From positions 1 to 64,000 of the forward strand of contig NZ_SMKR01000007.1 in the NCBI RefSeq assembly GCF_004348725.1: DNA of 64,000 nucleotides. Direction: 5' to 3'. Below are positions 1 to 64,000 of the stretch, one piece after another. Both the position numbers and the translations under genes were made by a program. Below the pieces are notes generated by a model. That model ran no database searches and had not been told where the DNA came from. It worked only from the letters and a program-made list of their open reading frames with translations. How positions within the stretch are numbered: the first letter of the stretch is position 1; the number at the start of each line of letters is the position of its first letter. This DNA comes from Kribbella turkmenica (GTDB lineage Bacteria > Actinomycetota > Actinomycetes > Propionibacteriales > Kribbellaceae).

Positions 1-79
1 TGCCTACTCGACGCAGCTGAGCAGGCAGCAGTCCGCGGCGCGCGAGCTGAATCCAGGACCCCTCTGTCCCAACATCTCC

Positions 80-1273
80 TCAGGCTGTGCGGGTGCGGAG
101 GAACTTGCCGAAGTGCGGGACGGTGAAGGCGACGGTGCCGCGTTCGGCGGAGAAGACCAGGCCTTTCTTGATGAGGCCGTCTCGAGCGGGGGAGAGGGAC
201 TGGGGTTTGCGGTTGAGCGTGCTGGCGACTTCGGCGGTGGGGACGGAGCCGTCGTCGACGCCGATGCCGAGTTCGGCCATGGCGCGCATGTACTCGCGTT
301 CGGCGGGGGTGGCACGTTCGTAGCGGGAGCCGAAGAAGCCGACGGTGAGTTCCGCGGAGGCTTCGGGGGCCGCGACGGCGACGTCCTTGATGGTGATCGG
401 GGAGGTCGGGGCGTGGTCCCAGGTGGCGTGGGCGAAGGCTTGGACGAAGTACGGGTAGCCGTCGGTCTGGGCGTACAGCTCGTCGAGCGCCTCGTCGTCG
501 TACGAGACGCCCTCGCTCTCGGCGGGGATCATGAGCGCGCGGTCGCAGGCGTCGCGGGCGAGGCGGTCGACGCGGACGTAGCGGAAGAGGCGCTCGGAGT
601 ACGACTTGCTGGCCGACAGTACGGCGGGCAGGTGCGGCAACCCGGCACCGACCACGACGAGCGGTGCGCTCTGCTGGGAGATCTCGTGGCACGCGGCGCA
701 CAGCGCGGACAGGTCGTCGGCAGAGATGTCCTGCATCTCGTCGATGAACAGCCCGACGCCGACGGACAGGTCGCCGGCCAGGTCGGCGGCGTCGGTGAAG
801 AGCTCGATCAGGTCCATCTCGAGATCGCCCGAGTCGGCCCGGCCTTTCGCGGCGGCCACGTCGACCGGCGGGTGCCAGCGGATCCCCTTCCGGTCGTTCG
901 CCGCGGTACGCAGAGCGAAAGCCTTCAGTACGGCGCTGAACTCGTCGACCTTCTCGTCGTCGCGGTGGCGGTGTCCCAGCTCGCGCATCGCGGTGTGCAG
1001 AGCCTGCGCGATCGGCAGCCGGATGCTCTGGTCCGGCCGGGCCTCGATCTTCCCGGTGCCCCAGGCGCGTTTGATCGCCTGGCTCCGCAAGGTGTTCAGC
1101 AACACCGTCTTACCCACACCCCGGAGTCCGCTCAGCACCAGACTCCGTTCCGGCCTGCCTGCCGCGACGCGTTCGAGGACCACCTCGAACTGCCGCACCT
1201 CGGTGTCGCGTCCGGCCAGCTCAGGCGGCCGCTGACCGGCGCCGGGCGCATAGGGATTCCGGATCGGATCCAT
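80..1273 (-). CDS. AAA ATPase (ORC/Cdc6-like AAA_16 type) with C-terminal winged helix
   Basis: This is a P-loop ATPase of about 397 residues. Walker A is GLRGVGKT near residue 50 and Walker B is LFIDEMQD near residue 200. An AAA lid follows, then a C-terminal winged-helix-like part (AEVASTLNRKPQSLSPARDGLIKKGLV). The architecture matches AAA_16/ORC-type ATP-binding proteins, whose cellular role is mostly unknown. I place the start at ATG 1273 (MDPIRNPYAPGAG) because a -10-like TACAGT (1281-1286, minus strand) lies 7 bases upstream, which suits a leaderless transcript. An in-frame ATG at 1348 would add 25 residues and is the alternative. It is divergent from an alarmone synthetase gene across a gap full of CTAG motifs, so the two may be co-regulated or form one system. 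The family call is solid; the function is unknown. Confidence 0.82.
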   Translation of the reverse strand: MDPIRNPYAPGAGQRPPELAGRDTEVRQFEVVLERVAAGRPERSLVLSGLRGVGKTVLLNTLRSQAIKRAWGTGKIEARPDQSIRLPIAQALHTAMRELGHRHRDDEKVDEFSAVLKAFALRTAANDRKGIRWHPPVDVAAAKGRADSGDLEMDLIELFTDAADLAGDLSVGVGLFIDEMQDISADDLSALCAACHEISQQSAPLVVVGAGLPHLPAVLSASKSYSERLFRYVRVDRLARDACDRALMIPAESEGVSYDDEALDELYAQTDGYPYFVQAFAHATWDHAPTSPITIKDVAVAAPEASAELTVGFFGSRYERATPAEREYMRAMAELGIGVDDGSVPTAEVASTLNRKPQSLSPARDGLIKKGLVFSAERGTVAFTVPHFGKFLRTRTA

Positions 1274-1280
1274 GGATTTC

Positions 1281-1417
1281 ACTGTATGACCGCGTCTAGC
1301 GTTTTCCTTAGATTGACGTAGCAACCCGGAGAACGTGTCGCGACCCATCTCTACAGCTTTCTAGCATGAACGCTAGATTCCGCTAGACGCGCCTAGCGCC
1401 GCCGGGACCACTAGGGT
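1281..1417. promoter_or_regulatory. CTAG-rich divergent control region
   Basis: CTAG occurs six times, at 1296, 1361, 1373, 1383, 1393 and 1411. Four of these are CGCTAG in one or other orientation. CTAGC (1361-1365) and GCTAG (1372-1376) form an inverted repeat with a 6-base spacer. CGCTAGA is directly repeated at 1371 and 1381. Successive sites from 1361 to 1393 are 10-12 bp apart, about one helix turn. Candidate -10 boxes are TACAGT (1281-1286, minus strand) for the ATPase and TAGGGT (1412-1417) for the synthetase; both sit 6-7 bases from the start codons. I infer an operator array for a regulator serving both genes. Confidence 0.55.
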
Positions 1418-1423
1418 GCGGCC

Positions 1424-2440
1424 ATGGTTGGGGAGTGGCATCGGCAGGCGGGGAGCCTGTACGAGCGGGTGCATCAGCAGTACGTCGGCGGTGCCCGGAA
1501 GCTGGAGGCGCTGATCAACGAGCTGATCGGCGAGGAAGAGGGCATCAACTACCTGAGCGCGACCGCCCGGGCGAAGGATCCGGAGTCGTTCCTGGCGAAG
1601 GCGTCGAAGCCGCATCCGGACGATCCGGCCCGGCCGAAGTACGACGATCCGCTGAACCAGATCACCGACCTGGTCGCGGCCCGGGTGATCACCTTCCTGG
1701 CCGAGGCGGTGGACCGGGTGTGCGAGGTGATCGAGGACGAGTTCGAGGTCGTCGAGCACACCGACATGGGCGCGCACACCCGCGCGCAGGGGGTGTTCGG
1801 GTACGCGAGCAGGCACTACCTCGTCCGGCTGAACGCGCATCGCCGGGAGCTGCCGGAGTACGCCGTACTGAAGAACCTGACGATGGAGATCCAGGTGCGT
1901 ACGGCTGTCCAGCACGCATGGGCCGAGTTCGAGCACGACATCCGGTACAAGCTGGACATCCCGGCGGACCGCAGACCGGAGTTCGACCGGCGTTTCCTGC
2001 TCGCGGCGGCGTTGATGGAGCTGGTCGACAACGAGTTCACCGAGATCGACCGGCTGTACCGCGAGCTCGCCGCGACGGAGCCGGACAAGACCCCGCGTGA
2101 TTTGACCACCGCGACGCTGACGACGTACCTGACCCGGCGCTACCCGGACGCACCGCACGCCAAGACGAACCACTACGCCTGGATCCTCGGCGTCCTCGCG
2201 CGGCTCGGCGTGACGACCGAGGAGCAGCTCACCGACCTGCTCGCCGGTATTGACAGCTCCGCCGTCCAGGCCGCGATGACGCATCGGTTCCCGGCCGGAA
2301 CGGTACGGCGCCTCGACGACGACCTGCTCGCGGCGAAAGGTACTGCGTACGTCGACCTGTTCCCCGACGAGGAGCGCCGCCAGAAGATCCTCCGCGGCCG
2401 GCTCAAGGCGCTCGGCCGGGCCGGGATCACGGAGCCCTGA
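1424..2440 (+). CDS. RelA/SpoT-domain alarmone synthetase (small alarmone synthetase-like)
   Basis: This is a 338-residue protein with one RelA/SpoT synthetase domain. The motifs are ITDLVAARVI near residue 80, GYASRHYLV near 127, and EIQVRTAVQHAWAEFEHD near 155-172. Enzymes with this domain transfer pyrophosphate from ATP to the 3-prime OH of GDP/GTP, and some toxic relatives modify tRNA or other nucleotides. No HD hydrolase, TGS or ACT domain is present, so it is not the long housekeeping Rel. About 130 residues follow the catalytic core, longer than in minimal small synthetases. ATG 1424 lies 6 bases after a -10-like TAGGGT, which fits a leaderless message. Its 3-prime end overlaps the convergent MFS gene by 14 bp. 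The partner ATPase across the CTAG region may regulate it or share its job. Confidence 0.85.
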   Translation: MVGEWHRQAGSLYERVHQQYVGGARKLEALINELIGEEEGINYLSATARAKDPESFLAKASKPHPDDPARPKYDDPLNQITDLVAARVITFLAEAVDRVCEVIEDEFEVVEHTDMGAHTRAQGVFGYASRHYLVRLNAHRRELPEYAVLKNLTMEIQVRTAVQHAWAEFEHDIRYKLDIPADRRPEFDRRFLLAAALMELVDNEFTEIDRLYRELAATEPDKTPRDLTTATLTTYLTRRYPDAPHAKTNHYAWILGVLARLGVTTEEQLTDLLAGIDSSAVQAAMTHRFPAGTVRRLDDDLLAAKGTAYVDLFPDEERRQKILRGRLKALGRAGITEP

Positions 2441-3848
2441 CGAGGTCCTCGGCGACGGACGCTGCGGTACGGCGGGCCCATGCGCCGGTCGTGATCAGGC
2501 CGAGGACCAGTACGAGCAGTCCGCAGCAGGCGATGATGTACCAGCACAGCCGAGCCGCGTCGACGAACCCGTTCTCCAGCGACCCGACCAGCCGGGCGGT
2601 CAGCACGGTCCCGGCGATCGCGACCCCGAGCGACGCGCCGACCTGGCGGCTCGTCGACGCGATCGCGGCCGCGACACCGGCCTGGGACCGCGGCATCCCG
2701 GACACCGCGGCGTTCGTGATCGGCGCGTTCAGCATCCCGAAGCCGAGCCCGAAGACGAGGTAGCCGGCCAGCAGCAGCAGCGTCGGCGTGTCCAGCGTGA
2801 GCCGGGACAACATCACCCCGGACACGGCGAGCATGCTCCCGGCGACCACCAGTGGGAGCCGCGGTCCACGGTGCCCGACGAGCCACCCGGACAAGGGCGC
2901 GAACACCACCGTCATCGCCGCCATCGGCAACGTCAGCAACCCGGCATGCAACGCCGAGAACCCGCGCACCGACTGCAGGTACAACGAGTTGAGGAACAGG
3001 AAGCCCGACAGCGCGGAGAATCCGGCGACCGCGATCAGCGTCGCCCCGGAGAACGGCGCGCTCCGGAAGAACCGCGGCTCCAACAGCGGCTCGTCGCGCC
3101 GCCGCTCGTAGGCCACCAGCGAGATCAGCGAGACCACGCCCAGCACGAAGCACCCGATGATCAGCGGCGAGGTCCACCCGGCCCGCTGCCCTTCGATGAT
3201 CCCGTAGGTCACGCCGCCGAGCAGCAGCACCACCAGCACCTGCCCGACCGGGTCGATCCGCCGCGGCACCGCGGCCCGCGACTCGGGCACGAACAGAGCG
3301 GTCAGCAGTACGGCGGCCAGCGCGACCGGCACGTTGATCCAGAAGATGAACTGCCAGCCGGGCGCGTCGACCAGGGCGCCCCCGACCACCGGCCCGACGG
3401 CCATGCTGAGCCCGACCACGCCGCCCCAGACACCGATCGCCTGGGCGCGTTCGCGCGGATCGGTGAAGGTGTTGGTGATGATCGACATCGCGACCGGGTT
3501 GAGCATCGACCCGCCGACCGCCTGCAGGACCCGGAAGGCGATCAGCAGCCCGACGGTCGGCGCGAATCCGCACAGCAGCGAGCCGATCCCGAAGATCACC
3601 AGCCCGGCCTGGAACGTCCGCCGCCGGCCGACCCGGTCCGCGGTCGCGCCGGACACCATCAACAGGCCGGCCAGCACCAGGGTGTAGGCGTCGATCGTCC
3701 ACTGCAGCTTGGAGATGTCGGCGTCCAGGTCGGCACGGATGGCCGGCAGGGCGAGGTTCACGATGGTGGAGTCGAGCCCGACGATGAACAGGCTGAGGCA
3801 GCAGATGCCGAGGACCAGCAACCGTCGCCCGCGCGTCAGCTCGGCCAC
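2427..3848 (-). CDS. MFS drug exporter, DHA2 family (14 TM)
   Basis: This 473-residue integral membrane protein is built almost entirely of hydrophobic helices. Near residues 25-35 it has LDSTIVNLALPAI, the usual DHA2 first-helix motif. The loop 2-3 motif is GATADRVGRRRTF, and the antiporter motif C is GPVVGGALVD. The family exports drugs or hydrophobic compounds by proton antiport across the inner membrane; the substrate here cannot be read from sequence. GTG 3848 has a strong GGGAGGAG ribosome site 6 bases upstream. The 175-bp gap to the divergent ABC genes contains AACGTTTCC (3897-3905), whose complement GGAAACGTT also precedes the second DHA2 exporter at 49522. Confidence 0.88.
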   Translation of the reverse strand: MAELTRGRRLLVLGICCLSLFIVGLDSTIVNLALPAIRADLDADISKLQWTIDAYTLVLAGLLMVSGATADRVGRRRTFQAGLVIFGIGSLLCGFAPTVGLLIAFRVLQAVGGSMLNPVAMSIITNTFTDPRERAQAIGVWGGVVGLSMAVGPVVGGALVDAPGWQFIFWINVPVALAAVLLTALFVPESRAAVPRRIDPVGQVLVVLLLGGVTYGIIEGQRAGWTSPLIIGCFVLGVVSLISLVAYERRRDEPLLEPRFFRSAPFSGATLIAVAGFSALSGFLFLNSLYLQSVRGFSALHAGLLTLPMAAMTVVFAPLSGWLVGHRGPRLPLVVAGSMLAVSGVMLSRLTLDTPTLLLLAGYLVFGLGFGMLNAPITNAAVSGMPRSQAGVAAAIASTSRQVGASLGVAIAGTVLTARLVGSLENGFVDAARLCWYIIACCGLLVLVLGLITTGAWARRTAASVAEDLVRAP

Positions 3849-4023
3849 CCGGCTCCTCCCGATCGTTGTGCTTGAAGACTGTACTACTTGGTCGGCAACG
3901 TTTCCGGTCCCCGGCGTCGCACGGCTGAAAACCCTTTGGAGACTGTCGGACGGCCCGCCTACGCTTGGTCCGTTCGCCTGGTCAGGCGCCCTCTCAACCC
4001 TCTATGCCCTCTTGTGAGACGTC

Positions 4024-5787
4024 ATGTCGCTGCGCCTCATTCCGTTCGCCGACCCGGGTGTGCCGGACACCCGGTCCGGTCTCCGACTCATCCTCTGGCT
4101 GGAGCACCAGCAGCTGCGCGGGCAGGCGAGCGCGCTGTTGTGGGGTCTGCTCTACTTCGGCGGGATCGCTGCCGCTCCCGTCGCCGTCGGCCTGGCTGTC
4201 CAGGCCGTCATCGACCTGTCCTGGCCCAAGCTCTTCCTGGCGGGCGGCCTGCTGCTCGTCTTCGGCGCCGCCAAGGCGGCCGCCGACTCGTACTTCCACC
4301 GCGCCGTGGTGAGCAACTGGATCAGTACGGCGTCCCGCCTGCAGCAGCTGCTGATGCGCAAGGCGGCGGAGCTCGGGTCGCTGCTGACCCGGCGGATCGC
4401 CGCCGGCGAGGTGGTCGCCGTGAGCAGCGGCGACGTGGAGAAGATCGGCTGGTTCGTCGAGGTGCTCGGCCGGTTCGCCGCCGCGCTGCTGACCTGCTTC
4501 GCCGTGGTCGTCGGGCTGCTCCTCTACGAGCCGCAGCTCGGTCTGGTGGTCGCCGTCGCCGTTCCGGTGCTGGCGTTCTCGATCGTGCCGCTGATGGGTC
4601 CCGCGGAGCGTCGCGCGGACGCGCAGCGGGCGAAGGGCGGCCGGGCCACCGAGCTGGCCGCCGACACCGTCGCCGGTCTGCGGGTGCTCCGCGGCATCGG
4701 CGGTGAGCAGCTGTTCCTGGACCGCTACCGCTCGGCGTCTCAGGACTACCGGGCCAGCGCGGTCCGCAGTGCCCGGATGTGGTCGCTGATCGCGGCGCTC
4801 CAGGTACTGCTGTTCGGGCTGTTCCTCGTGACCATCGTCTGGCTGGGTGTCCGGCTGGTGATGTCCGGCCGGATCTCGGTCGGCGAGCTGGTCACGACGT
4901 ACGGCCTGATCACCTTCATGGTCGTGCCGCTGCACACGTTCGAGGAGACGGCGAGCGCGTTCATCTTCTCCAAGGTGTCGGCGCGCCGGGCTGCCCGGGT
5001 GCTGTCGCTGAGGCGGACCGACGAGGACATGGGCACGGCCGAGGCCCAGCTTCCCGACGGTGACCTGCTCGACCCGGTCTCCGGGCTGCACGTGCCGGCC
5101 GGGAGCTTCACCGCGGTCGTCTGCGGTGACCCTGACGCGGGCGGCCGGCTGGCTGATCGCCTGGGCGGGCACAGCCCGGCGGCCGAGGCCGACCAGGACT
5201 CCGTGCTGCTCGACGGCGTATCGCTGGACGACATCCCGCTGGAGTCGGCGCGGACCGTCGTACTCGTGCAGGACAAGGACCCGGTGCTGCTGTCGGGGAC
5301 GGTGCGTGAGCTGTTCGACGTGCCGGCGAGTGGTGCGGTCTCCGCGGAGGTCGCGCTCGACGCTGCGCAGTGTGCGGACATTCTCGACGTACTGCGGCAG
5401 ACGCTGCCGGCGGGTGAGTCGGACCCGATGCAGGCGGTGCTGACCGAGCGCGGGCGGTCCCTGTCCGGTGGGCAGCGGCAGCGGGTCGCGCTGGCCCGTT
5501 CGCTGTACGTCGACCCGTCGGTGCTGGTGCTGGACGAGCCGACCAGTGCGGTCGACGCGCACACCGAGGCACGGATCGCCGACGGCCTGCGGCTGCTGCG
5601 GACCGGCCGGACCACTGTGGTGTTCACCTCCAGCCCGCTGATGCTGGACCGCGCGGAGCGGGTGGTGTTCGTGCCGGACGGCCGGGTCGATGCCGTCGGC
5701 ACCCACCACGAGCTGGTGCACAACAACCCGCGCTACCGCGCGGTGGTCACCCGTGAGGAAGAGCCAACTTTCGAGGAGACGGCGTGA
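4024..5787 (+). CDS. ABC exporter half-transporter A, degenerate ATP-binding loop
   Basis: This 587-residue type I exporter half has six membrane helices followed by a nucleotide-binding domain. The ABC signature LSGGQRQRVALARS (near residue 480) and Walker B VLVLDEPTSAVD (near 503) are intact, and a Q-loop glutamine is present. The Walker A position (near residue 364) reads CGDPDAGGRL, without the GxxGxGKS lysine. The switch histidine is also replaced (FTSSPLM). The protein should therefore supply signature and Walker B to a partner but bind ATP poorly at its own P-loop. It is followed by a complementary half with a GTGA overlap, so the two almost certainly form a heterodimer. The substrate is unknown; lipids, peptides or drugs are all possible for the fold. 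Confidence 0.88.
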   Translation: MSLRLIPFADPGVPDTRSGLRLILWLEHQQLRGQASALLWGLLYFGGIAAAPVAVGLAVQAVIDLSWPKLFLAGGLLLVFGAAKAAADSYFHRAVVSNWISTASRLQQLLMRKAAELGSLLTRRIAAGEVVAVSSGDVEKIGWFVEVLGRFAAALLTCFAVVVGLLLYEPQLGLVVAVAVPVLAFSIVPLMGPAERRADAQRAKGGRATELAADTVAGLRVLRGIGGEQLFLDRYRSASQDYRASAVRSARMWSLIAALQVLLFGLFLVTIVWLGVRLVMSGRISVGELVTTYGLITFMVVPLHTFEETASAFIFSKVSARRAARVLSLRRTDEDMGTAEAQLPDGDLLDPVSGLHVPAGSFTAVVCGDPDAGGRLADRLGGHSPAAEADQDSVLLDGVSLDDIPLESARTVVLVQDKDPVLLSGTVRELFDVPASGAVSAEVALDAAQCADILDVLRQTLPAGESDPMQAVLTERGRSLSGGQRQRVALARSLYVDPSVLVLDEPTSAVDAHTEARIADGLRLLRTGRTTVVFTSSPLMLDRAERVVFVPDGRVDAVGTHHELVHNNPRYRAVVTREEEPTFEETA

Positions 5788-7562
5788 AGCGCCCTGTGTA
5801 CGATCCGGCGGCCCCGCAGGAGGTGGAGCGGCTGCCGGTAGCGGGTAGTGCGACTGTGCGCGCCTACCTGAAGACGCTGTTCCGCCGGCATCGCCGGGCG
5901 TTCGCCTGGTTGACCCTGGTGAACGCGGTGGCGGCGCTGAGCGGCATGGTCGGGCCCTGGCTGCTCGGCAGCGTGGTGGAAAAGCTCTCGCAGGGCAAGA
6001 CCGACGTCGACCTGCCGTACGTCGTCATCGGGTTCGTCATCGCTCTGCTCGTCCAGACGGTGTTCGTCCGGCTCACACGCCTGCGGGGCGCGGTGCTGGG
6101 CGAGGAGATGCTGGCCGACCTGCGGGAGGACTTCCTGATCCGTGCGGTCGGCCTGCCGCCGGGCGTGCTGGAGCGGGCCGGCACGGGTGACCTGCTGTCC
6201 CGGATCACCACCGACGTCGACCGGCTGTCGCACGCCATGCGGGACGCGGTGCCGCAGCTGACCATCGCGGTCATCTGGGCGTCGTTGCTGGTCGGCGCGC
6301 TGATCGTCACCGCGCCGGAGCTGGCGGTGGCCGTGGTGATCGCGGCACCGATCCTGATCATCGGCGGCCGCTGGTACTTCCGCCGCGCGCCCGCCGGGTA
6401 CCGGTCGGAAGCCGCCGGGTACGCCGCCGTGGCCTCGGCGCTGGCCGAGACCGTCGACGCCGGCCGGACCGTGGAGTCGCACCGGCTCGGTGGTCGCCGG
6501 ATCAAGCTGGGCGACACCCGGATCGGTCAGTGGGTCGCGTGGGAGCGATACACGCTCTACCTGCGGATGATCCTGTTCCCGGTCATCAACATGACCCACA
6601 CGGTCGCGTTGGCGGCGGTGCTGGTGATCGGTGGGGGTTTCGCCATCCAGGGCTGGCTGACGGTCGGCGCACTCACCACGGGTGCGTTGTACATCCAGAT
6701 GCTGGTCGAGCCGGTCAACATGATGATCCGCTGGTACGACGAGCTCCAGGTGGCACAGGTGTCACTCGCACGACTCGTCGGGGTCCGTGAGGTCGAGACG
6801 GACGCGGCCGCCGAGCAGGATGAACCGGACGGGCGGACTGTGCTCGCGGACGACGTGCGGTTCGGCTACCTCGAGGGCCGGGACGTGCTGCACGGGGTCA
6901 CGCTCACCGTGCAGCCGGGTGCTCGGGTCGCGCTGGTAGGCCCTTCCGGTGCCGGGAAGTCGACGCTCGGCCGACTGCTGGCAGGCATCTACTCGCCGCG
7001 CGTCGGTGACATCACCTTGGGTGGTGCCGCTCTGGACAAGATGTCGGCCGAGCAGGTCCGCAGCCATGTTGCCCTGGTCAACCAGGAGCACCACGTGTTC
7101 GTGGGCAGTGTCCGGGACAATTTGCGGCTGGCCCGTCCGGACGCCTCCGACGCCGACCTGTGGGCCGCGCTGCGCTCGGTCGACGCCGACGGCTGGGTCG
7201 CCGGCTTCGACAACGGGCTGGACACCGAGGTGGGCTCAGGCGGGATCTCGCTGACTCCCGCTCAGGCCCAGCAGGTCGCGCTGGCCCGGTTGGTGCTGGC
7301 CGACCCGCACACGCTGGTCCTGGACGAGGCGACCTCGTTGATGGACCCGCGAGCCGCCCGGCACCTGGAGAGGTCGCTGGCCGGTGTGCTGGAAGGCAGG
7401 ACCGTGGTGGCGATCGCCCACCGCCTGCACACCGCGCACGACGCGGACCTGATCGCGGTGGTGGAGGACGGCCGGATCGTCGAGTTGGGCGGACACGACG
7501 AGCTCGTCGACGCCCAGGGCCCGTACGCGGCGCTCTGGCACTCCTGGCACGGCGACCGGTGA
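5784..7562 (+). CDS. ABC exporter half-transporter B, degenerate signature motif
   Basis: This 592-residue ABC exporter half starts at GTG 5784, overlapping the previous stop as GTGA, with GAGGAG just upstream. The membrane domain is followed by Walker A GPSGAGKST (near residue 387), a Q-loop (NQEHHVF), Walker B TLVLDEATSLMD (near 512) and switch histidine AIAHRLH. The signature motif reads LTPAQ instead of LSGGQ (near 490). Together with the upstream half this gives one complete composite ATP site (Walker A of B with signature of A) and one site degenerate on both faces. Asymmetric exporters of this sort are known. A perfect hairpin terminator follows directly, so the operon is two genes. 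Confidence 0.9.
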   Translation: MKRPVYDPAAPQEVERLPVAGSATVRAYLKTLFRRHRRAFAWLTLVNAVAALSGMVGPWLLGSVVEKLSQGKTDVDLPYVVIGFVIALLVQTVFVRLTRLRGAVLGEEMLADLREDFLIRAVGLPPGVLERAGTGDLLSRITTDVDRLSHAMRDAVPQLTIAVIWASLLVGALIVTAPELAVAVVIAAPILIIGGRWYFRRAPAGYRSEAAGYAAVASALAETVDAGRTVESHRLGGRRIKLGDTRIGQWVAWERYTLYLRMILFPVINMTHTVALAAVLVIGGGFAIQGWLTVGALTTGALYIQMLVEPVNMMIRWYDELQVAQVSLARLVGVREVETDAAAEQDEPDGRTVLADDVRFGYLEGRDVLHGVTLTVQPGARVALVGPSGAGKSTLGRLLAGIYSPRVGDITLGGAALDKMSAEQVRSHVALVNQEHHVFVGSVRDNLRLARPDASDADLWAALRSVDADGWVAGFDNGLDTEVGSGGISLTPAQAQQVALARLVLADPHTLVLDEATSLMDPRAARHLERSLAGVLEGRTVVAIAHRLHTAHDADLIAVVEDGRIVELGGHDELVDAQGPYAALWHSWHGDR

Positions 7563-7566
7563 CACA

Positions 7567-7592
7567 GTGGGGCAGCCTCCGGGCTGCCCCAC
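7567..7592 (+). terminator. Hairpin terminator after the ABC operon
   Basis: GTGGGGCAGCC (7567-7577) and GGCTGCCCCAC (7582-7592) form a perfect 11-bp stem with the tetraloop TCCG, 4 bases after the stop. There is no T-tract, as is common for actinobacterial intrinsic terminators. Confidence 0.8.
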
Positions 7593-7646
7593 TCCCTCGC
7601 CTGGACCGAGCCTTGCCGCGCACCGCCTGCGTGTGAGGATGCAGAG

Positions 7647-9431
7647 GTGCTGCTGACGACACTGCTCTCGCTGCCCACGACCCTCGCCCTCGATGTGAAC
7701 GACGAGGGCCGGCTGCTGGTCCTGTACGACGGGACCGGCACACGTCAGGTGAACGAGGTGGCTCCCGACGGTACCTGGCGGGCACTCACCGACCTGGACG
7801 ACACCTGCCGCAACGCGCGCTTCGTTTCCGGCAGCCGCCAGGTGGTGGTCGAGCACGACACCGGCGGCGACGAACGCGGCCAACTGTCGCTCCTCGATCT
7901 GGACGAGCCGCTCGTGCTCACGCCACTCGTCCACGACCCGGCGTTCAAGCACGGCCTGGTCGAGGTCACGGCCGACCGTGTGCTGTTCACCACCAACCGC
8001 CGCAACGGCACCGACTTCGACCTGATCGCGCACGACCTCGCCACCGGTGACGAGTCGGTCCTGTACGACGGCGGCGGCTGGCCGATGACGGTCGACCCGT
8101 CCCCGGACGGCAAATGGGCCGTGCTGTCGCTCGCCGGCGTTCAGGCCAACTCGACCCAGCTGCTGCTGGTCGACGCGACCACGCGGTCCGTCACCGAGCT
8201 CACGCCGTACGACGCGCAGAACGATCTGAAGGCGGTGTCCTGGCTGCCGGGGTCGTCCGGTTTCGTCGCGGCGAGTGACGCGGACCGGGACCGGATGGCG
8301 CTGCGGCAGTACGACGTCGCCGACGGGACGTGGTCGGACCTGCTGGTGGACGACGAGCACGACCTGGCCGGCTGGGTCTGCCCGGACGGTGAGCATCTGC
8401 TCGTCGCGACGATCGACGACGGTCTGGTCCCGCTGGCGCTGCACAGGCTGGAGGACGCCGCACTGGTCGCACCACTCGATCTGCCCCCACTGGGCTGTGG
8501 GGCTCGAGGCATGATGATGCCCGACCCGATCTGGTCAGCCGACGGCGCGTTCGCCCTGATCACCTACCACTCGCCGATCGAGCCACCCACGGTCTACCGG
8601 TACACGGTGGCGACCGGTGAGGTCGTCGCGATGCGACGGCCCGGTACGCCGAAGGTGCCTGCCGAGCTGGAACACCCGGAAAGCCACCGCGTGCCGTCGT
8701 TCGACGGTGAACAGGTGCCGGTGTTCGTGTTCCGGCCGACCGGTCCGGACCTGGGTTCCACGGTCATCCACATCCACGGCGGCCCAGAGGCTGCGGCCAT
8801 GCGCACCTGGTACCCGGTGATCTCCGGACTGGCCGCGGCCGGCCACACCGTCGTCGTACCGAACGTCCGGGGATCGGCGGCGTACGGGAAGCGCTGGTAC
8901 TCGCTGGACGACCGGGAGCTGCGGCTCGACTCGGTGAAGGACCTGGCCGCGATCCACGCATGGCTGCCGTCGATCGGCTGCGATCCCTCGCGGGCGGCGC
9001 TGTGGGGCGGCTCGTACGGCGGTTACATGGTGCTGGCCGGGCTGGCGTTCCAGCCGGACCTGTGGGCGGCCGGCGTGGACATCGTCGGGATCGCGTCGCT
9101 GGTGACGTTCCTGGAGAACACCTCGGACTACCGGCGGGCGACCCGCGAGCGGGAGTACGGCTACCTCGCGACCGACCGCGAGTTCCTGGAGTCCGCCAGC
9201 CCACTGAGCCGGGTTGACGACCTGCGGGCACCGCTCCTGGTCATCCACGGCGCCAACGATCCCCGGGTGCCACTGTCCGAGGCCGAACAGGTCACGGCCG
9301 CGCTGACGAAGCGCGGCGTACCGTGCAAGCTCCTGGCGTACGGGGACGAGGGCCATGGGCTCGCCAAGCTCGCGAACAAGCTCGACGCGTACCCGCAGGC
9401 GCTGGCGTTCCTCCAGGAGCACGTCAGCTGA
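7647..9431 (+). CDS. S9 family (prolyl oligopeptidase-type) serine peptidase
   Basis: This 594-residue protein has an N-terminal beta-propeller-like half (repeated blades with D-G-T/D-G-E turns) and a C-terminal alpha/beta-hydrolase. The catalytic residues are visible: Ser in WGGSYGGYM (near residue 455), Asp in GANDPRVP (near 536) and His in GDEGHGL (near 568). S9 enzymes of the acylaminoacyl-peptidase/dipeptidyl-peptidase type cleave short peptides in the cytoplasm. There is no signal peptide. The start is GTG 7647, preceded by GCAGAGG. Its last 8 bases overlap the convergent LD-carboxypeptidase gene. Peptide substrate preference cannot be inferred. Confidence 0.87.
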   Translation: MLLTTLLSLPTTLALDVNDEGRLLVLYDGTGTRQVNEVAPDGTWRALTDLDDTCRNARFVSGSRQVVVEHDTGGDERGQLSLLDLDEPLVLTPLVHDPAFKHGLVEVTADRVLFTTNRRNGTDFDLIAHDLATGDESVLYDGGGWPMTVDPSPDGKWAVLSLAGVQANSTQLLLVDATTRSVTELTPYDAQNDLKAVSWLPGSSGFVAASDADRDRMALRQYDVADGTWSDLLVDDEHDLAGWVCPDGEHLLVATIDDGLVPLALHRLEDAALVAPLDLPPLGCGARGMMMPDPIWSADGAFALITYHSPIEPPTVYRYTVATGEVVAMRRPGTPKVPAELEHPESHRVPSFDGEQVPVFVFRPTGPDLGSTVIHIHGGPEAAAMRTWYPVISGLAAAGHTVVVPNVRGSAAYGKRWYSLDDRELRLDSVKDLAAIHAWLPSIGCDPSRAALWGGSYGGYMVLAGLAFQPDLWAAGVDIVGIASLVTFLENTSDYRRATREREYGYLATDREFLESASPLSRVDDLRAPLLVIHGANDPRVPLSEAEQVTAALTKRGVPCKLLAYGDEGHGLAKLANKLDAYPQALAFLQEHVS

Positions 9432-10356
9432 AGAACGGCGTGAGCGTTCCCGCGGTCGCGTCCAGCCGGACCGGCAGCCCGAGCGGTACGGCGAGATTCA
9501 GGTGCTCGTGTCCGATCGCGGCACCCTCCACCATCGGCAGGCCGAGCGGCTCGAGCCGGTCGCGGACCACCGCGCTCACCAGGCCGGAGTCGTCCGCGCC
9601 ACTGAAGTCGCCGATCACCAGCCCGGTGACGCTCGCGAACCAGCCCGACCGGAGCAGTTGGGTCAGCAGCCGGTCCACCCGGTACGCGTCCTCGCTGACG
9701 TCTTCCATCACGACGATGCCGCTCGGCGGTGCGTAGGTCGGCGTACCGACGCTCGCCGCGAGCAGGGCCAGGTTGCCGCCGCGGAGCGGTCCTTCAGCGA
9801 TCCCGTCCACCAGCATGCGAGCCCCGACGGGTGCCAGCAGGTCGGTGACGTTGTCCGGCTCGAAGAGCAGCTCGTGCAGGCGCTGCCGACCTGATTCCTC
9901 CGCCAGCTGCTCGACCGCGGCGGCCATCGGCCCGTGGACGGTCACCAGCCCGCGGGCGTTGAGCGGCTCGTGCAGCGCGGTGATGTCGCTGAACCCGACG
10001 AACCACTTCGGCGCCGCGGCCAGCTCGTCGAAGTCGACGTACTCGAGCATGCGCTGAACGCCGTAACCACCGCGCGCGCAGAAGACCGCTGCGAAACGCG
10101 AGTCCAGCCACGCGTTCCGCAGGTCCTCTGCTCGTGCCTTGTCGTCTGCCGCCAGGAAGCTCAGCCGCTCGTGCCCCGCGAGCACCGATGGCATCACCTC
10201 GACCTCGAGGCCCCACTGCTCCAGGTACCGCGTTCCGGCCTCGAGCCGCTCCACCCGCACCGGCCCAGCCGGTGCCACCACCGCCACCCGGTCCCCAGTC
10301 ACCAACCGCCGCGGCACCCGCACGTCTGTCACGCCCGAGACGCTACCAATCGACAT
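9424..10356 (-). CDS. LD-carboxypeptidase (S66 family, murein tetrapeptide carboxypeptidase)
   Basis: This is a 310-residue S66 peptidase. Family motifs include ARGGYG, GFSDITALH with the nucleophile Ser near residue 122, the glutamate in VVMEDVSEDAYR, and the histidine in GAAIGHEHLNLAVP. The family removes the terminal D-alanine from murein tetrapeptides during peptidoglycan recycling; some members act on microcin-like or other modified peptides. No signal peptide is seen, consistent with cytosolic recycling. ATG 10356 lies 11 bases after AGGAG and overlaps the end of the upstream secreted phosphodiesterase gene by 14 bp, so translation is probably coupled. A later in-frame GTG (10332) lacks a ribosome site. 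Confidence 0.86.
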   Translation of the reverse strand: MSIGSVSGVTDVRVPRRLVTGDRVAVVAPAGPVRVERLEAGTRYLEQWGLEVEVMPSVLAGHERLSFLAADDKARAEDLRNAWLDSRFAAVFCARGGYGVQRMLEYVDFDELAAAPKWFVGFSDITALHEPLNARGLVTVHGPMAAAVEQLAEESGRQRLHELLFEPDNVTDLLAPVGARMLVDGIAEGPLRGGNLALLAASVGTPTYAPPSGIVVMEDVSEDAYRVDRLLTQLLRSGWFASVTGLVIGDFSGADDSGLVSAVVRDRLEPLGLPMVEGAAIGHEHLNLAVPLGLPVRLDATAGTLTPFFS

Positions 10357-13300
10357 TGATCGTGCTGCTCCTGGAGACGCCGTTCACGGTGACGCCCAGC
10401 TGAGCCGTGCCTGGGCGGAGTCCGGTGACCCGGCCGGTCGTGGGGTCGTACGACGCCACTGCCCAGAACGGCGCCGTCCGGGCCGGACCGATGTGGAGCT
10501 GCCGTGAGCCCCACCAGTCGGCCGACACCGGGAACGCCACCGGCACCCGCCGGTTCTCCTGGACGACGGTCGCTCCTGCCGGAGCCGTCTCACCCCGGCG
10601 CAGCGTTGCCGGTGCGGTGAGCTCGAGCGAGTCCACGTGTGCCCGGAACTCCACCTTCAGCCAGGACCGCTCGGGGGCCGACCACTTCCGCTCGCCGGCC
10701 GCCGCCGCACGGATATCCGGGTCGACGCCGACCAGGGCCCAGCCGGTGAAGCCGCCGTCGTCCGGCGCGGATGACGGGCCCTTGCCGGAGTTGCCGGTCA
10801 GCGGCAGCAGGACGCCGTCGGTCCGGGAGGCTGCGAACGTGCCGGCGTGGGCGGCCATGTACGCGGCACCCTTGCCGGTGGACGCCCGGAAATCGGCCAG
10901 CCAGTCGACGATCATCCGGGCCTCCTTGCGGTCACCCAGTTGTGAGTTCGCCGTCGGCGACGGGTCGTCGATCGGGTGGTGCGCCATCACCACCACGTTG
11001 CGGATCGACCGGTCGGTCGCGGCGCCGTCGAGCTGGGCCCGCAGGTCGAGGATCTGCGCGAAGCCGCCGGCCCGCAGCGACCCGAGCGACGAGTCCCGCA
11101 GGACGAACCTCGTGCCCTTGTGGTCGAAGGTGCTGGTCGGTGGCCCGAACACCTTGGTCCACTCGGACAGGTCACCCGGACCGTAGCTCTCGTGGTTCCC
11201 CGGCACGTAGTGCACGGGCACCCGGCCGGCGACCTCCTCGTCGAGGATCTGCTTGGCCAGCGCGATGTCTTCTCCGAACCCGCGGTCGACGAAGTCGCCG
11301 TTGATCACGAGGAAGTCCGGGTGCTGCGCGAGTGCCTCCCGGATCGTCCGCCGGGCCTGCTTGACGAAGTCGGAGTTCGGGTCGTCCGCGGTGAACTGCG
11401 CGTCCGACATCACGGCGAACCGCCACCGGCCGTCCGTCGTCACCGTCCCGTCGGTGACCACCATCGGGTCGACCGCCAACGCCTGCGGCTCCATGTCGAC
11501 CGGCGGCGCACCGCGCAGGGTCAGGTCGTCGACGACGATCCGGCCCGAGTACTGCCGGGTGGGCACGGTCTCGACCACGTAGATCCGCCAGAACCGCAGT
11601 GGCATCGCCAGCCCCGGCGGGATGTCCGCCTCGACGTACTTCCACCCGGTCCAGTCCACCGAGGCCGCGATGTTCAGCGTCTGCGGCGACCCGCCGGCCG
11701 ACGTGTAGGCGTTCGCTCGCAACCACGCGCCCTTGCCGTCGCCGTAGACCCAGGCACCCAGCTTCTGCGGCTGGCCGGGCAGCTCCAGTCGCGGCGTCAC
11801 CGAGAGGTACGCCGCCCGCGTCGCCGTGGATCCGGTGAGTGAGTAGTCGAGCGCGATCGCCTGGCCGCCGTCGTGGCCTTCGGCAGCGGACCGCGACGCC
11901 GTCGCCGCCCCGGCCGGTACGGCGTTCGCCTGCCAGCGACTGAGGTCGTCGACCTCGTCGATCACGGTGCTGCTCAGGCCGGACGTGACACTGAGCTGGG
12001 TGGCCAGGGGGCCGGCCTTCGCGGTGACCACGGTCGACACCGCCTCGTCAGTGAGCGCGTTCACTGCGAATCCGTTGCCCTGCGCAACCACCTTGACCAG
12101 CGTGGCGTCGTACGTGAGCTCGAGGTCGCGGGGCTCGATCCAGGTGGAGAAGCCGTCGGCGTCGTACCCGTTGATCTCGAAGAAGCCCTTGGCCGTCGCG
12201 TCCGGCAACGACACCTGGCGGGTCGACGGGGCCAGCCGGGTGGGCGTACCGAGGACGGTCATCGGGAACCTCCCGTTCGCGTTGCCGCGGACCGCGGTCA
12301 CGATCGCGTCGCCCGCCCTCCGGCCGGTGACCACGCCCTTCTGGTCGACCCGGACGTTGCGGCCGGCGAACCAGGACGGCGTACCCGATGCCGGCGCATA
12401 GGTCTCGTCGTGGCCGGTCGCGGTCAGCACGCGGCTGAGGCCGGTGAGCACGCGGGCGCTGCGGGAGAGGTCGGTGTCCGGGCCCTCGGCAGCGGTGCCC
12501 GAGGCCTCGACCCGGTAGCCGGTGAGCTTGCCGGAGCCCTTGACCGGCAGCAGGCCGAGTCCGTTCGGGATCACCCGCTCGCCGCCGTCCGACGGGTCGT
12601 TCACCACCTGCGGAGCCGCCTCGCCCGGCGAGCGGGCCAGCATCGTCGACGAGCCGCCGCCGTCGAGGTTGAGCGCGTCGTCGGCGCCGAGGCCGATCAT
12701 CAGCTCGCCCATCTCCTTCAGCGACAACCCGCGGGAACCGGTCGCGCGGCCGTCGACGGTGAGCAGCAGCATCCGGCTGCCGTCGGCGTCGAAGCCGATC
12801 GCGGTCCGCGGCGCCAGGTCGGCGTCCGGGACGCCGGCGGGGACCTGGCCGTCCCGGGCGAGCTGGTGGTTGCCGCTGATGCCGACCGCGACCTCGGCCG
12901 CGTCCGGGCGCACGCCGTACTCGACCTCGACCCTGTCGCCGATCTCGAACGCGTCGAGCGCGGTCGCGCCGGCCTCCCGGCCGATCAGCGCCTGCTCGTT
13001 CGCGGCGAGTGGAGTGGTGCCCGGAGTGGCGGCGGCCGAGACGACCACGCCGTCGCGAAGGATCACCTCGCGCACGGTCGGCAGGCCGTCGACGGTCCTG
13101 GTGCGGGCCGCGTCGCCCCACTCCGGCGTGTAGAGACCGATCCCGCCCGAGTTGACGGTCGGCGAGTTAAGGTTGGTCAGCTCGAGCTCGACGGCGTCGT
13201 CGTCGGTCGCGCTGCCCTGGAGGAAGACCTGGGCGATCCGGCCGAGACCGTCCTTGCCGATCACCGCGGTGTCGTTGTGACCGGCCGCGGGGGCGTTGAT

Positions 13301-13735
13301 CAGCCGGCCGCTGCGCTCGATGCCGACGCCCAGCGGCGCGGTGGTGTCGTTGATGTCGAAGAAGTCGCCGTTGACCCCGGCGATCGCGCCCTTGCGGGCC
13401 AACTGCTGACTCAGCGGCGTACCGCCGGAGACCTTGCCGGTGTTGACGTAGTCGACGGTCACACCGCGTTCGTCCAGATCGGCGGCCAGGATGTCACCGC
13501 GGAGCCAGCCTTGCGGATCGAGGCGTTCGAACGACGTGTAGTCGACCCCCGGCGCGACCGGGCTGTCGTCGCGGGTGGTCAGTACGCCGTCGCCGGCGAT
13601 CGCGGCATCCGGGATCGTGCCGGCCGGGGTCTGGCCGGTGGTCTGGATCGTCTGGCCGAAGGCCGGGCCGGCGACCGCACCGGCGAGCAGGCCGCCCACG
13701 CCGATCGCGGTGCTGATGGTACGGAAGAGCGACAC
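10343..13735 (-). CDS. Secreted phosphodiester glycosidase (NAGPA-like) fused to calcineurin-like phosphoesterase
   Basis: This is an exported protein of about 1130 residues. GTG 13735 has GGGGAGG 5 bases upstream and leads straight into a signal peptide (VSLFRTISTAIGVGGLLAG, then GPAFGQ); in-frame starts further upstream are less likely. Residues from about 90 to 400 resemble the NAGPA phosphodiester glycosidase domain (GVNGDFFDIND, LLLTVDGR, NLDGGGSSTM). A spacer of beta-rich, probably carbohydrate-binding modules follows. A calcineurin-like metallophosphoesterase then shows VMSDAQF, INGDFVDRG, VPGNHE and MAHHPIDD (roughly residues 770-1020). An Ig-like tail ends the protein. It probably cleaves sugar phosphodiesters or phospholipid-like bonds outside the cell. 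The palindrome CCGGTC-AACC-GACCGG (13812-13827) lies upstream. Confidence 0.82.
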   Translation of the reverse strand: MSLFRTISTAIGVGGLLAGAVAGPAFGQTIQTTGQTPAGTIPDAAIAGDGVLTTRDDSPVAPGVDYTSFERLDPQGWLRGDILAADLDERGVTVDYVNTGKVSGGTPLSQQLARKGAIAGVNGDFFDINDTTAPLGVGIERSGRLINAPAAGHNDTAVIGKDGLGRIAQVFLQGSATDDDAVELELTNLNSPTVNSGGIGLYTPEWGDAARTRTVDGLPTVREVILRDGVVVSAAATPGTTPLAANEQALIGREAGATALDAFEIGDRVEVEYGVRPDAAEVAVGISGNHQLARDGQVPAGVPDADLAPRTAIGFDADGSRMLLLTVDGRATGSRGLSLKEMGELMIGLGADDALNLDGGGSSTMLARSPGEAAPQVVNDPSDGGERVIPNGLGLLPVKGSGKLTGYRVEASGTAAEGPDTDLSRSARVLTGLSRVLTATGHDETYAPASGTPSWFAGRNVRVDQKGVVTGRRAGDAIVTAVRGNANGRFPMTVLGTPTRLAPSTRQVSLPDATAKGFFEINGYDADGFSTWIEPRDLELTYDATLVKVVAQGNGFAVNALTDEAVSTVVTAKAGPLATQLSVTSGLSSTVIDEVDDLSRWQANAVPAGAATASRSAAEGHDGGQAIALDYSLTGSTATRAAYLSVTPRLELPGQPQKLGAWVYGDGKGAWLRANAYTSAGGSPQTLNIAASVDWTGWKYVEADIPPGLAMPLRFWRIYVVETVPTRQYSGRIVVDDLTLRGAPPVDMEPQALAVDPMVVTDGTVTTDGRWRFAVMSDAQFTADDPNSDFVKQARRTIREALAQHPDFLVINGDFVDRGFGEDIALAKQILDEEVAGRVPVHYVPGNHESYGPGDLSEWTKVFGPPTSTFDHKGTRFVLRDSSLGSLRAGGFAQILDLRAQLDGAATDRSIRNVVVMAHHPIDDPSPTANSQLGDRKEARMIVDWLADFRASTGKGAAYMAAHAGTFAASRTDGVLLPLTGNSGKGPSSAPDDGGFTGWALVGVDPDIRAAAAGERKWSAPERSWLKVEFRAHVDSLELTAPATLRRGETAPAGATVVQENRRVPVAFPVSADWWGSRQLHIGPARTAPFWAVASYDPTTGRVTGLRPGTAQLGVTVNGVSRSSTINVDW

Positions 13736-13893
13736 GGGAGCCTCCCCAACGTGGACGGACGCGGCCATCCGACGCTGTGCGCTCTACCGCCACATGAGAC
13801 ACAGGTGTACGCCGGTCAACCGACCGGTGACAAAGTAACGTCTCCAGCGGCCGACCGGAAGGTTTTCTCCTGAGTGATCGCCTGAAGATTCGG

Positions 13894-14217
13894 TCAGACG
13901 GTGCTGACCGGGCGGCCGGAGACCTGCCAGGCGTGCATGCCGCCGTCGAGGTTGATCGCGTCCCGGCCGAGCTGGTTCAGGAACTGGGTGGCCATCCCGG
14001 ACCGCCCACCGACCGCGCAGACGCACAGCACCTTCTGGTCGAGCGGCACCTCGCCGACCCGCTCCTGCAGCTCACCGAGCGGGATGTGCTTCGCCCCCTC
14101 GATGTGGCCGCGGTCCCACTCGTCCGGCTCCCGCACATCCAACACGAACGCCTCGCCGAGCAGGGCGTCGTCCAACTCGGCCACCACGACCGAGGGAATC
14201 TCCTGGTTCTGGAACAT
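13894..14217 (-). CDS. Rhodanese-like sulfurtransferase domain protein
   Basis: This 107-residue single-domain rhodanese has LDVREPDEWDRGHIEGA near residues 27-43 and the active loop LCVCAVGGRSGMA near 65-77, whose second Cys is the persulfide-carrying residue. Stand-alone rhodaneses pass sulfur to acceptors or detoxify cyanide; partners are not evident here. It ends with the usual LDGGMHAW motif. The gene stands alone on the minus strand, 158 bp from the start of the large secreted phosphoesterase gene. Confidence 0.88.
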   Translation of the reverse strand: MFQNQEIPSVVVAELDDALLGEAFVLDVREPDEWDRGHIEGAKHIPLGELQERVGEVPLDQKVLCVCAVGGRSGMATQFLNQLGRDAINLDGGMHAWQVSGRPVSTV

Positions 14218-14346
14218 GCCCCGATCATCTCAGGCCGGTGGTCAGGGCACTGGCGCGGTACGACGGGAATGCGATTGCCCGAACCGTGGATCGCGCGTTG
14301 ACACCCGTCGGCCGATTGCGGACGCTGCTGCGGAGGAGGCGGCGCG

Positions 14347-15198
14347 ATGGCACTGGTTCAGGGCATTCCTGGGGAGTTCGGGCCGCAACCCTGGGGTGAC
14401 GCGATCCTGCGGAACTGCGAGTCGCTGCTGCTCCGGATCACCCGCCGGCCCGCGGACCACGAGGTCCGTCTGCCCGGCCTGGCGACGACGCCCCGGCACG
14501 TGGTCGAGGACCGCACCGGCCGGGCGCTGACCTGGCGCCGCGACGGCGACGACCTGCTCGTCCGGCTGCCCGACTCCGCCGAGGCGCCGGTCGTCCGCGT
14601 CACACTGAAAGGCAAGCTCCGCATCGTCCCGCCGGACACGGTCACCGCGAACGCCGACGGCGTCTGGGACCTGACCGCGACCGGAACGACGTCCCACCTG
14701 GTCGCCCGCCGGGCCGCCGACGTCGCCGTCCGCGTGTTCACGGAGAGCACCGCGGGCCGGGCAACCGCGTGCGTGGCCCTGGCCGGCCAGACGTACGCCG
14801 AGGCCGACGCCGACCGGACGATCGGGCCTTTCCAGGTGCCCGCCCGCCTGGTCGTCCCGCTGCGAGTCGAGGCCACCGGCGTACGGCGAGTCCTGGTCGC
14901 GCCGATCGGAACGGTGCTCGCCTCGATCCACCCGACCAGCGGCGGCGCACTGTCCGTCGTGGTCACCAACTTCGGCCGGACGCCGGCGCGCGGTGACGCC
15001 CGCCTGAGACTGCCCGACGGCTCACGCTGCAAGTGGTCCTTCGCCGGGCTCGAGCCCGGCGACTCGACCACCTGGCCCGTGCGGATCGGCGGACCGGCCG
15101 GTCGGCACGAGGTCCGAGTGCGCCTCGACGCGGGCCGGCGTTCGGCGTCCTCGCCGTACAGCGTCTGCCTGCCGGCCGGCTCGGGAGACGTGCCCTAG
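14347..15198 (+). CDS. Orphan protein resembling the C-terminal domain of GH29 alpha-L-fucosidases
   Basis: This 283-residue protein opens with GEFGPQPWGDAILRNCESLL, then RPADHEVRLPGL, an LTWRRDGDDLLVRLP strand pair and VVRVTLKG. That order resembles the beta-sandwich tail after the catalytic barrel of GH29 alpha-L-fucosidases (WGD..., LYL-V-WP-G-L-LPGL, gk-L, LP). There is no barrel and no nucleophile. The second half (about 180-283) looks like a CARDB/Ig-like beta-sandwich. No signal peptide is obvious. It has its own excellent ribosome site (GGAGGAGG, 7 bases before ATG) and a TTGACA -35 (14298-14303), so it looks like a functioning gene, not debris. I cannot assign a function; the fucosidase-tail likeness is my reading and needs a profile check. 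Confidence 0.6.
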   Translation: MALVQGIPGEFGPQPWGDAILRNCESLLLRITRRPADHEVRLPGLATTPRHVVEDRTGRALTWRRDGDDLLVRLPDSAEAPVVRVTLKGKLRIVPPDTVTANADGVWDLTATGTTSHLVARRAADVAVRVFTESTAGRATACVALAGQTYAEADADRTIGPFQVPARLVVPLRVEATGVRRVLVAPIGTVLASIHPTSGGALSVVVTNFGRTPARGDARLRLPDGSRCKWSFAGLEPGDSTTWPVRIGGPAGRHEVRVRLDAGRRSASSPYSVCLPAGSGDVP

Positions 15199-15201
15199 TC
15201 A

Positions 15202-16059
15202 CTACTTCAGCAGCTTGGAGAGGCGGCGGTCCGCGAGCGGCTTGCCGCCTGTCTGGCAGGTGGCGCAGTACTGCAGGGAGGAGTCGTGGAAGCTGACCTC
15301 GCGGACGAGGTCCCCGCAGACCGGGCACTTCTGGCCCCTGCGGCCGTGCACGCGCAGGCCGGACTTCTTCTCCGACTTCAGGTTCTGGACGGCGAGGCCG
15401 GCGGAGCGGTCGACCGCGTCCTGGAGGGTCTCGCGCATCGCGTCGTACAGCAGTTTCAGCTCGTCGTCGGTCAGGTTCGACGCCGGTTTGAACGGGCTCA
15501 TCTTCGCCACGTGCAGGATCTCGTCGGAGTAGGCGTTGCCGATGCCGGCGATGACCGACTGGTTCCGCAGGACGCCCTTCAACTGGACCCGGCCCTCGCG
15601 TTTCAGGATGCCGCTGAAATCGTCCAGCGACAGCGAGAACGGATCCGGCCCGAGCCGGGCGATCCCCGGCACCTCCACCGGGTCGCGCACGACGTACACC
15701 GCGAGCTTCTTCTGCGTGCCCGCCTCGGTCAGATCGAAGCCCGAGCCGTCGTCCAGCACCGTGCGGACCGCGATCGGGCCCTTGCCCGGGCGCACCAGCG
15801 CGGTCGACTGCTCGTCCTTCCACCGCAGCCAGCCCGCACGAGCCAGGTGGATGACCAGGTGCACGCCCTGGGCCTCGATGTCGAGGAACTTCCCGTGCCG
15901 CCGGACGTCGTCGATCAGCAGCCCGACCAGCGACGAGATCGGCGGATCGTACGTCTTCAGGGCGCTGATGGCGGTGATGTCGGCGCGCACGAACGCCCGC
16001 CCGACGGCACGCTCCCGCAGGAACCCCGCCAGCGACTCGACCTCCGGCAACTCAGGCAC
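15202..16059 (-). CDS. Fpg/Nei-family DNA glycosylase
   Basis: This 285-residue bifunctional glycosylase/AP lyase belongs to the formamidopyrimidine/endonuclease VIII family. GTG 16057-16059 is the start because the enzyme needs proline right after Met (PELPEVE, Pro the Schiff-base nucleophile, with the following Glu); upstream in-frame codons would bury it. The C-terminus carries a zinc finger with CPVC (CPVCGDLV) and CATC pairs. The conserved N/K region IAGIGNAYSDEILH precedes the helix-two-turn-helix. It excises oxidised bases during base-excision repair. Actinobacteria carry several paralogues, so I do not call fpg or nei specifically. It is convergent with the fucosidase-tail-like gene, 3 bases apart. 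Confidence 0.9.
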   Translation of the reverse strand: MPELPEVESLAGFLRERAVGRAFVRADITAISALKTYDPPISSLVGLLIDDVRRHGKFLDIEAQGVHLVIHLARAGWLRWKDEQSTALVRPGKGPIAVRTVLDDGSGFDLTEAGTQKKLAVYVVRDPVEVPGIARLGPDPFSLSLDDFSGILKREGRVQLKGVLRNQSVIAGIGNAYSDEILHVAKMSPFKPASNLTDDELKLLYDAMRETLQDAVDRSAGLAVQNLKSEKKSGLRVHGRRGQKCPVCGDLVREVSFHDSSLQYCATCQTGGKPLADRRLSKLLK

Positions 16060-16214
16060 CGTCCCAGTGTGCCTCACGCCACGGACACTTTCCCGGCCCC
16101 GGTGGGGCTGTTTCGCGGCGTCAGGGTGGGAACAGGGGATTGGTGGGGTCAACCCGCAGGTGTTTGTTGGCGTGGGACGGTAGCGTTCTAGCGCAAGAGA
16201 GTAGGGAGGCCCTG

Positions 16215-16361
16215 ATGGGGTTCGTGAAGACGTTGGTCAAGGGCGCGGTCGTCGCCAAACTGGCGCAGGTCGTGCAGCGGGAGCTCAGCAAGCCTGAGAA
16301 CCAGCGCAAGCTCAAGGAAGCGTTCCAGAAGGTGCAGCAGCGCCGCGGCGGTGCCCACTAG
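16215..16361 (+). CDS. Small basic protein of 48 residues, unknown function
   Basis: ATG 16215 has a clear GGGAGG ribosome site 5 bases upstream and opens a 48-codon frame (MGFVKTLVKGAVVAKLAQ...). The N-terminal 18 residues form a hydrophobic/amphipathic helix; the rest is Lys/Arg/Gln-rich and helical (KPENQRKLKEAFQKVQQRR). I recognise no family. The strong ribosome site and clean frame support a real gene; a membrane-associated or nucleic-acid-binding peptide is possible but unproved. It lies between two minus-strand genes and shares an operon with neither. Confidence 0.55.
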   Translation: MGFVKTLVKGAVVAKLAQVVQRELSKPENQRKLKEAFQKVQQRRGGAH

Positions 16362-16427
16362 TCGTAGCTGGGCACACTCTGGACTTCGGCCCGGCTGGCG
16401 GACTACAGCCGGGCACGAAGTACGCCG

Positions 16428-17246
16428 TCAGGCGGCCTTGTGCGCCTGCAGCGTGTATGTCGCCGGCAGCCGCCGCGGATCGCGGGTCAGCCGCCACTCG
16501 CCGGACTCGTCCTCGGTCATCAACCCGGGCAGAGCGTTCCACGGCGCGCTGTCGTGCTCGGTGAGCGAGTCGAAGACCAGCCCCGCCCGCTGGACCGCGG
16601 TGATGATCTCGGCCAGCCCGTGGTTCCACTCGTGCGTGAGCGTGGTGGCGAACTCGACATCGGTCTCGACGTACGTGCCACCCTCGTCCCAGACGATCGG
16701 CTCCGGTGTCTCGAAGTACGGGTGCTTCAGCACCGGATCCTCCGGCGCGGAGTCGAGCGCCCACAGCATCGGATGCCCCTCGCGGACGAACAACCGCCCG
16801 CCCGGGGCCAGCAGGCCCGCGACGGTCCCCGCCCAGCGCTCGATGTCCGGCAGCCAGCAGATCGCGCCGATCCCGGTGTAGACCAGGTCGTACGACGCCG
16901 CGCCCAGGACGTCGACCGCGTCGTACGCGTCCGCCACGTGGAAGTCCACCGGCAGCCCGAGCCGGTCCGCGAGCGACTGCGCCTGCTCGATCGCCGGCGC
17001 GGAGAAGTCGAGGCCGCTCATCCGGGCGCCGAGCCGGGCGAGCGACACGGTGTCCGTGCCGATGTGGCACTGCAGGTGCACGCCACGCAGTCCGGAGATG
17101 TCGCCCAGCCGCGGCCGGTCGAACCGGACCACCTCGCTGACGTACTGCGGGTCCTCGAAGTCCACCACGTGGTAGCCGGGCGACGCGACGTGCGCCGGCA
17201 CCCGCTCATCCCAGTTGGCCCGATTCACGTCCAGGTAGTCGCTCAC
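16428..17246 (-). CDS. Class I SAM-dependent methyltransferase
   Basis: This 272-residue Rossmann methyltransferase has the SAM motif HLQCHIGTDTVSLARLGA (near residues 57-74), an acidic residue at the end of strand 2 (MSGLDFSAPAI), a motif II region (HVADAYD) and a motif III-like region (LLAPGGRLFVREGHP). The acceptor is not identifiable. GTG 17246 is chosen because GGAAGG sits 7-8 bases upstream; an in-frame TTG at 17264 is the only other start and is weaker. It shares strand with the small membrane-protein gene upstream but is separated by a strong terminator, so it is probably monocistronic. Confidence 0.85.
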   Translation of the reverse strand: MSDYLDVNRANWDERVPAHVASPGYHVVDFEDPQYVSEVVRFDRPRLGDISGLRGVHLQCHIGTDTVSLARLGARMSGLDFSAPAIEQAQSLADRLGLPVDFHVADAYDAVDVLGAASYDLVYTGIGAICWLPDIERWAGTVAGLLAPGGRLFVREGHPMLWALDSAPEDPVLKHPYFETPEPIVWDEGGTYVETDVEFATTLTHEWNHGLAEIITAVQRAGLVFDSLTEHDSAPWNALPGLMTEDESGEWRLTRDPRRLPATYTLQAHKAA

Positions 17247-17296
17247 TCCCAGACCTTCCCACAACCCGCCCGGCCGCGCCGCCGGTTTACGGCACA

Positions 17297-17324
17297 GGAC
17301 CGCCGGGTGAGGTCCCGGCGGTCC
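17297..17324 (-). terminator. Perfect 11-bp hairpin terminator
   Basis: GGACCGCCGGG (17297-17307) and CCCGGCGGTCC (17314-17324) pair perfectly, with a 6-base loop that reads TGAGGT on the plus strand. It lies 10 bp past the stop of the 89-residue gene. The loop word resembles the TGAGGAG loops of the hairpin array at 52.7 kb. Confidence 0.75.
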
Positions 17325-17333
17325 GCGGTCGGT

Positions 17334-17603
17334 TCAGGCCGCGTGGCGGCCGTGGTGAGTGAGGATGCGGGCCCGGCGGATGGTGTGCACGGTGCCTGCG
17401 GTCGCTGCGGGCTTGTGGTTGAAAGGTTCGGCCACGCCACCGAGGGCGAGCAGGTCGAGCTTGGTCCTGGCCACGTCACGGTCGTCGGCAACCCAGGCGC
17501 CGTTCGGTCCGGCGGTCAGACCGGTCGAGTGACGCCTGTTGCTGAGCTCCAGAGCCGCGATCACGGCCAGCGCGAGTACTGCGAGAACGATGATTCCGGT
17601 CAT
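17334..17603 (-). CDS. Small single-pass membrane protein, unknown function
   Basis: This 89-residue protein has one N-terminal transmembrane helix (MTGIIVLAVLALAVIAALEL) followed by a polar, basic tail with several His and Arg residues. I recognise no family. It is followed by a perfect hairpin terminator and diverges from the GlxA-type regulator gene across 83 bp, which suggests it may be a target of that regulator. The start ATG 17603 has no Shine-Dalgarno sequence, so it may be leaderless. Confidence 0.6.
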   Translation of the reverse strand: MTGIIVLAVLALAVIAALELSNRRHSTGLTAGPNGAWVADDRDVARTKLDLLALGGVAEPFNHKPAATAGTVHTIRRARILTHHGRHAA

Positions 17604-17644
17604 GGCGTAAATTTTGCTACCATCTAGATACCGCCACCACTGGC

Positions 17645-17679
17645 ACTATTGACATAGTTCCACAAATTCCTGCCATACT
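17645..17679 (+). promoter_or_regulatory. Leaderless promoter with palindromic operator
   Basis: TTGACA (17649-17654) and CATACT (17674-17679) form a -35/-10 pair with a 19-base spacer. ATG 17687 begins 7 bases after the -10, so the transcript should start at the start codon. ACTAT (17645-17649) and ATAGT (17654-17658) form an inverted repeat around the -35 box, a likely repressor or autoregulation site. Confidence 0.5.
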
Positions 17680-17686
17680 GGACGGC

Positions 17687-18640
17687 ATGCTCCGCAAAGT
17701 CGCTGTCGTCCTGATGGAGGACGTCGCCTTGTTCGAGTTCGGGGTGCTGGCGGAGGTGTTCGGCATCGACCGGACCGACGACGGCGTGCCCGCGTTCGAC
17801 TTCAAGGTGTGTTCGACCCGCCCGGGTGAGCCGCTGCGGACCAGCAGTCACTCCGAGGTGATCGCGCCGTACGGACTGGAACAGCTCGAGGACGCCGACC
17901 TGATCGGGATTCCGGCGACCACCTGGCGGGACGCGTACGACGAACGCATCCTCGACGCGCTGCGCCGGGCCGAGGCCCGTGGGGCGATCCTGCTGACCGT
18001 CTGCTCGGGCGCGTTCGTGCTCGGCAAGGCGGGCCTGCTCGACGGCCGGGCGTGCACGACGCACTGGCGCTACGTGAAGCTGTTCAACGAGCAGTTCCCG
18101 TCGGCGAGGCTGGACGCCGACGTCCTGTTCGTTGACGACGGCAACATCATCACCAGCGCCGGCACCGCGGCCGGTATCGACGCCTGCCTGCACCTGGTCC
18201 GGCGCGAGCTCGGCAGCGCGGTCGCCACCCGGATCGCCCGCCGGATGGTCGTTCCGCCGCAGCGCGACGGCGGCCAGCGGCAGTACGTCGACGTCCCCGT
18301 GCCGGAGTCGTCCGGCGAGAGCCTGCAGCCGGTGCTCGACTGGATGGTCGACAACCTGACGATCGAGCACACCGTGCCCGCACTCGCCCGCCGGGCGCAG
18401 ATGTCGGAGCGGACGTTCGCCCGCCGGTTCGTCGCGGAGACCGGGACGACGCCACTGAAGTGGGTCACCACGCAACGCGTACTGCGGGCGCGGACGCTGC
18501 TCGAGCAGACCCGGATGGGGATCGAGCAGATCGCGGCCGAGTCCGGGTTCGGGACGGCGGCGTTGCTGCGGCACCACTTCCGCCGCGTGGTGGGCGTGCC
18601 GCCACAGGACTACCGGCGTACCTTTCGCACGGCCAGCTGA
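17687..18640 (+). CDS. GlxA-type transcriptional regulator (DJ-1/PfpI domain plus AraC HTH)
   Basis: This 317-residue regulator has an N-terminal class I glutamine-amidotransferase/DJ-1-like domain, with the nucleophile-elbow region VCSGAFVLGKAGLLDGR near residue 105 and GTAAGIDACLHLV near 160. The C-terminal AraC double helix-turn-helix (about 215-310) includes RAQMSERTFARRF and IAAESGFGTAALLRHHFRR. Relatives sense small metabolites such as glycine betaine, arginine or nicotinate derivatives; the ligand here is unknown. The message is probably leaderless, and a 10-bp hairpin terminator follows. The divergent small membrane-protein gene is the nearest possible target. Confidence 0.9.
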   Translation: MLRKVAVVLMEDVALFEFGVLAEVFGIDRTDDGVPAFDFKVCSTRPGEPLRTSSHSEVIAPYGLEQLEDADLIGIPATTWRDAYDERILDALRRAEARGAILLTVCSGAFVLGKAGLLDGRACTTHWRYVKLFNEQFPSARLDADVLFVDDGNIITSAGTAAGIDACLHLVRRELGSAVATRIARRMVVPPQRDGGQRQYVDVPVPESSGESLQPVLDWMVDNLTIEHTVPALARRAQMSERTFARRFVAETGTTPLKWVTTQRVLRARTLLEQTRMGIEQIAAESGFGTAALLRHHFRRVVGVPPQDYRRTFRTAS

Positions 18641-18655
18641 CCCGTCGGCCGATCG

Positions 18656-18681
18656 CTGTGGGCAGGTGACGCTGCCCACAG
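18656..18681 (+). terminator. Hairpin terminator after the GlxA-type regulator
   Basis: CTGTGGGCAG (18656-18665) and CTGCCCACAG (18672-18681) form a perfect 10-bp stem with loop GTGACG, 15 bases past the stop codon. Confidence 0.75.
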
Positions 18682-18782
18682 GATTTGCGGTGCCCCCTCC
18701 CGGTCCCCCTAGGATCCTTCGAAGTGTCACAGGGGGGTAACGGCCGAAGAAGATCGGCGAGCCGAGAGAATGTGGAGCCACT

Positions 18783-19871
18783 GTGGCAACGCCTGTCCCG
18801 CGTCGGGCCGGTACCTCACGTCGTCTGAGCTGGGACGTCGTCCGGCTGCTCGCAGTCCTCGCGGTGGTGTTCTGCCACGCGACGCACCAGGGCCCGGTGC
18901 TGCACCCTGAGCTCGGAGCACCGCTGGGCAGTCACCCGTTCCAGGTCGGCGCCGGCATCCTGCTGGTGATCAGCGCCTACTTCGTCTGCGTGACCGTCCG
19001 GAAGGGTCCCTCCCCGGGACGGTGGTTGTGGCAGCGGGTCTGCCGAGTGCTCCCGCCGTACCTGGCCGCCGTGCTGATCACCTACACGGCTCTGGTCGCC
19101 TTCGGCCCGCGCCACTGGAGCCTGCCCACCCGGCACGACCTGTGGGGCAACCTGACGCTGGCCAGCTCGTTCGACCCGACTGTGCGCCTCATCGACGGGT
19201 CGTACTGGACGCTGCCGTTGCAACTGATGGCCTTCGCGGCGGCGGCCCTGCTCTGGCCACGCGGCCTGGGTTCCGGTTGGCGCATCACCGTGCTGCTGTG
19301 GGTGATGACGGTGGCGCCGGTGGTGCTGCAGTGGCACGACCGGATCTTGCACAGCCCGCTCTGGGTCCAGCAGGCGTGGAACGGCCTCGGGCTGCATCGG
19401 CTGCAACTGTTCGCCATCGGCATCGCCATCTGGCTCTTCTCCCAGCGGCGGATCGGCGTGCTGCACCTGGGCGCCCTGCTTGCCGCGACCGTGTTCGCCC
19501 AGCACGCGCACACGGCTGACCTGCCGTCGTCGCTGGGCATCGGGGCCCTGCTGGTGTTCGTCGCGCTGGCCGCCCGCGGTCCGGACTGGCGGGTCTTCGC
19601 GCCCATCCGCCGGCCGATCCAGTTCCTGGCCCGGATCTCCTTCGGCATCTACCTGCTCAACCAGGAGCTCGGCTACCTGATCGCCTACCACCTGATGTCG
19701 CTCGGCGCGGGACGCGTCGTCCAGATCGCCGGGGCGGTGACCGTAGTGACCGTGCTGGCGTGGCTGCTGACGAAGTACGTCGAACAGCCGGTCTACCGCG
19801 CCTTGACCGCCCTGCCGGCGCTGCCGTTGCAGCGGCTCGGCTTCCGCGCGTTCGCCTGGCTGAATACTTGA
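18783..19871 (+). CDS. Membrane acyltransferase, acyltransferase-3 family
   Basis: This 362-residue polytopic protein has about ten hydrophobic helices. Helix 1 carries WDVVRLLAVLAVVFCHATHQG; the R-x10-H spacing is the catalytic pattern of acyltransferase-3 proteins, which O-acetylate surface polysaccharides, antibiotics or lipids. LARISFGIYLLNQELG near residue 290 is the usual C-terminal family motif. GTG 18783 is the start. A possible promoter (TTGCGG 18685-18690, TAGGAT 18710-18715, 19-base spacer) lies after the upstream terminator. No partner biosynthetic gene is adjacent, so the acceptor is unknown. Confidence 0.82.
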   Translation: MATPVPRRAGTSRRLSWDVVRLLAVLAVVFCHATHQGPVLHPELGAPLGSHPFQVGAGILLVISAYFVCVTVRKGPSPGRWLWQRVCRVLPPYLAAVLITYTALVAFGPRHWSLPTRHDLWGNLTLASSFDPTVRLIDGSYWTLPLQLMAFAAAALLWPRGLGSGWRITVLLWVMTVAPVVLQWHDRILHSPLWVQQAWNGLGLHRLQLFAIGIAIWLFSQRRIGVLHLGALLAATVFAQHAHTADLPSSLGIGALLVFVALAARGPDWRVFAPIRRPIQFLARISFGIYLLNQELGYLIAYHLMSLGAGRVVQIAGAVTVVTVLAWLLTKYVEQPVYRALTALPALPLQRLGFRAFAWLNT

Positions 19872-20014
19872 CATCGGATACCCATGAGCTATTCCGCGCC
19901 GCCGACCCGGACTGGTCCTCGGTCGCCCGTCACGGTGCCTACCTGCTGGCGTTCACCCTGGTGGTCGCCTGGCTCTCCACCCGCGCGTTCCGCACCGATC
20001 AGCGCTCGGTCTGA
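19868..20014 (+). pseudogene. Remnant resembling the C-terminal tail of an ABC-2 permease
   Basis: Just after the acyltransferase stop, another frame reads LTSDTHELFRAADPDWSSVA, then [24 protein letters not shown] and a stop. A last transmembrane helix followed by a short Arg-rich end is how ABC-2 type drug/polysaccharide export permeases finish. No start codon, ATPase or rest of the permease is present, so this would be a decayed fragment. Its end overlaps the convergent adenosine deaminase gene by 16 bp. The assignment is by resemblance only. Confidence 0.35.
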
Positions 20015-21078
20015 AGGGCGTCGCGGTACCAGGGCTTGATGGTGTTGTCGATGATGGCCAGGCGTTCGTCGAACGGCAGGAAGGCCGACTTCATCGCGTT
20101 GATCGCGAACCAGCGGAAGTCGGCCAGCGTGTAGTCGAACGCCTCGGCCAGCAGGGTGAGCTCGCGGCTCATCGACGTACCGCTCATCAGCCGGTTGTCG
20201 GTGTTGACCGTGACCCGGAAGCGGAGCTTGGCGAGCAGGCCGATCGGGTGCTCGGCGATCGAGGTCGCCGCCCCGGTCTGCAGGTTGGAGCTCGGGCACA
20301 TCTCCAGCGGGATCCGCCGGTCCCGCACGTACGCCGCCAGCCGGCCGAGCTCGTGCTTGTCGCCGGTCTCGTCGTACGTGATGTCGTCGATGATCCGGAC
20401 GCCGTGCCCGAGCCGGTCGGCCCCGCACCACTGGATCGCCTGCCAGATCGACGGCAGCCCGAAGGCCTCGCCCGCATGGATGGTGAAGTGCGCGTTCTCC
20501 CGCTGCAGGTACTCGAACGCGTCCAGGTGCCGGGTCGGCGGATATCCGGCCTCCGCGCCCGCGATGTCGAACCCGACCACCCCGGCGTCGCGGTACGCCA
20601 CCGCCAGCTCGGCGATCTCCATCGACCGGGCCTTGTGCCGCATCGCGGTCAGCAACTGCCGGGCGACGATCGGGCGCTCCGCGTGTGCCATCCCATGCTC
20701 GAAGCCTTCCCGGACCGCGTCGACCACCTGCTCCAGCGTGAGCCCGCGGGTCAGGTGCTGCTCGGGTGCGTAGCGCACCTCGGCGTACACCACTCCGTCC
20801 GCGGCCAGGTCCTGCACGCACTCACTCGCCACTCGGGTGATCGCCTCCGCGGTCTGCATGACCGCGACCGTGTGGTCGAACGTCTCCAGGTACCGCTCCA
20901 GCGACCCGGAGTCCGCCGACTCCACGAACCAGACACCGAGGTCCCCGGCGTCGGACCGCGGCACCGTGTGCCCGATCTCCTGCGCCAGCTCCACCACCGT
21001 CTCCGGCCGGAGCCCACCGTCCAGATGATCGTGCAGAAGAACCTTGGGCGCTTCCTGAACCTGTTCCGCGGTGATCAT
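19999..21078 (-). CDS. add: Adenosine deaminase
   Basis: This 359-residue metal-dependent amidohydrolase has the adenosine-deaminase motifs: the first zinc histidines in [12 protein letters not shown] (near residues 14-25), [12 protein letters not shown] (near 199, with the catalytic Glu), [11 protein letters not shown] and [14 protein letters not shown] (zinc Asp). It converts adenosine or deoxyadenosine to inosine in purine salvage. Length and motif order are normal. ATG 21078 is the start. A small fraction of this family acts on adenine or modified nucleosides, but the first motif and length favour adenosine. Confidence 0.9.
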
Positions 21079-21133
21079 CCCGCCATCTTCGCAGGCTCCC
21101 CCCTGGCCGGCCGACGGTAGCTGGGTGACGAGG

Positions 21134-21607
21134 TCACGCGGCGTGGAGCTTGAAGACCGGGACGCCGGGGGCGATGTGGTGGAGAGTGGCGTCCGGGGAG
21201 TTCTTGGTGACGTCGCCGCCGAAGAAGGTGCCGACCTCCCAGGCCCACTTCCTCAGGTAGAGGCGGAGTACGTCGGTCTTGTCCGGGTCGGCGACCTCCT
21301 CGGCGCGGAAGGTCTCGACGGTCCGGCCCAGTTGGAGGCGGCCCTCGGGGTTGACCCGCAGGTTGCGGGCCCACTGGGTGTGGCCGCGCGGGGCGACCAG
21401 GTAGCGCTGCCCGTCGACGACCAGGAGGTTGACCGGCGTGCTGCGCCAGTCGCCGGTCTTGCGGCCGCGGACGGAGAGCACCCGGCTGCCCATCAGGCTG
21501 ATGCCGAGCTTGGTCAGCGTGGCGACGATCCGGTTGAAGACCCGCATGCTGCCCTCGGCGGCGGTGATCACGCGCTTGTGGTCGTAGGTCTGCTTGTACT
21601 CCGGCAT
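21134..21607 (-). CDS. F420/deazaflavin-dependent nitroreductase-family protein (Ddn-like)
   Basis: This protein of about 157 residues has the split-barrel fold of the actinobacterial deazaflavin-dependent nitroreductases: [38 protein letters not shown] and the short C-terminal beta pair. The family uses reduced F420 to reduce quinones or nitro compounds. Two ATG codons are possible; the second (21607) lies 7 bases after GAAAGG, whereas the first (21613) leaves a 1-base gap, so I take the second. It diverges from a TetR regulator, and one of two matching inverted repeats covers its promoter, so it is the likely target of that repressor. Confidence 0.86.
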
Positions 21608-21629
21608 CGTCATACCTTTCGTTGGTTGC

Positions 21630-21695
21630 GAGAGCGGTGCTCTCTGTTGTGATCAGTGAACCGGAAGTGATGCTCACTGTCAAGAGCACTGCTCT
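21630..21695. promoter_or_regulatory. Twin TetR-type operators, AGAGC-N3-GCTCT
   Basis: GAGAGC-GGT-GCTCTC (21630-21644) and AGAGC-ACT-GCTCT (21683-21695) share the same palindrome, with centres about 52 bp apart (roughly five helix turns). One copy lies just upstream of the reductase gene and the other upstream of the TetR gene. This is the arrangement expected for mutual repression of a divergent pair by the encoded TetR protein. Confidence 0.65.
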
Positions 21696-21718
21696 CGGTT
21701 CTGTGGCAGACTGCCGTC

Positions 21719-22414
21719 ATGAACGCCGGACGCACCGCACGAGACCGAGCCCGCGCCGAGCTGACCGGGGAGATCAAGTCCTCGGCCCGGCGGCAACTCG
21801 CGACCGAGGGCGCCGAGCGGCTCTCGCTGCGGGCGATCTCCCGGGAGCTCGGCATGGTCTCGTCCGCGCTCTACCGCTACTTCCCCAGCCGGGACGACCT
21901 GCTCACGGCCCTGATCATCGACGCGTACGACGCCCTCGGCGCGGCCGCGGAGTCAGCGGTCGCTGCCGCGGACGAGGCGGATCCGCCGGAGACCTGGTTG
22001 GCGGTGTGCGTCGCCATCCGCGAGTGGGCCCGGGCGCATCCGCACGAGTACGCGCTGATCTATGGTTCGCCGGTCACCGGCTACAAAGCGCCACAGACGA
22101 CCGTCGAACCGGCCAGCCGGGTGCCGATCCTCCTGCTCAGGATCGTCGAACAAGCCTGGACCCAGGGCCGGCTCGCCGCGCCGGACGACGCGCCCGAGCC
22201 AACCGGCCAGCTGGCCGGGCAGGTGGACGTTCTGGCCGAGCTGGCGCCCGGGGTGCCCCGCAAGGTGCTGCTGCGGGTCGCGATCGTCTGGACGCAACTG
22301 TTCGGGATGATCAGCTTCGAGCTGTTCGGTCAGCTGGTCGGTTCGATGGATCCGGCGGACGCGTTCTTCGCGTCGGCGACACGGCAGATGGCGGCTTTCG
22401 TCGGCCTCAGCTGA
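21719..22414 (+). CDS. TetR/AcrR family transcriptional regulator (WHG-type C-terminal domain)
   Basis: This 231-residue regulator has an N-terminal TetR helix-turn-helix (residues about 20-65: LSLRAISRELGMVSSALYRYFPSRDDLL). The C-terminal part, with WARAHPHEYALIYGSPVTGY, matches the TetR_C_13/WHG ligand-binding type. ATG 21719 is 6 bases after a -10-like CAGACT (21707-21712), consistent with leaderless expression. It is divergent from the F420-type reductase with two shared operators between them. Its last 8 bases overlap the convergent aat gene. Confidence 0.9.
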   Translation: MNAGRTARDRARAELTGEIKSSARRQLATEGAERLSLRAISRELGMVSSALYRYFPSRDDLLTALIIDAYDALGAAAESAVAAADEADPPETWLAVCVAIREWARAHPHEYALIYGSPVTGYKAPQTTVEPASRVPILLLRIVEQAWTQGRLAAPDDAPEPTGQLAGQVDVLAELAPGVPRKVLLRVAIVWTQLFGMISFELFGQLVGSMDPADAFFASATRQMAAFVGLS

Positions 22415-23072
22415 AAGCCTTCGGGAGCGGCAGCGTCACGGCCTGTTCGACCCGGCGGACGTAGGTCTCGCGCGGGATCGACACCGCACCGAGGGTGGCC
22501 AGGTGGCCGGTGACCCACTGGATGTCGAACACCCGCTGGTCGGCGTACTCGTCGTCGAGCAGCTCGATCAGGCCGGCCACCGCCGCCTTCGAGCCGTCCG
22601 TCTTGTGGTGGAACATCGACTCCCCGGCGAACAGCCCGCCGATCGCGACGCCGTACAGGCCGCCCGCCAGCTCGTCACCGTCCCACGCCTCGACCGAGTG
22701 CACCCAGCCCAGCCGGTGCAGCTCGGTGTACGACGCGATGATGCCGCGGTCGATCCAGGACCCGGGACGACGCGGGTCCGCACACGCGCGGATGACCTGG
22801 TCGAACGCGGTGTTCACCCGGATCTCGAACCTGCTCCGCGCCCGCCGTACCGACCGCGTCGGCCGGTAGCCGGCCACCTCGATGATGCCGCGGTCGACCG
22901 GCGACCACCACAGCAGCGAACCGCGGTGGTCGGGCATCGGGAAGAGCCCACGACGGTACGCCGCCAGGACGGTCCCCGGCTGCAGATCCGCCCCACCGGC
23001 GACGATGTCGCTCGCCCCGGCAACCGCCACCGGCGGAAAGTCCCACACAGAAGCAGCTGGCTCGACTGGCAC
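22407..23072 (-). CDS. aat: Leucyl/phenylalanyl-tRNA-protein transferase
   Basis: This 221-residue enzyme adds Leu or Phe to N-terminal Arg/Lys of proteins in the N-degron pathway. Diagnostic motifs are YRRGLFPMPD near residue 38, LLWWSPVDRGII near 53, and GWVHSVEAWDGDELAGGLYG with AGESMFH near 125-155. GTG 23072 (VPVEPAASVWDFPP) lies 7 bases after AGGA in AGGATGG and gives the family's usual length; the frame stays open far upstream but only as a shadow of the next gene. No clpS or clpA gene is nearby. Confidence 0.92.
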   Translation of the reverse strand: MPVEPAASVWDFPPVAVAGASDIVAGGADLQPGTVLAAYRRGLFPMPDHRGSLLWWSPVDRGIIEVAGYRPTRSVRRARSRFEIRVNTAFDQVIRACADPRRPGSWIDRGIIASYTELHRLGWVHSVEAWDGDELAGGLYGVAIGGLFAGESMFHHKTDGSKAAVAGLIELLDDEYADQRVFDIQWVTGHLATLGAVSIPRETYVRRVEQAVTLPLPKAFS

Positions 23073-23173
23073 ACCACCATCCTGAACCACCGCCCACCGT
23101 TCCGGGTGCACGGGTGGCCCGGAGGGTGGACGGCCGCCGGGCGCTCCCAGCCGGCGGCACCGGCGGTACTCCA

Positions 23174-23210
23174 GGGAACGCCAGGGTTTCTCCCGAGTGG
23201 CGGCGTTCCC
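23174..23210. promoter_or_regulatory. 9-bp inverted repeat upstream of the EcsC-like gene
   Basis: GGGAACGCC (23174-23182) and GGCGTTCCC (23202-23210) are perfect inverted copies 19 bases apart, in the gap between aat and the EcsC-like gene. TAGAGT (23220-23225) could be the -10 box of the latter. An operator or RNA hairpin is possible. Confidence 0.4.
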
Positions 23211-23270
23211 AGAGCCACGTAGAGTTGAAGCACGCCCGTCTCCGAGTCGGGAAGGGCGGGAAGGAGCACC

Positions 23271-23966
23271 GTGGCCGGAGTAGCCAGGTTCGTCGCGAGC
23301 AGTCTCGCGCCCGCCGCGCAGCGATTCGCACCGCAGGCCGCGGCGGGTGTGTTGCGTCAGGTCCTCGAGATCGCGATCGACGGGTACCAACGGTTCCCGG
23401 GCGCCGAGCAGGTCGCCGAGTCGAAGCTCGCCAGATCGTCCGGTGACGTGCAGCTGGCGATCGACGCGGTGACCGACCAGCACATCCGGCTCGCGGGTGT
23501 TCAGGGATTCGTCACCAGCATCGGCGGGCTGGTCACCCTTCCCGTCGCGCTGCCCGCCAACCTGACCGGTCTCGCGATCGTCCAGGTCCGCATGGTCGCC
23601 GCGATCGCGCACCTGCGCGGATACGACCTGGACGACCCGCGCGTCCGGACCGCGGTGATCACCTGCCTGCTCGGCGAGGACGGCGTGGCCGACCGGCTGA
23701 AGAAGTCGAGCCTGCCGACGTCGCCGCTCGCGATCGCCACCGCACCGGTCTTCGACCCCGACCTCGACCGCCAGGTCGCCGGCGAGGTCGTCGCCGAGCT
23801 GATCGCCCGGATCAGCGGCAAGCGCATGGCCATCACCGTCACCCGCCGCGTTCCGCTCCTCGGCGGCGCGGTCGGCGCCGGCGTCGACGGCTGGTCGACG
23901 TACCGGATCGGGGAGTACGCCGACAAGAGCCTGGTCCGCCGGATCCGGCGGCCGATCGAGCCGTGA
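23271..23966 (+). CDS. EcsC-like protein
   Basis: This 231-residue protein has a central hydrophobic stretch, VTSIGGLVTLPVALPANLTG, and the following RMVAAIAHLRGYDLDDPRV, which match the EcsC family pattern (often small peripheral or weakly hydrophobic proteins of unknown function). The C-terminal segment VPLLGGAVGAGVDGWSTYRI is also typical. GTG 23271 follows AAGGAG by 5 bases. It is translationally coupled to the VOC gene through a GTGA overlap. The function is unknown even where the family is named. Confidence 0.68.
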   Translation: MAGVARFVASSLAPAAQRFAPQAAAGVLRQVLEIAIDGYQRFPGAEQVAESKLARSSGDVQLAIDAVTDQHIRLAGVQGFVTSIGGLVTLPVALPANLTGLAIVQVRMVAAIAHLRGYDLDDPRVRTAVITCLLGEDGVADRLKKSSLPTSPLAIATAPVFDPDLDRQVAGEVVAELIARISGKRMAITVTRRVPLLGGAVGAGVDGWSTYRIGEYADKSLVRRIRRPIEP

Positions 23967-24355
23967 ACCCGACGGCACCGTTCTGGGGGCCGACGCTGGA
24001 TTGCCCGGAGCCGTTGGAGCTGGCCGTGTTCTATCAGCAGGTCGCGGGCGGCGAACTGGCCGTCGTGCACGAGAACTTCGTCGAGCTGCGGTTCGACACC
24101 GTCAGCCTCGGGTTCCAGCGGGATCTCAACTACCGGGCGCCGACCTGGCCGGACACCCGGGTTCCGCAGCAGTGTCACCTCGACTTCAGTACGGCGGACC
24201 TCGACGCGGACGAGGCCCGCGTGATCGCGGCCGGCGCCACGCCGACCGCCGTACAGCCGGAGCCCTCGGTGTTCCGGGTCTTCCTCGATCCGGCCGGGCA
24301 CCCGTTCTGCCTCACCACCTGGCGTACTCCGGCGGGCCCGCCGGAGTCCCGGTGA
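23963..24355 (+). CDS. VOC (glyoxalase/bleomycin-resistance fold) protein
   Basis: This 130-residue single-domain protein starts at GTG 23963, overlapping the EcsC-like stop by 4 bases. It opens with FWGPTLDCPEPLELAVFYQQ and ends with RVFLDPAGHPFCLT, the first and last beta-alpha elements of glyoxalase-like VOC proteins; CHLDFSTADLDADEA begins the second half. VOC members may be dioxygenases, isomerases or drug-binding proteins; the metal ligand pattern is incomplete here, so a binding role is as likely as catalysis. Confidence 0.85.
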   Translation: MNPTAPFWGPTLDCPEPLELAVFYQQVAGGELAVVHENFVELRFDTVSLGFQRDLNYRAPTWPDTRVPQQCHLDFSTADLDADEARVIAAGATPTAVQPEPSVFRVFLDPAGHPFCLTTWRTPAGPPESR

Positions 24356-24464
24356 TCACCGCCTGACGCCGGTGACCGGAGGACGAAGAACAGCGCGACC
24401 AGGACAGGTCCCGAGCGTTCGATCTGGTACGACGTCCGAGCGGCCGCCGGCCTGCCGGGGCTCG

Positions 24465-25391
24465 TCAGCCCGCGAGGGCTTGAACCACACGGCTCGGCGA
24501 AGGCTTGCCGAGTTTCTCAGCCATCCAGACGCTGGTGGCGACCAGCTTCTCCAGGTCCACGCCGGTCCGGATTCCCAGGCCGTCCAGTTGCCAGAGGAGA
24601 TCCTCCGTGGCCAGGTTGCCGGTGGCGCTCCCGGCGTACGGGCAGCCGCCGAGGCCGCCGGCGGAGCTGTCGACCGTGGTGACGCCCTCGCGAAGAGCGG
24701 TCAGCGTATTGGCGAGCGCCTGGCCGTAGGTGTCGTGGAAGTGGACGGCCAGCTTGTCCACACCCACACCGGCCGCGGTGAAGGCCCCGATCAGCGCGGT
24801 CACCTGCCCCGGGGTCGCGACGCCGATCGTGTCGCCGAGGGACAGCTCGTGACAGCCGAGGTCGATCAGGCGTGCTCCCACCTCGACCACCTGGCGGCTC
24901 GGTACGGCACCCTCCCACGGGTCGCCGTAACACATCGAGACGTACCCGCGGACCGTCAACCCCTCGGCCATCGCCCGCTGGATCGTCGGCGTGAACATCG
25001 CGAACTGCTCGTCCAGCGTGGAGTTCAGGTTCTTCGCGGCGAACGTCTCGGTCGCGCTCGCGAAGATCGCGATCTCCCGCACGTTCGCGGCCAGCGCACG
25101 GTCGAGACCGCGCTCGTTCGGGACCAGCACCGGCGCCCGGACGACGTCCGGCAGATCGAGCTCGGCGAGCAGCTCGGCGGCGTCGGCCAGCTGCGGAACC
25201 CATTTCGGGTGGACGAAGCTGGTGGTCTCGATCGTCGTCAGCCCGGCGTCGGCCAGCCGTCGGATGAACTCGGCCTTGACCGCGACATCGACGATCGCCG
25301 ACTCGTTCTGCAGACCGTCGCGGGGACCGACCTCGTAGATCGTCACCCGGTCGGGCAGCCCGTCGGTCCGCACCAGTTGCGGCTTCCGCAT
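24465..25391 (-). CDS. Hydroxymethylglutaryl-CoA lyase
   Basis: This 308-residue TIM-barrel lyase of the HMGL-like family has the substrate motif YEVGPRDGLQNE (residues about 19-30), the metal-site HFHDTYGQALAN and the HMG-CoA lyase signature GGLGGCPYAGSATGN (near 258-272). It cleaves 3-hydroxy-3-methylglutaryl-CoA to acetoacetate and acetyl-CoA, the last step of leucine (and atu/liu terpenoid) breakdown. ATG 25391 follows GGAGGC by 6 bases. The acyl-CoA carboxylase operon that could feed it lies about 15 kb away and is separately transcribed. Confidence 0.9.
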   Translation of the reverse strand: MRKPQLVRTDGLPDRVTIYEVGPRDGLQNESAIVDVAVKAEFIRRLADAGLTTIETTSFVHPKWVPQLADAAELLAELDLPDVVRAPVLVPNERGLDRALAANVREIAIFASATETFAAKNLNSTLDEQFAMFTPTIQRAMAEGLTVRGYVSMCYGDPWEGAVPSRQVVEVGARLIDLGCHELSLGDTIGVATPGQVTALIGAFTAAGVGVDKLAVHFHDTYGQALANTLTALREGVTTVDSSAGGLGGCPYAGSATGNLATEDLLWQLDGLGIRTGVDLEKLVATSVWMAEKLGKPSPSRVVQALAG

Positions 25392-25475
25392 GTGTCGCCT
25401 CCGTCGCGTACGTGTGTCGAGTGCCTGGTTCGACTGCGTTGATCGGCCGGGGAGGGGTCTCCTCGACAATGGCTC

Positions 25476-26126
25476 GTGATGACAACTCTGGCTGACATTC
25501 TGCGCGGGATCGAACGCGGCGTGTTCCCGGCCCCGGACCTGAGCCTCACGGTCGTACCGGCGCCGTCGCCGCGCGAGGCGTGCGTGGCCGCGTTCACCGG
25601 GCACGTCGTGGTCGCCGCGGGCGTCGACCCGGCCTGGGTCGCCGAGCGGGTGCCACCCGGAGACCTCTCCGCGCCGACGAATCCGCCGTTCCTGTCGGCG
25701 CTCGAGGCGGTCACCGGCCGCCGGGTCAACGCGATCGACGCGATGCTGCTCGCTCCCGCCCTCGCGGACCCCGGCGAACGCTCGGCGGCAACCGCCGGTC
25801 TGACCGAGCTCACCGACCACACCCACCCGCGCGTCGAACGCGCCTGGCGGTACCGCGACGACGTCCGGGTGTACGGCGACTCGTTCGGCGGACTCGTGCT
25901 GACCGGCCGCGGGCTCGCGGATCGCCTCGAGTGTGCGGTCGAAGTACCCGACGGGTGCCGGGGCAACGGTCACGGCCGTCGTCTCGCCCGGGCAGCCCGC
26001 GCGCTGGTCCCGCCGGACGCGCACATCTGGGCGCAGGTCACCCCGGGCAACGCGGCGTCGTTCCGGGCGTTCCTGGCCGCGGGGTACCAACCGGTCGGCT
26101 CCGAAGCACTCCTGGTCGATCCCTAG
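25476..26126 (+). CDS. GNAT family N-acetyltransferase
   Basis: This 216-residue protein has the acetyl-CoA-binding GNAT core in its last third: ECAVEVPDGCRGNGHGRRLA (motif A, near residues 153-172) and VTPGNAASFRAFLAAGYQPV (motif B). The N-terminal 130 residues are less conserved and hold much of the length, so the acceptor is unclear. GTG 25476 and ATG 25479 are adjacent in-frame starts without a good ribosome site. The gene stands alone, divergent from the HMG-CoA lyase gene. Confidence 0.82.
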   Translation: MMTTLADILRGIERGVFPAPDLSLTVVPAPSPREACVAAFTGHVVVAAGVDPAWVAERVPPGDLSAPTNPPFLSALEAVTGRRVNAIDAMLLAPALADPGERSAATAGLTELTDHTHPRVERAWRYRDDVRVYGDSFGGLVLTGRGLADRLECAVEVPDGCRGNGHGRRLARAARALVPPDAHIWAQVTPGNAASFRAFLAAGYQPVGSEALLVDP

Positions 26127-26151
26127 TCGTTGCTGTCGGCATCGATTTTCG

Positions 26152-26182
26152 GCATCCACAGTTGTGGACAACCTGTGGATAG
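26152..26182. promoter_or_regulatory. Cluster of DnaA-box-like sites
   Basis: TGTGGACAA (26163-26171) is the exact complement of TTGTCCACA, the actinobacterial DnaA-box consensus. TGTGGATAG (26174-26182) follows 2 bases later (one mismatch to TTATCCACA). GCATCCACA (26152-26160) is a weaker, opposed copy. The cluster lies in a 122-bp gap between convergent genes. Confidence 0.5.
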
Positions 26183-26248
26183 TTGCTGATGGCCCCAAAC
26201 TGGCCGGCGGCCGTTCACCGTGGTGTCACCGAAGGTTCGCGTCCGGGA

Positions 26249-27046
26249 TCAGGACGTGCGGGGCGGGCGGTGGTAGGTCGGGGACTCGCCGGCGTAGTGG
26301 TCGCCGCGGTAGACGCCCCTGATGATCTCGGACTCGTAGCCGTCGAGCTCCGGCATGCCGAGCTCGCGGGCGATCTCGAGCTCGGCGTGCGCGTCGTACG
26401 GGACCCGGACGAACTGGATCGAGAACGGCGCCGGGCCCGGCGAGTCCGGCACGCCTTCGAGAATCCCGTACACAGGTGTCGGGTCGCTCAGGCTGTTGCC
26501 GACCGAGCCGATGTTGAACAGGGTCCGGCCGAGATCGGCCTCGTAGAACGGGTCGTGGGTGTCGGCGTACCCGACCACGTCCGGGACCGGGCCGTCGCCG
26601 GTGGCCGCGGTGTTCGCGAACAACTCGACGTACTCCACCTCGTCGTGGTCGAACCGGACCCGCTGGTGAACGCTCGTCGACGATGCGTGGAACAGCCGGA
26701 TCTGCCGGCCGCTGAGACGGAAGTCGTGGCAGAACGGGAGTTCGCGGAGCCAGGTCCACTGGTCCTCGCGCAGTTCCTTCTTCCACCAGCGCAGGGCTTC
26801 GGAGTCGTACTCGCGATCCGGATCCGGCAGGAAGTCGTCCCAGTTGCCGAGGATGTTCACCTCACACGCCGCTTGGCACCGGTCGACCACCTGCTGACCG
26901 CGCGGCCCCTTGCCGACGTAGTCCCCCAGGTTGAAGATCCGGTCGATCCCGCGCCCCTCGATGTCCGCCAGCACCGCCTCCAGCGCGGTCAGATTCCCGT
27001 GAACATCCGAAACCAACGCGATCCGCTCCAACCCCATACCCACCAT
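26249..27046 (-). CDS. Calcineurin-like metallophosphoesterase
   Basis: This protein of about 265 residues has the metallophosphoesterase motifs in order: ALVSDVHGNLTALEAVL near the N-terminus, NLGDYVGKGP, ILGNWDDF in place of the usual GNHE, then LFHASSTS and GYADTHDPF. The family hydrolyses phosphomono- or diesters with two metals; substrates range from cyclic nucleotides to Ap4A. I choose ATG 27046, 7 bases after AGGA in AGGATGACAGC; a downstream ATG 9 bases later and upstream in-frame starts are also possible. The GNHD/E position reads GNWDD, worth noting as an atypical metal ligand. Confidence 0.8.
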   Translation of the reverse strand: MVGMGLERIALVSDVHGNLTALEAVLADIEGRGIDRIFNLGDYVGKGPRGQQVVDRCQAACEVNILGNWDDFLPDPDREYDSEALRWWKKELREDQWTWLRELPFCHDFRLSGRQIRLFHASSTSVHQRVRFDHDEVEYVELFANTAATGDGPVPDVVGYADTHDPFYEADLGRTLFNIGSVGNSLSDPTPVYGILEGVPDSPGPAPFSIQFVRVPYDAHAELEIARELGMPELDGYESEIIRGVYRGDHYAGESPTYHRPPRTS

Positions 27047-27126
27047 GCTGTCATCCTGTCCCATCCCACCGACAACGATTCCGTTCCCGCCACACACCGG
27101 ACGAAGGCCGCTGGGCTGGGCCCTCG

Positions 27127-27170
27127 GAGCTGAGTCGTTGGGCGCTGAGAGCTGAGTCGCTGGGCGCTGG
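27127..27170. repeat. Two-copy 22-bp tandem repeat
   Basis: The 22-mer that starts GAGCTGAGTCG and ends GGGCGCTGA (27127-27148) is followed directly by a second copy (27149-27170) with two substitutions. More GGGCGCTGGGG-type pieces continue to about 27200. It lies upstream of the metallophosphoesterase gene. Confidence 0.6.
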
Positions 27171-27256
27171 GGCGCTCGGGCGCGGCGGGCGCTGGGGCGC
27201 CAGGGACGCGATGGTGCAGTCCGGCGGCTGCTCGGGCGCTGTTCGCCGAGTGCCCG

Positions 27257-28546
27257 CTACCGACTACCGCTCGGCCCCGCGCGCTCCGCTGCCTGCTGCC
27301 GAGCACCGCCGCCCTCGCTGGACGAGGATCCCGACCGCAGTTTCGAGGCGTGTCCCCGAGACATCGGGCCGAAGGACTTGGTCGGGGTGACCGAACCGCC
27401 TCCCGGCTCGCCGGCCGAATGCGCCGCGGCGCCGGCCAGACCGCCCGCCACCTTGCGAGCGCCGTTGACGGCCACCCCGGCAGCGCCGAGGCCCACGCCG
27501 GCTGCCGCCCCCACCGTCCGGGCACCGCTCGCCCCGGCACCGCCACCACCGGACGAACCGCCACCGCGCGAGGACCCGCCCCCGAAGGCCGACCGCCCGA
27601 CGCTGATCGCCCCGCTCGCCAGACCGCCCGGGTCGGCCACAGAGCTTCCCATCGCAGCCGCACCCCCGGCAACAGCCGCGGTGACCGGCACCATGAAGCG
27701 GAGCAGCGCGGGCAGAGCGAAGATCGCCAGCAGGAGCATCATGACTCCGGTCATCGCCTGGATCACGCTGTCGACCGGACCGAACAGGCTCGTGCTGTTC
27801 AGCTGCAGCGCCGCTGCGTAGATCAGGGCGGCGGCCGGCTTGTAGGCGATGAAGGCCAACGCCCAGGCGCAGTACTTCTTGAACCAGTTCCGGCCGATCT
27901 CGGTGTTGGTGGCCGCGGCTGCCAGCGGGAAGGTACCGGCGAGGAGCACGAGCATCGCCGAGCGGATCAGCATCAGGACGATCTGGATGCACGAGGCGAT
28001 GATCACCGATCCGTACATGGTGATGGCCAGCAGTGTCGGCACGGCGTCGGAGACCAGGCGAACGACCACCTGGCGATGGTCCACTTCGCCACCGAAGGCA
28101 GTGTCCAGCGACGGATCCGTGCCTCCCTGCGCGATGATCCGGACTGCGAAGTCGTCCGACCAGCTCGTCAGCACCTGCAGGAACGCCGCGCCGGCGGCAC
28201 TCACCGCGACGAAGATCAGCGTCGTCTTGATCATCTCCTGGAGCGGGCGGGCGCGCTGTTCCCACGCCGTTCGCATGCCGGCGATCAGGATCGAGATGAC
28301 CAGGACGGCGGCGGTGACCGCCAGCAGCCGACCCTGTAGCAGCCCGACGGTCGCGCTGTTCGTCCAGGTCTCGCCGTGCTCCTCGGCCAAGGTCGGCGAT
28401 TTCGGCCGGAGCCAGAAGGTCGACGCGGAGTTCAGGGTGCTCATGGCCGCCTGGTTCGCGCCTTCCCTCAACTGCTCCAGCGCGTTGTTCGCCACGGCCT
28501 GGAAGCCCTGCTGGATGTGGCAGCCGATCTCCACCTTTCCGCACAT
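27257..28546 (-). CDS. TrbL/VirB6-like conjugation membrane protein
   Basis: This 429-residue membrane protein has about six hydrophobic helices between residues 70 and 310 (LLAVTAAVLVISILIAGM, MLVLLAGTFPLAAAATN, MMLLLAIFALPALL), preceded by a soluble N-terminus. It is followed by a 120-residue tail very rich in Gly, Ser and Ala (GGGSSRGGGSSGGGG). This architecture matches TrbL/VirB6-type channel subunits of actinobacterial conjugative or T4SS-like systems. Its ATG overlaps the upstream gene's stop by one base (TGATG), so the pair is co-translated. No VirB4, VirD4/TraB, relaxase or integrase gene lies in the window, so this looks like part of a system found elsewhere, or a remnant. Confidence 0.68.
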   Translation of the reverse strand: MCGKVEIGCHIQQGFQAVANNALEQLREGANQAAMSTLNSASTFWLRPKSPTLAEEHGETWTNSATVGLLQGRLLAVTAAVLVISILIAGMRTAWEQRARPLQEMIKTTLIFVAVSAAGAAFLQVLTSWSDDFAVRIIAQGGTDPSLDTAFGGEVDHRQVVVRLVSDAVPTLLAITMYGSVIIASCIQIVLMLIRSAMLVLLAGTFPLAAAATNTEIGRNWFKKYCAWALAFIAYKPAAALIYAAALQLNSTSLFGPVDSVIQAMTGVMMLLLAIFALPALLRFMVPVTAAVAGGAAAMGSSVADPGGLASGAISVGRSAFGGGSSRGGGSSGGGGAGASGARTVGAAAGVGLGAAGVAVNGARKVAGGLAGAAAHSAGEPGGGSVTPTKSFGPMSRGHASKLRSGSSSSEGGGARQQAAERAGPSGSR

Positions 28547-29439
28547 CAGATTCCGCTCCAGCGGGTGAAGTCGGACAGGTCGCGGTGCTGGGCGAAGGGG
28601 GCGCCGACGGGTTGGCCTGGGGACGGCGGTCGCAGGCGCCAGTCGTCGTTGTGCCAGACGAGCGTGAAGGTCGCGCTCATGTACGCCGATTCGACGGGGA
28701 GCGCGAGCATCACGGTGACTCGGTCGGGGCGGCTGTCGAGGACGCTGAAGCCGGCGATCTGGGCGGTGGACGCCGATCCGGGGACGTCGTTCTCGGACTC
28801 GAGCTCTCGGATGAGGGCCTCGGTGTCGGGGCCGGGGACCATGAGTTTGCGGACGGTCTTGATCGCCTGGCGTGGGTCATTGACGGCGGCGATCGTGTTG
28901 TAGGCGGCGTAGACGGCGCCGGTGGGTGAGTGGGCGAAGCAGCGCCGGAAGCCGTCGGGGTCGGTGACGGCGGGGCCGAAGATGGACGAGCGGGGGACGA
29001 CGACGTGGCGGCTGACGTCCCAGCCGTCGGCCCTCGGAGCCTTCGTGGGCACGGCCTGGTCGCCGGCGGGGAGCGAGCAACCGCCGGCGGATGCCGGGCG
29101 GGTGGTCCGACCGCTCGAGCCGGAACCGGGCTCGTCGGCCGGGGTCGCAGGCTGGGTGCCGGGGCAGGTGGTGGCGGACTCGGCGTCGGAGCAAGGCGTG
29201 GCTGCCCGATCGCCGGTCCCGGGTCGCTCTCCCGGGTCAGGGGTCGCCGGGTGGGCACCGACGGGCTGACCTGCCTCCGAACCGGACCGGGCCGGATCGG
29301 CGGCGTTCGCCGTACCGGAGGAGTCCGTGGTGAGGCCGGTGATCAGCAGGAGGGCACCGCAGAGGAGGACCGCGGCGATGACGATGGAGGCCGCGACGAA
29401 GCCGCGGCGGAAGGGTGACTGGTCTTCGTTGTCGTTCAT
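28546..29439 (-). CDS. Membrane-anchored conjugation-associated protein, TcpC/VirB8-like position
   Basis: This protein of about 297 residues has a short cytoplasmic N-terminus, one transmembrane helix (GFVAASIVIAAVLLCGALLL), then a Pro/Ala/Ser/Thr-rich linker of about 90 residues and a globular C-terminal domain ending VWHNDDWRLRPPSPG. That last piece is the typical closing strand of NTF2/VirB8-like domains. ATG 29439 (MNDNEDQSPFRRG) has GGGGAGCG about 5 bases upstream; a GTG at 29472 would add 11 residues. It is coupled by a TGATG overlap to the TrbL-like gene, so it probably sits in the same envelope complex. No enzymatic motif is seen. Confidence 0.6.
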   Translation of the reverse strand: MNDNEDQSPFRRGFVAASIVIAAVLLCGALLLITGLTTDSSGTANAADPARSGSEAGQPVGAHPATPDPGERPGTGDRAATPCSDAESATTCPGTQPATPADEPGSGSSGRTTRPASAGGCSLPAGDQAVPTKAPRADGWDVSRHVVVPRSSIFGPAVTDPDGFRRCFAHSPTGAVYAAYNTIAAVNDPRQAIKTVRKLMVPGPDTEALIRELESENDVPGSASTAQIAGFSVLDSRPDRVTVMLALPVESAYMSATFTLVWHNDDWRLRPPSPGQPVGAPFAQHRDLSDFTRWSGI

Positions 29440-29511
29440 CGCGCTCCCCGCTCCGGTGGTCGAAAACCTCACGGACCAAGGCTGGCAAAAATCGTCCGAC
29501 CGCCGCGGAAG

Positions 29512-29520
29512 TTATCCACA
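29512..29520 (+). promoter_or_regulatory. Perfect TTATCCACA DnaA box
   Basis: TTATCCACA lies in the 206-bp gap between the conjugation-like pair and the MarR gene. A single box might modulate either divergent promoter. Confidence 0.45.
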
Positions 29521-29596
29521 GGCCCTGCAGGGCAGACGATTCGGCACAGCGGTTACGCTCGGCGAGTTTGCGGTTCCGGGTCGATCTGTAGCCGAA

Positions 29597-29639
29597 AGGT
29601 CACCCCGTGTAGCGAAGTGACCTAGTCAGCTAATAGAGT
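29597..29639 (+). promoter_or_regulatory. Inverted-repeat operator and -10 box of the MarR gene
   Basis: AGGTCAC (29597-29603) and GTGACCT (29617-29623) are perfect inverted arms 13 bases apart. TAGAGT (29634-29639) sits 6 bases before ATG 29646 and overlaps TAATAG, so the message is probably leaderless. The arms flank the expected -35 region, as for an autorepressor. Confidence 0.5.
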
Positions 29640-29645
29640 CCGCGC

Positions 29646-30197
29646 ATGACCATCGCGCCTTCGCTTTGCTCGCCCCTAGCGCTCGCCGATGCAGAACCCA
29701 CTCGTGCCGCCGAACCTTGGGAAAGCGACGTGATCACCGCGTACGGCCTGCTGCGTGAAGCAGCGGCCGAACTCGACCACGTGATGCGCCATTCCCTCAA
29801 GCGCAGTGGTCTGCAAATGGCAATGTTCGAACTGCTGCTGCGGCTCGCCCGCAGCCACGGGGAGAAACAGCGTCTTACGTCCCTTGCCCGGGAGCTGACC
29901 GTCACCACCGGTGGCATCACCCGGCTGGTCGACCGCGCCGAGAACCTCGGTCTGGTACGCCGGGAGCCCTGTCCCGACGACGCCCGCGGTTCGTTCGCGG
30001 TCCTCACCGAGGAGGGGAAGCGCCGGCTGCGGGAAGCACTGCCGGACCACCTCCTGGAGATCGACAGCCTGTGGATGTCCCAGCTGGCCGACGAGCGGGA
30101 GGTCGTGCTCGGCAAGCTTCGCCGGGTCCGCGACAACGCCCGCCGCTGGCCGAACGGCCGGCCGAGCCTCGGGCCGATCGCTCCGGAACGAATCTGA
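29646..30197 (+). CDS. MarR family transcriptional regulator
   Basis: This 183-residue winged-helix regulator has helix-turn-helix TSLARELTVTTGGITRLVDRAENLGLV (near residues 78-104), followed by the wing RREPCPDDARGSFAVLTEEGKRRL. The N-terminal and C-terminal helices form the usual dimer. It carries its own inverted-repeat operator upstream and a 10-bp terminator downstream, so it is monocistronic. The ligand is unknown. It may act on its own promoter, the divergent membrane pair or the molybdopterin enzyme downstream. Confidence 0.92.
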   Translation: MTIAPSLCSPLALADAEPTRAAEPWESDVITAYGLLREAAAELDHVMRHSLKRSGLQMAMFELLLRLARSHGEKQRLTSLARELTVTTGGITRLVDRAENLGLVRREPCPDDARGSFAVLTEEGKRRLREALPDHLLEIDSLWMSQLADEREVVLGKLRRVRDNARRWPNGRPSLGPIAPERI

Positions 30198-30244
30198 ACC
30201 ACTCCGACAACCGAACACCTGGCTTACCCGCGACTAACGGATGG

Positions 30245-30268
30245 GGCGCCCGACTGGTGTCGGGCGCC
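30245..30268 (+). terminator. Hairpin terminator after the MarR gene
   Basis: GGCGCCCGAC (30245-30254) and GTCGGGCGCC (30259-30268) form a perfect 10-bp stem with the tetraloop TGGT. It separates the MarR gene from the molybdopterin enzyme gene. Confidence 0.78.
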
Positions 30269-30289
30269 TCGCCGCGTAATCGTTGAGAG

Positions 30290-31936
30290 GTGAACCAGGC
30301 CGATCAGTCCCCAGCCCCGGGTCGAGGCTCGACGGACGTCAAGCATGGCTACGACCCTGTCGGGCTCGGGTACGACGTCGGCCGGGGCGGAAACGAGTCA
30401 GAGCCAGGCCGGACGGGCACCCGCGGATGGCGGGACGCGGTCTGGTGGCGGGCAGCCGTCGGTGGAGTTCTCGCGGCGCTCGCCGGATTGGCGGCAGGCA
30501 GCGTGGTCGCCGGTCTCCTCGGGACCAGGCAGACCCCGATCGTCGCCATCGGTTCGGCGTTCATCGACCGGGTGCCACCGTGGCTGAAGGACCTTGCGAT
30601 CGCCTGGTTCGGCACCAACGACAAGACCGCGCTCCGCGTCGGCATCCTGCTGGTCCTCAGCGCGCTCGCCGCCGTCGGCGGTGTTCTCGCGGTACGTCGC
30701 TACTGGGCCGGCGCACTGATCACCGTGGTACTGGCCGGTGTGGCGGTGGTCGCGGCCGCGACCAGACCGGACAGCGGACAGACCGGATTCGTCCCGTCGG
30801 CAGTCGCCGGCATCACCGCGCTGCTCATCCTCCGGCTCTTCGCCCGGCGCCTCGCGCCACTCGTCGACGATCCGGCGGACGGCGTCAGCCGCCGCGGATT
30901 CCTGCAACTGTCCGCCGGTGTCGCGATCGCTTCCGCCGCGATCGGCGCACTCGGACGCGTCGTCGGCGGCAACCGGGCGGCGGTCGCGGAGGCCCGGGAA
31001 GCGCTGAACCTCCCGAAACCCCCGACGCTCGACCCGCCGGCCGGAGTGCAGGCCGACGGCGCGACCCCGTGGGTGACGCCGAACGTCGACTTCTACCGGA
31101 TCGACACCGCGCTCTCGGTCCCGCAGATTCTGCCGTCGGAGTGGAAGCTGCGGATCCACGGCATGGTCGACCGCGAGCTCGAGCTGACCTTCGACGACCT
31201 GCTGAAGCGCCAGGTCGTGCACAAGTGGGTCACCCTGACCTGTGTCAGCAACGAGGTCGGCGGCGACCTGATCGGCAACGCCCTGTGGTCCGGCGTGCTG
31301 CTCAAGGACCTGCTCGGCGAGGCCGGTCCGTCGGGCGACGCGGACGCGATCAAGTCCACGTCCAAGGACGGGTTCACCGCCGGTACGCCGCTCAGCACGC
31401 TGCTGGACGACCGTCAGTCGATGCTCGCGTTCGCAATGAACGGTGAGCCGCTGCCGGTCGAGCACGGGTTCCCGGTGCGCATCGTCGTACCCGGGCTGTA
31501 CGGGTACGTGTCGGCGACCAAGTGGCTGACCGACATCGAGGTGACCCGGTTCGACCGGTTCGACGCGTACTGGACGCCGCGTGGGTGGTCCGAGCTCGGG
31601 CCGATCAAGTTGTCGTCGCGGATCGACGTACCGTACGGCACGAAGGTGACCGCGGGCCCGGTGACCGTGGCCGGGGTGGCGTGGGACCAGCACGTCGGCG
31701 TGTCCAAGGTCGAGGTCCGCGTTGATGGTGGCCCGTGGCAACAAGCGACGCTGGCCGCGGACGCGTCGATCGACACCTGGCGGCAATGGCACTGGACCTG
31801 GGACGCGCCACGCGGGAACCACGTCCTGCAGGTACGGGCGTTCGATGCCAAGGGCAACCCACAGGTCGAGGCCTCCGCACCGCCCGCCCCGAACGGCTCG
31901 ACCGGCCTGCACTCGGTGAACGTGCCGGTCGACTAA
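30290..31936 (+). CDS. Membrane-anchored molybdopterin-dependent oxidoreductase (sulfite-oxidase family)
   Basis: This 548-residue protein has an N-terminal membrane part with about four helices (residues 45-200) and a Tat-like motif SRRGFLQLSAGVAIASAA near 202. The sulfite-oxidase/YedY-type molybdopterin domain follows (about 265-440), with the molybdenum-ligand Cys in VTLTCVSNEVGGDL near 317 and GLYGYVSATKWLTDIEV. A Mo-co dimerisation-like Ig domain (VGVSKVEVRVDGGPWQ) closes the protein. It probably reduces or oxidises a small substrate outside the membrane. GTG 30290 follows GAGAGG. The heme partner typical of YedYZ is absent nearby. Confidence 0.87.
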   Translation: MNQADQSPAPGRGSTDVKHGYDPVGLGYDVGRGGNESEPGRTGTRGWRDAVWWRAAVGGVLAALAGLAAGSVVAGLLGTRQTPIVAIGSAFIDRVPPWLKDLAIAWFGTNDKTALRVGILLVLSALAAVGGVLAVRRYWAGALITVVLAGVAVVAAATRPDSGQTGFVPSAVAGITALLILRLFARRLAPLVDDPADGVSRRGFLQLSAGVAIASAAIGALGRVVGGNRAAVAEAREALNLPKPPTLDPPAGVQADGATPWVTPNVDFYRIDTALSVPQILPSEWKLRIHGMVDRELELTFDDLLKRQVVHKWVTLTCVSNEVGGDLIGNALWSGVLLKDLLGEAGPSGDADAIKSTSKDGFTAGTPLSTLLDDRQSMLAFAMNGEPLPVEHGFPVRIVVPGLYGYVSATKWLTDIEVTRFDRFDAYWTPRGWSELGPIKLSSRIDVPYGTKVTAGPVTVAGVAWDQHVGVSKVEVRVDGGPWQQATLAADASIDTWRQWHWTWDAPRGNHVLQVRAFDAKGNPQVEASAPPAPNGSTGLHSVNVPVD

Positions 31937-33198
31937 CGGTTCATGAAGGCGGCGGTCTTGGTCAGGAGCTGGTTGGTGGCCGGTTGGTCGAAGAACGTGA
32001 TGAGCGCTTCGTATGCACCGGATTCGGCGGCGGACGGGTCCACGATGTAGCCGTAGTAGCCGTCGGTGTAGCCGACCACCCTGGTGATCGGGTGGGTGCT
32101 GTCCGCCTGGAGGCACGCGCCGTGGAGGGCGAACAGTTCGACCGGCAGGTTGACCCAGCAGACGTCGCCCAACGTCACCACGCTGATCGGTAGCTTCAGC
32201 CTCTCCGGCAAGTCGGCCGCCGCCATCAGCGACTGGCCGCGTGCGCCGTCGAGGCGGGTCTGTGCGATCCGGCCGGACGGGTCGTCCAGGCCGCGCACGG
32301 CACCGCAAGGTCCACCGCGGACCACGCTCGCCGCGGCCGCCACGGTCGACGCCGCCTCCTCGGCCGGCGGCATGTCCCGGACCGGGAGGTCGATCGTCGT
32401 ACGGCGGATGGCCGGTGCCGACTGTGGCAGCTCGAGCCCGGGACCGGCCAGTGCTTCACGGACGCGCGACGCGAGCAGACCGCCGAGCCGGGCGACCTCG
32501 GCCGCACCACGTCCTTGTCGGGTGAAGCGTGGACTGACGTCGCCGGCGGCGCCTTGGAGGAACCCGACCACCGCGGGCGCCAGCGCGGCCCGGGCGGCGC
32601 CGGGCCAGTCGGCAGACCACCGCAGGTTCTCCGGGCCGTACGTCGTCGGATGGCAGGCGAAGTCGAAGAGCACCGCCGCCAGCGAGCCGGCCGGCGAGTG
32701 CAGTGCCAGGATGCCGGCCGTGTTGTCGTGCGGCCCGTTCTTGCGGTGCCGGTTCGCGCCGACGCCGATCACCTCGATCGACCGCCAGGACGCGGTGACC
32801 GGACGGCGCGGCAGCGAGGCGTTCGCGACTGCGGCGATCAGCGCCCGGACCAACTCAGGCTCACGCTCGGCGGGGATCACGGGGTGAATCTCACCGGTCC
32901 ACCCGGACGGGCCGGAGTGCGTGTGGGACGCGGACACGACCACGTGCGAGGCCGGGATGCCGGCCGCACACCCGGCCGCGGCGGCCAGGTCGGCGACCAG
33001 GTCCTTGCCGACGGCGATCGCGTCGAGCGTCAGCCACAGCACGCCCGGGTCGTCCGCAGTACCGAGCCAGATCAGGGTCGCGCGCAGCGGGTCAGCGGTT
33101 CCGGTCGCCGGGGCAGTGCGCGCGGCGTACCCGTCCAGCCGGTGGCCGGGCGGTGGCGTGACGTCCAGAGAGGTCGCGGCCAGGAGGAGTTCGCTCAC
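31933..33198 (-). CDS. Neutral/alkaline ceramidase-like hydrolase, no signal peptide
   Basis: This 421-residue protein matches the N-terminal domain of neutral/alkaline non-lysosomal ceramidases: TPPPGHRLDGYAAR, the zinc-site SASHTHSGPSG, and QGAAGDVSPRF, whose Ser corresponds to the ceramidase nucleophile. The full enzyme's C-terminal domain is missing and there is no signal peptide, so it is not a typical secreted ceramidase and its substrate is open. It follows nanE and nagK on the same strand after 91 bp, hinting at amino-sugar or sialic-acid metabolism. GTG 33198 is the start. The last 4 bases overlap the convergent oxidoreductase gene. Confidence 0.78.
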   Translation of the reverse strand: MSELLLAATSLDVTPPPGHRLDGYAARTAPATGTADPLRATLIWLGTADDPGVLWLTLDAIAVGKDLVADLAAAAGCAAGIPASHVVVSASHTHSGPSGWTGEIHPVIPAEREPELVRALIAAVANASLPRRPVTASWRSIEVIGVGANRHRKNGPHDNTAGILALHSPAGSLAAVLFDFACHPTTYGPENLRWSADWPGAARAALAPAVVGFLQGAAGDVSPRFTRQGRGAAEVARLGGLLASRVREALAGPGLELPQSAPAIRRTTIDLPVRDMPPAEEAASTVAAAASVVRGGPCGAVRGLDDPSGRIAQTRLDGARGQSLMAAADLPERLKLPISVVTLGDVCWVNLPVELFALHGACLQADSTHPITRVVGYTDGYYGYIVDPSAAESGAYEALITFFDQPATNQLLTKTAAFMNR

Positions 33199-33256
33199 TT
33201 ACTTACACGCTCCAGCGGTCGTGCCGGTGAAAACTTTCCGGTCCAGTCAAGATAGC

Positions 33257-33272
33257 CCGCCGGCGCCGGCGG
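33257..33272. terminator. 16-bp GC palindrome between nanE and the ceramidase-like gene
   Basis: CCGCCGGCGCCGGCGG is a perfect palindrome downstream of the nanE stop on the minus strand. It could form a compact stem and act as a partial terminator or attenuator before the ceramidase-like gene. There is no T-tract. Confidence 0.35.
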
Positions 33273-33289
33273 AATCGAGCCGGGCCGTG

Positions 33290-33979
33290 TCAGGAACTAG
33301 GTCGAGTAGACCACTTCGGGGGTAAGGCGCTGACGAGATGGGCAGTCATGAAGGTCGGGTTGGTGATCGCGGTGCCGACGACGACGGCGTACGCACCCGC
33401 GTCGACGACGGCGCGAACGTCTTCGGGTGTCCTGATCCTGCCCTCGGCGACGACCGGGCAATCCACCGCGGCGGCGAGCCGGCGGACCAGGTCGACGTCC
33501 GGACCGGCCGGCGTACCTCCGCCGGTGTAGCCGGACAGCGTGGTGGCGACCAGGTCGGCACCGGCGTCGCGGGCGGCGAGGCCCGCGTCGAAGGTGTCGA
33601 CGTCGGCCAGAATTGGTACACCGAGCTCCTGATGGATCCGCTCGAATTGACGGCGCAGCGGGTGCCCGTCCGGGCGCGGGCGGAGCGTCGCGTCGAGCGC
33701 GACCAGGTCGGCGCCGGCCGCGACGACCTCGGCGGCGGACTCGAACGTCGGAGTGATGAACACCCCCGACGGGTCGCCGAGCTTGTTGATGCCGATGATC
33801 GGCAGCGTCGTCACGGCCCGGATCGCGGCGACGTGCTCAGGACCGTTGGCCCGGATCGCACCGGCACCACCGAGTTCGGCCGCGCGTGCCATCAGGGCCA
33901 TCGACCCGGCCGAGTCGAACGGGTCGCCGGGGATGGACTGGCAGGACACCACCAGGCTCCCGGCCGCCAGCGGCGTCAC
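33290..33979 (-). CDS. nanE: N-acetylmannosamine-6-phosphate 2-epimerase
   Basis: This 229-residue TIM barrel of the NanE family has VVSCQSIPGDPFDS at the N-terminus, GAGAIRANG, PIIGINKL, DLVALDATLRPRP, VPILADVDTFD, ATTLSGYTGGG and VVAEGRIRTPEDVRA, in the family's order. It converts ManNAc-6-P to GlcNAc-6-P in sialic acid breakdown. GTG 33979 overlaps the upstream kinase stop as GTGA, which fixes the start; earlier in-frame codons lie inside the kinase gene. NanA and NanK partners are not visible, but the adjacent kinase could supply the phosphate. Confidence 0.92.
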   Translation of the reverse strand: MTPLAAGSLVVSCQSIPGDPFDSAGSMALMARAAELGGAGAIRANGPEHVAAIRAVTTLPIIGINKLGDPSGVFITPTFESAAEVVAAGADLVALDATLRPRPDGHPLRRQFERIHQELGVPILADVDTFDAGLAARDAGADLVATTLSGYTGGGTPAGPDVDLVRRLAAAVDCPVVAEGRIRTPEDVRAVVDAGAYAVVVGTAITNPTFMTAHLVSALPPKWSTRPSS

Positions 33980-34866
33980 GATCGGCGGTGAGTGACGATG
34001 AGGTCGGCGTACGGCCCGGGTGGGCTCGTCGCCAGCCGTTCGGCGCCGTCCAGCGACGTACCGGCGGCCTTCACCAACTGAGCACGAGGTGTGAGTGCTG
34101 CACGCACCGGAGAGAGCAGTTGCTCCCCTGCACCCGCGAACAGGCCGCCCACACACGCGACCGGAACTGCATCCTGGCCGGCCAGCGTTGCCACGGCCGC
34201 ACCGATCGTCTCGGCGATGTCCTGAGCTGCCCGTACGACGAGGTCGCCGGCGACCGGGTCTCCCTCGGCAGCACACCGCAGTACCTCCGGAGCGAACCTG
34301 GCGACGTCGTCCACCAGCGTGGTCGACCGGTAGAGCGTGACCGGGTCCAATGTGACGTCCGCGAGCTTGGTGGCCGGACCACGGCCGTCGCGAGCCCGCT
34401 GGACGGCGACCAGCCCGGCCCGGCCGATCGCGAACGCGCTCCCGGCGTCACCGAACAGGTATCCGTGTCCGTCGACCTTGTGCCAGGACCCGTCACGATC
34501 GACGGCCAGACTGACCAGACCGGTGCCAGCGGCAACGACCACGCCGTACCCGTCGGCCAGCGCACCCGCGTGCGCGGTCACCATGTCCTGGGTCATCCGC
34601 ACCTCACCGGCGTCGAGTACGCCGGCCACCCGCGCGGCCAGCCCATCCGCGACCGGACGCACCGGCGGAAAGCCGGTCAGCCCGAGCGCCACGACCTCGA
34701 CCGGGCCGGCGACCCCGGCCGCGGCGGCGGCTGTCCCGATGGCGGCCAGCAAGTGGTCGATGCTGGTCGGCCCGTGGACGTACCCAGGCCCCCGACCGAC
34801 CCGTCCGGCCGGAAGAACCCGGAGCCGGAGGGCGGACTGCCCGCCGTCGATGGCAATGCTCGTCAT
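33976..34866 (-). CDS. BadF/BcrA-type ATPase, probable N-acetylglucosamine kinase
   Basis: This sugar kinase of about 296 residues has the ASKHA fold. The first phosphate loop is SIAIDGGQSALRLRV, the middle loop VAAGTGLVSLAVD, GYLFGDAGSAFAIG stands in for the usual GDEGS region, and VACVGGLFAG is the adenosine motif. This resembles BadF/BcrA-type N-acetylglucosamine kinases, which phosphorylate GlcNAc to GlcNAc-6-P. ATG 34866 (MTSIAIDGGQ) is preferred to an upstream in-frame ATG (34890). It is translationally coupled to nanE. An ATTGGTCTA element lies about 76 bp upstream, matching one at the GntR gene start. Confidence 0.82.
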   Translation of the reverse strand: MTSIAIDGGQSALRLRVLPAGRVGRGPGYVHGPTSIDHLLAAIGTAAAAAGVAGPVEVVALGLTGFPPVRPVADGLAARVAGVLDAGEVRMTQDMVTAHAGALADGYGVVVAAGTGLVSLAVDRDGSWHKVDGHGYLFGDAGSAFAIGRAGLVAVQRARDGRGPATKLADVTLDPVTLYRSTTLVDDVARFAPEVLRCAAEGDPVAGDLVVRAAQDIAETIGAAVATLAGQDAVPVACVGGLFAGAGEQLLSPVRAALTPRAQLVKAAGTSLDGAERLATSPPGPYADLIVTHRRS

Positions 34867-34940
34867 GCAGCGTCCCGTGTGAGTCGACAACCCGGCGCGC
34901 CCAGTCTGGCCTTCCCGGCGGGCCGGGTAAAGGACGGCGA

Positions 34941-35585
34941 CTAGACCAATGTGCGGGCGCGGGAAGCGGGACGGTCCAGCAGGGACGGGACCGGGACGCC
35001 GTACAGCGGGAGGCTTGGCTGGAGCCAGTCGTTGAGGATCGGGTCCTCTCGGGTGAGGTGGTCGGTGAGCTCGCTGCGGCTGAGTTCGAACACGTGCGCC
35101 GGGTTGCCGGTGAGGTCGACGACGGATCGCATCAGGCAGGCGGCCTGGTCCTCCCAGAGGACGTCCCCCGGGTCGACCTGGTCCGGCCGGATCAGCAGCA
35201 GGTCGACATCGCTCTCGAGATCACCGTCGCCGCGAGCGATCGGGCCGTACAGGCTGGCGTGCACCGGGGGGATCCGCCAGCCGCTGATCTCGTCCGCGAG
35301 TCGGCCGGTGAGCGTACTGCGGAGGTCGGCGAGGAACTCCACGGCCGGGGCGGCCAGGTGTTTGCGGTTGAGGCGATAGAGCAACGAGTTGCCGACGTCG
35401 TCGACGTGCACCAGGCCGGTGGTCGCCAGCCGCTGCAGGACCAGGCGGACGCCGGCGACGCTGCCGGTCCCGGCGAGCTTGTGGATCTGCCGGCCGGACA
35501 GGCCGCGGTCGGTCCGGGCGAGCACCTGCAGCACGGGGCCGTCCAGTGACGGGACGACGGTGCTGATCGGACTGCGAAGATCCAT
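34941..35585 (-). CDS. Winged-helix/nucleotidyltransferase fusion (MNT-type domain)
   Basis: This protein of about 214 residues has an N-terminal winged helix (VLQVLARTDRGLSGRQIHKL, residues about 17-75), followed by a minimal nucleotidyltransferase core, SLYGPIARGDGDLESDVDLL. The core has the G-S/P and D-x-D catalytic pattern of MNT-like enzymes, some of which AMPylate or act as antitoxins. No HEPN partner is adjacent, so a toxin-antitoxin role is unproved. ATG 35585 (MDLRSPIST) gives the compact domain; ATG at 35630 and 35660 are in frame. CACTAT upstream could be a -10 box. Confidence 0.78.
   Translation of the reverse strand: MDLRSPISTVVPSLDGPVLQVLARTDRGLSGRQIHKLAGTGSVAGVRLVLQRLATTGLVHVDDVGNSLLYRLNRKHLAAPAVEFLADLRSTLTGRLADEISGWRIPPVHASLYGPIARGDGDLESDVDLLLIRPDQVDPGDVLWEDQAACLMRSVVDLTGNPAHVFELSRSELTDHLTREDPILNDWLQPSLPLYGVPVPSLLDRPASRARTLV
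34942..34950 (-). promoter_or_regulatory. ATTGGTCTA half-site upstream of the kinase gene
   Basis: On the minus strand this reads ATTGGTCTA, matching half of the ATTGGTCTAGACCAAT-type operators bound by NagR/DasR-like GntR regulators. It overlaps the stop codon of the nucleotidyltransferase gene. Confidence 0.35.
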
Positions 35586-35666
35586 GAGGGTGCCCACGAT
35601 AGTGACTTCGCGTCCACCGAGAGTAATCATCGTGACGGCGCAACAACTTGCCTGAGGCAACCAGAC

Positions 35667-36407
35667 CTACAGGCCGTTGGCGGTCGAACGGGGAGTGGGC
35701 GTGGTGCGGAGCTCGGTCGTGAACGCGTAGCGGTCACCCCGGTAGAGGGCCGAGGTGTATTCGAAGACGCGGTCGCGGCGGTCGAAGCTGATGCCGTGGA
35801 CGGCGAGGCATGGTTGGGTGGTCGGGATGTCGAGCCAGCCGGCGGTCCTCGCGTCCGGCATCACCGGCTCGATCCGGGACGTGCCGCTGACGTGGTCGAT
35901 GCCGTACCGGGACTCGAGCAGGTCGTACAGCGAGCCCTCCAGGTCGTCGGCCTGCAGACCAGGGACGTACCCGGCGGGCAGCGTGGTCCGCTCGACCACC
36001 ATCGGTACGTCGTCGGCCAGCCGGAGGCGGGTGAACGCGATGATCGGGTCGCCTACCGGGATCCGCAGCCGGCGGGCGGCCGCCCGCTCGGCCCGGAGGT
36101 GGCGGAACTCGAGCATCGTGCTGCCCGGCCGCATCCCGCGCCGCCGGACGTCCTCGGAGAAGCCGATCATGCCGAGCCACTTCGCCACCTTCGGGCGGGT
36201 GGTGTAGGTCCCGCTGCCGTGCCGGCGGACGAGCAGTTCCTCGATCACCAGTTCGTCGACCGCGCGCCGCAGCGTCATCCGGGCCACGTTCCAGCGCAGC
36301 GCCAGCTCCCGCTCCGGCGGCAGCGCGGCACCCTCCGGCAGGGTGTCGATCAGGCTGAGCAGCAACGCCCGGATCGCGGCGGCCTTTCCCGGCAGCGAAC
36401 CATGCAT
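35667..36407 (-). CDS. GntR family regulator, HutC/UTRA type
   Basis: This 246-residue regulator has the GntR winged helix (LPPERELALRWNVARMTLRRAVDELV, near residues 29-54), the linker RHGSGTYTTRPK and a UTRA ligand domain (about 85-240: VPMVVERTTLPAGYVPGL, CLAVHGISFD, YRGDRYAFTTEL). UTRA regulators usually sense sugar phosphates or amino acids. ATG 36407 is immediately downstream of the element ATTGGTCTT read in the opposite sense, so it may be autoregulated. Its proximity to nagK-nanE suggests a NagR-like role; the histidine-utilisation alternative has no support here. Confidence 0.88.
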   Translation of the reverse strand: MHGSLPGKAAAIRALLLSLIDTLPEGAALPPERELALRWNVARMTLRRAVDELVIEELLVRRHGSGTYTTRPKVAKWLGMIGFSEDVRRRGMRPGSTMLEFRHLRAERAAARRLRIPVGDPIIAFTRLRLADDVPMVVERTTLPAGYVPGLQADDLEGSLYDLLESRYGIDHVSGTSRIEPVMPDARTAGWLDIPTTQPCLAVHGISFDRRDRVFEYTSALYRGDRYAFTTELRTTPTPRSTANGL

Positions 36408-36414
36408 TGGTCTT
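36406..36414 (+). promoter_or_regulatory. ATTGGTCTT half-site at the GntR gene start
   Basis: ATTGGTCTT overlaps the GntR start codon and matches the ATTGGTCTA element before the kinase gene in 8 of 9 positions. Confidence 0.35.
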
Positions 36415-36535
36415 GCGTAGCACTCCGGCCGGGTCGTCAGAAGGGCTTTCCACACCGATCGAAACCCTTGCGCCGCCGGCCGAACCTGCCGGATCACTTC
36501 CGCAGGCTGGACCGCGAAGAAGTAACCTCCGCAGC

Positions 36536-37687
36536 ATGGGGTCAGGTGAAGAAGCTTCCACCGCAATCATCATCGGCGCCGGCATCGGCGGGCTGGTCGC
36601 GGCGGTCGGACTGCGCCGGGCCGGCTGGTCGGTGACCGTTCTCGAGCGCGCCCCGGTCATCGCCGAGGTCGGCGCCGGGCTGACGTTGTGGCCGAACGCC
36701 GAGCGGGCCCTGGACACGCTCGGCATCGAGATCCGCTCGCGGGCCGTCCCGACGATCTCCCGCGGCAGCTTGCGGACGCCGACCGGCCGCTGGCTGCGCC
36801 GCAGTCACCCCATGGATGTCGGCGTACTCGCGATGCATCGGGCCGACCTGCACGACGTCCTGCGCAAGAGGTTGCCGGAGACGGCGTTGCACACCGACGC
36901 CGAGGTGGTGTCGGTGTCCCCGAAGGGCGTGGTGGTCTGCCGGTGCGGCGGCGAGGAGAACGAGTTGACCGCCGATCTGGTGGTCGCCGCCGACGGCGTG
37001 AACAGCGTCACCCGCCGGACCCTGTGGTCGGGCGACCCCGTCTTCCAGGGCCGGACCGTCTGGCGCGGGGTGACGCCGCCCGGTTCGGTCTGGCCGGTCG
37101 AAGAGTCGTTGACCCTCGGGCGTGGTGTCCAGGCCGGCGTACTCCCGCTGCCGGACGAGCGCGTGTACTGGTTCGTCACGGTGAACGCGGACCGGCCGAA
37201 CCAGTCGTACGCCGACAACCGCCGCGAAGCGCTGCACCGGGTCGGCGACTGGCACCACCCGATCCCGGCACTGATCGCGACGACGCCCGAGGACCAGGTG
37301 CTGCACAACGACGTCGTCGACATCGACCCGGTACCGACGTTCGTGAACGAACGCGTCGTCCTGCTCGGCGACGCGGCGCACGCGATGCCGCCTGACCTCG
37401 GCCAGGGCGCGTGCCAGGCGATCGAGGACGCCGTCGTCCTGGCCGCGTGCCTCTCGTCCGGTGACGGCCTGCAGAAGTACGACGACCTGCGCCGGGCCAG
37501 GGTGCACCCGATGGCCGAGGCGGCCCGCGCGTCGGTCCGGCGTACGTCGAACACCGGCCTGCTCGCCCACCTCACGGTCGCGGTCACGGCCAGGATGATC
37601 CCGCCGTCCGCGTGGCGGAACGCGACCGCGCAGTGGTCCGACTGGTCGCCGCCCGAACTGCCGAAGGGAAAAAACAAGCACGCTTGA
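36536..37687 (+). CDS. FAD-dependent monooxygenase (salicylate-hydroxylase-like)
   Basis: This 383-residue flavoprotein has [21 protein letters not shown] at residues 12-32 (cut here to its GxGxxG core), [11 protein letters not shown] near 155 and the FAD ribityl motif [18 protein letters not shown] near 280. It belongs to the class A flavin monooxygenases. They hydroxylate aromatic or polycyclic substrates with NAD(P)H and O2. The substrate is unknown; no aromatic degradation genes are adjacent. ATG 36536 (MGSGEEAST) starts the domain properly; a TAACCT -10-like box sits just upstream. It diverges from the GntR gene. Confidence 0.87.
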
Positions 37688-37745
37688 TTCTTTTTCCCGG
37701 AAGTGCGACGCTCGGCTGCACGATCCCTACCCCGGGGAGTGCAGC

Positions 37746-38534
37746 GTGCAACTGGACGAAGTGCTGGCCGACCTGTGGGCCGAGAGCGCGGAGCTGGACC
37801 GGCTGGTCGGCGGACTGCCCGCCGAGGACTGGGCCAGGCAGACTCCGGCCGAGGGCTGGACGATCGCGCACCAGATCGCCCATCTCGCCTGGACCGACGA
37901 GGCCGCGCACCTGGCCGTCACCGATCCGGACACCTTCCAGGAGTCGCTGAAGAAGGCGGCTGCCAGTCCGGCCACGTACGTCGACGAGGGCGCCAACGAG
38001 ACGGCCGCGCTGCCGCCTGACCAGTTGCTGACCTACTGGCGGGAGACCCGCGCCGAGCTGGCCGAGGCACTGAAGCAGGTCCCGCCGGGCACCAAGGTGC
38101 TCTGGTACGGACCGCCGATGAGTCCGGCCTCGATGGCGACCGCGCGGCTGATGGAGACCTGGGCGCACGGCCAGGACGTGGTCGACGCGCTGAGAGTCCA
38201 CCGCCCGCCGTCCAGCCGGCTGCGCCACGTCGCCCATCTGGCGATCCGCGCCCGCGACTTCGCCTACCTCCTGAACGACCGCACTCCGCCGGCCGAGCCG
38301 TTCCACGTGGAACTGACCGGTCCGGACGGCCAGACCTGGACGTGGGGTCCGGACGACGCCGGGCAGCGGGTGACCGCTCCGGCGCTCGACTTCTGCCTGC
38401 TCGCCACCCAACGGCGGCACCGCGACGATCTCGCCGTCCAGGCCGAGGGTGCCGACGCGGAGGAGTGGCTCGGCATCATCCAGGCGTTCGCCGGGCTACC
38501 GGGCAAGGGTCGTGCGGCAGGGCAGTTCGGATGA
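37746..38534 (+). CDS. TIGR03084-type metal-binding protein (DinB/maleylpyruvate isomerase-like)
   Basis: This 262-residue member of the DinB-like four-helix family has [17 protein letters not shown] (metal His pair, near residues 37-53), [14 protein letters not shown] near 136 and a C-terminal domain with [17 protein letters not shown]. The third metal ligand is the His in the WAHGQD motif. The family is called TIGR03084; its role is unknown, though it recurs next to acyl-CoA genes in actinomycetes. GTG 37746 follows GGGGAG. Its stop overlaps the AtuA-like start by 4 bases (ATGA), making it the first gene of the operon. Confidence 0.87.
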
Positions 38535-40249
38535 CCGGGCCGATCAGGATCGGGAACGCGTCCGGGTTCTACGGCGACCGGTTCAGCGCGGTCCAGGAGA
38601 TGCTCACCGGCGGTCCGCTCGACGTCCTGACCGGCGACTACCTGGCCGAGCTGACCATGCTGATCCTCGGGCGTGACCGGATGAAGGATCCGTCGCTCGG
38701 CTACGCGCGCACCTTCCTCGAGCAGCTCGAGACCGGCCTCGGCGAGGCCCTCGACCGCGGCGTCAAGATCGTCAGCAACGCCGGCGGCCTCAACCCCGCC
38801 GGTCTCGCCGAAGCCATCACCCAGCTGGCCGGCAAGCTGGGACTGCGACCCAAGATCGCGTACGTCGAAGGCGACGACCTCCTGCCCCGGGCAGCCGAGC
38901 TCGACCTCGGCACACCACTCACGGCGAACGCATACCTCGGCGCCTGGGGGATCGCGGAAGCACTGCAGGCCGGCGCGGACGTGGTCGTCACGGGCCGGGT
39001 CACGGACGCCTCGGTGATCGTCGGGCCCGCGGCCGCGCACCACGGCTGGAAACGGACGCACTACGACGAGCTCGCGGGCGCGGTCGTCGCCGGGCACGTG
39101 ATCGAGTGCGGCTGCCAGGCGACCGGCGGGAACTACGCGTTCTTCGGCGAGATCCGCGACCGCTACCACAGCCGACCCGGGTTCCCGATCGCCGAGATCC
39201 ACGCCGACGGCAGCAGCGTGATCACCAAGCACGAGAACACCGGCGGCGCGGTCACCATCGACACTGTCAAGGCACAGCTTCTCTACGAGATCACCGGCGC
39301 CCGGTACGCCGGTCCGGACGTCACCACCCGGCTCGACTCGATCGAGCTCGACACCGACGGACCCGACCGGGTCCGGATCAGTGGCGTCCGCGGTGAGCCG
39401 CCGCCCCCGACGTACAAGGTGTCGCTGAACAGCGTCGGCGGGTTCCGCAACGAGGTGGCCTTCGTGCTGACCGGGCTCGAGCTGGAGGCGAAGGCCGAAC
39501 TGGTCCAGCGGCAGCTCGAGCAGGCGCTGCCCGCCCGACCCGCTGAGCTGCGGTGGACGCTCGCGTGGACCGAGAAGCCGAACGCCGAGTCCGAGGAAGA
39601 GGCCAGCGTGTTCCTCCGCTGCGCCGTGAAGGACCCGGACCCGCACGTCGTCGGCCGCGCGTTCTCCAACGCGGCCGTCGAGCTGGCGCTGGCGAGTTAC
39701 CCCGGGTTCCACGTCACCGCTCCACCCGGCGAGGGATCGCCGTACGGCGTCTTCCGGGCCGGGTACGTCGACATCCGCGAGGTCGAGCACGTCGTCGTCC
39801 TGCCGGACGGTGCGCGCAAGGTCGTCGAGCCGGCCGCGGAGACGCAGCGGTTGGTGGAGGTCGACGACCTCGAACAGCCCGTTCCGTTGCCGCAGCTCGC
39901 GTCGAGCGGGCGTCCGCGGACGCGGGAGGTGCCACTCGGCCGCATCGCCGGCGCACGGTCCGGTGACAAGGGCGGTGACGCGAACGTCGGCGTGTGGGTG
40001 CGGCAGGAGAAGGCGTGGCGGTGGATCGCCCACACGTTGACGGTGGAGGTGTTCCAGGAGTTGCTGCCGGAGACCAGGAACCTCACGGTCATCCGCCACC
40101 TGCTGCCGAACCTGTGGGCCCTCAACTTCGTCGTCGAAGGCCTGCTGGGGGAAGGTGTCGGGTCCCAGGCCCGGTTCGATCCGCAGGCGAAGGCTGTCGG
40201 TGAGTGGTTGCGCTCCCGGTACGTCGACGTGCCGGAAGTCCTGCTGTGA
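38531..40249 (+). CDS. AtuA family protein (acyclic terpene utilisation type)
   Basis: This 572-residue protein begins [18 protein letters not shown], the standard AtuA opening, continues with [29 protein letters not shown] and [18 protein letters not shown], and ends with the compact AtuA-like tail [20 protein letters not shown]. AtuA is required for citronellol/geraniol growth in Pseudomonas but has no defined chemistry; homologues occur in other acyl-CoA operons. The start is fixed by the ATGA overlap with TIGR03084. Downstream it overlaps a dehydrogenase remnant as GTGA. Confidence 0.88.
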
Positions 40250-40467
40250 ACGAGTGGGAGCGGGCCGGTGAGCTCCCGCGGGACCTGCACGACAAGGCCG
40301 GGCAATGGGTGTGCGATCAGGCACTCCAGCTGCACGGCGGTCTCGGGTACATGCGCGGAGCCGAGGTCGAGCGCCAGTACCGCGACCAGAAGATCCTCGC
40401 CATCGGCGGCGGCACCACCGAGATCCTGACCGGCCTGGCCGCCGGACGACTGGGGTTCAGCACATGA
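40246..40467 (+). pseudogene. Acyl-CoA dehydrogenase C-terminal remnant, translationally coupled
   Basis: These 73 codons contain CDQALQLHGGLGYMRGAEVE, then RQYRDQKILAIGGGTTEILT, which is the last quarter of an acyl-CoA dehydrogenase. The N-terminal and middle domains are missing, so it cannot bind FAD. Yet it keeps a GTGA overlap with AtuA upstream and an ATGA overlap with a small frame downstream, so it is still in the translation chain. The usual Glu of the EGT triad is Gly (GGGTTEI). I read it as a deletion remnant of an operon gene; a retained peptide with a new use is possible but unsupported. Confidence 0.68.
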
Positions 40468-40586
40468 CTGTGCACACTGCCACGCTGCCGCGCGGCGGGT
40501 CATCGGGCTGTGAGTCCCGGCCTTCCCTCGTCGCTCCGGTCGCTTCGCTCCCTTCTCTCCTCAGTCCAGGCCGGGAGGCCCCATGA
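40464..40586 (+). CDS. 40-residue bridging ORF with ATGA overlaps at both ends
   Basis: ATG 40464 overlaps the remnant's TGA, and the 40-codon frame ends in a TGA that overlaps the carboxylase ATG at 40583. The predicted peptide ([12 protein letters not shown]...) is Ser/Pro/Leu-rich with no family. Its DNA contains a CGCTCC-GGTCGCTTCGCTCC dispersed-repeat-like piece. It may serve only to carry ribosomes across the gap. It is not certain that the peptide itself matters, but the double overlap is exact and a second case occurs at 44107. Confidence 0.35.
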
Positions 40587-42148
40587 CCAACCGCGAGGCG
40601 ATGCTGGAGAAGCTCGAAGCGCTGGAAACTGAGCACGCCAAGGCTTTGGCCGGCGGCGGGCCGAAGTACGTCGACCGCCACCACCAGCGCGGCAAGTTGC
40701 TCGCGCGCGAGCGGATCGAGCTGCTGCTCGACCCGGACTCGGCGTTCCTCGAACTGTCGCCGCTGGCCGGGTGGGGCTCCGAATTCACCGTCGGCGCCAG
40801 CCTGGTGACCGGGATCGGCGTGGTCGAAGGCGTCGAGTGCCTGATCACGGCGAACGACCCGACGGTCAAGGGCGGCGCGAGCAACCCGTGGACGCTGAAG
40901 AAGGCGCTGCGCGCGGACGAGATCGCCCGGACGAACCGGCTGCCGGTGATCAGCCTGGTCGAGTCCGGCGGTGCGGACCTGCCCACGCAGAAGGAGATCT
41001 TCGTCCCGGGCGGCGCGATGTTCCGCAACCTGACCCGGTTGTCGGCCGAGGGCATCCCGACGATCGCGCTGGTGTTCGGCAACTCGACCGCGGGCGGCGC
41101 CTACATCCCCGGCATGAGCGACTACGTGGTGATGGTCGACGGCGGGGCGAAGGTGTTCCTGGCCGGGCCGCCACTGGTGAAGATGGCGACCGGCGAGGAC
41201 GCCGACGACGAGTCCCTGGGCGGTGCGTCGATGCACGCGCGGCAGTCCGGCCTGGCCGACTACTTCGCGGTCGACGAGCAGGACGCGATCCGGCTCGGCC
41301 GGCAGATCGTCTCCCGGCTCAACTGGCGCAAACTCGGTCCGCCGCCGGCGCCGTCGTACGACGAACCGCTGCACGACGCCGACGAACTGCTCGGGATCGT
41401 GCCCGGTGACCTGAAAATCCCGTTCGATCCGCGGGACGTGATCGCCCGGGTGGTGGACGGGTCGGTCTTCGACGAGTTCAAGCCGCTGTACGGGTCGTCG
41501 CTGGCGACCGGGTGGGCCTCGGTGCACGGGTATCCGGTCGGCATCCTGGCGAACGCGCGCGGCGTGCTGTTCAGCGAGGAGTCGCAGAAGGCGGCCCAGT
41601 TCATCCAGCTCGCGAACCGCGCGAACACCCCGCTGATCTTCCTGCACAACACCACCGGCTACATGGTCGGGCAGGAGTACGAGCAGGGCGGGATCATCAA
41701 GCACGGCGCGCAGATGATCAACGCGGTCTCCAACTCGAGGGTCCCGCACATCTCGATCCTGATGGGCGCGTCGTACGGCGCCGGGCACTACGGGATGTGC
41801 GGGCGCGCGTTCGACCCGCGGTTCCTGTTCGCCTGGCCGTCGGCGAAGTCGGCGGTCATGGGTCCGCAGCAATTGGCCGGCGTGCTGTCGATCGTCGCCC
41901 GGGCCGCCGCCAAGGCGAAGGGGCAGCCCTACGACGAGCAGGCCGACGCGCAGATGCGCGCGTACGTCGAGGGCCAGATCGAAGCCGAGTCGCTGCCGAT
42001 GTTCCTCTCCGGCCGGCTGTACGACGACGGCGTCATCGATCCGCGGGACACCCGGACCGTCCTCGGCATCTGCCTGTCCGCCATCCACTCCGCCCCGGTC
42101 GAGGGCACCCGCTTCGACGGCGCCAACTTCGGCGTCTTCAGGATGTGA
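40583..42148 (+). CDS. Acyl-CoA carboxylase beta subunit (carboxyltransferase)
   Basis: This 521-residue carboxyltransferase has two crotonase-type halves. Conserved stretches are [69 protein letters not shown], and [20 protein letters not shown]. Such subunits transfer CO2 from biotin to acyl-CoA. The type fits methylcrotonyl-/geranyl-CoA carboxylases ([16 protein letters not shown]) better than propionyl-CoA, but the substrate needs testing. GGGAGG lies 4-5 bases before ATG 40583, which also overlaps the upstream mini-frame. Confidence 0.9.
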
Positions 42149-42196
42149 GCGCCGGATGACAGTGCTTTCGGCTGGGCCTCCGGCGCCGGCGTGGTC

Positions 42197-44110
42197 ATGG
42201 AGCAGCCGGTGATCACCTCGGTCCTCGTTGCCAACCGGGGCGAGATCGCGTGCCGCGTCTTCCGCACCGCTCGTTCACTCGGTCTGTCGACCGTCGCCGT
42301 CCACTCCACCGCCGACGCGGGATCGCCGCACGTGGCCGAGGCGGACGCGGCTGTGCACCTGCCCGGGAACGCGCCCGGCGAGACCTACCTGCGCGCAGAG
42401 CTGATCATCGACGCCGCGCGGCGCGCGGGCGCGGACGCGGTGCACCCGGGCTACGGCTTCCTCTCGGAGAACGCCGCGTTCGCGCAGGCGGTGATCGACG
42501 CGGGGCTGACGTGGGTCGGCCCGCCGGTGGACGCGATCTCGTCGATGGGGTCGAAGATCGAGGCGAAGAAGCTGATGGCCGCCGCCGGGGTGCCGGTGCT
42601 CACGGAGCTGACGCCGGCTGCGGTGTCCGGCGCTGATCTTCCGGTGCTGGTCAAGGCATCGGCCGGCGGTGGTGGGCGCGGGATGCGCGTGGTGTCACGG
42701 CTGGCGGACCTGGCCGATGAGATCGAGGCCGCGTCCGCGGAGGCTCTTTCGGCGTTCGGGGACGGGACGGTGTTCTGCGAGCGGTACCTGGCGACCGGCC
42801 GGCACATCGAGGTGCAGGTGATGGCCGACCGGCACGGGACGATCTGGGCGGTCGGTGAGCGTGAGTGCTCGATCCAGCGCCGCCATCAGAAGGTGGTCGA
42901 GGAAGCGCCGTCACCGCTGGTCGAGCGCATCCCGTCCATGCGGGCCGAGCTCTTCGACGCGGCCCGCAAGGCCGCGGCGGCGATCAACTACGTGGGTGCC
43001 GGGACGGTGGAGTTCCTCGCGGACGAGCAGGGCGACTTCTACTTCCTGGAGATGAACACCCGCCTCCAGGTCGAACACCCCGTCACCGAGGAGACCACCG
43101 GGCTCGACCTGGTGGCGTTGCAGCTCGCGGTCGCCGCGGGAGACCGGCTACCCGCCGAGCCGCCTCCGACGCTCGGCCACGCGATCGAGGTGCGGCTGTA
43201 CGCCGAAGACCCCACCAACGACTGGCAACCCCAGACAGGCACCCTGCGGCGCTTCGAGGTGTCCACAGAGCTCCGCGTGGACTCCGGCGTCGGACCCGGC
43301 TCCGAGGTGTCGCCGTACTACGACGCGATGCTGGCCAAGGTGATCGCCTCCGGACCGGATCGAACGGCCGTGGCGCGCCGGCTGGCGGGCGCCCTGGAAC
43401 GGGCCCGACTCCACGGAGTACGGACGAACCGGGAGCTGCTGGTGTGGATCCTCAGGCATCCCGCGTTCCTGGCCGGCGACACCGACACCGCGTTCTTCGA
43501 CACGCACGGCGTCGGTGGCGCCGCAGACCCTGGAGTCGTCCGGCTGTCGGCGCTCGCGGCGGCGCTCGCCGACGCGGCCGGGCGGGTGCCGCCGGTGCGG
43601 GTACCGAGCGGGTGGCGAAACGTGCCGTCGCAGCCGCAGCGGAAGGCGTACCGGGCCGGCGACGAGACGATCGAGGTGGCCTACCGGCTGACCCGGGCCG
43701 GTTTGGTTGCTGATGGCAACACCATGCTCGTCGGCAGCTCACCGGACCGCGTGGTGCTCGAGGTGGACGGCGTACGGCGGGCCTTCGAGGTGGCGGCGTA
43801 CGACGGCCTCGTGTGTGTGGACTCGCCGCTCGGCAGTGTCGCGCTGACGCCGTTCGCACGGTTCACGGATCCGTCGGCGCAGGTGGCCGCCGGGTCCCTG
43901 GTCGCACCGATGCCGGGGATCGTGACGCGGATCGGCGTAGGAGTGGGTGACGAAGTCAAGCAGGGGCAGCCGCTGCTCTGGCTGGAGGCGATGAAGATGG
44001 AGCACACCATCTCCGCACCGGCCGACGGCGTGGTCGGCGAGCTCAGGGTCGAAGCAGGTCAACAGGTCGAGGTCGGCGCCGTACTGGCCGTGGTCGGGGA
44101 GGACAGATGA
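42197..44110 (+). CDS. Acyl-CoA carboxylase alpha subunit (biotin carboxylase plus BCCP)
   Basis: This subunit of about 637 residues has an N-terminal biotin carboxylase ([20 protein letters not shown]-grasp [28 protein letters not shown]), a middle BT-like region, and a C-terminal biotin carrier domain with the biotinyl lysine in [10 protein letters not shown] near residue 600. It carboxylates its own biotin for the beta subunit. ATG 42197 follows GTG 42191, both in frame; I prefer the ATG. The 48-bp gap after the beta gene is the only non-overlapping junction among the early genes of the operon. Confidence 0.92.
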
Positions 44111-44190
44111 ACGAGCGAAACGAGGTCGTCGAACGACGCAGCGTGCCTTGTGCCTCATCGGCGCCCGGAGCGAAGCGAGGACGTCCATGA
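44107..44190 (+). CDS. 27-residue bridging ORF with ATGA overlaps at both ends
   Basis: ATG 44107 overlaps the carboxylase stop as ATGA. The 27-codon frame ([18 protein letters not shown]...) ends in a TGA that overlaps ATG 44187 of the dehydrogenase as ATGA. The peptide is Arg/Glu-rich with no family. The DNA contains GAGCGAAACGAG and GAGCGAAGCGAG, short repeats related to the one inside the other bridge ORF. The exact double coupling suggests ribosome hand-over; translation and a peptide function are unproved. Confidence 0.35.
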   Translation: MNERNEVVERRSVPCASSAPGAKRGRP

Positions 44191-45344
44191 GCTTCATCGA
44201 GTCGGAGGAGCGCCGAGCGCTGCGCAAGGCCGTCGGTGAGTTGGGCAAGAAGTACGGGTACGCCTGGTTCAACCAGCAGGCGCGGACCGGTGGGCACACC
44301 ACCGAGCTGTGGCTGGAGGCCGGCAAGCTCGGCTACCTCGGCGTCAATCTGCCCGAGCAGTACGGCGGTGGCGGCGGCGGGATCGCCGACCTGTCGATCG
44401 TGCTCGAGGAGCTCGGCGCGGCCGGGTGCCCGCTGCTGATGATGGTGGTCTCGCCGTCCATCTGCGGGACGGTGATCGCCCGCTTCGGCACCGACGAGCA
44501 GAAGCAGCGGTGGCTGCCCGGCCTCGCCGACGGGACGACGATCATGGCCTTCGCGATCACCGAGCCGGACGCCGGCTCGAACTCGCACGAGATCACCACG
44601 ACCGCCCGCCGGACCGAGGACGGCTGGTCGCTGACCGGGCGCAAGGTCTTCATCTCCGGCCTCGACGTCGCCGAGGCCGTCCTGGTCGTCGGCCGGACCG
44701 AGGACGCCCGGACCGGGAAGCTCAAGCCGGCCCTGTTCGTCGTGCCGGTGGACGCGCCCGGGGTGGAGTTCACCCGGATCGAGATGGACCTGATCAGCCC
44801 GGACAAGCAGTTCGCGTTGTTCCTGGACGACGTCCGGCTGCCGCGCGAGGCGCTGGTCGGGTCCGAGGACGCGGCTCTGCTGCAACTGTTCGCCGGATTG
44901 AACCCGGAGCGGATCATGGCGTCCGCGTTCGCCATCGGGATCGCCCGGCACGCGCTCGGCAAGGCAACGGCGTACGTGAAGGACCGGCAGGTCTGGAAGA
45001 CGCCCATCGGCGCTCACCAAGGCCTCGCGCACCCGCTTGCGCAGATCAAGATCGAGCTCGAACTGGCCCGGCTGATGCTGCAGAAGGCGGCCGCCCTGTA
45101 CGACGCCGGCGACGACCTGGCTGCGGGGGAGGCGGCGAACATGGCGAAGTACGCGGCCGGCGAGGTCGCGGTCCGGGCCACCGACCAGGCGGTCCAGTCG
45201 CTCGGCGGCAACGGCATGACGACGGAGTACGGCGTCGCCTCGCTGGTCGCGGCCGCGCGGGCCACCCGGATCGCGCCGGTCAGCCGGGAGATGATCCTCA
45301 ACTTCGTCGCCCAGCACTCGCTCGGTCTACCCAAGTCGTACTGA
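44187..45344 (+). CDS. Acyl-CoA dehydrogenase
   Basis: This 385-residue flavoenzyme of the acyl-CoA dehydrogenase family has LPEQYGGGGGGIADLSIVLE near residue 50, AFAITEPDAGSNSHEI near 122 (FAD/substrate loop), RKVFISGLDVA and QSLGGNGMTTEYGVASLV near 340. The C-terminal catalytic position that normally reads YEGT is IAPVSRE here, so the base Glu may lie elsewhere, as in isovaleryl- or very-long-chain types. ATG 44187 (MSFIESEERRALRK) is coupled to the 27-codon bridge frame. It probably desaturates the acyl-CoA that the carboxylase then acts on. Confidence 0.9.
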   Translation: MSFIESEERRALRKAVGELGKKYGYAWFNQQARTGGHTTELWLEAGKLGYLGVNLPEQYGGGGGGIADLSIVLEELGAAGCPLLMMVVSPSICGTVIARFGTDEQKQRWLPGLADGTTIMAFAITEPDAGSNSHEITTTARRTEDGWSLTGRKVFISGLDVAEAVLVVGRTEDARTGKLKPALFVVPVDAPGVEFTRIEMDLISPDKQFALFLDDVRLPREALVGSEDAALLQLFAGLNPERIMASAFAIGIARHALGKATAYVKDRQVWKTPIGAHQGLAHPLAQIKIELELARLMLQKAAALYDAGDDLAAGEAANMAKYAAGEVAVRATDQAVQSLGGNGMTTEYGVASLVAAARATRIAPVSREMILNFVAQHSLGLPKSY

Positions 45345-45357
45345 CAGGAGTCCGCCG

Positions 45358-46914
45358 ATGATCATCACCAGTGAGTTCCCGCCCGTCGAGGTCCTCGACG
45401 CCCCCATCCACGACGCGGTCCTCGGCAGAGCCCAGGAGTACGGCGACCGGCCGGCGCTCGTCGACGGCGTGACCGGCAAGGAGATCAGCTACGCGCAGCT
45501 GGACGGGATGAGCCGACGGGTCGCGGCCGGGTTCGCCGAGCTCGGGATCAGGCACGGCGACACGATCGCGCTCTACAGCCCGAACACGATCCTCTATCCG
45601 GTCGTCTTCTACGGCGCGACCCGGGCCGGCGCGACCGTGACCACGGTGAACGCGCTCTACACCGCGGAGGAGCTGCACAAGCAACTCGTCGACTCGAAGG
45701 CGAAGCTGCTGGTCACCATCTCGCTGTTCCTCCCGGCCGCATCCGCCGCGATCGAAGGCACCGACGTCACCGAGATCTTCGTCTGCGACAGCGCCGAGGG
45801 CTACCGCTCGGTGACGGAGCTGGTCGCGACCACCGGGCCCGAGCCGGAGGTGACCATCGACCCGGCCGAGGACGTCGCCGTCCTCCCGTACTCGAGTGGT
45901 ACGACGGGCGCGGCCAAGGGTGTGATGCTGACCCACCGGAACATCGCGACGAACATCGCACAGGCCGAGGTGATGATCAGGCTCGACGAGGACGAACGGA
46001 TCATCGCGATCCTGCCGTTCTTCCACATCTACGGGCTGACCGTGCTGATGAACCTGCCGCTCCGGCTCGGCGCGACCGTCGTGGTGCTGCCCAAGTTCGA
46101 TCTGGAGCAGTTCCTGACCACGCTCGAACGGGAGCGGATCACCCGGGCGTTCGTCGCGCCGCCGGTGGTGCTGGCGCTGGCGAAGCACCCGGCCGTGGAC
46201 GGCGTGGACCTGTCGGCGCTGAAGTACGTGATGTCGGCGGCCGCTCCGCTGGACGGTGAGCTGGCCGAGGCGTGCGCCAAGCGACTCGGGTTGCACGCCG
46301 TCCTGCAGGCCTACGGGATGACCGAGTTGTCACCCGGGACGCACTCGGTGCCGCAGGACGACCAGGAGCCGCCGCCCGGGGCCGTGGGCAAGCTGTTCCC
46401 GTCCACCGAGCTGCGGCTGGTCGGCGCCGATGGCAACGATGCGGACGAGGGCGAGATCTGGATCCGCGGCCCGCAGGTGATGAAGGGGTACCTCGGCCGC
46501 CCGGCGGAGACCGACGCGACCGTCGACCGCGACGGCTGGTTGCACACCGGCGACATCGGCCGGATGGACGAGCGCGGCTATCTGTACGTCATCGACCGGG
46601 TGAAGGAACTGATCAAGTACCACGGCTACCAGGTGCCGCCCGCCGAGCTCGAGGCGGTGCTGCTGACCGACGACCGGATCGCCGACGCGGCCGTGATCGG
46701 GGTCCAGGCCGACGGCAACGAGGTTCCGAAGGCGTTCGTGGTGCCGATGCCGGGAGCCGAGCTGACCGCGGACGACGTGATCGAGTACGTGGCCGCGCGG
46801 GTGGCGCCGTACAAGAAGATCCGGCTGGTGGAGTTCATCGAGGCGGTGCCGAAGGCGGCCTCGGGCAAGATCCTGCGGCGGGAGCTCAGAGCCCGCGAGG
46901 CCGCCCGTGAGTGA
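45358..46914 (+). CDS. Acyl-CoA ligase (4-coumarate-CoA ligase-like, ANL superfamily)
   Basis: This 518-residue AMP-forming ligase has the P-loop YSSGTTGAAKGVML near residue 180, AYGMTELSPGTH near 319, WLHTGDIGRMDERGY near 395, the hinge DRVKELIKYHGYQVPP and the catalytic lysine in KAASGKILRRE at the C-terminus. It activates a carboxylic acid to its CoA thioester, supplying the operon's substrate. Similarity to 4-coumarate ligases is by motif set; the acid is unknown. It starts 13 bp after the dehydrogenase and overlaps the TetR gene by 8 bp. Confidence 0.92.
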   Translation: MIITSEFPPVEVLDAPIHDAVLGRAQEYGDRPALVDGVTGKEISYAQLDGMSRRVAAGFAELGIRHGDTIALYSPNTILYPVVFYGATRAGATVTTVNALYTAEELHKQLVDSKAKLLVTISLFLPAASAAIEGTDVTEIFVCDSAEGYRSVTELVATTGPEPEVTIDPAEDVAVLPYSSGTTGAAKGVMLTHRNIATNIAQAEVMIRLDEDERIIAILPFFHIYGLTVLMNLPLRLGATVVVLPKFDLEQFLTTLERERITRAFVAPPVVLALAKHPAVDGVDLSALKYVMSAAAPLDGELAEACAKRLGLHAVLQAYGMTELSPGTHSVPQDDQEPPPGAVGKLFPSTELRLVGADGNDADEGEIWIRGPQVMKGYLGRPAETDATVDRDGWLHTGDIGRMDERGYLYVIDRVKELIKYHGYQVPPAELEAVLLTDDRIADAAVIGVQADGNEVPKAFVVPMPGAELTADDVIEYVAARVAPYKKIRLVEFIEAVPKAASGKILRRELRAREAARE

Positions 46915-47518
46915 GGCTCTCAAGGAACCTCAGCAGGACCGCAGCCGGGCCACCCGGCAGCGGCTGCTCGAGGCCGCGGTCGAGTCGCTGGCCGAGGTCG
47001 GGTACGCCGCGACGACGGTGTCGGTCGTCGCGGCCCGGGCCGGGGTCTCGCGGGGCGCGGCACAGCACCACTTCCCGACGCGGGCGGACCTGTTCGCCGC
47101 GGCGGTCGAGTACATGACCGAGGTGCGGCTGGCAGAGATCCGTGCGCAGGCCGCCGCACTGCCCAGTGGTCCGGGGCGGACCGAGGCGATCGTGGGGATA
47201 CTCGCGGACGTCTACGCCGGGCCGCTCTTCCGGGCCGCACTGCACCTGTGGGTCGCAGCGTCGACAGAAGAGCCGCTGCGGAGGCAGATCGTCCAATTGG
47301 AAGCGCATGTGGGTCGACAGGCCCACCGGGCGCTGCTGGAAGTGCTCGAGGTCAGTGAACGGACTCCTGGCGTGCGGGAAACCGTGCAGGGCGTGCTGGA
47401 CATGGCGCGCGGTCTGGGCCTGGCCGACCTGCTCACGGACGACAGCGCCCGTCGCCGGGGGATCGTACGCCAGTGGAGTCGCATCCTGGATCAAGCGCTA
47501 CGCGAGCCGGGTGTGTGA
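46907..47518 (+). CDS. TetR family regulator of the acyl-CoA operon
   Basis: This 203-residue TetR protein has helix-turn-helix TTVSVVAARAGVSRGAAQHHFPTRADLF near residues 28-55 and a helical ligand domain. GTG 46907 lies 8 bp inside the ligase gene, so it is the last gene of the operon and probably its feedback regulator, sensing an acyl-CoA or the free acid. No second copy of its operator can be assigned. Its end overlaps the convergent AraC gene by 28 bp. Confidence 0.9.
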   Translation: MSEALKEPQQDRSRATRQRLLEAAVESLAEVGYAATTVSVVAARAGVSRGAAQHHFPTRADLFAAAVEYMTEVRLAEIRAQAAALPSGPGRTEAIVGILADVYAGPLFRAALHLWVAASTEEPLRRQIVQLEAHVGRQAHRALLEVLEVSERTPGVRETVQGVLDMARGLGLADLLTDDSARRRGIVRQWSRILDQALREPGV

Positions 47519-48276
47519 CCGTAGGCGCGGCGGAACGTGTCGATGAAGGCGCTGGTGGACGCCCAGCCGCACTGGTGGGCGACGCGAGTCACAGACTCAC
47601 CGTCGGCGAGCAGCCGCAGCGCGTGGTGCAGCCGGAGTTCTGTGCGCCACTGCGGGAACGTCATCCCCAGCTTCGTCTTGCACAGGCGGCTGAGAGTACG
47701 TTCACTCGCCCCGATCTCGCGTCCGAGCTCGGTGAGCGTCCTGTTGTCGGCCGGGTCGTTCTCCAGAAGCCCGCAGACCGCCGCAAGCCGTGGATCGCGT
47801 GGAGCCGGCAGATAGGTCGGCCGCTGCGGCGACCGCCGAAGCTGATCGAGCAGAACGGCGAGCAGGCGCCGACGCTCGCCCGGTGTGCCGTGGCGGGGGC
47901 GCCGGTCAGCTGCGCCGTCACTGCGGATGCCAGTGTCCTCGCCGGCGTCGGACGTGTAGGCCAGGATCAGCTCGCGGAGTAGCGGACTGACGGTCAACGC
48001 CGACGGTGTGTCCAGGCCGAGCGGGTTCTGCCGGAGCCCGATGGTGTGCAGCGCGGTGTCGCCGTACGCGCGGTGCTGGTGGAGAGTGCCCGCCGGGACC
48101 CAGATCGCCCGGTTGGCCGGCGCGACCCAGCTGCCCGCCTCGGTCGTCACCGAGAGCACGCCGCGACCGGCGTAGACGATCTGGTGCTCCTCGTGCCAGT
48201 GCGGGGCGATACCGCCTCCGGCCGGGATCGACCGGAAGCCGGTGTTCGCGGGACGGCGTTGGCTGATTTCCGGCAT
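47491..48276 (-). CDS. AraC family regulator with cupin N-terminus
   Basis: This 261-residue protein has an N-terminal cupin (GGGIAPHWHEEHQIVYAGRG, then VPAGTLHQHRAYG, residues about 20-70) and a C-terminal AraC DNA-binding domain (GREIGASERTLSRLCKTKLG; CGWASTSAFIDTFRRAYGHTPG). It is divergent from an MFS exporter with only 38 bp between start codons, so it almost certainly controls that exporter. CATCGAT near its own start and ATCGATG near the exporter's start form an inverted pair. Confidence 0.9.
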   Translation of the reverse strand: MPEISQRRPANTGFRSIPAGGGIAPHWHEEHQIVYAGRGVLSVTTEAGSWVAPANRAIWVPAGTLHQHRAYGDTALHTIGLRQNPLGLDTPSALTVSPLLRELILAYTSDAGEDTGIRSDGAADRRPRHGTPGERRRLLAVLLDQLRRSPQRPTYLPAPRDPRLAAVCGLLENDPADNRTLTELGREIGASERTLSRLCKTKLGMTFPQWRTELRLHHALRLLADGESVTRVAHQCGWASTSAFIDTFRRAYGHTPGSRSA

Positions 48277-48314
48277 CGATTGGCATTTTATCGGAAGCCG
48301 GACAGGATCGATGG

Positions 48315-49445
48315 GTGAGGAGACTTCGACCGATCGGGCTGATGGCGGTCGGGCATGCCTGCGTGGACGTCTACCAGGGCGCCGTACCCGCTCTGGTGCC
48401 GTTCCTGGTCGCCGAGCGCGGGCTCGGCTACGTGGCGGTGTCCGGGATCACGCTGGCCGCGACCCTGCTGTCGTCGGTGGTGCAGCCGGTGTTCGGCGTA
48501 CTGACCGACCGGCGGCAGCTGACCTGGTTGATCCCGGTCAGCATGACCACCGCCGGACTCGGGATCGCGCTGGTCGGGATCGGGAACGCGTACGTGCTGA
48601 GCTGGCTGGCGGCCGCGCTGTCCGGGCTGGGCGTCGCCGCCTACCACCCGGAGGCGGCGCGGATGGCGCGGGCGGTCAGTGGCGGCAGCCATGTCGGGAT
48701 GAGTTGGTTCTCGGTCGGCGGGAACGTCGGGTTCGCGCTTGCGCCGGTGCTGGTGACGCCGATCGTCGCGGTCGGCGGGCTGTCGCTGACGCCGGTGCTC
48801 GTCGTCCCCGCGCTGGCCGGGGCGCTGATCACCTCGGTGGCGATCCGTTCCCGCCGTACCGCCGGGGCGATCACACCCGAACGGTCCGGACGGGACGACT
48901 GGCCGTCGTTCCTGCGGTTGTCCGCGATCATGGTCTGCCGGTCGGTCGTCTTCGTCGGGCTGGGCACCTTCATCGCGCTGTACGCCGGCGAACGGGTCGG
49001 CGGCGGGACGACGACCGGCGGGATCGCGCTGTTCATCCTGTTCGCGGCCGGGGCGTTCGGCACCCTGCTCGGCGGGCGGTTCGCGACCCGGTACGGGCGG
49101 GTGCGGACGATGCGGACGTCGTACGGAGTCGCGGTTCCGGCGATCGCCGGTCTGGTGTTCGTGCCCGGCCCGGCGTTCTTCGGCTTCCTCGCGCTGACCG
49201 CGATCGCGATGTCGATCCCGTTCTCGCTGCACGTCACCCTCGGCCAGGACTTTTTGCCCGGCCGGGTCGGCACGGCAGGCGGCATGACGCTCGGCCTCGC
49301 GGTCAGCATCGGCGGCATCGCCACCCCGGTCCTCGGCACGATCGCCGAGCACACCTCACTGCGGCTGGCGCTCGCCACCCTGATCGGCCTGGTCCTCACT
49401 AGTTGCCTGCTGGGTTACGCCTTGGAGGAACCCGTCGTCGAGTGA
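48315..49445 (+). CDS. MFS transporter (Fsr/fosmidomycin-resistance-like)
   Basis: This 376-residue 12-helix permease begins HACVDVYQGAVPALVPFL and has GVAAYHPEAARMARAV, features of the small Fsr-like MFS group that exports fosmidomycin and other toxic compounds. The loop motif TRYGRVRTMRTSYG is present. GTG 48315 is the start. Regulation by the divergent AraC protein is likely. The substrate is unknown. Confidence 0.85.
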   Translation: MRRLRPIGLMAVGHACVDVYQGAVPALVPFLVAERGLGYVAVSGITLAATLLSSVVQPVFGVLTDRRQLTWLIPVSMTTAGLGIALVGIGNAYVLSWLAAALSGLGVAAYHPEAARMARAVSGGSHVGMSWFSVGGNVGFALAPVLVTPIVAVGGLSLTPVLVVPALAGALITSVAIRSRRTAGAITPERSGRDDWPSFLRLSAIMVCRSVVFVGLGTFIALYAGERVGGGTTTGGIALFILFAAGAFGTLLGGRFATRYGRVRTMRTSYGVAVPAIAGLVFVPGPAFFGFLALTAIAMSIPFSLHVTLGQDFLPGRVGTAGGMTLGLAVSIGGIATPVLGTIAEHTSLRLALATLIGLVLTSCLLGYALEEPVVE

Positions 49446-49485
49446 CTCCGGCCGCGCTCGGGTCCGCCTGGCGGTCAGGGGCTCT

Positions 49486-49511
49486 GGAAACGTTTGCTCA
49501 TGACGTAAATT
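49486..49511 (+). promoter_or_regulatory. GGAAACGTTTGC element and -10-like TAAATT
   Basis: GGAAACGTTTGC (49486-49497) and TAAATT (49506-49511) precede ATG 49522. GGAAACGTT also occurs, inverted, upstream of the other DHA2 exporter (3897-3905). It resembles a LacI-type half-operator, but this is only a resemblance. Confidence 0.3.
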
Positions 49512-49521
49512 TTCTCCTGAC

Positions 49522-50976
49522 ATGACTACCGAGGAGATCGACCGAGCGGCCGGGGTGGGCCTCCGCTCGGAGCGCGGACCGATCCTGCTCGCGGTCATGC
49601 TGAGCGTCGGCCTGGTGGCCATCGACGCGACCATCCTGGCCACCGCCGTACCGTCGGTCGTCGACGATCTCGGCGGGTTCACCCAGTTCCCCTGGCTGTT
49701 CTCGATCTACCTGCTCGCCCAGGCCGTGTCGGTGCCGATCTACGGCAAGCTCGCCGACCTCCGCGGCCGCAAGCCGATCATGCTGCTCGGCGTCGGTCTG
49801 TTCGTGCTCGGCTCGGTGCTCTGCGGGATCGCCTGGAGCATGCCGGCGCTGATCGCGTTCCGGCTGATCCAGGGGCTCGGCGCCGGGGCGATCCAGCCGA
49901 TCGGGATGACGATCGTCGGCGACATCTACACGGTCGCCGAGCGGGCCAAGGTGCAGGGCTACATCGCCAGCGTGTGGGGGATCTCGTCGTTCGTCGGCCC
50001 GGCGCTCGGCGGCGTGTTCTCCGACTTCGTCTCCTGGCGCTGGATCTTCTTCGTGAACATCCCGCTCGGACTGGCGGCCGCCTGGGTGCTGACGCGGCGG
50101 TTCAAGGAGAGCGTGGAACGGCAGGCCAGCCACAAGATCGACTACCCGGGCGCGGTCCTGCTCGCGATCGGCGGTTCGCTGCTGCTGCTCGGCCTGCTCG
50201 AGGGCGGCGTGGTCTGGGCGTGGGACTCGGCGGCCAGCATCACGATCCTGGCCGCGGCCGTCGTACTGCTGACCGCGTTCGTGCTGGTCGAGCGCCGCGC
50301 CGCCGAGCCGATCCTCCCGCTGTGGGTGCTCGGCCAACGCGTGCTGAACTCCGCGAACTCGAGCGCCCTGCTGATCGGCGTGCTCATGATCGGCCTGTCG
50401 ACGTACGTGCCGCTGTTCGCCCAGAAGGTCCTCGGTACGTCGGCCCTCGTCGCCGGATTCGCGCTGGCGGCGATGACACTGGGCTGGCCGATCGCGGCGT
50501 CGCTGGCCGGCCGGATCTACCTGCGGGTCGGATTCCGGACCACGATGCTCTTCGGCTCGGTGATCGTCGTGATCGGGGCCGGGCTGCTGCTCACGGTCGA
50601 CTCCGGCAGCGCCGTACTGCGCCTGGCCGCGGCGTGCTTCGTCATCGGACTCGGACTCGGCTTCTCCGCATCGCCGTCCGTCGTGGCCGCGCAGTCGTCG
50701 GTCGCCTGGCAGACCCGCGGTGTGGTGACCGGTGCCAACATGTTCGCCCGGTCGGTCGGCAGTGCGGTCGGTGTGGCGGTGTTCGGCGCGGTGGCGAACG
50801 GGGTCCTGGCCGCCCGGCTCGGCGACAGTCACGCGGACCTGGAGACGCTGCCGGGCGAAGTGCTCGCTCCGGCGATCCACGGCGTGTACTACGGAGCCGC
50901 CGCGGCAGCTGTGCTGCTGGTCGTGGCAGTCGCCTTCATGCCCAACCGGATCGTCGAGCAGCCGCTCGCGAAGTGA
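49522..50976 (+). CDS. MFS multidrug exporter, DHA2 family (14 TM)
   Basis: This 484-residue exporter has VAIDATILATAVPSVVDDLG near residue 35, motif A GKLADLRGRKPIML near 75, RLIQGLGAGAIQPIGMTIV near 113 and motif C GPALGGVFSDFVSWRWIFF near 155. Fourteen helices are predicted by eye. The DHA2 subfamily exports antibiotics, dyes and disinfectants by proton antiport. It is a second, distinct DHA2 protein in the window, clearly divergent from the one at 2427-3848. The start ATG 49522 has CTCCTG but no good ribosome site, so a short-leader message is likely. Confidence 0.9.
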   Translation: MTTEEIDRAAGVGLRSERGPILLAVMLSVGLVAIDATILATAVPSVVDDLGGFTQFPWLFSIYLLAQAVSVPIYGKLADLRGRKPIMLLGVGLFVLGSVLCGIAWSMPALIAFRLIQGLGAGAIQPIGMTIVGDIYTVAERAKVQGYIASVWGISSFVGPALGGVFSDFVSWRWIFFVNIPLGLAAAWVLTRRFKESVERQASHKIDYPGAVLLAIGGSLLLLGLLEGGVVWAWDSAASITILAAAVVLLTAFVLVERRAAEPILPLWVLGQRVLNSANSSALLIGVLMIGLSTYVPLFAQKVLGTSALVAGFALAAMTLGWPIAASLAGRIYLRVGFRTTMLFGSVIVVIGAGLLLTVDSGSAVLRLAAACFVIGLGLGFSASPSVVAAQSSVAWQTRGVVTGANMFARSVGSAVGVAVFGAVANGVLAARLGDSHADLETLPGEVLAPAIHGVYYGAAAAAVLLVVAVAFMPNRIVEQPLAK

Positions 50977-51189
50977 GCTCAGGGCATCGGCGCGAGTAGC
51001 GCAGCCACCCGGCCGGCCAGGAAGCCGCAGGCCCAACCGAAGCCGAGCGGCCGGACGGCGGGGTAGGCGGAGCCGAAGCGTTCCTCGAGGCTGCTGCTTC
51101 GGCCGGGGATCAGCAGGACGACCGCACGATCCGCTGGGGCTTGGACATGGCCCCGCAACCTGCCACGGGCGAGGTCTAGGTTTGGCTGC

Positions 51190-52209
51190 ATGCGTCCGGT
51201 CGACTGTGTCGCTGCCCTGATCCGCGACGAACACCATCGCGTCTACGTCCAGCGCCGTACGGCGGAACGGCGGCTGCTGCCCGGGATCTGGGACATCGTC
51301 GGCGGACACCTGGAGCCTGGGGAGACCCCCGAGCAGGCACTGGCCCGGGAGGTCGAGGAGGAGACCGGCTGGAAGGTCCGGGACATCGTCTGGTCCGTCG
51401 CCGACTGGGAGTGGGAGTGGGAAGGCCGCGTACGGCGTGAGCTCGACTACGTCGTCACCGTCGACGGCGACCTGGCCCGGCCGCGGCTCGAAGAGGGCAA
51501 GCACGACGCGGGCGCCTGGGTCGGACCGGACGATCTCGACCTGCTGATGGTCAACCGGACCGACGGCGACCGGCGGCTGCGCGACATCGTGGCGTACGTC
51601 GTCCGCACCCGTTTCACCGAGCGCCTCCGCCTCGAACCGCTGACCGGTCCAGGCGAGGTCCTGCCCGGACATGCGGCGGACCTGGTCGAGTTGTACGCCG
51701 ATCCGTGGGTTGCGCACTGGTACGCCGAGACGTTGCCCGAGGAGGACGCCGTACTCCGCGCCATCCAGGCCCAGGCCCGCTGGGAGGGCGACGGCGTGAA
51801 CAAGTGGATGGCGTTCGAACGTGGCAGCGGAGCGCTCGCCGGGCGGGGCGGACTGTCCCGGTGCGGGCCGGGCGACCCGGTGACCGAGCAACTCACTCGG
51901 CTGGTCGGACCGGACTGGGCGGCCACCCGGCTCGAGCTGGGGTGGGCGCTGACCGAGTCGGCCCGCGGGCGCGGGCTGGCCACCGAGATCGGTCGCGCCG
52001 GGCTGGCGTTCGCGTTCGAGACGCTGGGGGCGCGGTCGGTGATCGCGTTCACCGAGCGCCACAACGTGGCGTCGCGAGCGGTGATGGAGCGCCTCGGCAT
52101 GACCTACGCGGGTGAGATCACCGCGGCAGGCCGGTTCGAGGGATCGGCCGAGATCCGCCCGGACGCACCGTTCCCTGTGTATGTCACCGGACCTCAAGCG
52201 GACATCTAG
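51190..52209 (+). CDS. Nudix hydrolase-GNAT acetyltransferase fusion
   Basis: This 339-residue two-domain protein has a Nudix domain at residues 1-150, with GHLEPGETPEQALAREVEEE plus TGW, a complete Nudix box (GX5EX7REUXEEXGU). A GNAT acetyltransferase occupies about 155-330, with LELGWALTESARGRGLATEI (motif A) and TERHNVASRAVMERLGM (motif B). Nudix enzymes cleave nucleoside diphosphate linkages; GNATs move acetyl groups. The fusion suggests linked steps, perhaps nucleotide-sugar or cofactor editing, but no substrate is evident. ATG 51190 is the start. The stop overlaps the decayed MarR tail on the other strand. Confidence 0.85.
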   Translation: MRPVDCVAALIRDEHHRVYVQRRTAERRLLPGIWDIVGGHLEPGETPEQALAREVEEETGWKVRDIVWSVADWEWEWEGRVRRELDYVVTVDGDLARPRLEEGKHDAGAWVGPDDLDLLMVNRTDGDRRLRDIVAYVVRTRFTERLRLEPLTGPGEVLPGHAADLVELYADPWVAHWYAETLPEEDAVLRAIQAQARWEGDGVNKWMAFERGSGALAGRGGLSRCGPGDPVTEQLTRLVGPDWAATRLELGWALTESARGRGLATEIGRAGLAFAFETLGARSVIAFTERHNVASRAVMERLGMTYAGEITAAGRFEGSAEIRPDAPFPVYVTGPQADI

Positions 52210-52324
52210 CGGTCCAGGGCGGTGACGAAGCGGGGTCAGGAGGTCGGCGAACGTCTCGCGTTCGGCGGCGGTCCAGCCTTTCATCGCGGCCCCGAACTGC
52301 TCCTGCCGGTAGCGGTGGACCCGC
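52206..52324 (-). pseudogene. Decayed MarR regulator C-terminus (minus strand)
   Basis: Reading the minus strand gives RVHRYRQEQFGAAMKGWTAA, then ERETFADLLT, the final helix pair of many MarR regulators. The expected ending RFVTALDR-stop is one frame away, so a single extra C interrupts it. Upstream sequence that should encode the winged helix is replaced by the opposed fragment at 52329. No start codon is present. Confidence 0.55.
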
Positions 52325-52328
52325 CGCG

Positions 52329-52507
52329 CGCGGCCGGCTCGATGACGAGCGTCTGACAGCAGCCGGCCGGGCCGGGCTGGACGGGCTCACGGCGAAGGTC
52401 TGGGCGCGGCGCGAGCGGGTACCGCGAGGATCACCGGCGCGGAGTACCCCGCGGCCGTCGACGTCCTGCGACGGATGGCCGGAAACCTGAAGGGCTCCGC
52501 TGCGTGA
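52329..52507 (+). pseudogene. Decayed MarR regulator C-terminus (plus strand)
   Basis: RGRLDDERLTAAGRAGLDGL, then TAKVWARRER, ends in a one-base frame change before ITGAEYPAAVDVLRRMAGNL and a stop. The two pieces make a typical MarR wing-end, long helix and C-terminal helix. No start or helix-turn-helix core remains. Its end is followed by the stem GTGACCGCC/GGCGGTCAC (52504-52528), probably the old terminator and the first hairpin of the array. Confidence 0.55.
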
Positions 52508-52843
52508 CCGCCCAGGCGCGGCGGTCACACAGCGGAGCCGGCCACCTCGGGGGGTGGCTCGTGGTGAGGTGTCACGAGCCACACGGTGTCCTACCGCCCA
52601 GGACACTCCCCGCCTGGCCCGAGGTGTCGGCCAGGAGGTGGTTGGAACGGCTGGGCGGCGGTGATACAGGGACTCAACCGCCAGGCCCAGCCGGGTCTGT
52701 GGGCGGTGCGGTCCGGAGTTGAGGAGTACTCCGGACCGCACCTGGGTTTCGTCCGGAACTGAGGAGTGCTCCGGACCTTCAGGTGCTGCTCCTGGACGTG
52801 AGGAGACCCCAGGACGCAGCTGCCGGGTCTGAGGAGGACCCGG
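52498..52843. other. Run of consecutive hairpins; last four loops all carry TGAGGAG
   Basis: This is about 346 bp of back-to-back stem-loops. Stems: 52498-52512/52520-52534 (one mismatch); GTGGCTCGTG 52554-52563/52573-52582; GTGTCCT 52586-52592/52600-52606; CCTGGCC 52613-52619/52629-52635; CGGCTGGGC plus GGCGGT 52648-52662/52677-52693; 15 perfect bp at 52705-52719/52728-52742; GTCCGGA 52751-52757/52770-52776; GCTGC plus TCCTGG 52785-52795/52809-52820; CCGGGTC 52823-52829/52837-52843. TGAGGAG sits in the loops at 52720, 52760, 52799 and 52830, while the stems differ. Loop 52564-52572 has TGAGG, and loop 52620-52628 has GAGG. On the minus strand the array would be the 3-prime untranslated region of the 62-codon gene, and the loops would read CTCCTCA, similar to the anti-Shine-Dalgarno CUCCU. 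I recognise no named RNA family. Confidence 0.6.
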
Positions 52844-52856
52844 ACGGTCGGGTGTT

Positions 52857-53045
52857 TCAGTCGTCGGTGTCGAGCGGACCGAGTACGTCGTTGGTGACCC
52901 GGAGGCCGGCGAACCGCCTCCGCATCGCCTGCTCGTAGCGGGCCGCCAGCGGCGCCTCCGCGACGTACTGCGCGATCACATGCTCGCCGAACCAGACCCG
53001 CACTCTGCGGCGGTGCTGTCTCGACGTCATCTCCGCGATGGTCAC
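52857..53045 (-). CDS. 62-residue basic protein next to the hairpin array
   Basis: This 62-codon gene encodes MTIAEMTSRQHRRRVRVWFG, then EHVIAQYVAEAPLAARYEQA, then MRRRFAGLRVTNDVLGPLDT. It is helical and Arg-rich, with an RVRVWFGEHVIA segment that looks conserved, but I know no family function. ATG 53045 is followed by a second Met at position 6. It is divergent from the helix-turn-helix/TPR regulator across 215 bp holding an inverted repeat and 11-bp direct repeats. Its stop is 14 bp from the first hairpin on its strand. A regulator or partner of the divergent protein is plausible. Confidence 0.6.
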   Translation of the reverse strand: MTIAEMTSRQHRRRVRVWFGEHVIAQYVAEAPLAARYEQAMRRRFAGLRVTNDVLGPLDTDD

Positions 53046-53075
53046 TACCTCTCACCCCGTAACTCTCAGGCCTTG

Positions 53076-53098
53076 CAACCAGTTGGACTTACTGGTTG
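53076..53098. promoter_or_regulatory. 8-bp inverted repeat in the divergent gap
   Basis: CAACCAGT (53076-53083) and ACTGGTTG (53091-53098) are perfect inverted arms with a 7-base spacer. They sit about 31 bp upstream of the 62-codon gene, where an operator would lie. Confidence 0.5.
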
Positions 53099-53139
53099 TC
53101 ATGGCAGTAATGGTGCACGAGCCCAACGTGACCGCTCTA

Positions 53140-53205
53140 GGACCTGGACCGGACCTTTGCCGGACCTCTTCCGGACCTCTCGCGGACATCTGGGGGACAG
53201 CACCT
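53140..53205 (+). repeat. Six direct repeats with exact 11-bp period (GGACCT core)
   Basis: GGAC begins at 53140, 53151, 53162, 53173, 53184 and 53195, exactly 11 bp apart. Four copies are GGACCT, then GGACAT and GGACAG. An 11-bp period puts each copy on the same face of the helix, as in the direct-repeat sites of SARP-type activators. The array lies 56 bp upstream of the regulator start at 53261. Confidence 0.7.
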
Positions 53206-53260
53206 TGTCGTGGGGCATCAGTCGAGACAACGTCTGAACTGACGTGAACGGGAGGAACCG

Positions 53261-54556
53261 ATGGCGGGTAGGTACACGCCAAAGACGGTCCTGGCGCACC
53301 TGATCCAGCGCCGGAACCAGACCTACTCCGAGATCGTCGCCGAGTTCGTCGAGCTGGGTGGAACCATCACCGAGCGGCACCTGCGGCGCCTCGCATCGGG
53401 CGAGCGCGCGGGGACCACTCCTCAGACCCGGCGCACCCTGCAACGCATGTTCGGCAAGCCGGTCGAGGAACTCCTCGCCCCGTACGTCCCCGAGCAGGCC
53501 GCCCAGGTGGTGCCGGCACCTGCCGCGAGTGGACGGATCACGACAGGTAATGAGATGGAGGTTCTCGACATGGCTGCCAGCCGAGCGAGGGCGTTTGCCC
53601 TCGCGGCCCAGTCCGGTCTCGGAAGCGAGGCCATGGAACAGGTGTACGACGACGTGCGTCACGTCGCGAAGGCCTACCCGCAGCGGCCGCTGCCGGAGAT
53701 CCTCGGCCAGCTGGTCGAGACCCAGGATCTGGTCTTCGCCCTGCTGGAGAGCCGGCAGCGTCCGGAGCACCTGCGGCAGCTGTACTTCCTCGGCGGCGTC
53801 ACCGGCGGCCTGCTCGCCAAGGCGTCCCACGACCTCGGCAACCCCCACGCCGCCCTGACCCAGGCGCGGACGGCGTTCCTCTGCGCCGACAACGCCGACC
53901 ACCACGGCCTGCGCGCCTGGGTGCGCGGCCTGCAGTCGCTGGTCTCCTACTGGGCCGGGAACCCGCACGACTCCGTCCGCTACGCACAGCTCGGTGCCGG
54001 GTACGCCGAGCAGGCCAACAGCACCACCAGCGTCTGGCTGCCGGTGAGCGAGGCCCGCGCGTGGGCGGCGCTGGGCAATCCGGAGGCCACCCGGGCCGCC
54101 CTCGAGCGGGCCGAAGCGGCCTGGAACACAGTCCGCAACGACGACCTGGACGAGATGGGCGGCCTGTGCACCTTCGGCCGCCACCGCCAGCTCTACTACG
54201 CGGCCGACGCGCTCGCCTGGCTGCCGGGCGAGGTCGAGCAGGCCGAGCGGTACTCCAGCCAGGCCGTGGACGCCTACAACGACCAGAACCACCCGGAGTG
54301 GGCCTTCGGCGACGCCGCCGGCAGCCAGGCCGCGATGGCCATCAGCCGGATCGTGAACGGCGAGCTGGACGGTGCCGCGGACGCGATCGCCCCCGTGCTG
54401 GACCTGCCGGCCGAGCGCCGGATCAACGGCGTGGTGCACTCCGCCCGCAGGGTCCACCAGGCGCTGCGGCAGTCCGGCCGAGCCGACGACGCCCGCGAAC
54501 TGCAGGAAGAGATCGAGATGTTCACCCGGACTCCCATGCAGACGTTTCCCCGGTAA
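53261..54556 (+). CDS. Helix-turn-helix regulator with TPR-like repeats (NsdA-like)
   Basis: This 431-residue protein has an N-terminal helix-turn-helix-like region (residues about 4-60: VLAHLIQRRNQTYSEIVAEF, TITERHLRRLASGERAGTTP) and a long helical C-terminal part (about 95-420) of TPR-like pairs (ARTAFLCADNADHHGLRAWV; ERYSSQAVDAYNDQNHPEWA; AISRIVNGELDGAADAIAPV). It resembles the NsdA-type regulators of Streptomyces that control sporulation and antibiotic production. ATG 53261 follows GGGAGGA by 6 bases. The six 11-bp repeats upstream should bind its regulator. A GNAT gene follows after 10 bp. Confidence 0.75.
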   Translation: MAGRYTPKTVLAHLIQRRNQTYSEIVAEFVELGGTITERHLRRLASGERAGTTPQTRRTLQRMFGKPVEELLAPYVPEQAAQVVPAPAASGRITTGNEMEVLDMAASRARAFALAAQSGLGSEAMEQVYDDVRHVAKAYPQRPLPEILGQLVETQDLVFALLESRQRPEHLRQLYFLGGVTGGLLAKASHDLGNPHAALTQARTAFLCADNADHHGLRAWVRGLQSLVSYWAGNPHDSVRYAQLGAGYAEQANSTTSVWLPVSEARAWAALGNPEATRAALERAEAAWNTVRNDDLDEMGGLCTFGRHRQLYYAADALAWLPGEVEQAERYSSQAVDAYNDQNHPEWAFGDAAGSQAAMAISRIVNGELDGAADAIAPVLDLPAERRINGVVHSARRVHQALRQSGRADDARELQEEIEMFTRTPMQTFPR

Positions 54557-54566
54557 TCTCCCGGAG

Positions 54567-55103
54567 ATGGAACGCTTGATCGGTGACCTGACGACGCTGC
54601 GCGAGTTCCGGACATCCGATCTCGAGGACTACCTGGCCATCGTCAGCGACGACCGCGTGACGTCGTGGCTGTCGTTCGACAGCCGGAGCCGGGCCGAGGC
54701 CGCGGAGGCGCTGACCGCGATCGTCGAGCGGGCGGCGCAGGAGGACCGGCCGGACTACACGCTCGCCGTCACCCGGCGGGACGACGACCGCGTGGTCGGC
54801 TTCGCCCGCCTCGGCCCGTCGGGGGTGCGCGCCGCCCACCTCGGCTACGCCATCCACGCCGATCACTGGGGTCGTGGCTACGCCACCGACGCGTCCCGGG
54901 TGATGTTGCGGCTCGCCTTCGGCACCCTCGGCAAGCATCGGGTCAGCGCCGCGATCGGCCCCGAGAACGAGGCCTCGATCCAGGTCGTGAAGCGCCTCGG
55001 TTTCAGCTACGAGGGCCGGATCAGGCACCACGTCTTCACCAACGGCGACTGGCGCGACTCCCTGCTCTACTCCCTGCTCGAGTCGGAGTACGCCGACCGC
55101 TAG
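54567..55103 (+). CDS. GNAT acetyltransferase, RimJ/RimL-like
   Basis: This 178-residue protein has TLREFRTSDLEDYLAIVSDD at the start, LGYAIHADHWGRGYATDASR (acetyl-CoA loop, near residue 95) and VSAAIGPENEASIQVVKRLG, FSYEGRIRHHVF. It closely follows the RimJ/RimL pattern of protein or small-amine N-acetylation. ATG 54567 lies 10 bp after the regulator's stop with GGAG just before it, so it is in the same transcript and may be its functional partner. The target is unknown. Confidence 0.85.
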   Translation: MERLIGDLTTLREFRTSDLEDYLAIVSDDRVTSWLSFDSRSRAEAAEALTAIVERAAQEDRPDYTLAVTRRDDDRVVGFARLGPSGVRAAHLGYAIHADHWGRGYATDASRVMLRLAFGTLGKHRVSAAIGPENEASIQVVKRLGFSYEGRIRHHVFTNGDWRDSLLYSLLESEYADR

Positions 55104-55139
55104 CCGCGTCCTGTTTGGAGTGGTGGGCAGACTGGGAAT

Positions 55140-56024
55140 ATGGCCGCCACCATCGCAGCACCACTGAACCCGTTGCGGGACGGGTTGGCCCGAATGATCA
55201 TGACCAAGGTCGCGGGGCCGGATCCGCGCGCCGAGAGGAACCGGGTGCACAACATCCCCGGCCCGCGGTGGTTCGCGCCGGACAGCCCGATCCGGCGGGT
55301 GCACGGCGACGCCTCGATGTTCGCCGGCGGACTGCGCGCCCTCCTGCTCCAGTCGCTGCACCCACTCGCGATGGCGGCCGTGACGGCGCACTCCGGTTAT
55401 CGCGGCGACCCGTGGGGCCGCCTCCGCCGGACCAGCTACTTCCTGGCGATCACGACGTACGGCGCGGTCCCGGACGCCGAGGAGGCGATCGCCCGGGTCA
55501 AGGCGGTGCACGAGCGCGTGCGCGGGACGAGCCCGGACGGTGTGAAGTACCGGGCGTCCGACCCGCACCTGCTCAAGTGGGTGCACGTCGCCGAGGTGGA
55601 CAGTTTCCTGGTCGCCCACCAGCGGTACGGCGTCCAGCCGCTGACCGAGCCGGAGCAGGACCAGTACGTCGAGGACGCGGCGCTCGTCGCCCGGAAGCTC
55701 GGCGTGATCGACCCGCCGACCACCATGGCGGAGTTGCGCGAGGCCCTCGACGCGTACCGCCCGGAGTTGCGCGGGACGGCGGAGGCCCGGCGGACCGCCC
55801 GGTTCATGCTCGTCCACCCGCCCGTCCCGTGGGCCGCGCGCCCGGCGTACGGCGTACTGACCGCCACCGCGGTCGGTCTGCTGCCGTGGTGGACCCGTTG
55901 GCCGCTGCGGCTGCCGTACCTGCCGCTGGCGGAGGCGACCGTCGTCCGCGCCGCCGGCGAAGGCCTGACCAGGACGATCCGCTGGGCGCTGACGTCCCCC
56001 ATCCTGGGGAGTATCGAGGACTAA
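55140..56024 (+). CDS. Oxygenase MpaB-like (DUF2236) protein
   Basis: This 294-residue protein has LRALLLQSLHPLAMAAVTAH near residue 68, GRLRRTSYFLAITTYG near 96, HLLKWVHVAEVDSFLVAHQR near 143 and a C-terminal helical part. The conserved His and Arg residues are those of the MpaB/DUF2236 family, heme-like or metal oxygenases such as the mycophenolate-pathway chain-cleaving enzyme. The substrate is unknown. ATG 55140 starts 36 bp after the acetyltransferase, on the same strand, so it may belong to the same transcript. Confidence 0.82.
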   Translation: MAATIAAPLNPLRDGLARMIMTKVAGPDPRAERNRVHNIPGPRWFAPDSPIRRVHGDASMFAGGLRALLLQSLHPLAMAAVTAHSGYRGDPWGRLRRTSYFLAITTYGAVPDAEEAIARVKAVHERVRGTSPDGVKYRASDPHLLKWVHVAEVDSFLVAHQRYGVQPLTEPEQDQYVEDAALVARKLGVIDPPTTMAELREALDAYRPELRGTAEARRTARFMLVHPPVPWAARPAYGVLTATAVGLLPWWTRWPLRLPYLPLAEATVVRAAGEGLTRTIRWALTSPILGSIED

Positions 56025-56052
56025 GGGCACGACTCGCCGGTAAGTTGTTCCT

Positions 56053-57246
56053 GTGCCGCTGCGTCCGCATCGATCACTCCCCCTGGCGACGCCGGCGGGA
56101 GTCGAAGTGTTGACCCGGATCCTCACCCAGGGCCCGATTCCCCGGGTGGAGATCGCCCGCCGGACCGGGCTGTCCCAGGCGGCGGTCACGAAGGCGGTCG
56201 CGCCGCTGATCGAGGCCGGTTTCGTCACCGACCAGCCGGCCACCCCGGCCGAGGCGGAGAGCCAGCTGGGTATCGGCCGGCCGGTGAGCCCGCTGACCGT
56301 GGTCCGGAACAGCATCTCCGTCATCGGGCTGAAGGTCACCCCGACCGCGCTGATCGGCGTGACCACGGACTTCACCGCCGGGATCCTCACCGTCCGGCAC
56401 CGGCCGCTGGACGACACCACACCGGCTGTTGTGATCGAGCAGCTGGCCGAGCTGGCCAAGGAGCTGATGGAAGCGGCCGACGCCACGACCGGTCCGTTGA
56501 TCGGGATCGGGGTGGCGGTGTCCGGTGACGTCGACGCCCGGCACGGCCTGGTCCGGCACTCGCCGCTGATGGGCTGGCGTGACGTCGCGGTCGCGGACCT
56601 GATGGCCAAGCACCTGAAGGTCCCGGTCGTGGTGACGAACGACGTCCGGGCGCTGACGGTGGCCGAGCACTGGTTCGGGGTCGGGGTGGACGCGGACTCG
56701 TTCGCCGTCGTCACGATCGGCTCCGGGATCGGGTGTGGCCTCTACATCAACGGCGAGGTCGTGTCCGGCGCGTACGGCGTCTCCGGTGAGCTCGGCCACC
56801 TGCCGCTGGCCCCGGGGGACCTGGTCTGCACCTGTGGACGGCGCGGTTGCGTGGAGACGGTTGCCTCGTCGGACGCGATCCTGGCCCGGGCCCGGGAGAC
56901 GACCGGGCGGCGGCGGCTGGACCTCGCGGGTGCGATCAAGCTGGCGCACGAGGGCGACAAGCATGCGCGCGAGGCGTTCGACCGGGCCGGTGAGGTGATC
57001 GGCTCGGCGCTGGCCGCGATGGTGAACCTGGTCGGTCCGGAGCTGGTGGTGATCGCCGGCGAGGGCGTGGCGGAGTACGACCTGTACGAGGAGCGGATGC
57101 GGCAGGCCTTCCAGGCCCACGCCTTCGGTGCCGCCGGCAAGGGACGGCTGATGCTGCGGTCGCACACCTTCGACGACTGGGCCCGCGGCGCCGCCGCGAC
57201 CGTGATCCGCTCCTACGTCCGGGGCGAGCCACCGCTGCAACGCTGA
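56053..57246 (+). CDS. ROK family transcriptional regulator
   Basis: This 397-residue ROK protein has an N-terminal winged helix (TQGPIPRVEIARRTGLSQAA, residues 25-44) and a sugar-kinase-like core (GVAVSGDVDARHGLVRHSPL; VVTNDVRALTVAEHW; VVTIGSGIGCGLYINGEVVS; GELGHLPL). The zinc motif CTCGRRGC is present near residue 260. ROK regulators usually sense a sugar and control its transport genes; none is adjacent. GTG 56053 is the start. A long terminator lies after it. Confidence 0.88.
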   Translation: MPLRPHRSLPLATPAGVEVLTRILTQGPIPRVEIARRTGLSQAAVTKAVAPLIEAGFVTDQPATPAEAESQLGIGRPVSPLTVVRNSISVIGLKVTPTALIGVTTDFTAGILTVRHRPLDDTTPAVVIEQLAELAKELMEAADATTGPLIGIGVAVSGDVDARHGLVRHSPLMGWRDVAVADLMAKHLKVPVVVTNDVRALTVAEHWFGVGVDADSFAVVTIGSGIGCGLYINGEVVSGAYGVSGELGHLPLAPGDLVCTCGRRGCVETVASSDAILARARETTGRRRLDLAGAIKLAHEGDKHAREAFDRAGEVIGSALAAMVNLVGPELVVIAGEGVAEYDLYEERMRQAFQAHAFGAAGKGRLMLRSHTFDDWARGAAATVIRSYVRGEPPLQR

Positions 57247-57284
57247 GGGGTTGGGCCCGCGAGCGAGTGCGCGGACCCAACCCC
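57247..57284. terminator. Terminator between convergent ROK and ParA genes
   Basis: GGGGTTGGG plus CCGCG (57247-57261) pair with CGCGG plus CCCAACCCC (57270-57284), with one C-A mismatch and an 8-base loop. The stem is long enough to serve both directions. Confidence 0.75.
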
Positions 57285-57295
57285 CTCGCGGGCGG

Positions 57296-57892
57296 TCAAC
57301 TGCGGGCGGCGGCCAGGATCTTGCGCCAGACCTTCTTGTACGACTCCAGGCCGTCGGCCGCCAGCGGGCCGGAAGGGCCCGCGGTGATGGACACGCGCTC
57401 CGGGATGGTGCCCCAGACGGGGATGCCCTCCTGGGCGTACTGCGCCATCGCCTCCTGGTAGCTGCGGGTGTAGGTCCGGGCCGAGCAGATCACCAGGCCG
57501 ACCGGGATGTGATCGGGAACCAGCTCCAGCACCGCCTTGACCCGGGGTGTCTCCACACCGCCGATCCGGGTCGGCAGGACGACGATCCGGGCCCGGTCGA
57601 GCGCCTTGTTCAGCAGCCGCTCGTGCGACGGCGGCATGTCCACGATGCCGATGCCCTCCGGCGGGATCTTGTCCAGCGCCTTGTTCAGCAGGCGCTCGGT
57701 CGGCGCCTCCGCGATCTCGACCCGGGCCAGGTGGTCGTCCTCGGAATCCGCGACCCAGTCGGCCGCGCTGCCCTGCGGATCCGCGTCGACCAGGGTGGAT
57801 GTACGACGGTTGGAAGATGCCAGCGCGGCCAAGTACACCGACGTGGTTGTCTTGCCGACCCCGCCCTTCAGTGCAGCTGTCACGATGATCAT
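57296..57892 (-). CDS. Orphan ParA-like ATPase
   Basis: This 198-residue P-loop ATPase of the ParA/MinD group has KGGVGKTTTSVYLAAL at residues 9-24 (deviant Walker A with signature lysine), LVDADPQGSAADW (Walker A') and IGIVDMPPS (Walker B). ERLLNKALD occurs twice, flanking the Walker B strand, an internal duplication of 9 residues 23 apart. ATG 57892 starts the domain. No ParB, FtsK or parS-like inverted repeat is nearby, so chromosome segregation is not implied; orphan ParAs may position other cargo. Confidence 0.86.
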   Translation of the reverse strand: MIIVTAALKGGVGKTTTSVYLAALASSNRRTSTLVDADPQGSAADWVADSEDDHLARVEIAEAPTERLLNKALDKIPPEGIGIVDMPPSHERLLNKALDRARIVVLPTRIGGVETPRVKAVLELVPDHIPVGLVICSARTYTRSYQEAMAQYAQEGIPVWGTIPERVSITAGPSGPLAADGLESYKKVWRKILAAARS

Positions 57893-58007
57893 GGAACCGA
57901 CGCTACCTGGTTTTGTCCGAAATCCGGCGTGTCGTCGGCGTTGCTCCACCGAACCCGTGATAGTTGCCCCCGGCGCCGACCGGTCTCGTGCCAAGCTCAA
58001 GGGCGGT

Positions 58008-58892
58008 TCAGGCTGCTGGTTTGCGGATGGCTTCGGTGAGGGCGCCGAGGCCGTCCCGGCCGTGGCCGGCGGCGTCGGCGCTGGCGAACAGCGCGGCCAG
58101 CGCCCGCGGCATGCCGGTGTCCAGGCCGACCTGTTCGAAGGCGTCGACCACGTGCTCGCTGCCGACCGCCTGCATGTGCAGGTTGTTCTCCTCGCCGGGG
58201 TACACACCCTGCGCGATCTCCGTGGTGAGGATCTTCAGGTAGCCCATCGGGCCCTCGTCGGCCATGTCGGTGAGCAGCGCCGCGGCGTACGGACGGAGCT
58301 GCTCGGGGCCGACGTCGGCGGTGCCGACCAGCGCGGCCGAGTACATGTAGCTGGTCAGCGTGGTCCAGAACATGTTCAGCATCGCCTGGTAGTAGAGCAT
58401 CGCCAAGCCGGGGTCGGTGCCCATGTAGTCGGCCCGGCCGAGCAGTTGCAGCGTCTCCCGATGGGCCTCGACCGCTTCGGCGGGCCCGCTGTAGAAGACG
58501 TAGGCACCCGGCTGTCCGATGCCCGGCGGCGGGACCATGATGCCGCCGGTGACGAGGGTGCCGCCGCGGTCCGCGACCGCCAGGCTCGCCGCTCGCAGAC
58601 GGTCCGGGTTGTCCGAGCTGAGGTTGACCAGCACCCGTCCTTCGAGCTCCGCGCCGGCCAGGGAGTCGTCCATCGCGGCGTAGTCGACCTGGCTGATCAC
58701 CACCAGGTTGCCCGCGGCCACCGCCTCCGCGGCGGTCGCCGCCTCGGCCGCGCCGGCGGCGACGAGCTTGCCGGCTTTGCCCGCGGTCCGGTTCCAGACG
58801 GTGGTCGGATGGCCGGCGGCAAGGAAGACCTCGGCCATGGTGGATCCCATCGCGCCCAGGCCGATCACTGTGACTGCTTCTCGAGAACTCAT
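58008..58892 (-). CDS. NAD(P)-dependent oxidoreductase, imine-reductase-like
   Basis: This 294-residue beta-hydroxyacid-dehydrogenase-type enzyme has VIGLGAMGSTMAEVFLAAGH (NADP Rossmann motif, residues 9-28), TVWNRTAGKAGKL and GGIMVPPPGIGQPGAYVFYS near 115-134, the typical IRED segment. ADYMGTDPGLAMLYYQAML follows. The family reduces imines or hydroxyacids; lack of the catalytic Lys of hydroxyisobutyrate dehydrogenases favours the imine-reductase reading. It is divergent from the SARP gene across 41 bp and may be its target. Confidence 0.82.
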   Translation of the reverse strand: MSSREAVTVIGLGAMGSTMAEVFLAAGHPTTVWNRTAGKAGKLVAAGAAEAATAAEAVAAGNLVVISQVDYAAMDDSLAGAELEGRVLVNLSSDNPDRLRAASLAVADRGGTLVTGGIMVPPPGIGQPGAYVFYSGPAEAVEAHRETLQLLGRADYMGTDPGLAMLYYQAMLNMFWTTLTSYMYSAALVGTADVGPEQLRPYAAALLTDMADEGPMGYLKILTTEIAQGVYPGEENNLHMQAVGSEHVVDAFEQVGLDTGMPRALAALFASADAAGHGRDGLGALTEAIRKPAA

Positions 58893-58914
58893 GCGCCGAT
58901 CGTGCGAGACCGCG

Positions 58915-58931
58915 CTACGGGTTTACTACGG
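58915..58931 (+). promoter_or_regulatory. CTACGG direct repeat, 11-bp period, before the SARP gene
   Basis: CTACGG occurs at 58915 and 58926, exactly 11 bp apart, just before ATG 58934. SARP regulators bind direct repeats with this period. With only two copies this is suggestive, not proof, of autoregulation. Confidence 0.4.
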
Positions 58932-58933
58932 TT

Positions 58934-61810
58934 ATGTACTTCGGCGTGCTGGGTCCCCTCGTGGTCCGGACGGACGCCGGCGAGCCGGTCGCCGTACCCG
59001 ACACCAAGGTCCGGACGCTGCTGCTCGACCTGCTCGCGCACCGTGGTCGGCCGGTGTCCGCCGACCGGCTGATCGGGGACCTGTGGGGCGACCGGCCGCC
59101 GCGGAACGCGACCGGGACGCTGCAGGCCCGGATCTCCCAGCTCCGGACCGCGCTCGACCGCGCCGAACCCGGGAGCCGCGCGATGGTCGCGCATGGCCCG
59201 GCCGGCTACAGCCTCACCGCGGAGGTTGTCGACAGCAACATCTTCGAGCAGCTGGTGGACGCGGGCCGGCTGCGCGAGGCGCTCGACCTGTGGCGCGGTC
59301 GCGCGTACGCCGACGTCGCCGACCACGAGTTCGCCCGGGCCGTCCGCGACCGCCTCGAGGAGGCCAGACTCGCCGCGACCGAGAGCCTGCTCGCGCAGAC
59401 CGAGGACGCGCTCCCGGAGCTGACCGAACTGGTCCGCCGGCACCCGTTGCGCGAGCGTCTCCGGGCCCTGTACATGCGCGCCCTCTACCGGGCCGGCCGC
59501 CAGGACGAGGCTCTCCGCGCGTACGCCGAACTGCGCGAGACACTGGCCGGCGAGCTCGGAGCCGACCCCGGACCGGAGCTGGTCGAACTGCACGCGGCGA
59601 TCCTCCGGCACGACGCATCGCTGCACCCGTCAACGCTCCCCGCGGCACTCAACGACATGATCGGCCGCACCGAGGCGCTCGCGTCGGCGCGAGACCTGCT
59701 GGCCGACAACCGCCTGCTCACGCTCGTCGGCCCGGGCGGAGTCGGGAAGACCAGGCTGGCGCTGGAGGTCGGCCGGAACCACCTCGGCGACGTACGTCTG
59801 GTGGAGCTCGCTCCGCTCCGGCAAGACGACATCCTGGAGGCGGTCGCCACAGCCATGGGCCTTCGGGACGACACGGCAGACCTGCTGCCGCGCCTGCTCG
59901 AGTCGCTGCGCACGCGGCCGGTCCTGCTGATTCTCGACAACTGCGAACACGTGCGGGCCGCGAACCTCACTGGACGGCTCCTGGCCGAAGCACCTCAGCT
60001 CCGAGTGCTCGCAACTAGTCGGGAACCTCTGGGGCTGCCCGGTGAGCGCGTGTTCGAGGTGGAGCCACTCGGGCTGAACGAGGCCGTCAGCCTGTTCACC
60101 GCACGAGCCGGGGTCGGTGACTCCGAGGCGGTCAGGGCGATCTGCCGACGGCTGGACGGCATACCGCTCGCACTGGAGCTTGCGGCGACGCGAGTGCGTG
60201 CGCTCGGAGTGCAGGGGCTGGCAGATCGGTTGGACGACCGGTTCCGGTTGCTGTCGGGTGGTCGCGGCGTACCCGCGCGGCAGCGGACGCTGCGGGCAAC
60301 CATCGACTGGAGCTGGGACCTGCTGGACGCGGAGGAGCGCACGATGCTCCGGCGGCTGGCCGTACACGCCGGCACTTTCACGCTGGAGGCTGCTGCCGAG
60401 GTGAGTCAGCTGCCGGACTCCCTGGTCCTGGCACTTGTCGACAAATCACTAGTTGCCACAACTACCCGCCGCTACCGCCTGCTGGAATCGGTCGCGGCGT
60501 ACAGTCTCGAACGTCTGGTGGAAGCCGGTGAGGAGGCAGCGACGAGGCAGCGTCATGCCGAGTACTACCTGCGGCTGGCGCGGCAGGCCGAGCAGCATCT
60601 ACGCGGACCGGAGCAGCGCACGTGGCTCAGCCGCCTCGACCAGGAGGCATCCAACTTCCGTACCGCGCTCGACGCCGCTCCACAGATTTCGCTCAAGCTG
60701 GTCGACGCGTTGGCCTGGTACTGGTATCTCCGCGGTCGCCACGGCGAGGCACGGCGGTCCATCGCCGCGGCTCTCGCCGTACCCGGGCAGGACCCGGCAG
60801 ACCGCGCGGCCGCCACGGTGTGGCTCGTCGGCATGGCGGCCACCGACGCGAAGGGCTCCAACCTCACCGCGGCGGCCGAGCAAGCCTTGGCGAGGTACGA
60901 CGAGCCGCCGGCGCGAGCACTGTGGTTCCTGGCCCACACCCAGTGGGCGTACGGTGCCCGGGACGTCCTGATGCGGCGCGTCGACCGGGCGATCGAGACG
61001 TTCACCGCGGATGGCGACCGCTGGGGACTGGCGGCGGCGCTCAGCACGCGGGCGCAGTTGAACATCGTCCACGCCGACCTCTGGTCGATGCTGCAGGACG
61101 GACATCGCAGCCTGGAACTGTTCGACGAGCTCGGTGACGACTGGGGCCGGCTGCAGGCGGCGTACTCGTTGATCATCGTCGCCGAGATCAGCGGTGACTA
61201 CCCGACCGCCGTGCGGTACCTCGAAGACTCCCTCCGGCTCGCCGAGGACCTCGGGCTGTGGACCGAGGTCTCGTTCCGGACCTCCGGCCTGGGCCGGATC
61301 GCGTACCTCACCGGCGACTACGACCGCGCCGACGCACTGCACGGGCGGGCCCGGCGGCTCGCGATCGAGCAGTCCAACAAGTCTGCCGAGGAGTACGCCG
61401 AGGTCGGCCTCGGACTGTCCGCCCGCCGGCAGGGCCGCCTCGACGACGCCGAGGCGCACTTCACCAAGTGGCTCGACTGGCTGCGTCAGGTCGGCGGTAC
61501 GCCCGGGATCGCCTTCATCCTCGCCCAGCTGGGTTTCATCGCCGAGCAGCGCGGCGACTTTCCGAAGGCACAAGCGCTGCACCAGCAGGGCTACGAGGCA
61601 GCGATCCAGGTGGGCGACGAACGCGCGATCGCACTCGCCCTGGAGGGTCTGGCGGGCGCGGCCGAGGATCCCGGCCGGACCCGCCGCCTGCTGGCCGAGG
61701 CCGAAGCGCTCCGGGCGAAAGTGGGTTCACCGCTCCCGCCGGCCGAGCGCTTCGACGTCGACCGGATCACTTCCCGAGCCAGCCGTCGACCTTCGCCCGG
61801 TTCTCCTTGA
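58934..61810 (+). CDS. SARP/AfsR-type transcriptional regulator (wHTH-BTAD-NB-ARC-TPR)
   Basis: This 958-residue regulator has an OmpR-type winged helix (about residues 20-95: RPVSADRLIGDLWGDRPPRN), a BTAD domain (to about 240), an NB-ARC ATPase with GPGGVGKTRLALEVG near 270 and NCEHVRAAN near 340, and a long helical C-terminal part with tetratricopeptide-like repeats. This is the AfsR-like architecture, usually controlling secondary metabolism in response to ATP. ATG 58934 starts within a divergent 41-bp gap to the IRED gene. Its 3-prime end overlaps the convergent betaine-binding-protein gene by 44 bp. Confidence 0.9.
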   Translation: MYFGVLGPLVVRTDAGEPVAVPDTKVRTLLLDLLAHRGRPVSADRLIGDLWGDRPPRNATGTLQARISQLRTALDRAEPGSRAMVAHGPAGYSLTAEVVDSNIFEQLVDAGRLREALDLWRGRAYADVADHEFARAVRDRLEEARLAATESLLAQTEDALPELTELVRRHPLRERLRALYMRALYRAGRQDEALRAYAELRETLAGELGADPGPELVELHAAILRHDASLHPSTLPAALNDMIGRTEALASARDLLADNRLLTLVGPGGVGKTRLALEVGRNHLGDVRLVELAPLRQDDILEAVATAMGLRDDTADLLPRLLESLRTRPVLLILDNCEHVRAANLTGRLLAEAPQLRVLATSREPLGLPGERVFEVEPLGLNEAVSLFTARAGVGDSEAVRAICRRLDGIPLALELAATRVRALGVQGLADRLDDRFRLLSGGRGVPARQRTLRATIDWSWDLLDAEERTMLRRLAVHAGTFTLEAAAEVSQLPDSLVLALVDKSLVATTTRRYRLLESVAAYSLERLVEAGEEAATRQRHAEYYLRLARQAEQHLRGPEQRTWLSRLDQEASNFRTALDAAPQISLKLVDALAWYWYLRGRHGEARRSIAAALAVPGQDPADRAAATVWLVGMAATDAKGSNLTAAAEQALARYDEPPARALWFLAHTQWAYGARDVLMRRVDRAIETFTADGDRWGLAAALSTRAQLNIVHADLWSMLQDGHRSLELFDELGDDWGRLQAAYSLIIVAEISGDYPTAVRYLEDSLRLAEDLGLWTEVSFRTSGLGRIAYLTGDYDRADALHGRARRLAIEQSNKSAEEYAEVGLGLSARRQGRLDDAEAHFTKWLDWLRQVGGTPGIAFILAQLGFIAEQRGDFPKAQALHQQGYEAAIQVGDERAIALALEGLAGAAEDPGRTRRLLAEAEALRAKVGSPLPPAERFDVDRITSRASRRPSPGSP

Positions 61811-62729
61811 CCCACTTCTCCGCGGCCACGTCCGGCGTCAGCTTGTCGACGGCGATCGACCGGGCGACCGCGTTCTGGTCCTCGTTGGTCCACTGGAAGT
61901 TCTTCACCAGGTCGTACGCCGGGCTGCCGGAGTCGGCGAACTTCTTCGACACCACCTTGTCCAGGTCGTACGGAGGGTAGTCGCAGGCGACCTTGGCCGG
62001 GTCGGCGTCGCAGCCGGCGGTGTACTTCGGCAGGTTCACCTTGACCAGCTTCAGTTCGTTGAAGAACCACTGCGGCTCGTAGAAGTAGGCGAGCAGCGGC
62101 TTCTTGTCCTTCTCCGCGATCCGGAATGCCTGGATCAGCGCGGTCTCGCTACCGCTCTGCACCACCTCGTAGTTCAGCTTCAGGTTCTTCACCAGCGCCT
62201 CGTCGTTGGTGACGTACGACGGGTCGCCGTCGAGCAGCTGGCCCTTGCCGCCGGACTCCGACGTCTTGAACAGGGCGGCGTACTTGTTCAGGTTCCTCCA
62301 GTCGGTGATGTCCGGGTACTGCTGTGCCATCCACGGCGGCACGTACCAGCCGATCACGCCCTTGACCCCGGTGGAGCCGGCCGCGACCGCGACCTTCTGC
62401 TCCTCGATGTACTTCTTCTTCAGGTCCTCGTGACCCCAGTTCTCCAGCACGGCGTCCACCTCGCCGGTGCCGAACCCCTGCCAGGAGATCTCCTCCTTGA
62501 GGTTCTTCTTCACCACCTCGCAGCCGAGGTCCTTGGTCGCGACGTAGGCGACCACGGCCGCGTTCGCCTCGTAGCCGACCCACGGGTTGACGGCCAGGTT
62601 GAAGGTGCCGCACTCCTTCCCGTTCCCGCCGTCGGCGGCCGGCTGCTGCGAGCCGATCTTCTCGCCGCCGCACCCCGTCAGCGCCAGTGCCACGGCGGTC
62701 AGGACACCGGCGTACCGGAGCTTCTTCAC
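61767..62729 (-). CDS. Glycine-betaine-type ABC substrate-binding lipoprotein
   Basis: This 320-residue OpuAC-type binding protein has a lipoprotein signal (KKLRYAGVLTAVALALTGCG, lipobox LTGC at residues 17-20). The mature part has NLAVNPWVGYEANAAVVAYV, VDAVLENWGHEDLKKKY and the aromatic GWYVPPWM box. Family members bind glycine betaine, choline, carnitine or proline betaine for osmoprotection. GTG 62729 overlaps the upstream permease stop as GTGA. The specific ligand is unclear. Confidence 0.9.
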   Translation of the reverse strand: MKKLRYAGVLTAVALALTGCGGEKIGSQQPAADGGNGKECGTFNLAVNPWVGYEANAAVVAYVATKDLGCEVVKKNLKEEISWQGFGTGEVDAVLENWGHEDLKKKYIEEQKVAVAAGSTGVKGVIGWYVPPWMAQQYPDITDWRNLNKYAALFKTSESGGKGQLLDGDPSYVTNDEALVKNLKLNYEVVQSGSETALIQAFRIAEKDKKPLLAYFYEPQWFFNELKLVKVNLPKYTAGCDADPAKVACDYPPYDLDKVVSKKFADSGSPAYDLVKNFQWTNEDQNAVARSIAVDKLTPDVAAEKWVKENRAKVDGWLGK

Positions 62730-64000
62730 AGCTTGTCTCCTCTTCTCGGGAACCTCTGGGTCCGGCGGGCGGCCGCCTGGGTCACGCGGTCGAGCAGTAC
62801 GCCGAGCAGGACGATAGCGAGCCCGGCGGCCAACCCCTTGCCGTACAGCTCGCTCTGCGTGAAGCCGGCGTACACGTCGTACCCGAGGGCCTGGGCACCG
62901 ACCAGGCCGCCGACGACCACCATCGACAGCACGTAGATCAGCCCCTGGTTGACCGCCAGCGTAATCGCCCGGCGGGCGACCGGCAGCTGCACCTTGCTGA
63001 TCACCTGCCAGTTGCTGGAGCCGACCGAGTTGGCCGCCTCGACGGTCGCCACCGGGACAGCTTTGATGCCGTCAGCAACGATCTTGGTGGTCACCGGGAC
63101 GGCGAACACGATCGCGGCCGCGATCGCGGTGAACCGGCTGGTGCCGAACAACGCCAGGAACGGCACCAGGTACACGAACGGCGGCATCGTCTGCCCGGCG
63201 TCCAGGACCGGCCGGATCCAGGTGTCGACCCGGCGGTTGCGGCCGGCCCACACCCCGAGCACGAGTCCGACGGCGACGACCACGACGGTCGCCAGCAGCG
63301 TCGACGCCAGCGTGACCATGCTGTCGTGCCAGACCCCGGTCGCGACCAGAAGCAGCGAGCACACCGCGGCCGGAAGCGCTCCCCGCCACCGTCCGAGTAC
63401 GGCGGCCAGCGCGACGACCACGGTGGCCACCAGCCACCAGGGCGATCCGGTCAGCAGCGCCTCGAGCGGGTTGAGGACGCCCTTGGTCACCGCGTCCCGC
63501 ACGCCGTACGTGAAGCCGCCGAAGACGTCCTGCACCCAGTTGGTCAGGTTCGACGTGGTCACCGCGATCCGGGAGCCGATGTTCACCGAGGTCGGGAACT
63601 CGGCCGCCCACACGTAGGTCCTGGAGAACCAGACGGCGACCAGCACACCGGCCGCGCCGGCGGCCAGCAGGATTCTCCGCCGGCGGCTCGCCGTCCGCCA
63701 GGGCCGGTCGCCCGCGGCGGTGGTCACCCGGTCGAGGACGATCGCGAGCACCACGATCGCCAGGCCGCCGTTGAACGCGACACCGACGTCGAGCGTCTCC
63801 AGCGCCTTCAGCACCGTGTCGCCGAGGCCGGGCGCGTTGATCAGCGCGGCCACGGTCACCATCGACAGCGCGGCCATGATCGTCTGGTTGATCCCGACCA
63901 CGACCGTGCTGCGCGACATCGGCAGCAGCACCTTGGTGAGCGTCTGGCTCCGGGTCGACCCGAGCGAACGGGCCGCCTCGACGCTCTCGGCGGGGACCGA
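62726..64000 (-). CDS. Tandem ABC permease (ProW-like, two fused domains), 5-prime end beyond window
   Basis: The visible 425 codons carry two copies of the permease core. The first EAA loop is VPAESVEAARSLGSTRSQTL at the window edge, followed by VGINQTIMAALSMVTVAALI. The second is VPVATVEAANSVGSSNWQVI, followed by LAVNQGLIYVLSMVVVGGLV. Membrane helices occur between and around them. This is a fused version of the ProW-type betaine permease, which is more often one domain. The gene continues past base 64000. It is coupled to the binding-protein gene; the ATPase (ProV) must lie outside the window. Confidence 0.88.
   Translation of the reverse strand, partial: SVPAESVEAARSLGSTRSQTLTKVLLPMSRSTVVVGINQTIMAALSMVTVAALINAPGLGDTVLKALETLDVGVAFNGGLAIVVLAIVLDRVTTAAGDRPWRTASRRRRILLAAGAAGVLVAVWFSRTYVWAAEFPTSVNIGSRIAVTTSNLTNWVQDVFGGFTYGVRDAVTKGVLNPLEALLTGSPWWLVATVVVALAAVLGRWRGALPAAVCSLLLVATGVWHDSMVTLASTLLATVVVVAVGLVLGVWAGRNRRVDTWIRPVLDAGQTMPPFVYLVPFLALFGTSRFTAIAAAIVFAVPVTTKIVADGIKAVPVATVEAANSVGSSNWQVISKVQLPVARRAITLAVNQGLIYVLSMVVVGGLVGAQALGYDVYAGFTQSELYGKGLAAGLAIVLLGVLLDRVTQAAARRTQRFPRRGDKL

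Follow-up and report, generated by a model that had tools for sequence, protein, structure and literature searches.

The window analysed here is a 64,000-nucleotide stretch of Kribbella turkmenica DNA (contig NZ_SMKR01000007.1, positions 1 to 64,000). Nearly all of positions 52493-52843 lies in inverted repeats, forming an array of eight or nine hairpins that directly follows the gene of a very small, arginine-rich protein in Kribbella (38 of 38 genomes searched). The array sits between this gene (52857-53045, minus strand) and a gene that converges on it (51190-52209, plus strand). In the product of the latter, a NUDIX and a GNAT acetyltransferase domain are fused; the position of this gene is not conserved. 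On its other side, the small gene is separated by a divergent promoter region (53046-53260) from a plus-strand gene for an NsdA-family TPR-like regulator (53261-54556; NF053720, 98.4 bits, cut-off 75), which is the divergent neighbour at 38 of 38 loci. One record bearing the Kribbella locus is titled Streptomyces sp. SID13031 (L086, L108) and is probably misnamed. In a block alignment, the 400 bases at the plus-left side of the array average 0.2-0.6 identity and the array itself 0.7-0.99, while the small gene and the promoter region are mostly at 0.9-1.0, with conservation continuing into the NsdA-family gene. Conservation stops sharply past the terminal hairpin, at the minus-strand 3' end of the array.

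The small gene, immediately upstream of the array, has 62 codons and a GTG start (QHRRRVRVWFGEHVIAQYV...). The protein is near-identical in all 38 genomes, codon changes are synonymous and the GTG start is fixed; the sequence clearly marks the gene as coding. The AlphaFold model has a beta-beta-alpha-beta fold (pLDDT 85). The protein has no Pfam, NCBIfam or PHROGs match, and the predicted fold has no Foldseek match at E <= 0.001; the best VIA-align Z (5.6) is to a designed miniprotein. A PDB sequence search was uninformative. The family of this protein is basic and nearly genus-restricted, counts 5-12 copies in each Kribbella genome and has the pattern RRRVRVWFGEHVIAxY...AMxRRFAGLRVTN (L056-L062, L070-L126). 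No member was found in 395 other genomes of the phylum sample; outside Kribbella, there is one weak match in the order sample and there are two relatives in Nocardioides speluncae. At the seven loci of the window's genome that carry paralogues, the array is absent. In one orthologous group of paralogues, some species have a terminator and a single AACCUCAC hairpin. The paralogue at about position 2864 of L064 (minus strand; also L092-L110) is 66% identical to the small gene and has a very conserved leader. Behind it, some species have a hairpin with the loop AACCUCAC or CACCUCAC, then strong hairpins ending in TTTTTC; this region is possibly a second 3' UTR RNA.

The divergent promoter region is very conserved, with 20-base blocks showing 89-100% identity to the window in 37 genomes. 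Just upstream of the small gene it contains a perfect 8-bp inverted repeat, CAACCAGT-N7-ACTGGTTG (53076-53083/53091-53098), which is nearly invariant in the 38 genomes. It also contains five GGACCT/GGACAT repeats with an exact 11-bp spacing (53140-53189). These repeats resemble a cooperative operator, of which the NsdA-family regulator is perhaps the ligand.

The hairpins are numbered H1 to H9 along the minus strand, 5' to 3'. H1 (52823-52843) has the loop CCUCCUCAG, which is the same in 35 of 37 copies, and four of its six stem pairs have two-sided changes. H2 (52791-52813; loop GUCUCCUCACG) has CUCCUCA in all copies and a stem that is 100% paired, in which two pairs covary; an optional outer stem (52785-52819) is poorly conserved. 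The loop of H3 (52751-52776), GCACUCCUCAGU, contains UCCUCAG, and 93% of the cells in its stem are paired, two pairs having two-sided changes. One arm of H3, AAGGTCCGG, is nearly invariant, and at 52770-52779 the plus strand of this hairpin contains CCGGACCTT, a word of the promoter repeats, which may be either a coincidence or a regulator site. H4 (52705-52742) has a 15-bp stem (100% paired, seven pairs with two-sided changes) and the loop ACUCCUCA. H5 (52648-52693) is a long, almost invariant stem (14 pairs, 100% paired) whose loop contains CCCUGUAUC, with CCCUG-UAUC conserved. H6 (52614-52634) has the loop GACACCUCG (the same in 36 of 37 copies). The minus-strand sequence on its 5' side includes CCACCUC (52635-52641), a possible partner of 52543-52549 that may also stay free. 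H7 (52586-52606; loop GGGCGGU) lacks CCUC and is dispensable, being absent or replaced in many species and lost in at least nine. In H8 (52555-52581; loop ACACCUCAC), the stem varies more than in any other hairpin (mean column identity 0.80) and seven of nine pairs have two-sided changes. H9 and a short U run (52486-52539; loop GCGCCUG) form a candidate intrinsic terminator, with two-sided changes in eight pairs. At L039 (genome G014), H9 is missing or rearranged and H1-H8 are retained.

The preliminary description had proposed about nine consecutive hairpins, selected as RNA structure with fixed loops, and both proposals are borne out. Folding of the region is more stable than that of 100 dinucleotide shuffles on either strand (z -7.2 on the plus strand, -9.8 on the minus strand). 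Across 37 aligned copies from orthologous loci (pairwise identity down to 0.71), 98.1% of pair cells are paired, the covariation score is 0.130 and 32 of 88 pairs show compensatory, two-sided changes. Controls in which the pairing partners were slid gave two to seven such pairs, at most 44.7% paired cells and a covariation score of at most 0.041, a comparison in which the structure, drawn on the window's own sequence, is favoured over slid versions for cells paired. Stronger evidence comes from the shuffle control, in which none of 500 shuffles reached the observed pairing and covariation values, and from the count of two-sided changes, which is still 27 of 88 pairs after dereplication to 17 copies. 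Such changes are present in H1, H2, H3, H4, H5, H6, H8 and H9, with H8 and H4 the richest. A long closing helix around H6-H8 (52543-52549 with 52635-52641) has no two-sided change and is possible, not established. The array is genuine, and selection acts strongly on it as RNA.

Several observations bear on which strand would be transcribed. About 13 nt separate the end of the small gene from H1, and the gene is read in the same direction as the minus-strand array. At least three T residues occur within the 6 nt after H9 in 23 of 36 species, compared with 4 of 38 beyond the opposite end of the array read on the plus strand, although the U run after H9 is short and missing in some species. Read on the minus strand, G-U cells outnumber A-C cells by 73 to 29 (40 to 12 among the 17 dereplicated copies), and RNAalifold energy and covariation are also better. 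In the block alignment of 37 genomes, the sequence upstream on the plus side was not conserved. The minus strand is almost certainly the RNA strand.

The array is single copy in the genome, which rejects a genome-wide repeat, and the 37 other Kribbella genomes each have it at one locus. A plasmid or mobile origin was also rejected, there being no plasmid match in DNA or protein. The array is absent from 60 genomes of other families in the order, and searches of about 500 other actinobacterial genomes revealed no homologue. A covariance search of actinobacterial genomes, as the preliminary description had advised, was made with a model of H1-H4 and gave no convincing match beyond Kribbella (345 genomes of the phylum and 159 others of the order); sporadic matches with E-values of 0.003-0.004 resemble single long hairpins or chance and were discarded. 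A search of 395 other genomes for a triple CTCCTCA pattern returned coding or tandem repeats and no locus with three motif loops. Two loci had two motif loops, one in a tandem repeat (L171) and one weakly folded (L188). The genome samples were drawn evenly and are not exhaustive, and covariance models are poor for RNAs with freely varying stems, such that relatives in other actinobacteria could be missed. This weakness of covariance models has been pointed out for the alphaproteobacterial family (PMC3927594).

CCUC is found in six of the nine predicted loops; in 300 dinucleotide shuffles the mean was 0.35 and the maximum 3. The loop cores are almost invariant, with UCCUCA in H1-H4 and ACCUC in H6 and H8. 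On the plus strand, TGAGGAG does lie at 52720, 52760, 52799 and 52830, in the loops of four different stems, as had been reported from the sequence. Two extra related loops (52564-52572 and 52620-52628) read GAGGTGT on the plus strand and ACACCUC on the minus strand. The selected RNA reads on the strand opposite to the plus strand emphasised previously; the CTCCTCA word mentioned beside it, close to an anti-Shine-Dalgarno (anti-SD) sequence, belongs to this minus strand. Mean column identity in the loop and stem is 0.99 and 0.94 for H1, 0.99 and 0.91 for H2, 0.99 and 0.96 for H6, 0.97 and 0.80 for H8 and 1.00 and 0.92 for H9. In H3, H4 and H5, loop identity is similar to or below that of the stems, as the loop bases around the constant core vary.

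The loop words overlap the 3' tail of 16S rRNA (CACCUCCUUU), and the tail GGATCACCTCCTTTCT was found in the genome. UGAGGAG lies 4-9 nt before an ATG at 86 places in the genome, compared with 41 for a reversed control, and an excess is seen in all 38 genomes. In terms of genome sequence, this excess shows that possible targets exist and does not say which are used. The complementarity between loop and Shine-Dalgarno (SD) sequence is only 5-7 nt and generic, and does not by itself account for specificity. Unpaired C-rich loops complementary to the SD and kept while the stems covary are the features by which anti-SD C-rich-loop sRNAs are recognized, and the array has them; invariant loops would equally fit a protein ligand.

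The proposed mechanism begins with a minus-strand transcript that would start in the conserved promoter region, encode the 62-residue basic protein, continue into the hairpin array and end at the predicted intrinsic terminator (H9 and the U run). The array would act as a 3' UTR or be cut out as one or several sRNAs. Its six redundant loops (UCCUCA or ACCUC) would copy the 16S rRNA 3' tail and pair with GAGG-type SD sequences of target mRNAs (candidate words facing the loops are UGAGGAG and GGUGAGGUG), such that translation would be repressed in trans. The array is probably the 3' region of an mRNA, or an sRNA released from that region, whose six redundant anti-SD loops would block translation starts. 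Among the options given in the preliminary description, a modulator of ribosome binding fits best. This reading builds on the conserved RNA structure, the near-invariant loops, the linkage to the small gene and the restriction to Kribbella among the genomes searched; action in trans is proposed because of the analogy with NfeR1, sX13 and the ccaF1-CcsR operon, discussed below. A more tentative extension, possible but doubtful, is a protein-plus-RNA cassette parallel to CcaF1-CcsR. In such a cassette, the small protein would chaperone its own array or act in its processing, with the divergent NsdA-family regulator in control, giving an Hfq-free global switch of translation linked to development or to secondary metabolism.

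The loops could instead act in cis, folding back as part of the 3' UTR on the 5' UTR of their own mRNA and setting translation or decay for the small protein alone, as a 3' UTR C-rich loop of the Staphylococcus icaR mRNA reportedly does. The array is not found apart from the small gene, whose 5' UTR carries an invariant GAGUUACGGGGUGAG (leader GGGGUGAG), and the loops of H8 (-13.2 kcal/mol) and H6 (-12.2 kcal/mol) pair with this leader best of all loops. However, one or two loops would suffice for this purpose and six are kept, UCCUCA is not the best match to the 5' UTR, and both partners are invariant, which precludes a covariation test. Action in cis is rather unlikely to be what the array is for, although cis and trans action may coexist. 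Protein sites, too, typically combine a short fixed loop with varying stems, and the loops could be decoys that bind an RNA-binding protein in titration or autoregulation. The small protein, being basic, adjacent and conserved in 38 of 38 genomes, would be a candidate ligand, as would its paralogues. CCUC is the only common part of the loops, however, which come in two versions and in lengths of 7-13 nt, with H6 and H8 unlike H1-H4; the 16S-tail match would have to be a coincidence, the checked paralogues in this genome have no such array, and CsrA itself is absent. A protein decoy is judged improbable.

The remaining two readings set aside either the strand or the RNA. A plus-strand RNA with GAGGAG loops might serve as a GGA sponge, or as an SD-like sponge that takes up the ribosome or antisense RNAs; folding is good on the plus strand as well, and the C-A cells of H8 would read as G-U on it. 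Such an RNA is nevertheless extremely improbable given the lack of conserved upstream sequence on the plus side and of a U run at the plus end, and given that the G-U excess and the RNAalifold results favour the minus strand. The CsrB/RsmZ-like sponge suggested earlier shares repeated hairpins and a fixed loop word with the array, but GGA needs the plus strand, whereas the array reads as RNA on the minus strand, with CUCCUCA loops, and PF02599 (CsrA) had no match in the genome in a search in which controls were detected. Tandem terminators or a protein-bound DNA element, also suggested earlier, would suit the position between convergent genes and the terminator-like H9. One terminator is enough, however, and this reading, which we consider very improbable, leaves unexplained the covariation, the invariant loops (more conserved than the stems in most hairpins), the accumulation of G-U pairs and an opposite flank that is not conserved at all.

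Regulatory RNAs whose mechanism is clear are few in actinomycetes, and these bacteria are not known to have Hfq or CsrA. If the anti-SD reading is true, Kribbella has an RNA that is maintained across the genus by strong selection and is equipped with redundant anti-SD loops. No actinobacterial description of such an RNA was found among open-licence papers. No Rfam family reached its threshold at six loci, and weak matches to sX13, ar14 and others were taken as convergence or chance. The sX13 model (RF02232) gave 25.2 bits on the minus strand (E-value: 0.016; cut-off 50). The Xanthomonas sX13 RNA is similar in having stable stems and C-rich apical loops and in repressing, without Hfq, targets with G-rich motifs near the start (PMC3771888); it differs in its 4C/5C loops, its three hairpins and the absence of a small-protein gene ahead. 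In staphylococcal RNAIII-type sRNAs (UCCC loops) and AbcR, C-rich loops likewise pair with ribosome-binding sites (PMC3771888, PMC7143759); no homology of the array to these RNAs in sequence or structure was seen above Rfam thresholds.

The preliminary description knew of no family like the array. The same design is in fact known from the cuckoo RNAs of alphaproteobacteria, which comprise the alpha-r14 family (NfeR1, SmelA075/A099; Rfam RF02344, ar14) and CcsR1-4 of Rhodobacter and carry the anti-SD word CCUCCUCCC in each loop (PMC7143759, PMC10746234). The array and these RNAs both have several hairpins with variable stems, a fixed anti-SD loop and a small-protein gene ahead (PMC10746234, PMC10253847, PMC3927594). 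NfeR1 has three identical anti-SD loops that redundantly silence mRNAs at the start site in trans (PMC10746234). CcsR is made as one transcript behind a small-protein gene, with a Rho-independent terminator at its end, and the ccaF1-CcsR operon consists of a gene for a small RNA-binding protein, then the anti-SD sRNAs and the terminator, with processing by RNase E (PMC10253847). Gene order and the candidate terminator of the Kribbella locus are compatible with co-transcription and RNase E processing of the kind seen for CcsR (CIN1 locus). The Kribbella array differs in being actinobacterial, in its UCCUCA and ACACCUC loops, which have only CCUCC(U) in common with CCUCCUCCC, and in carrying six motif loops in one 350-nt array. 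Homology to alpha-r14/CcsR was not found by the tests run: the ar14 model gave the array 17.5 bits against a cut-off of 58.8, and no member of the small-protein family matches any model of DUF1127, the type of small protein whose gene is linked to CcsR at the CIN1 locus. From its loops, stems and gene order, the array looks like an RNA that works as a cuckoo RNA does, yet it is no member of that group and appears to be convergent and undescribed. If so, the arrangement of small protein and cuckoo RNA would apparently have had an independent origin, raising the question of whether a tiny basic protein with an anti-SD array is a recurrent route to Hfq-free riboregulation.
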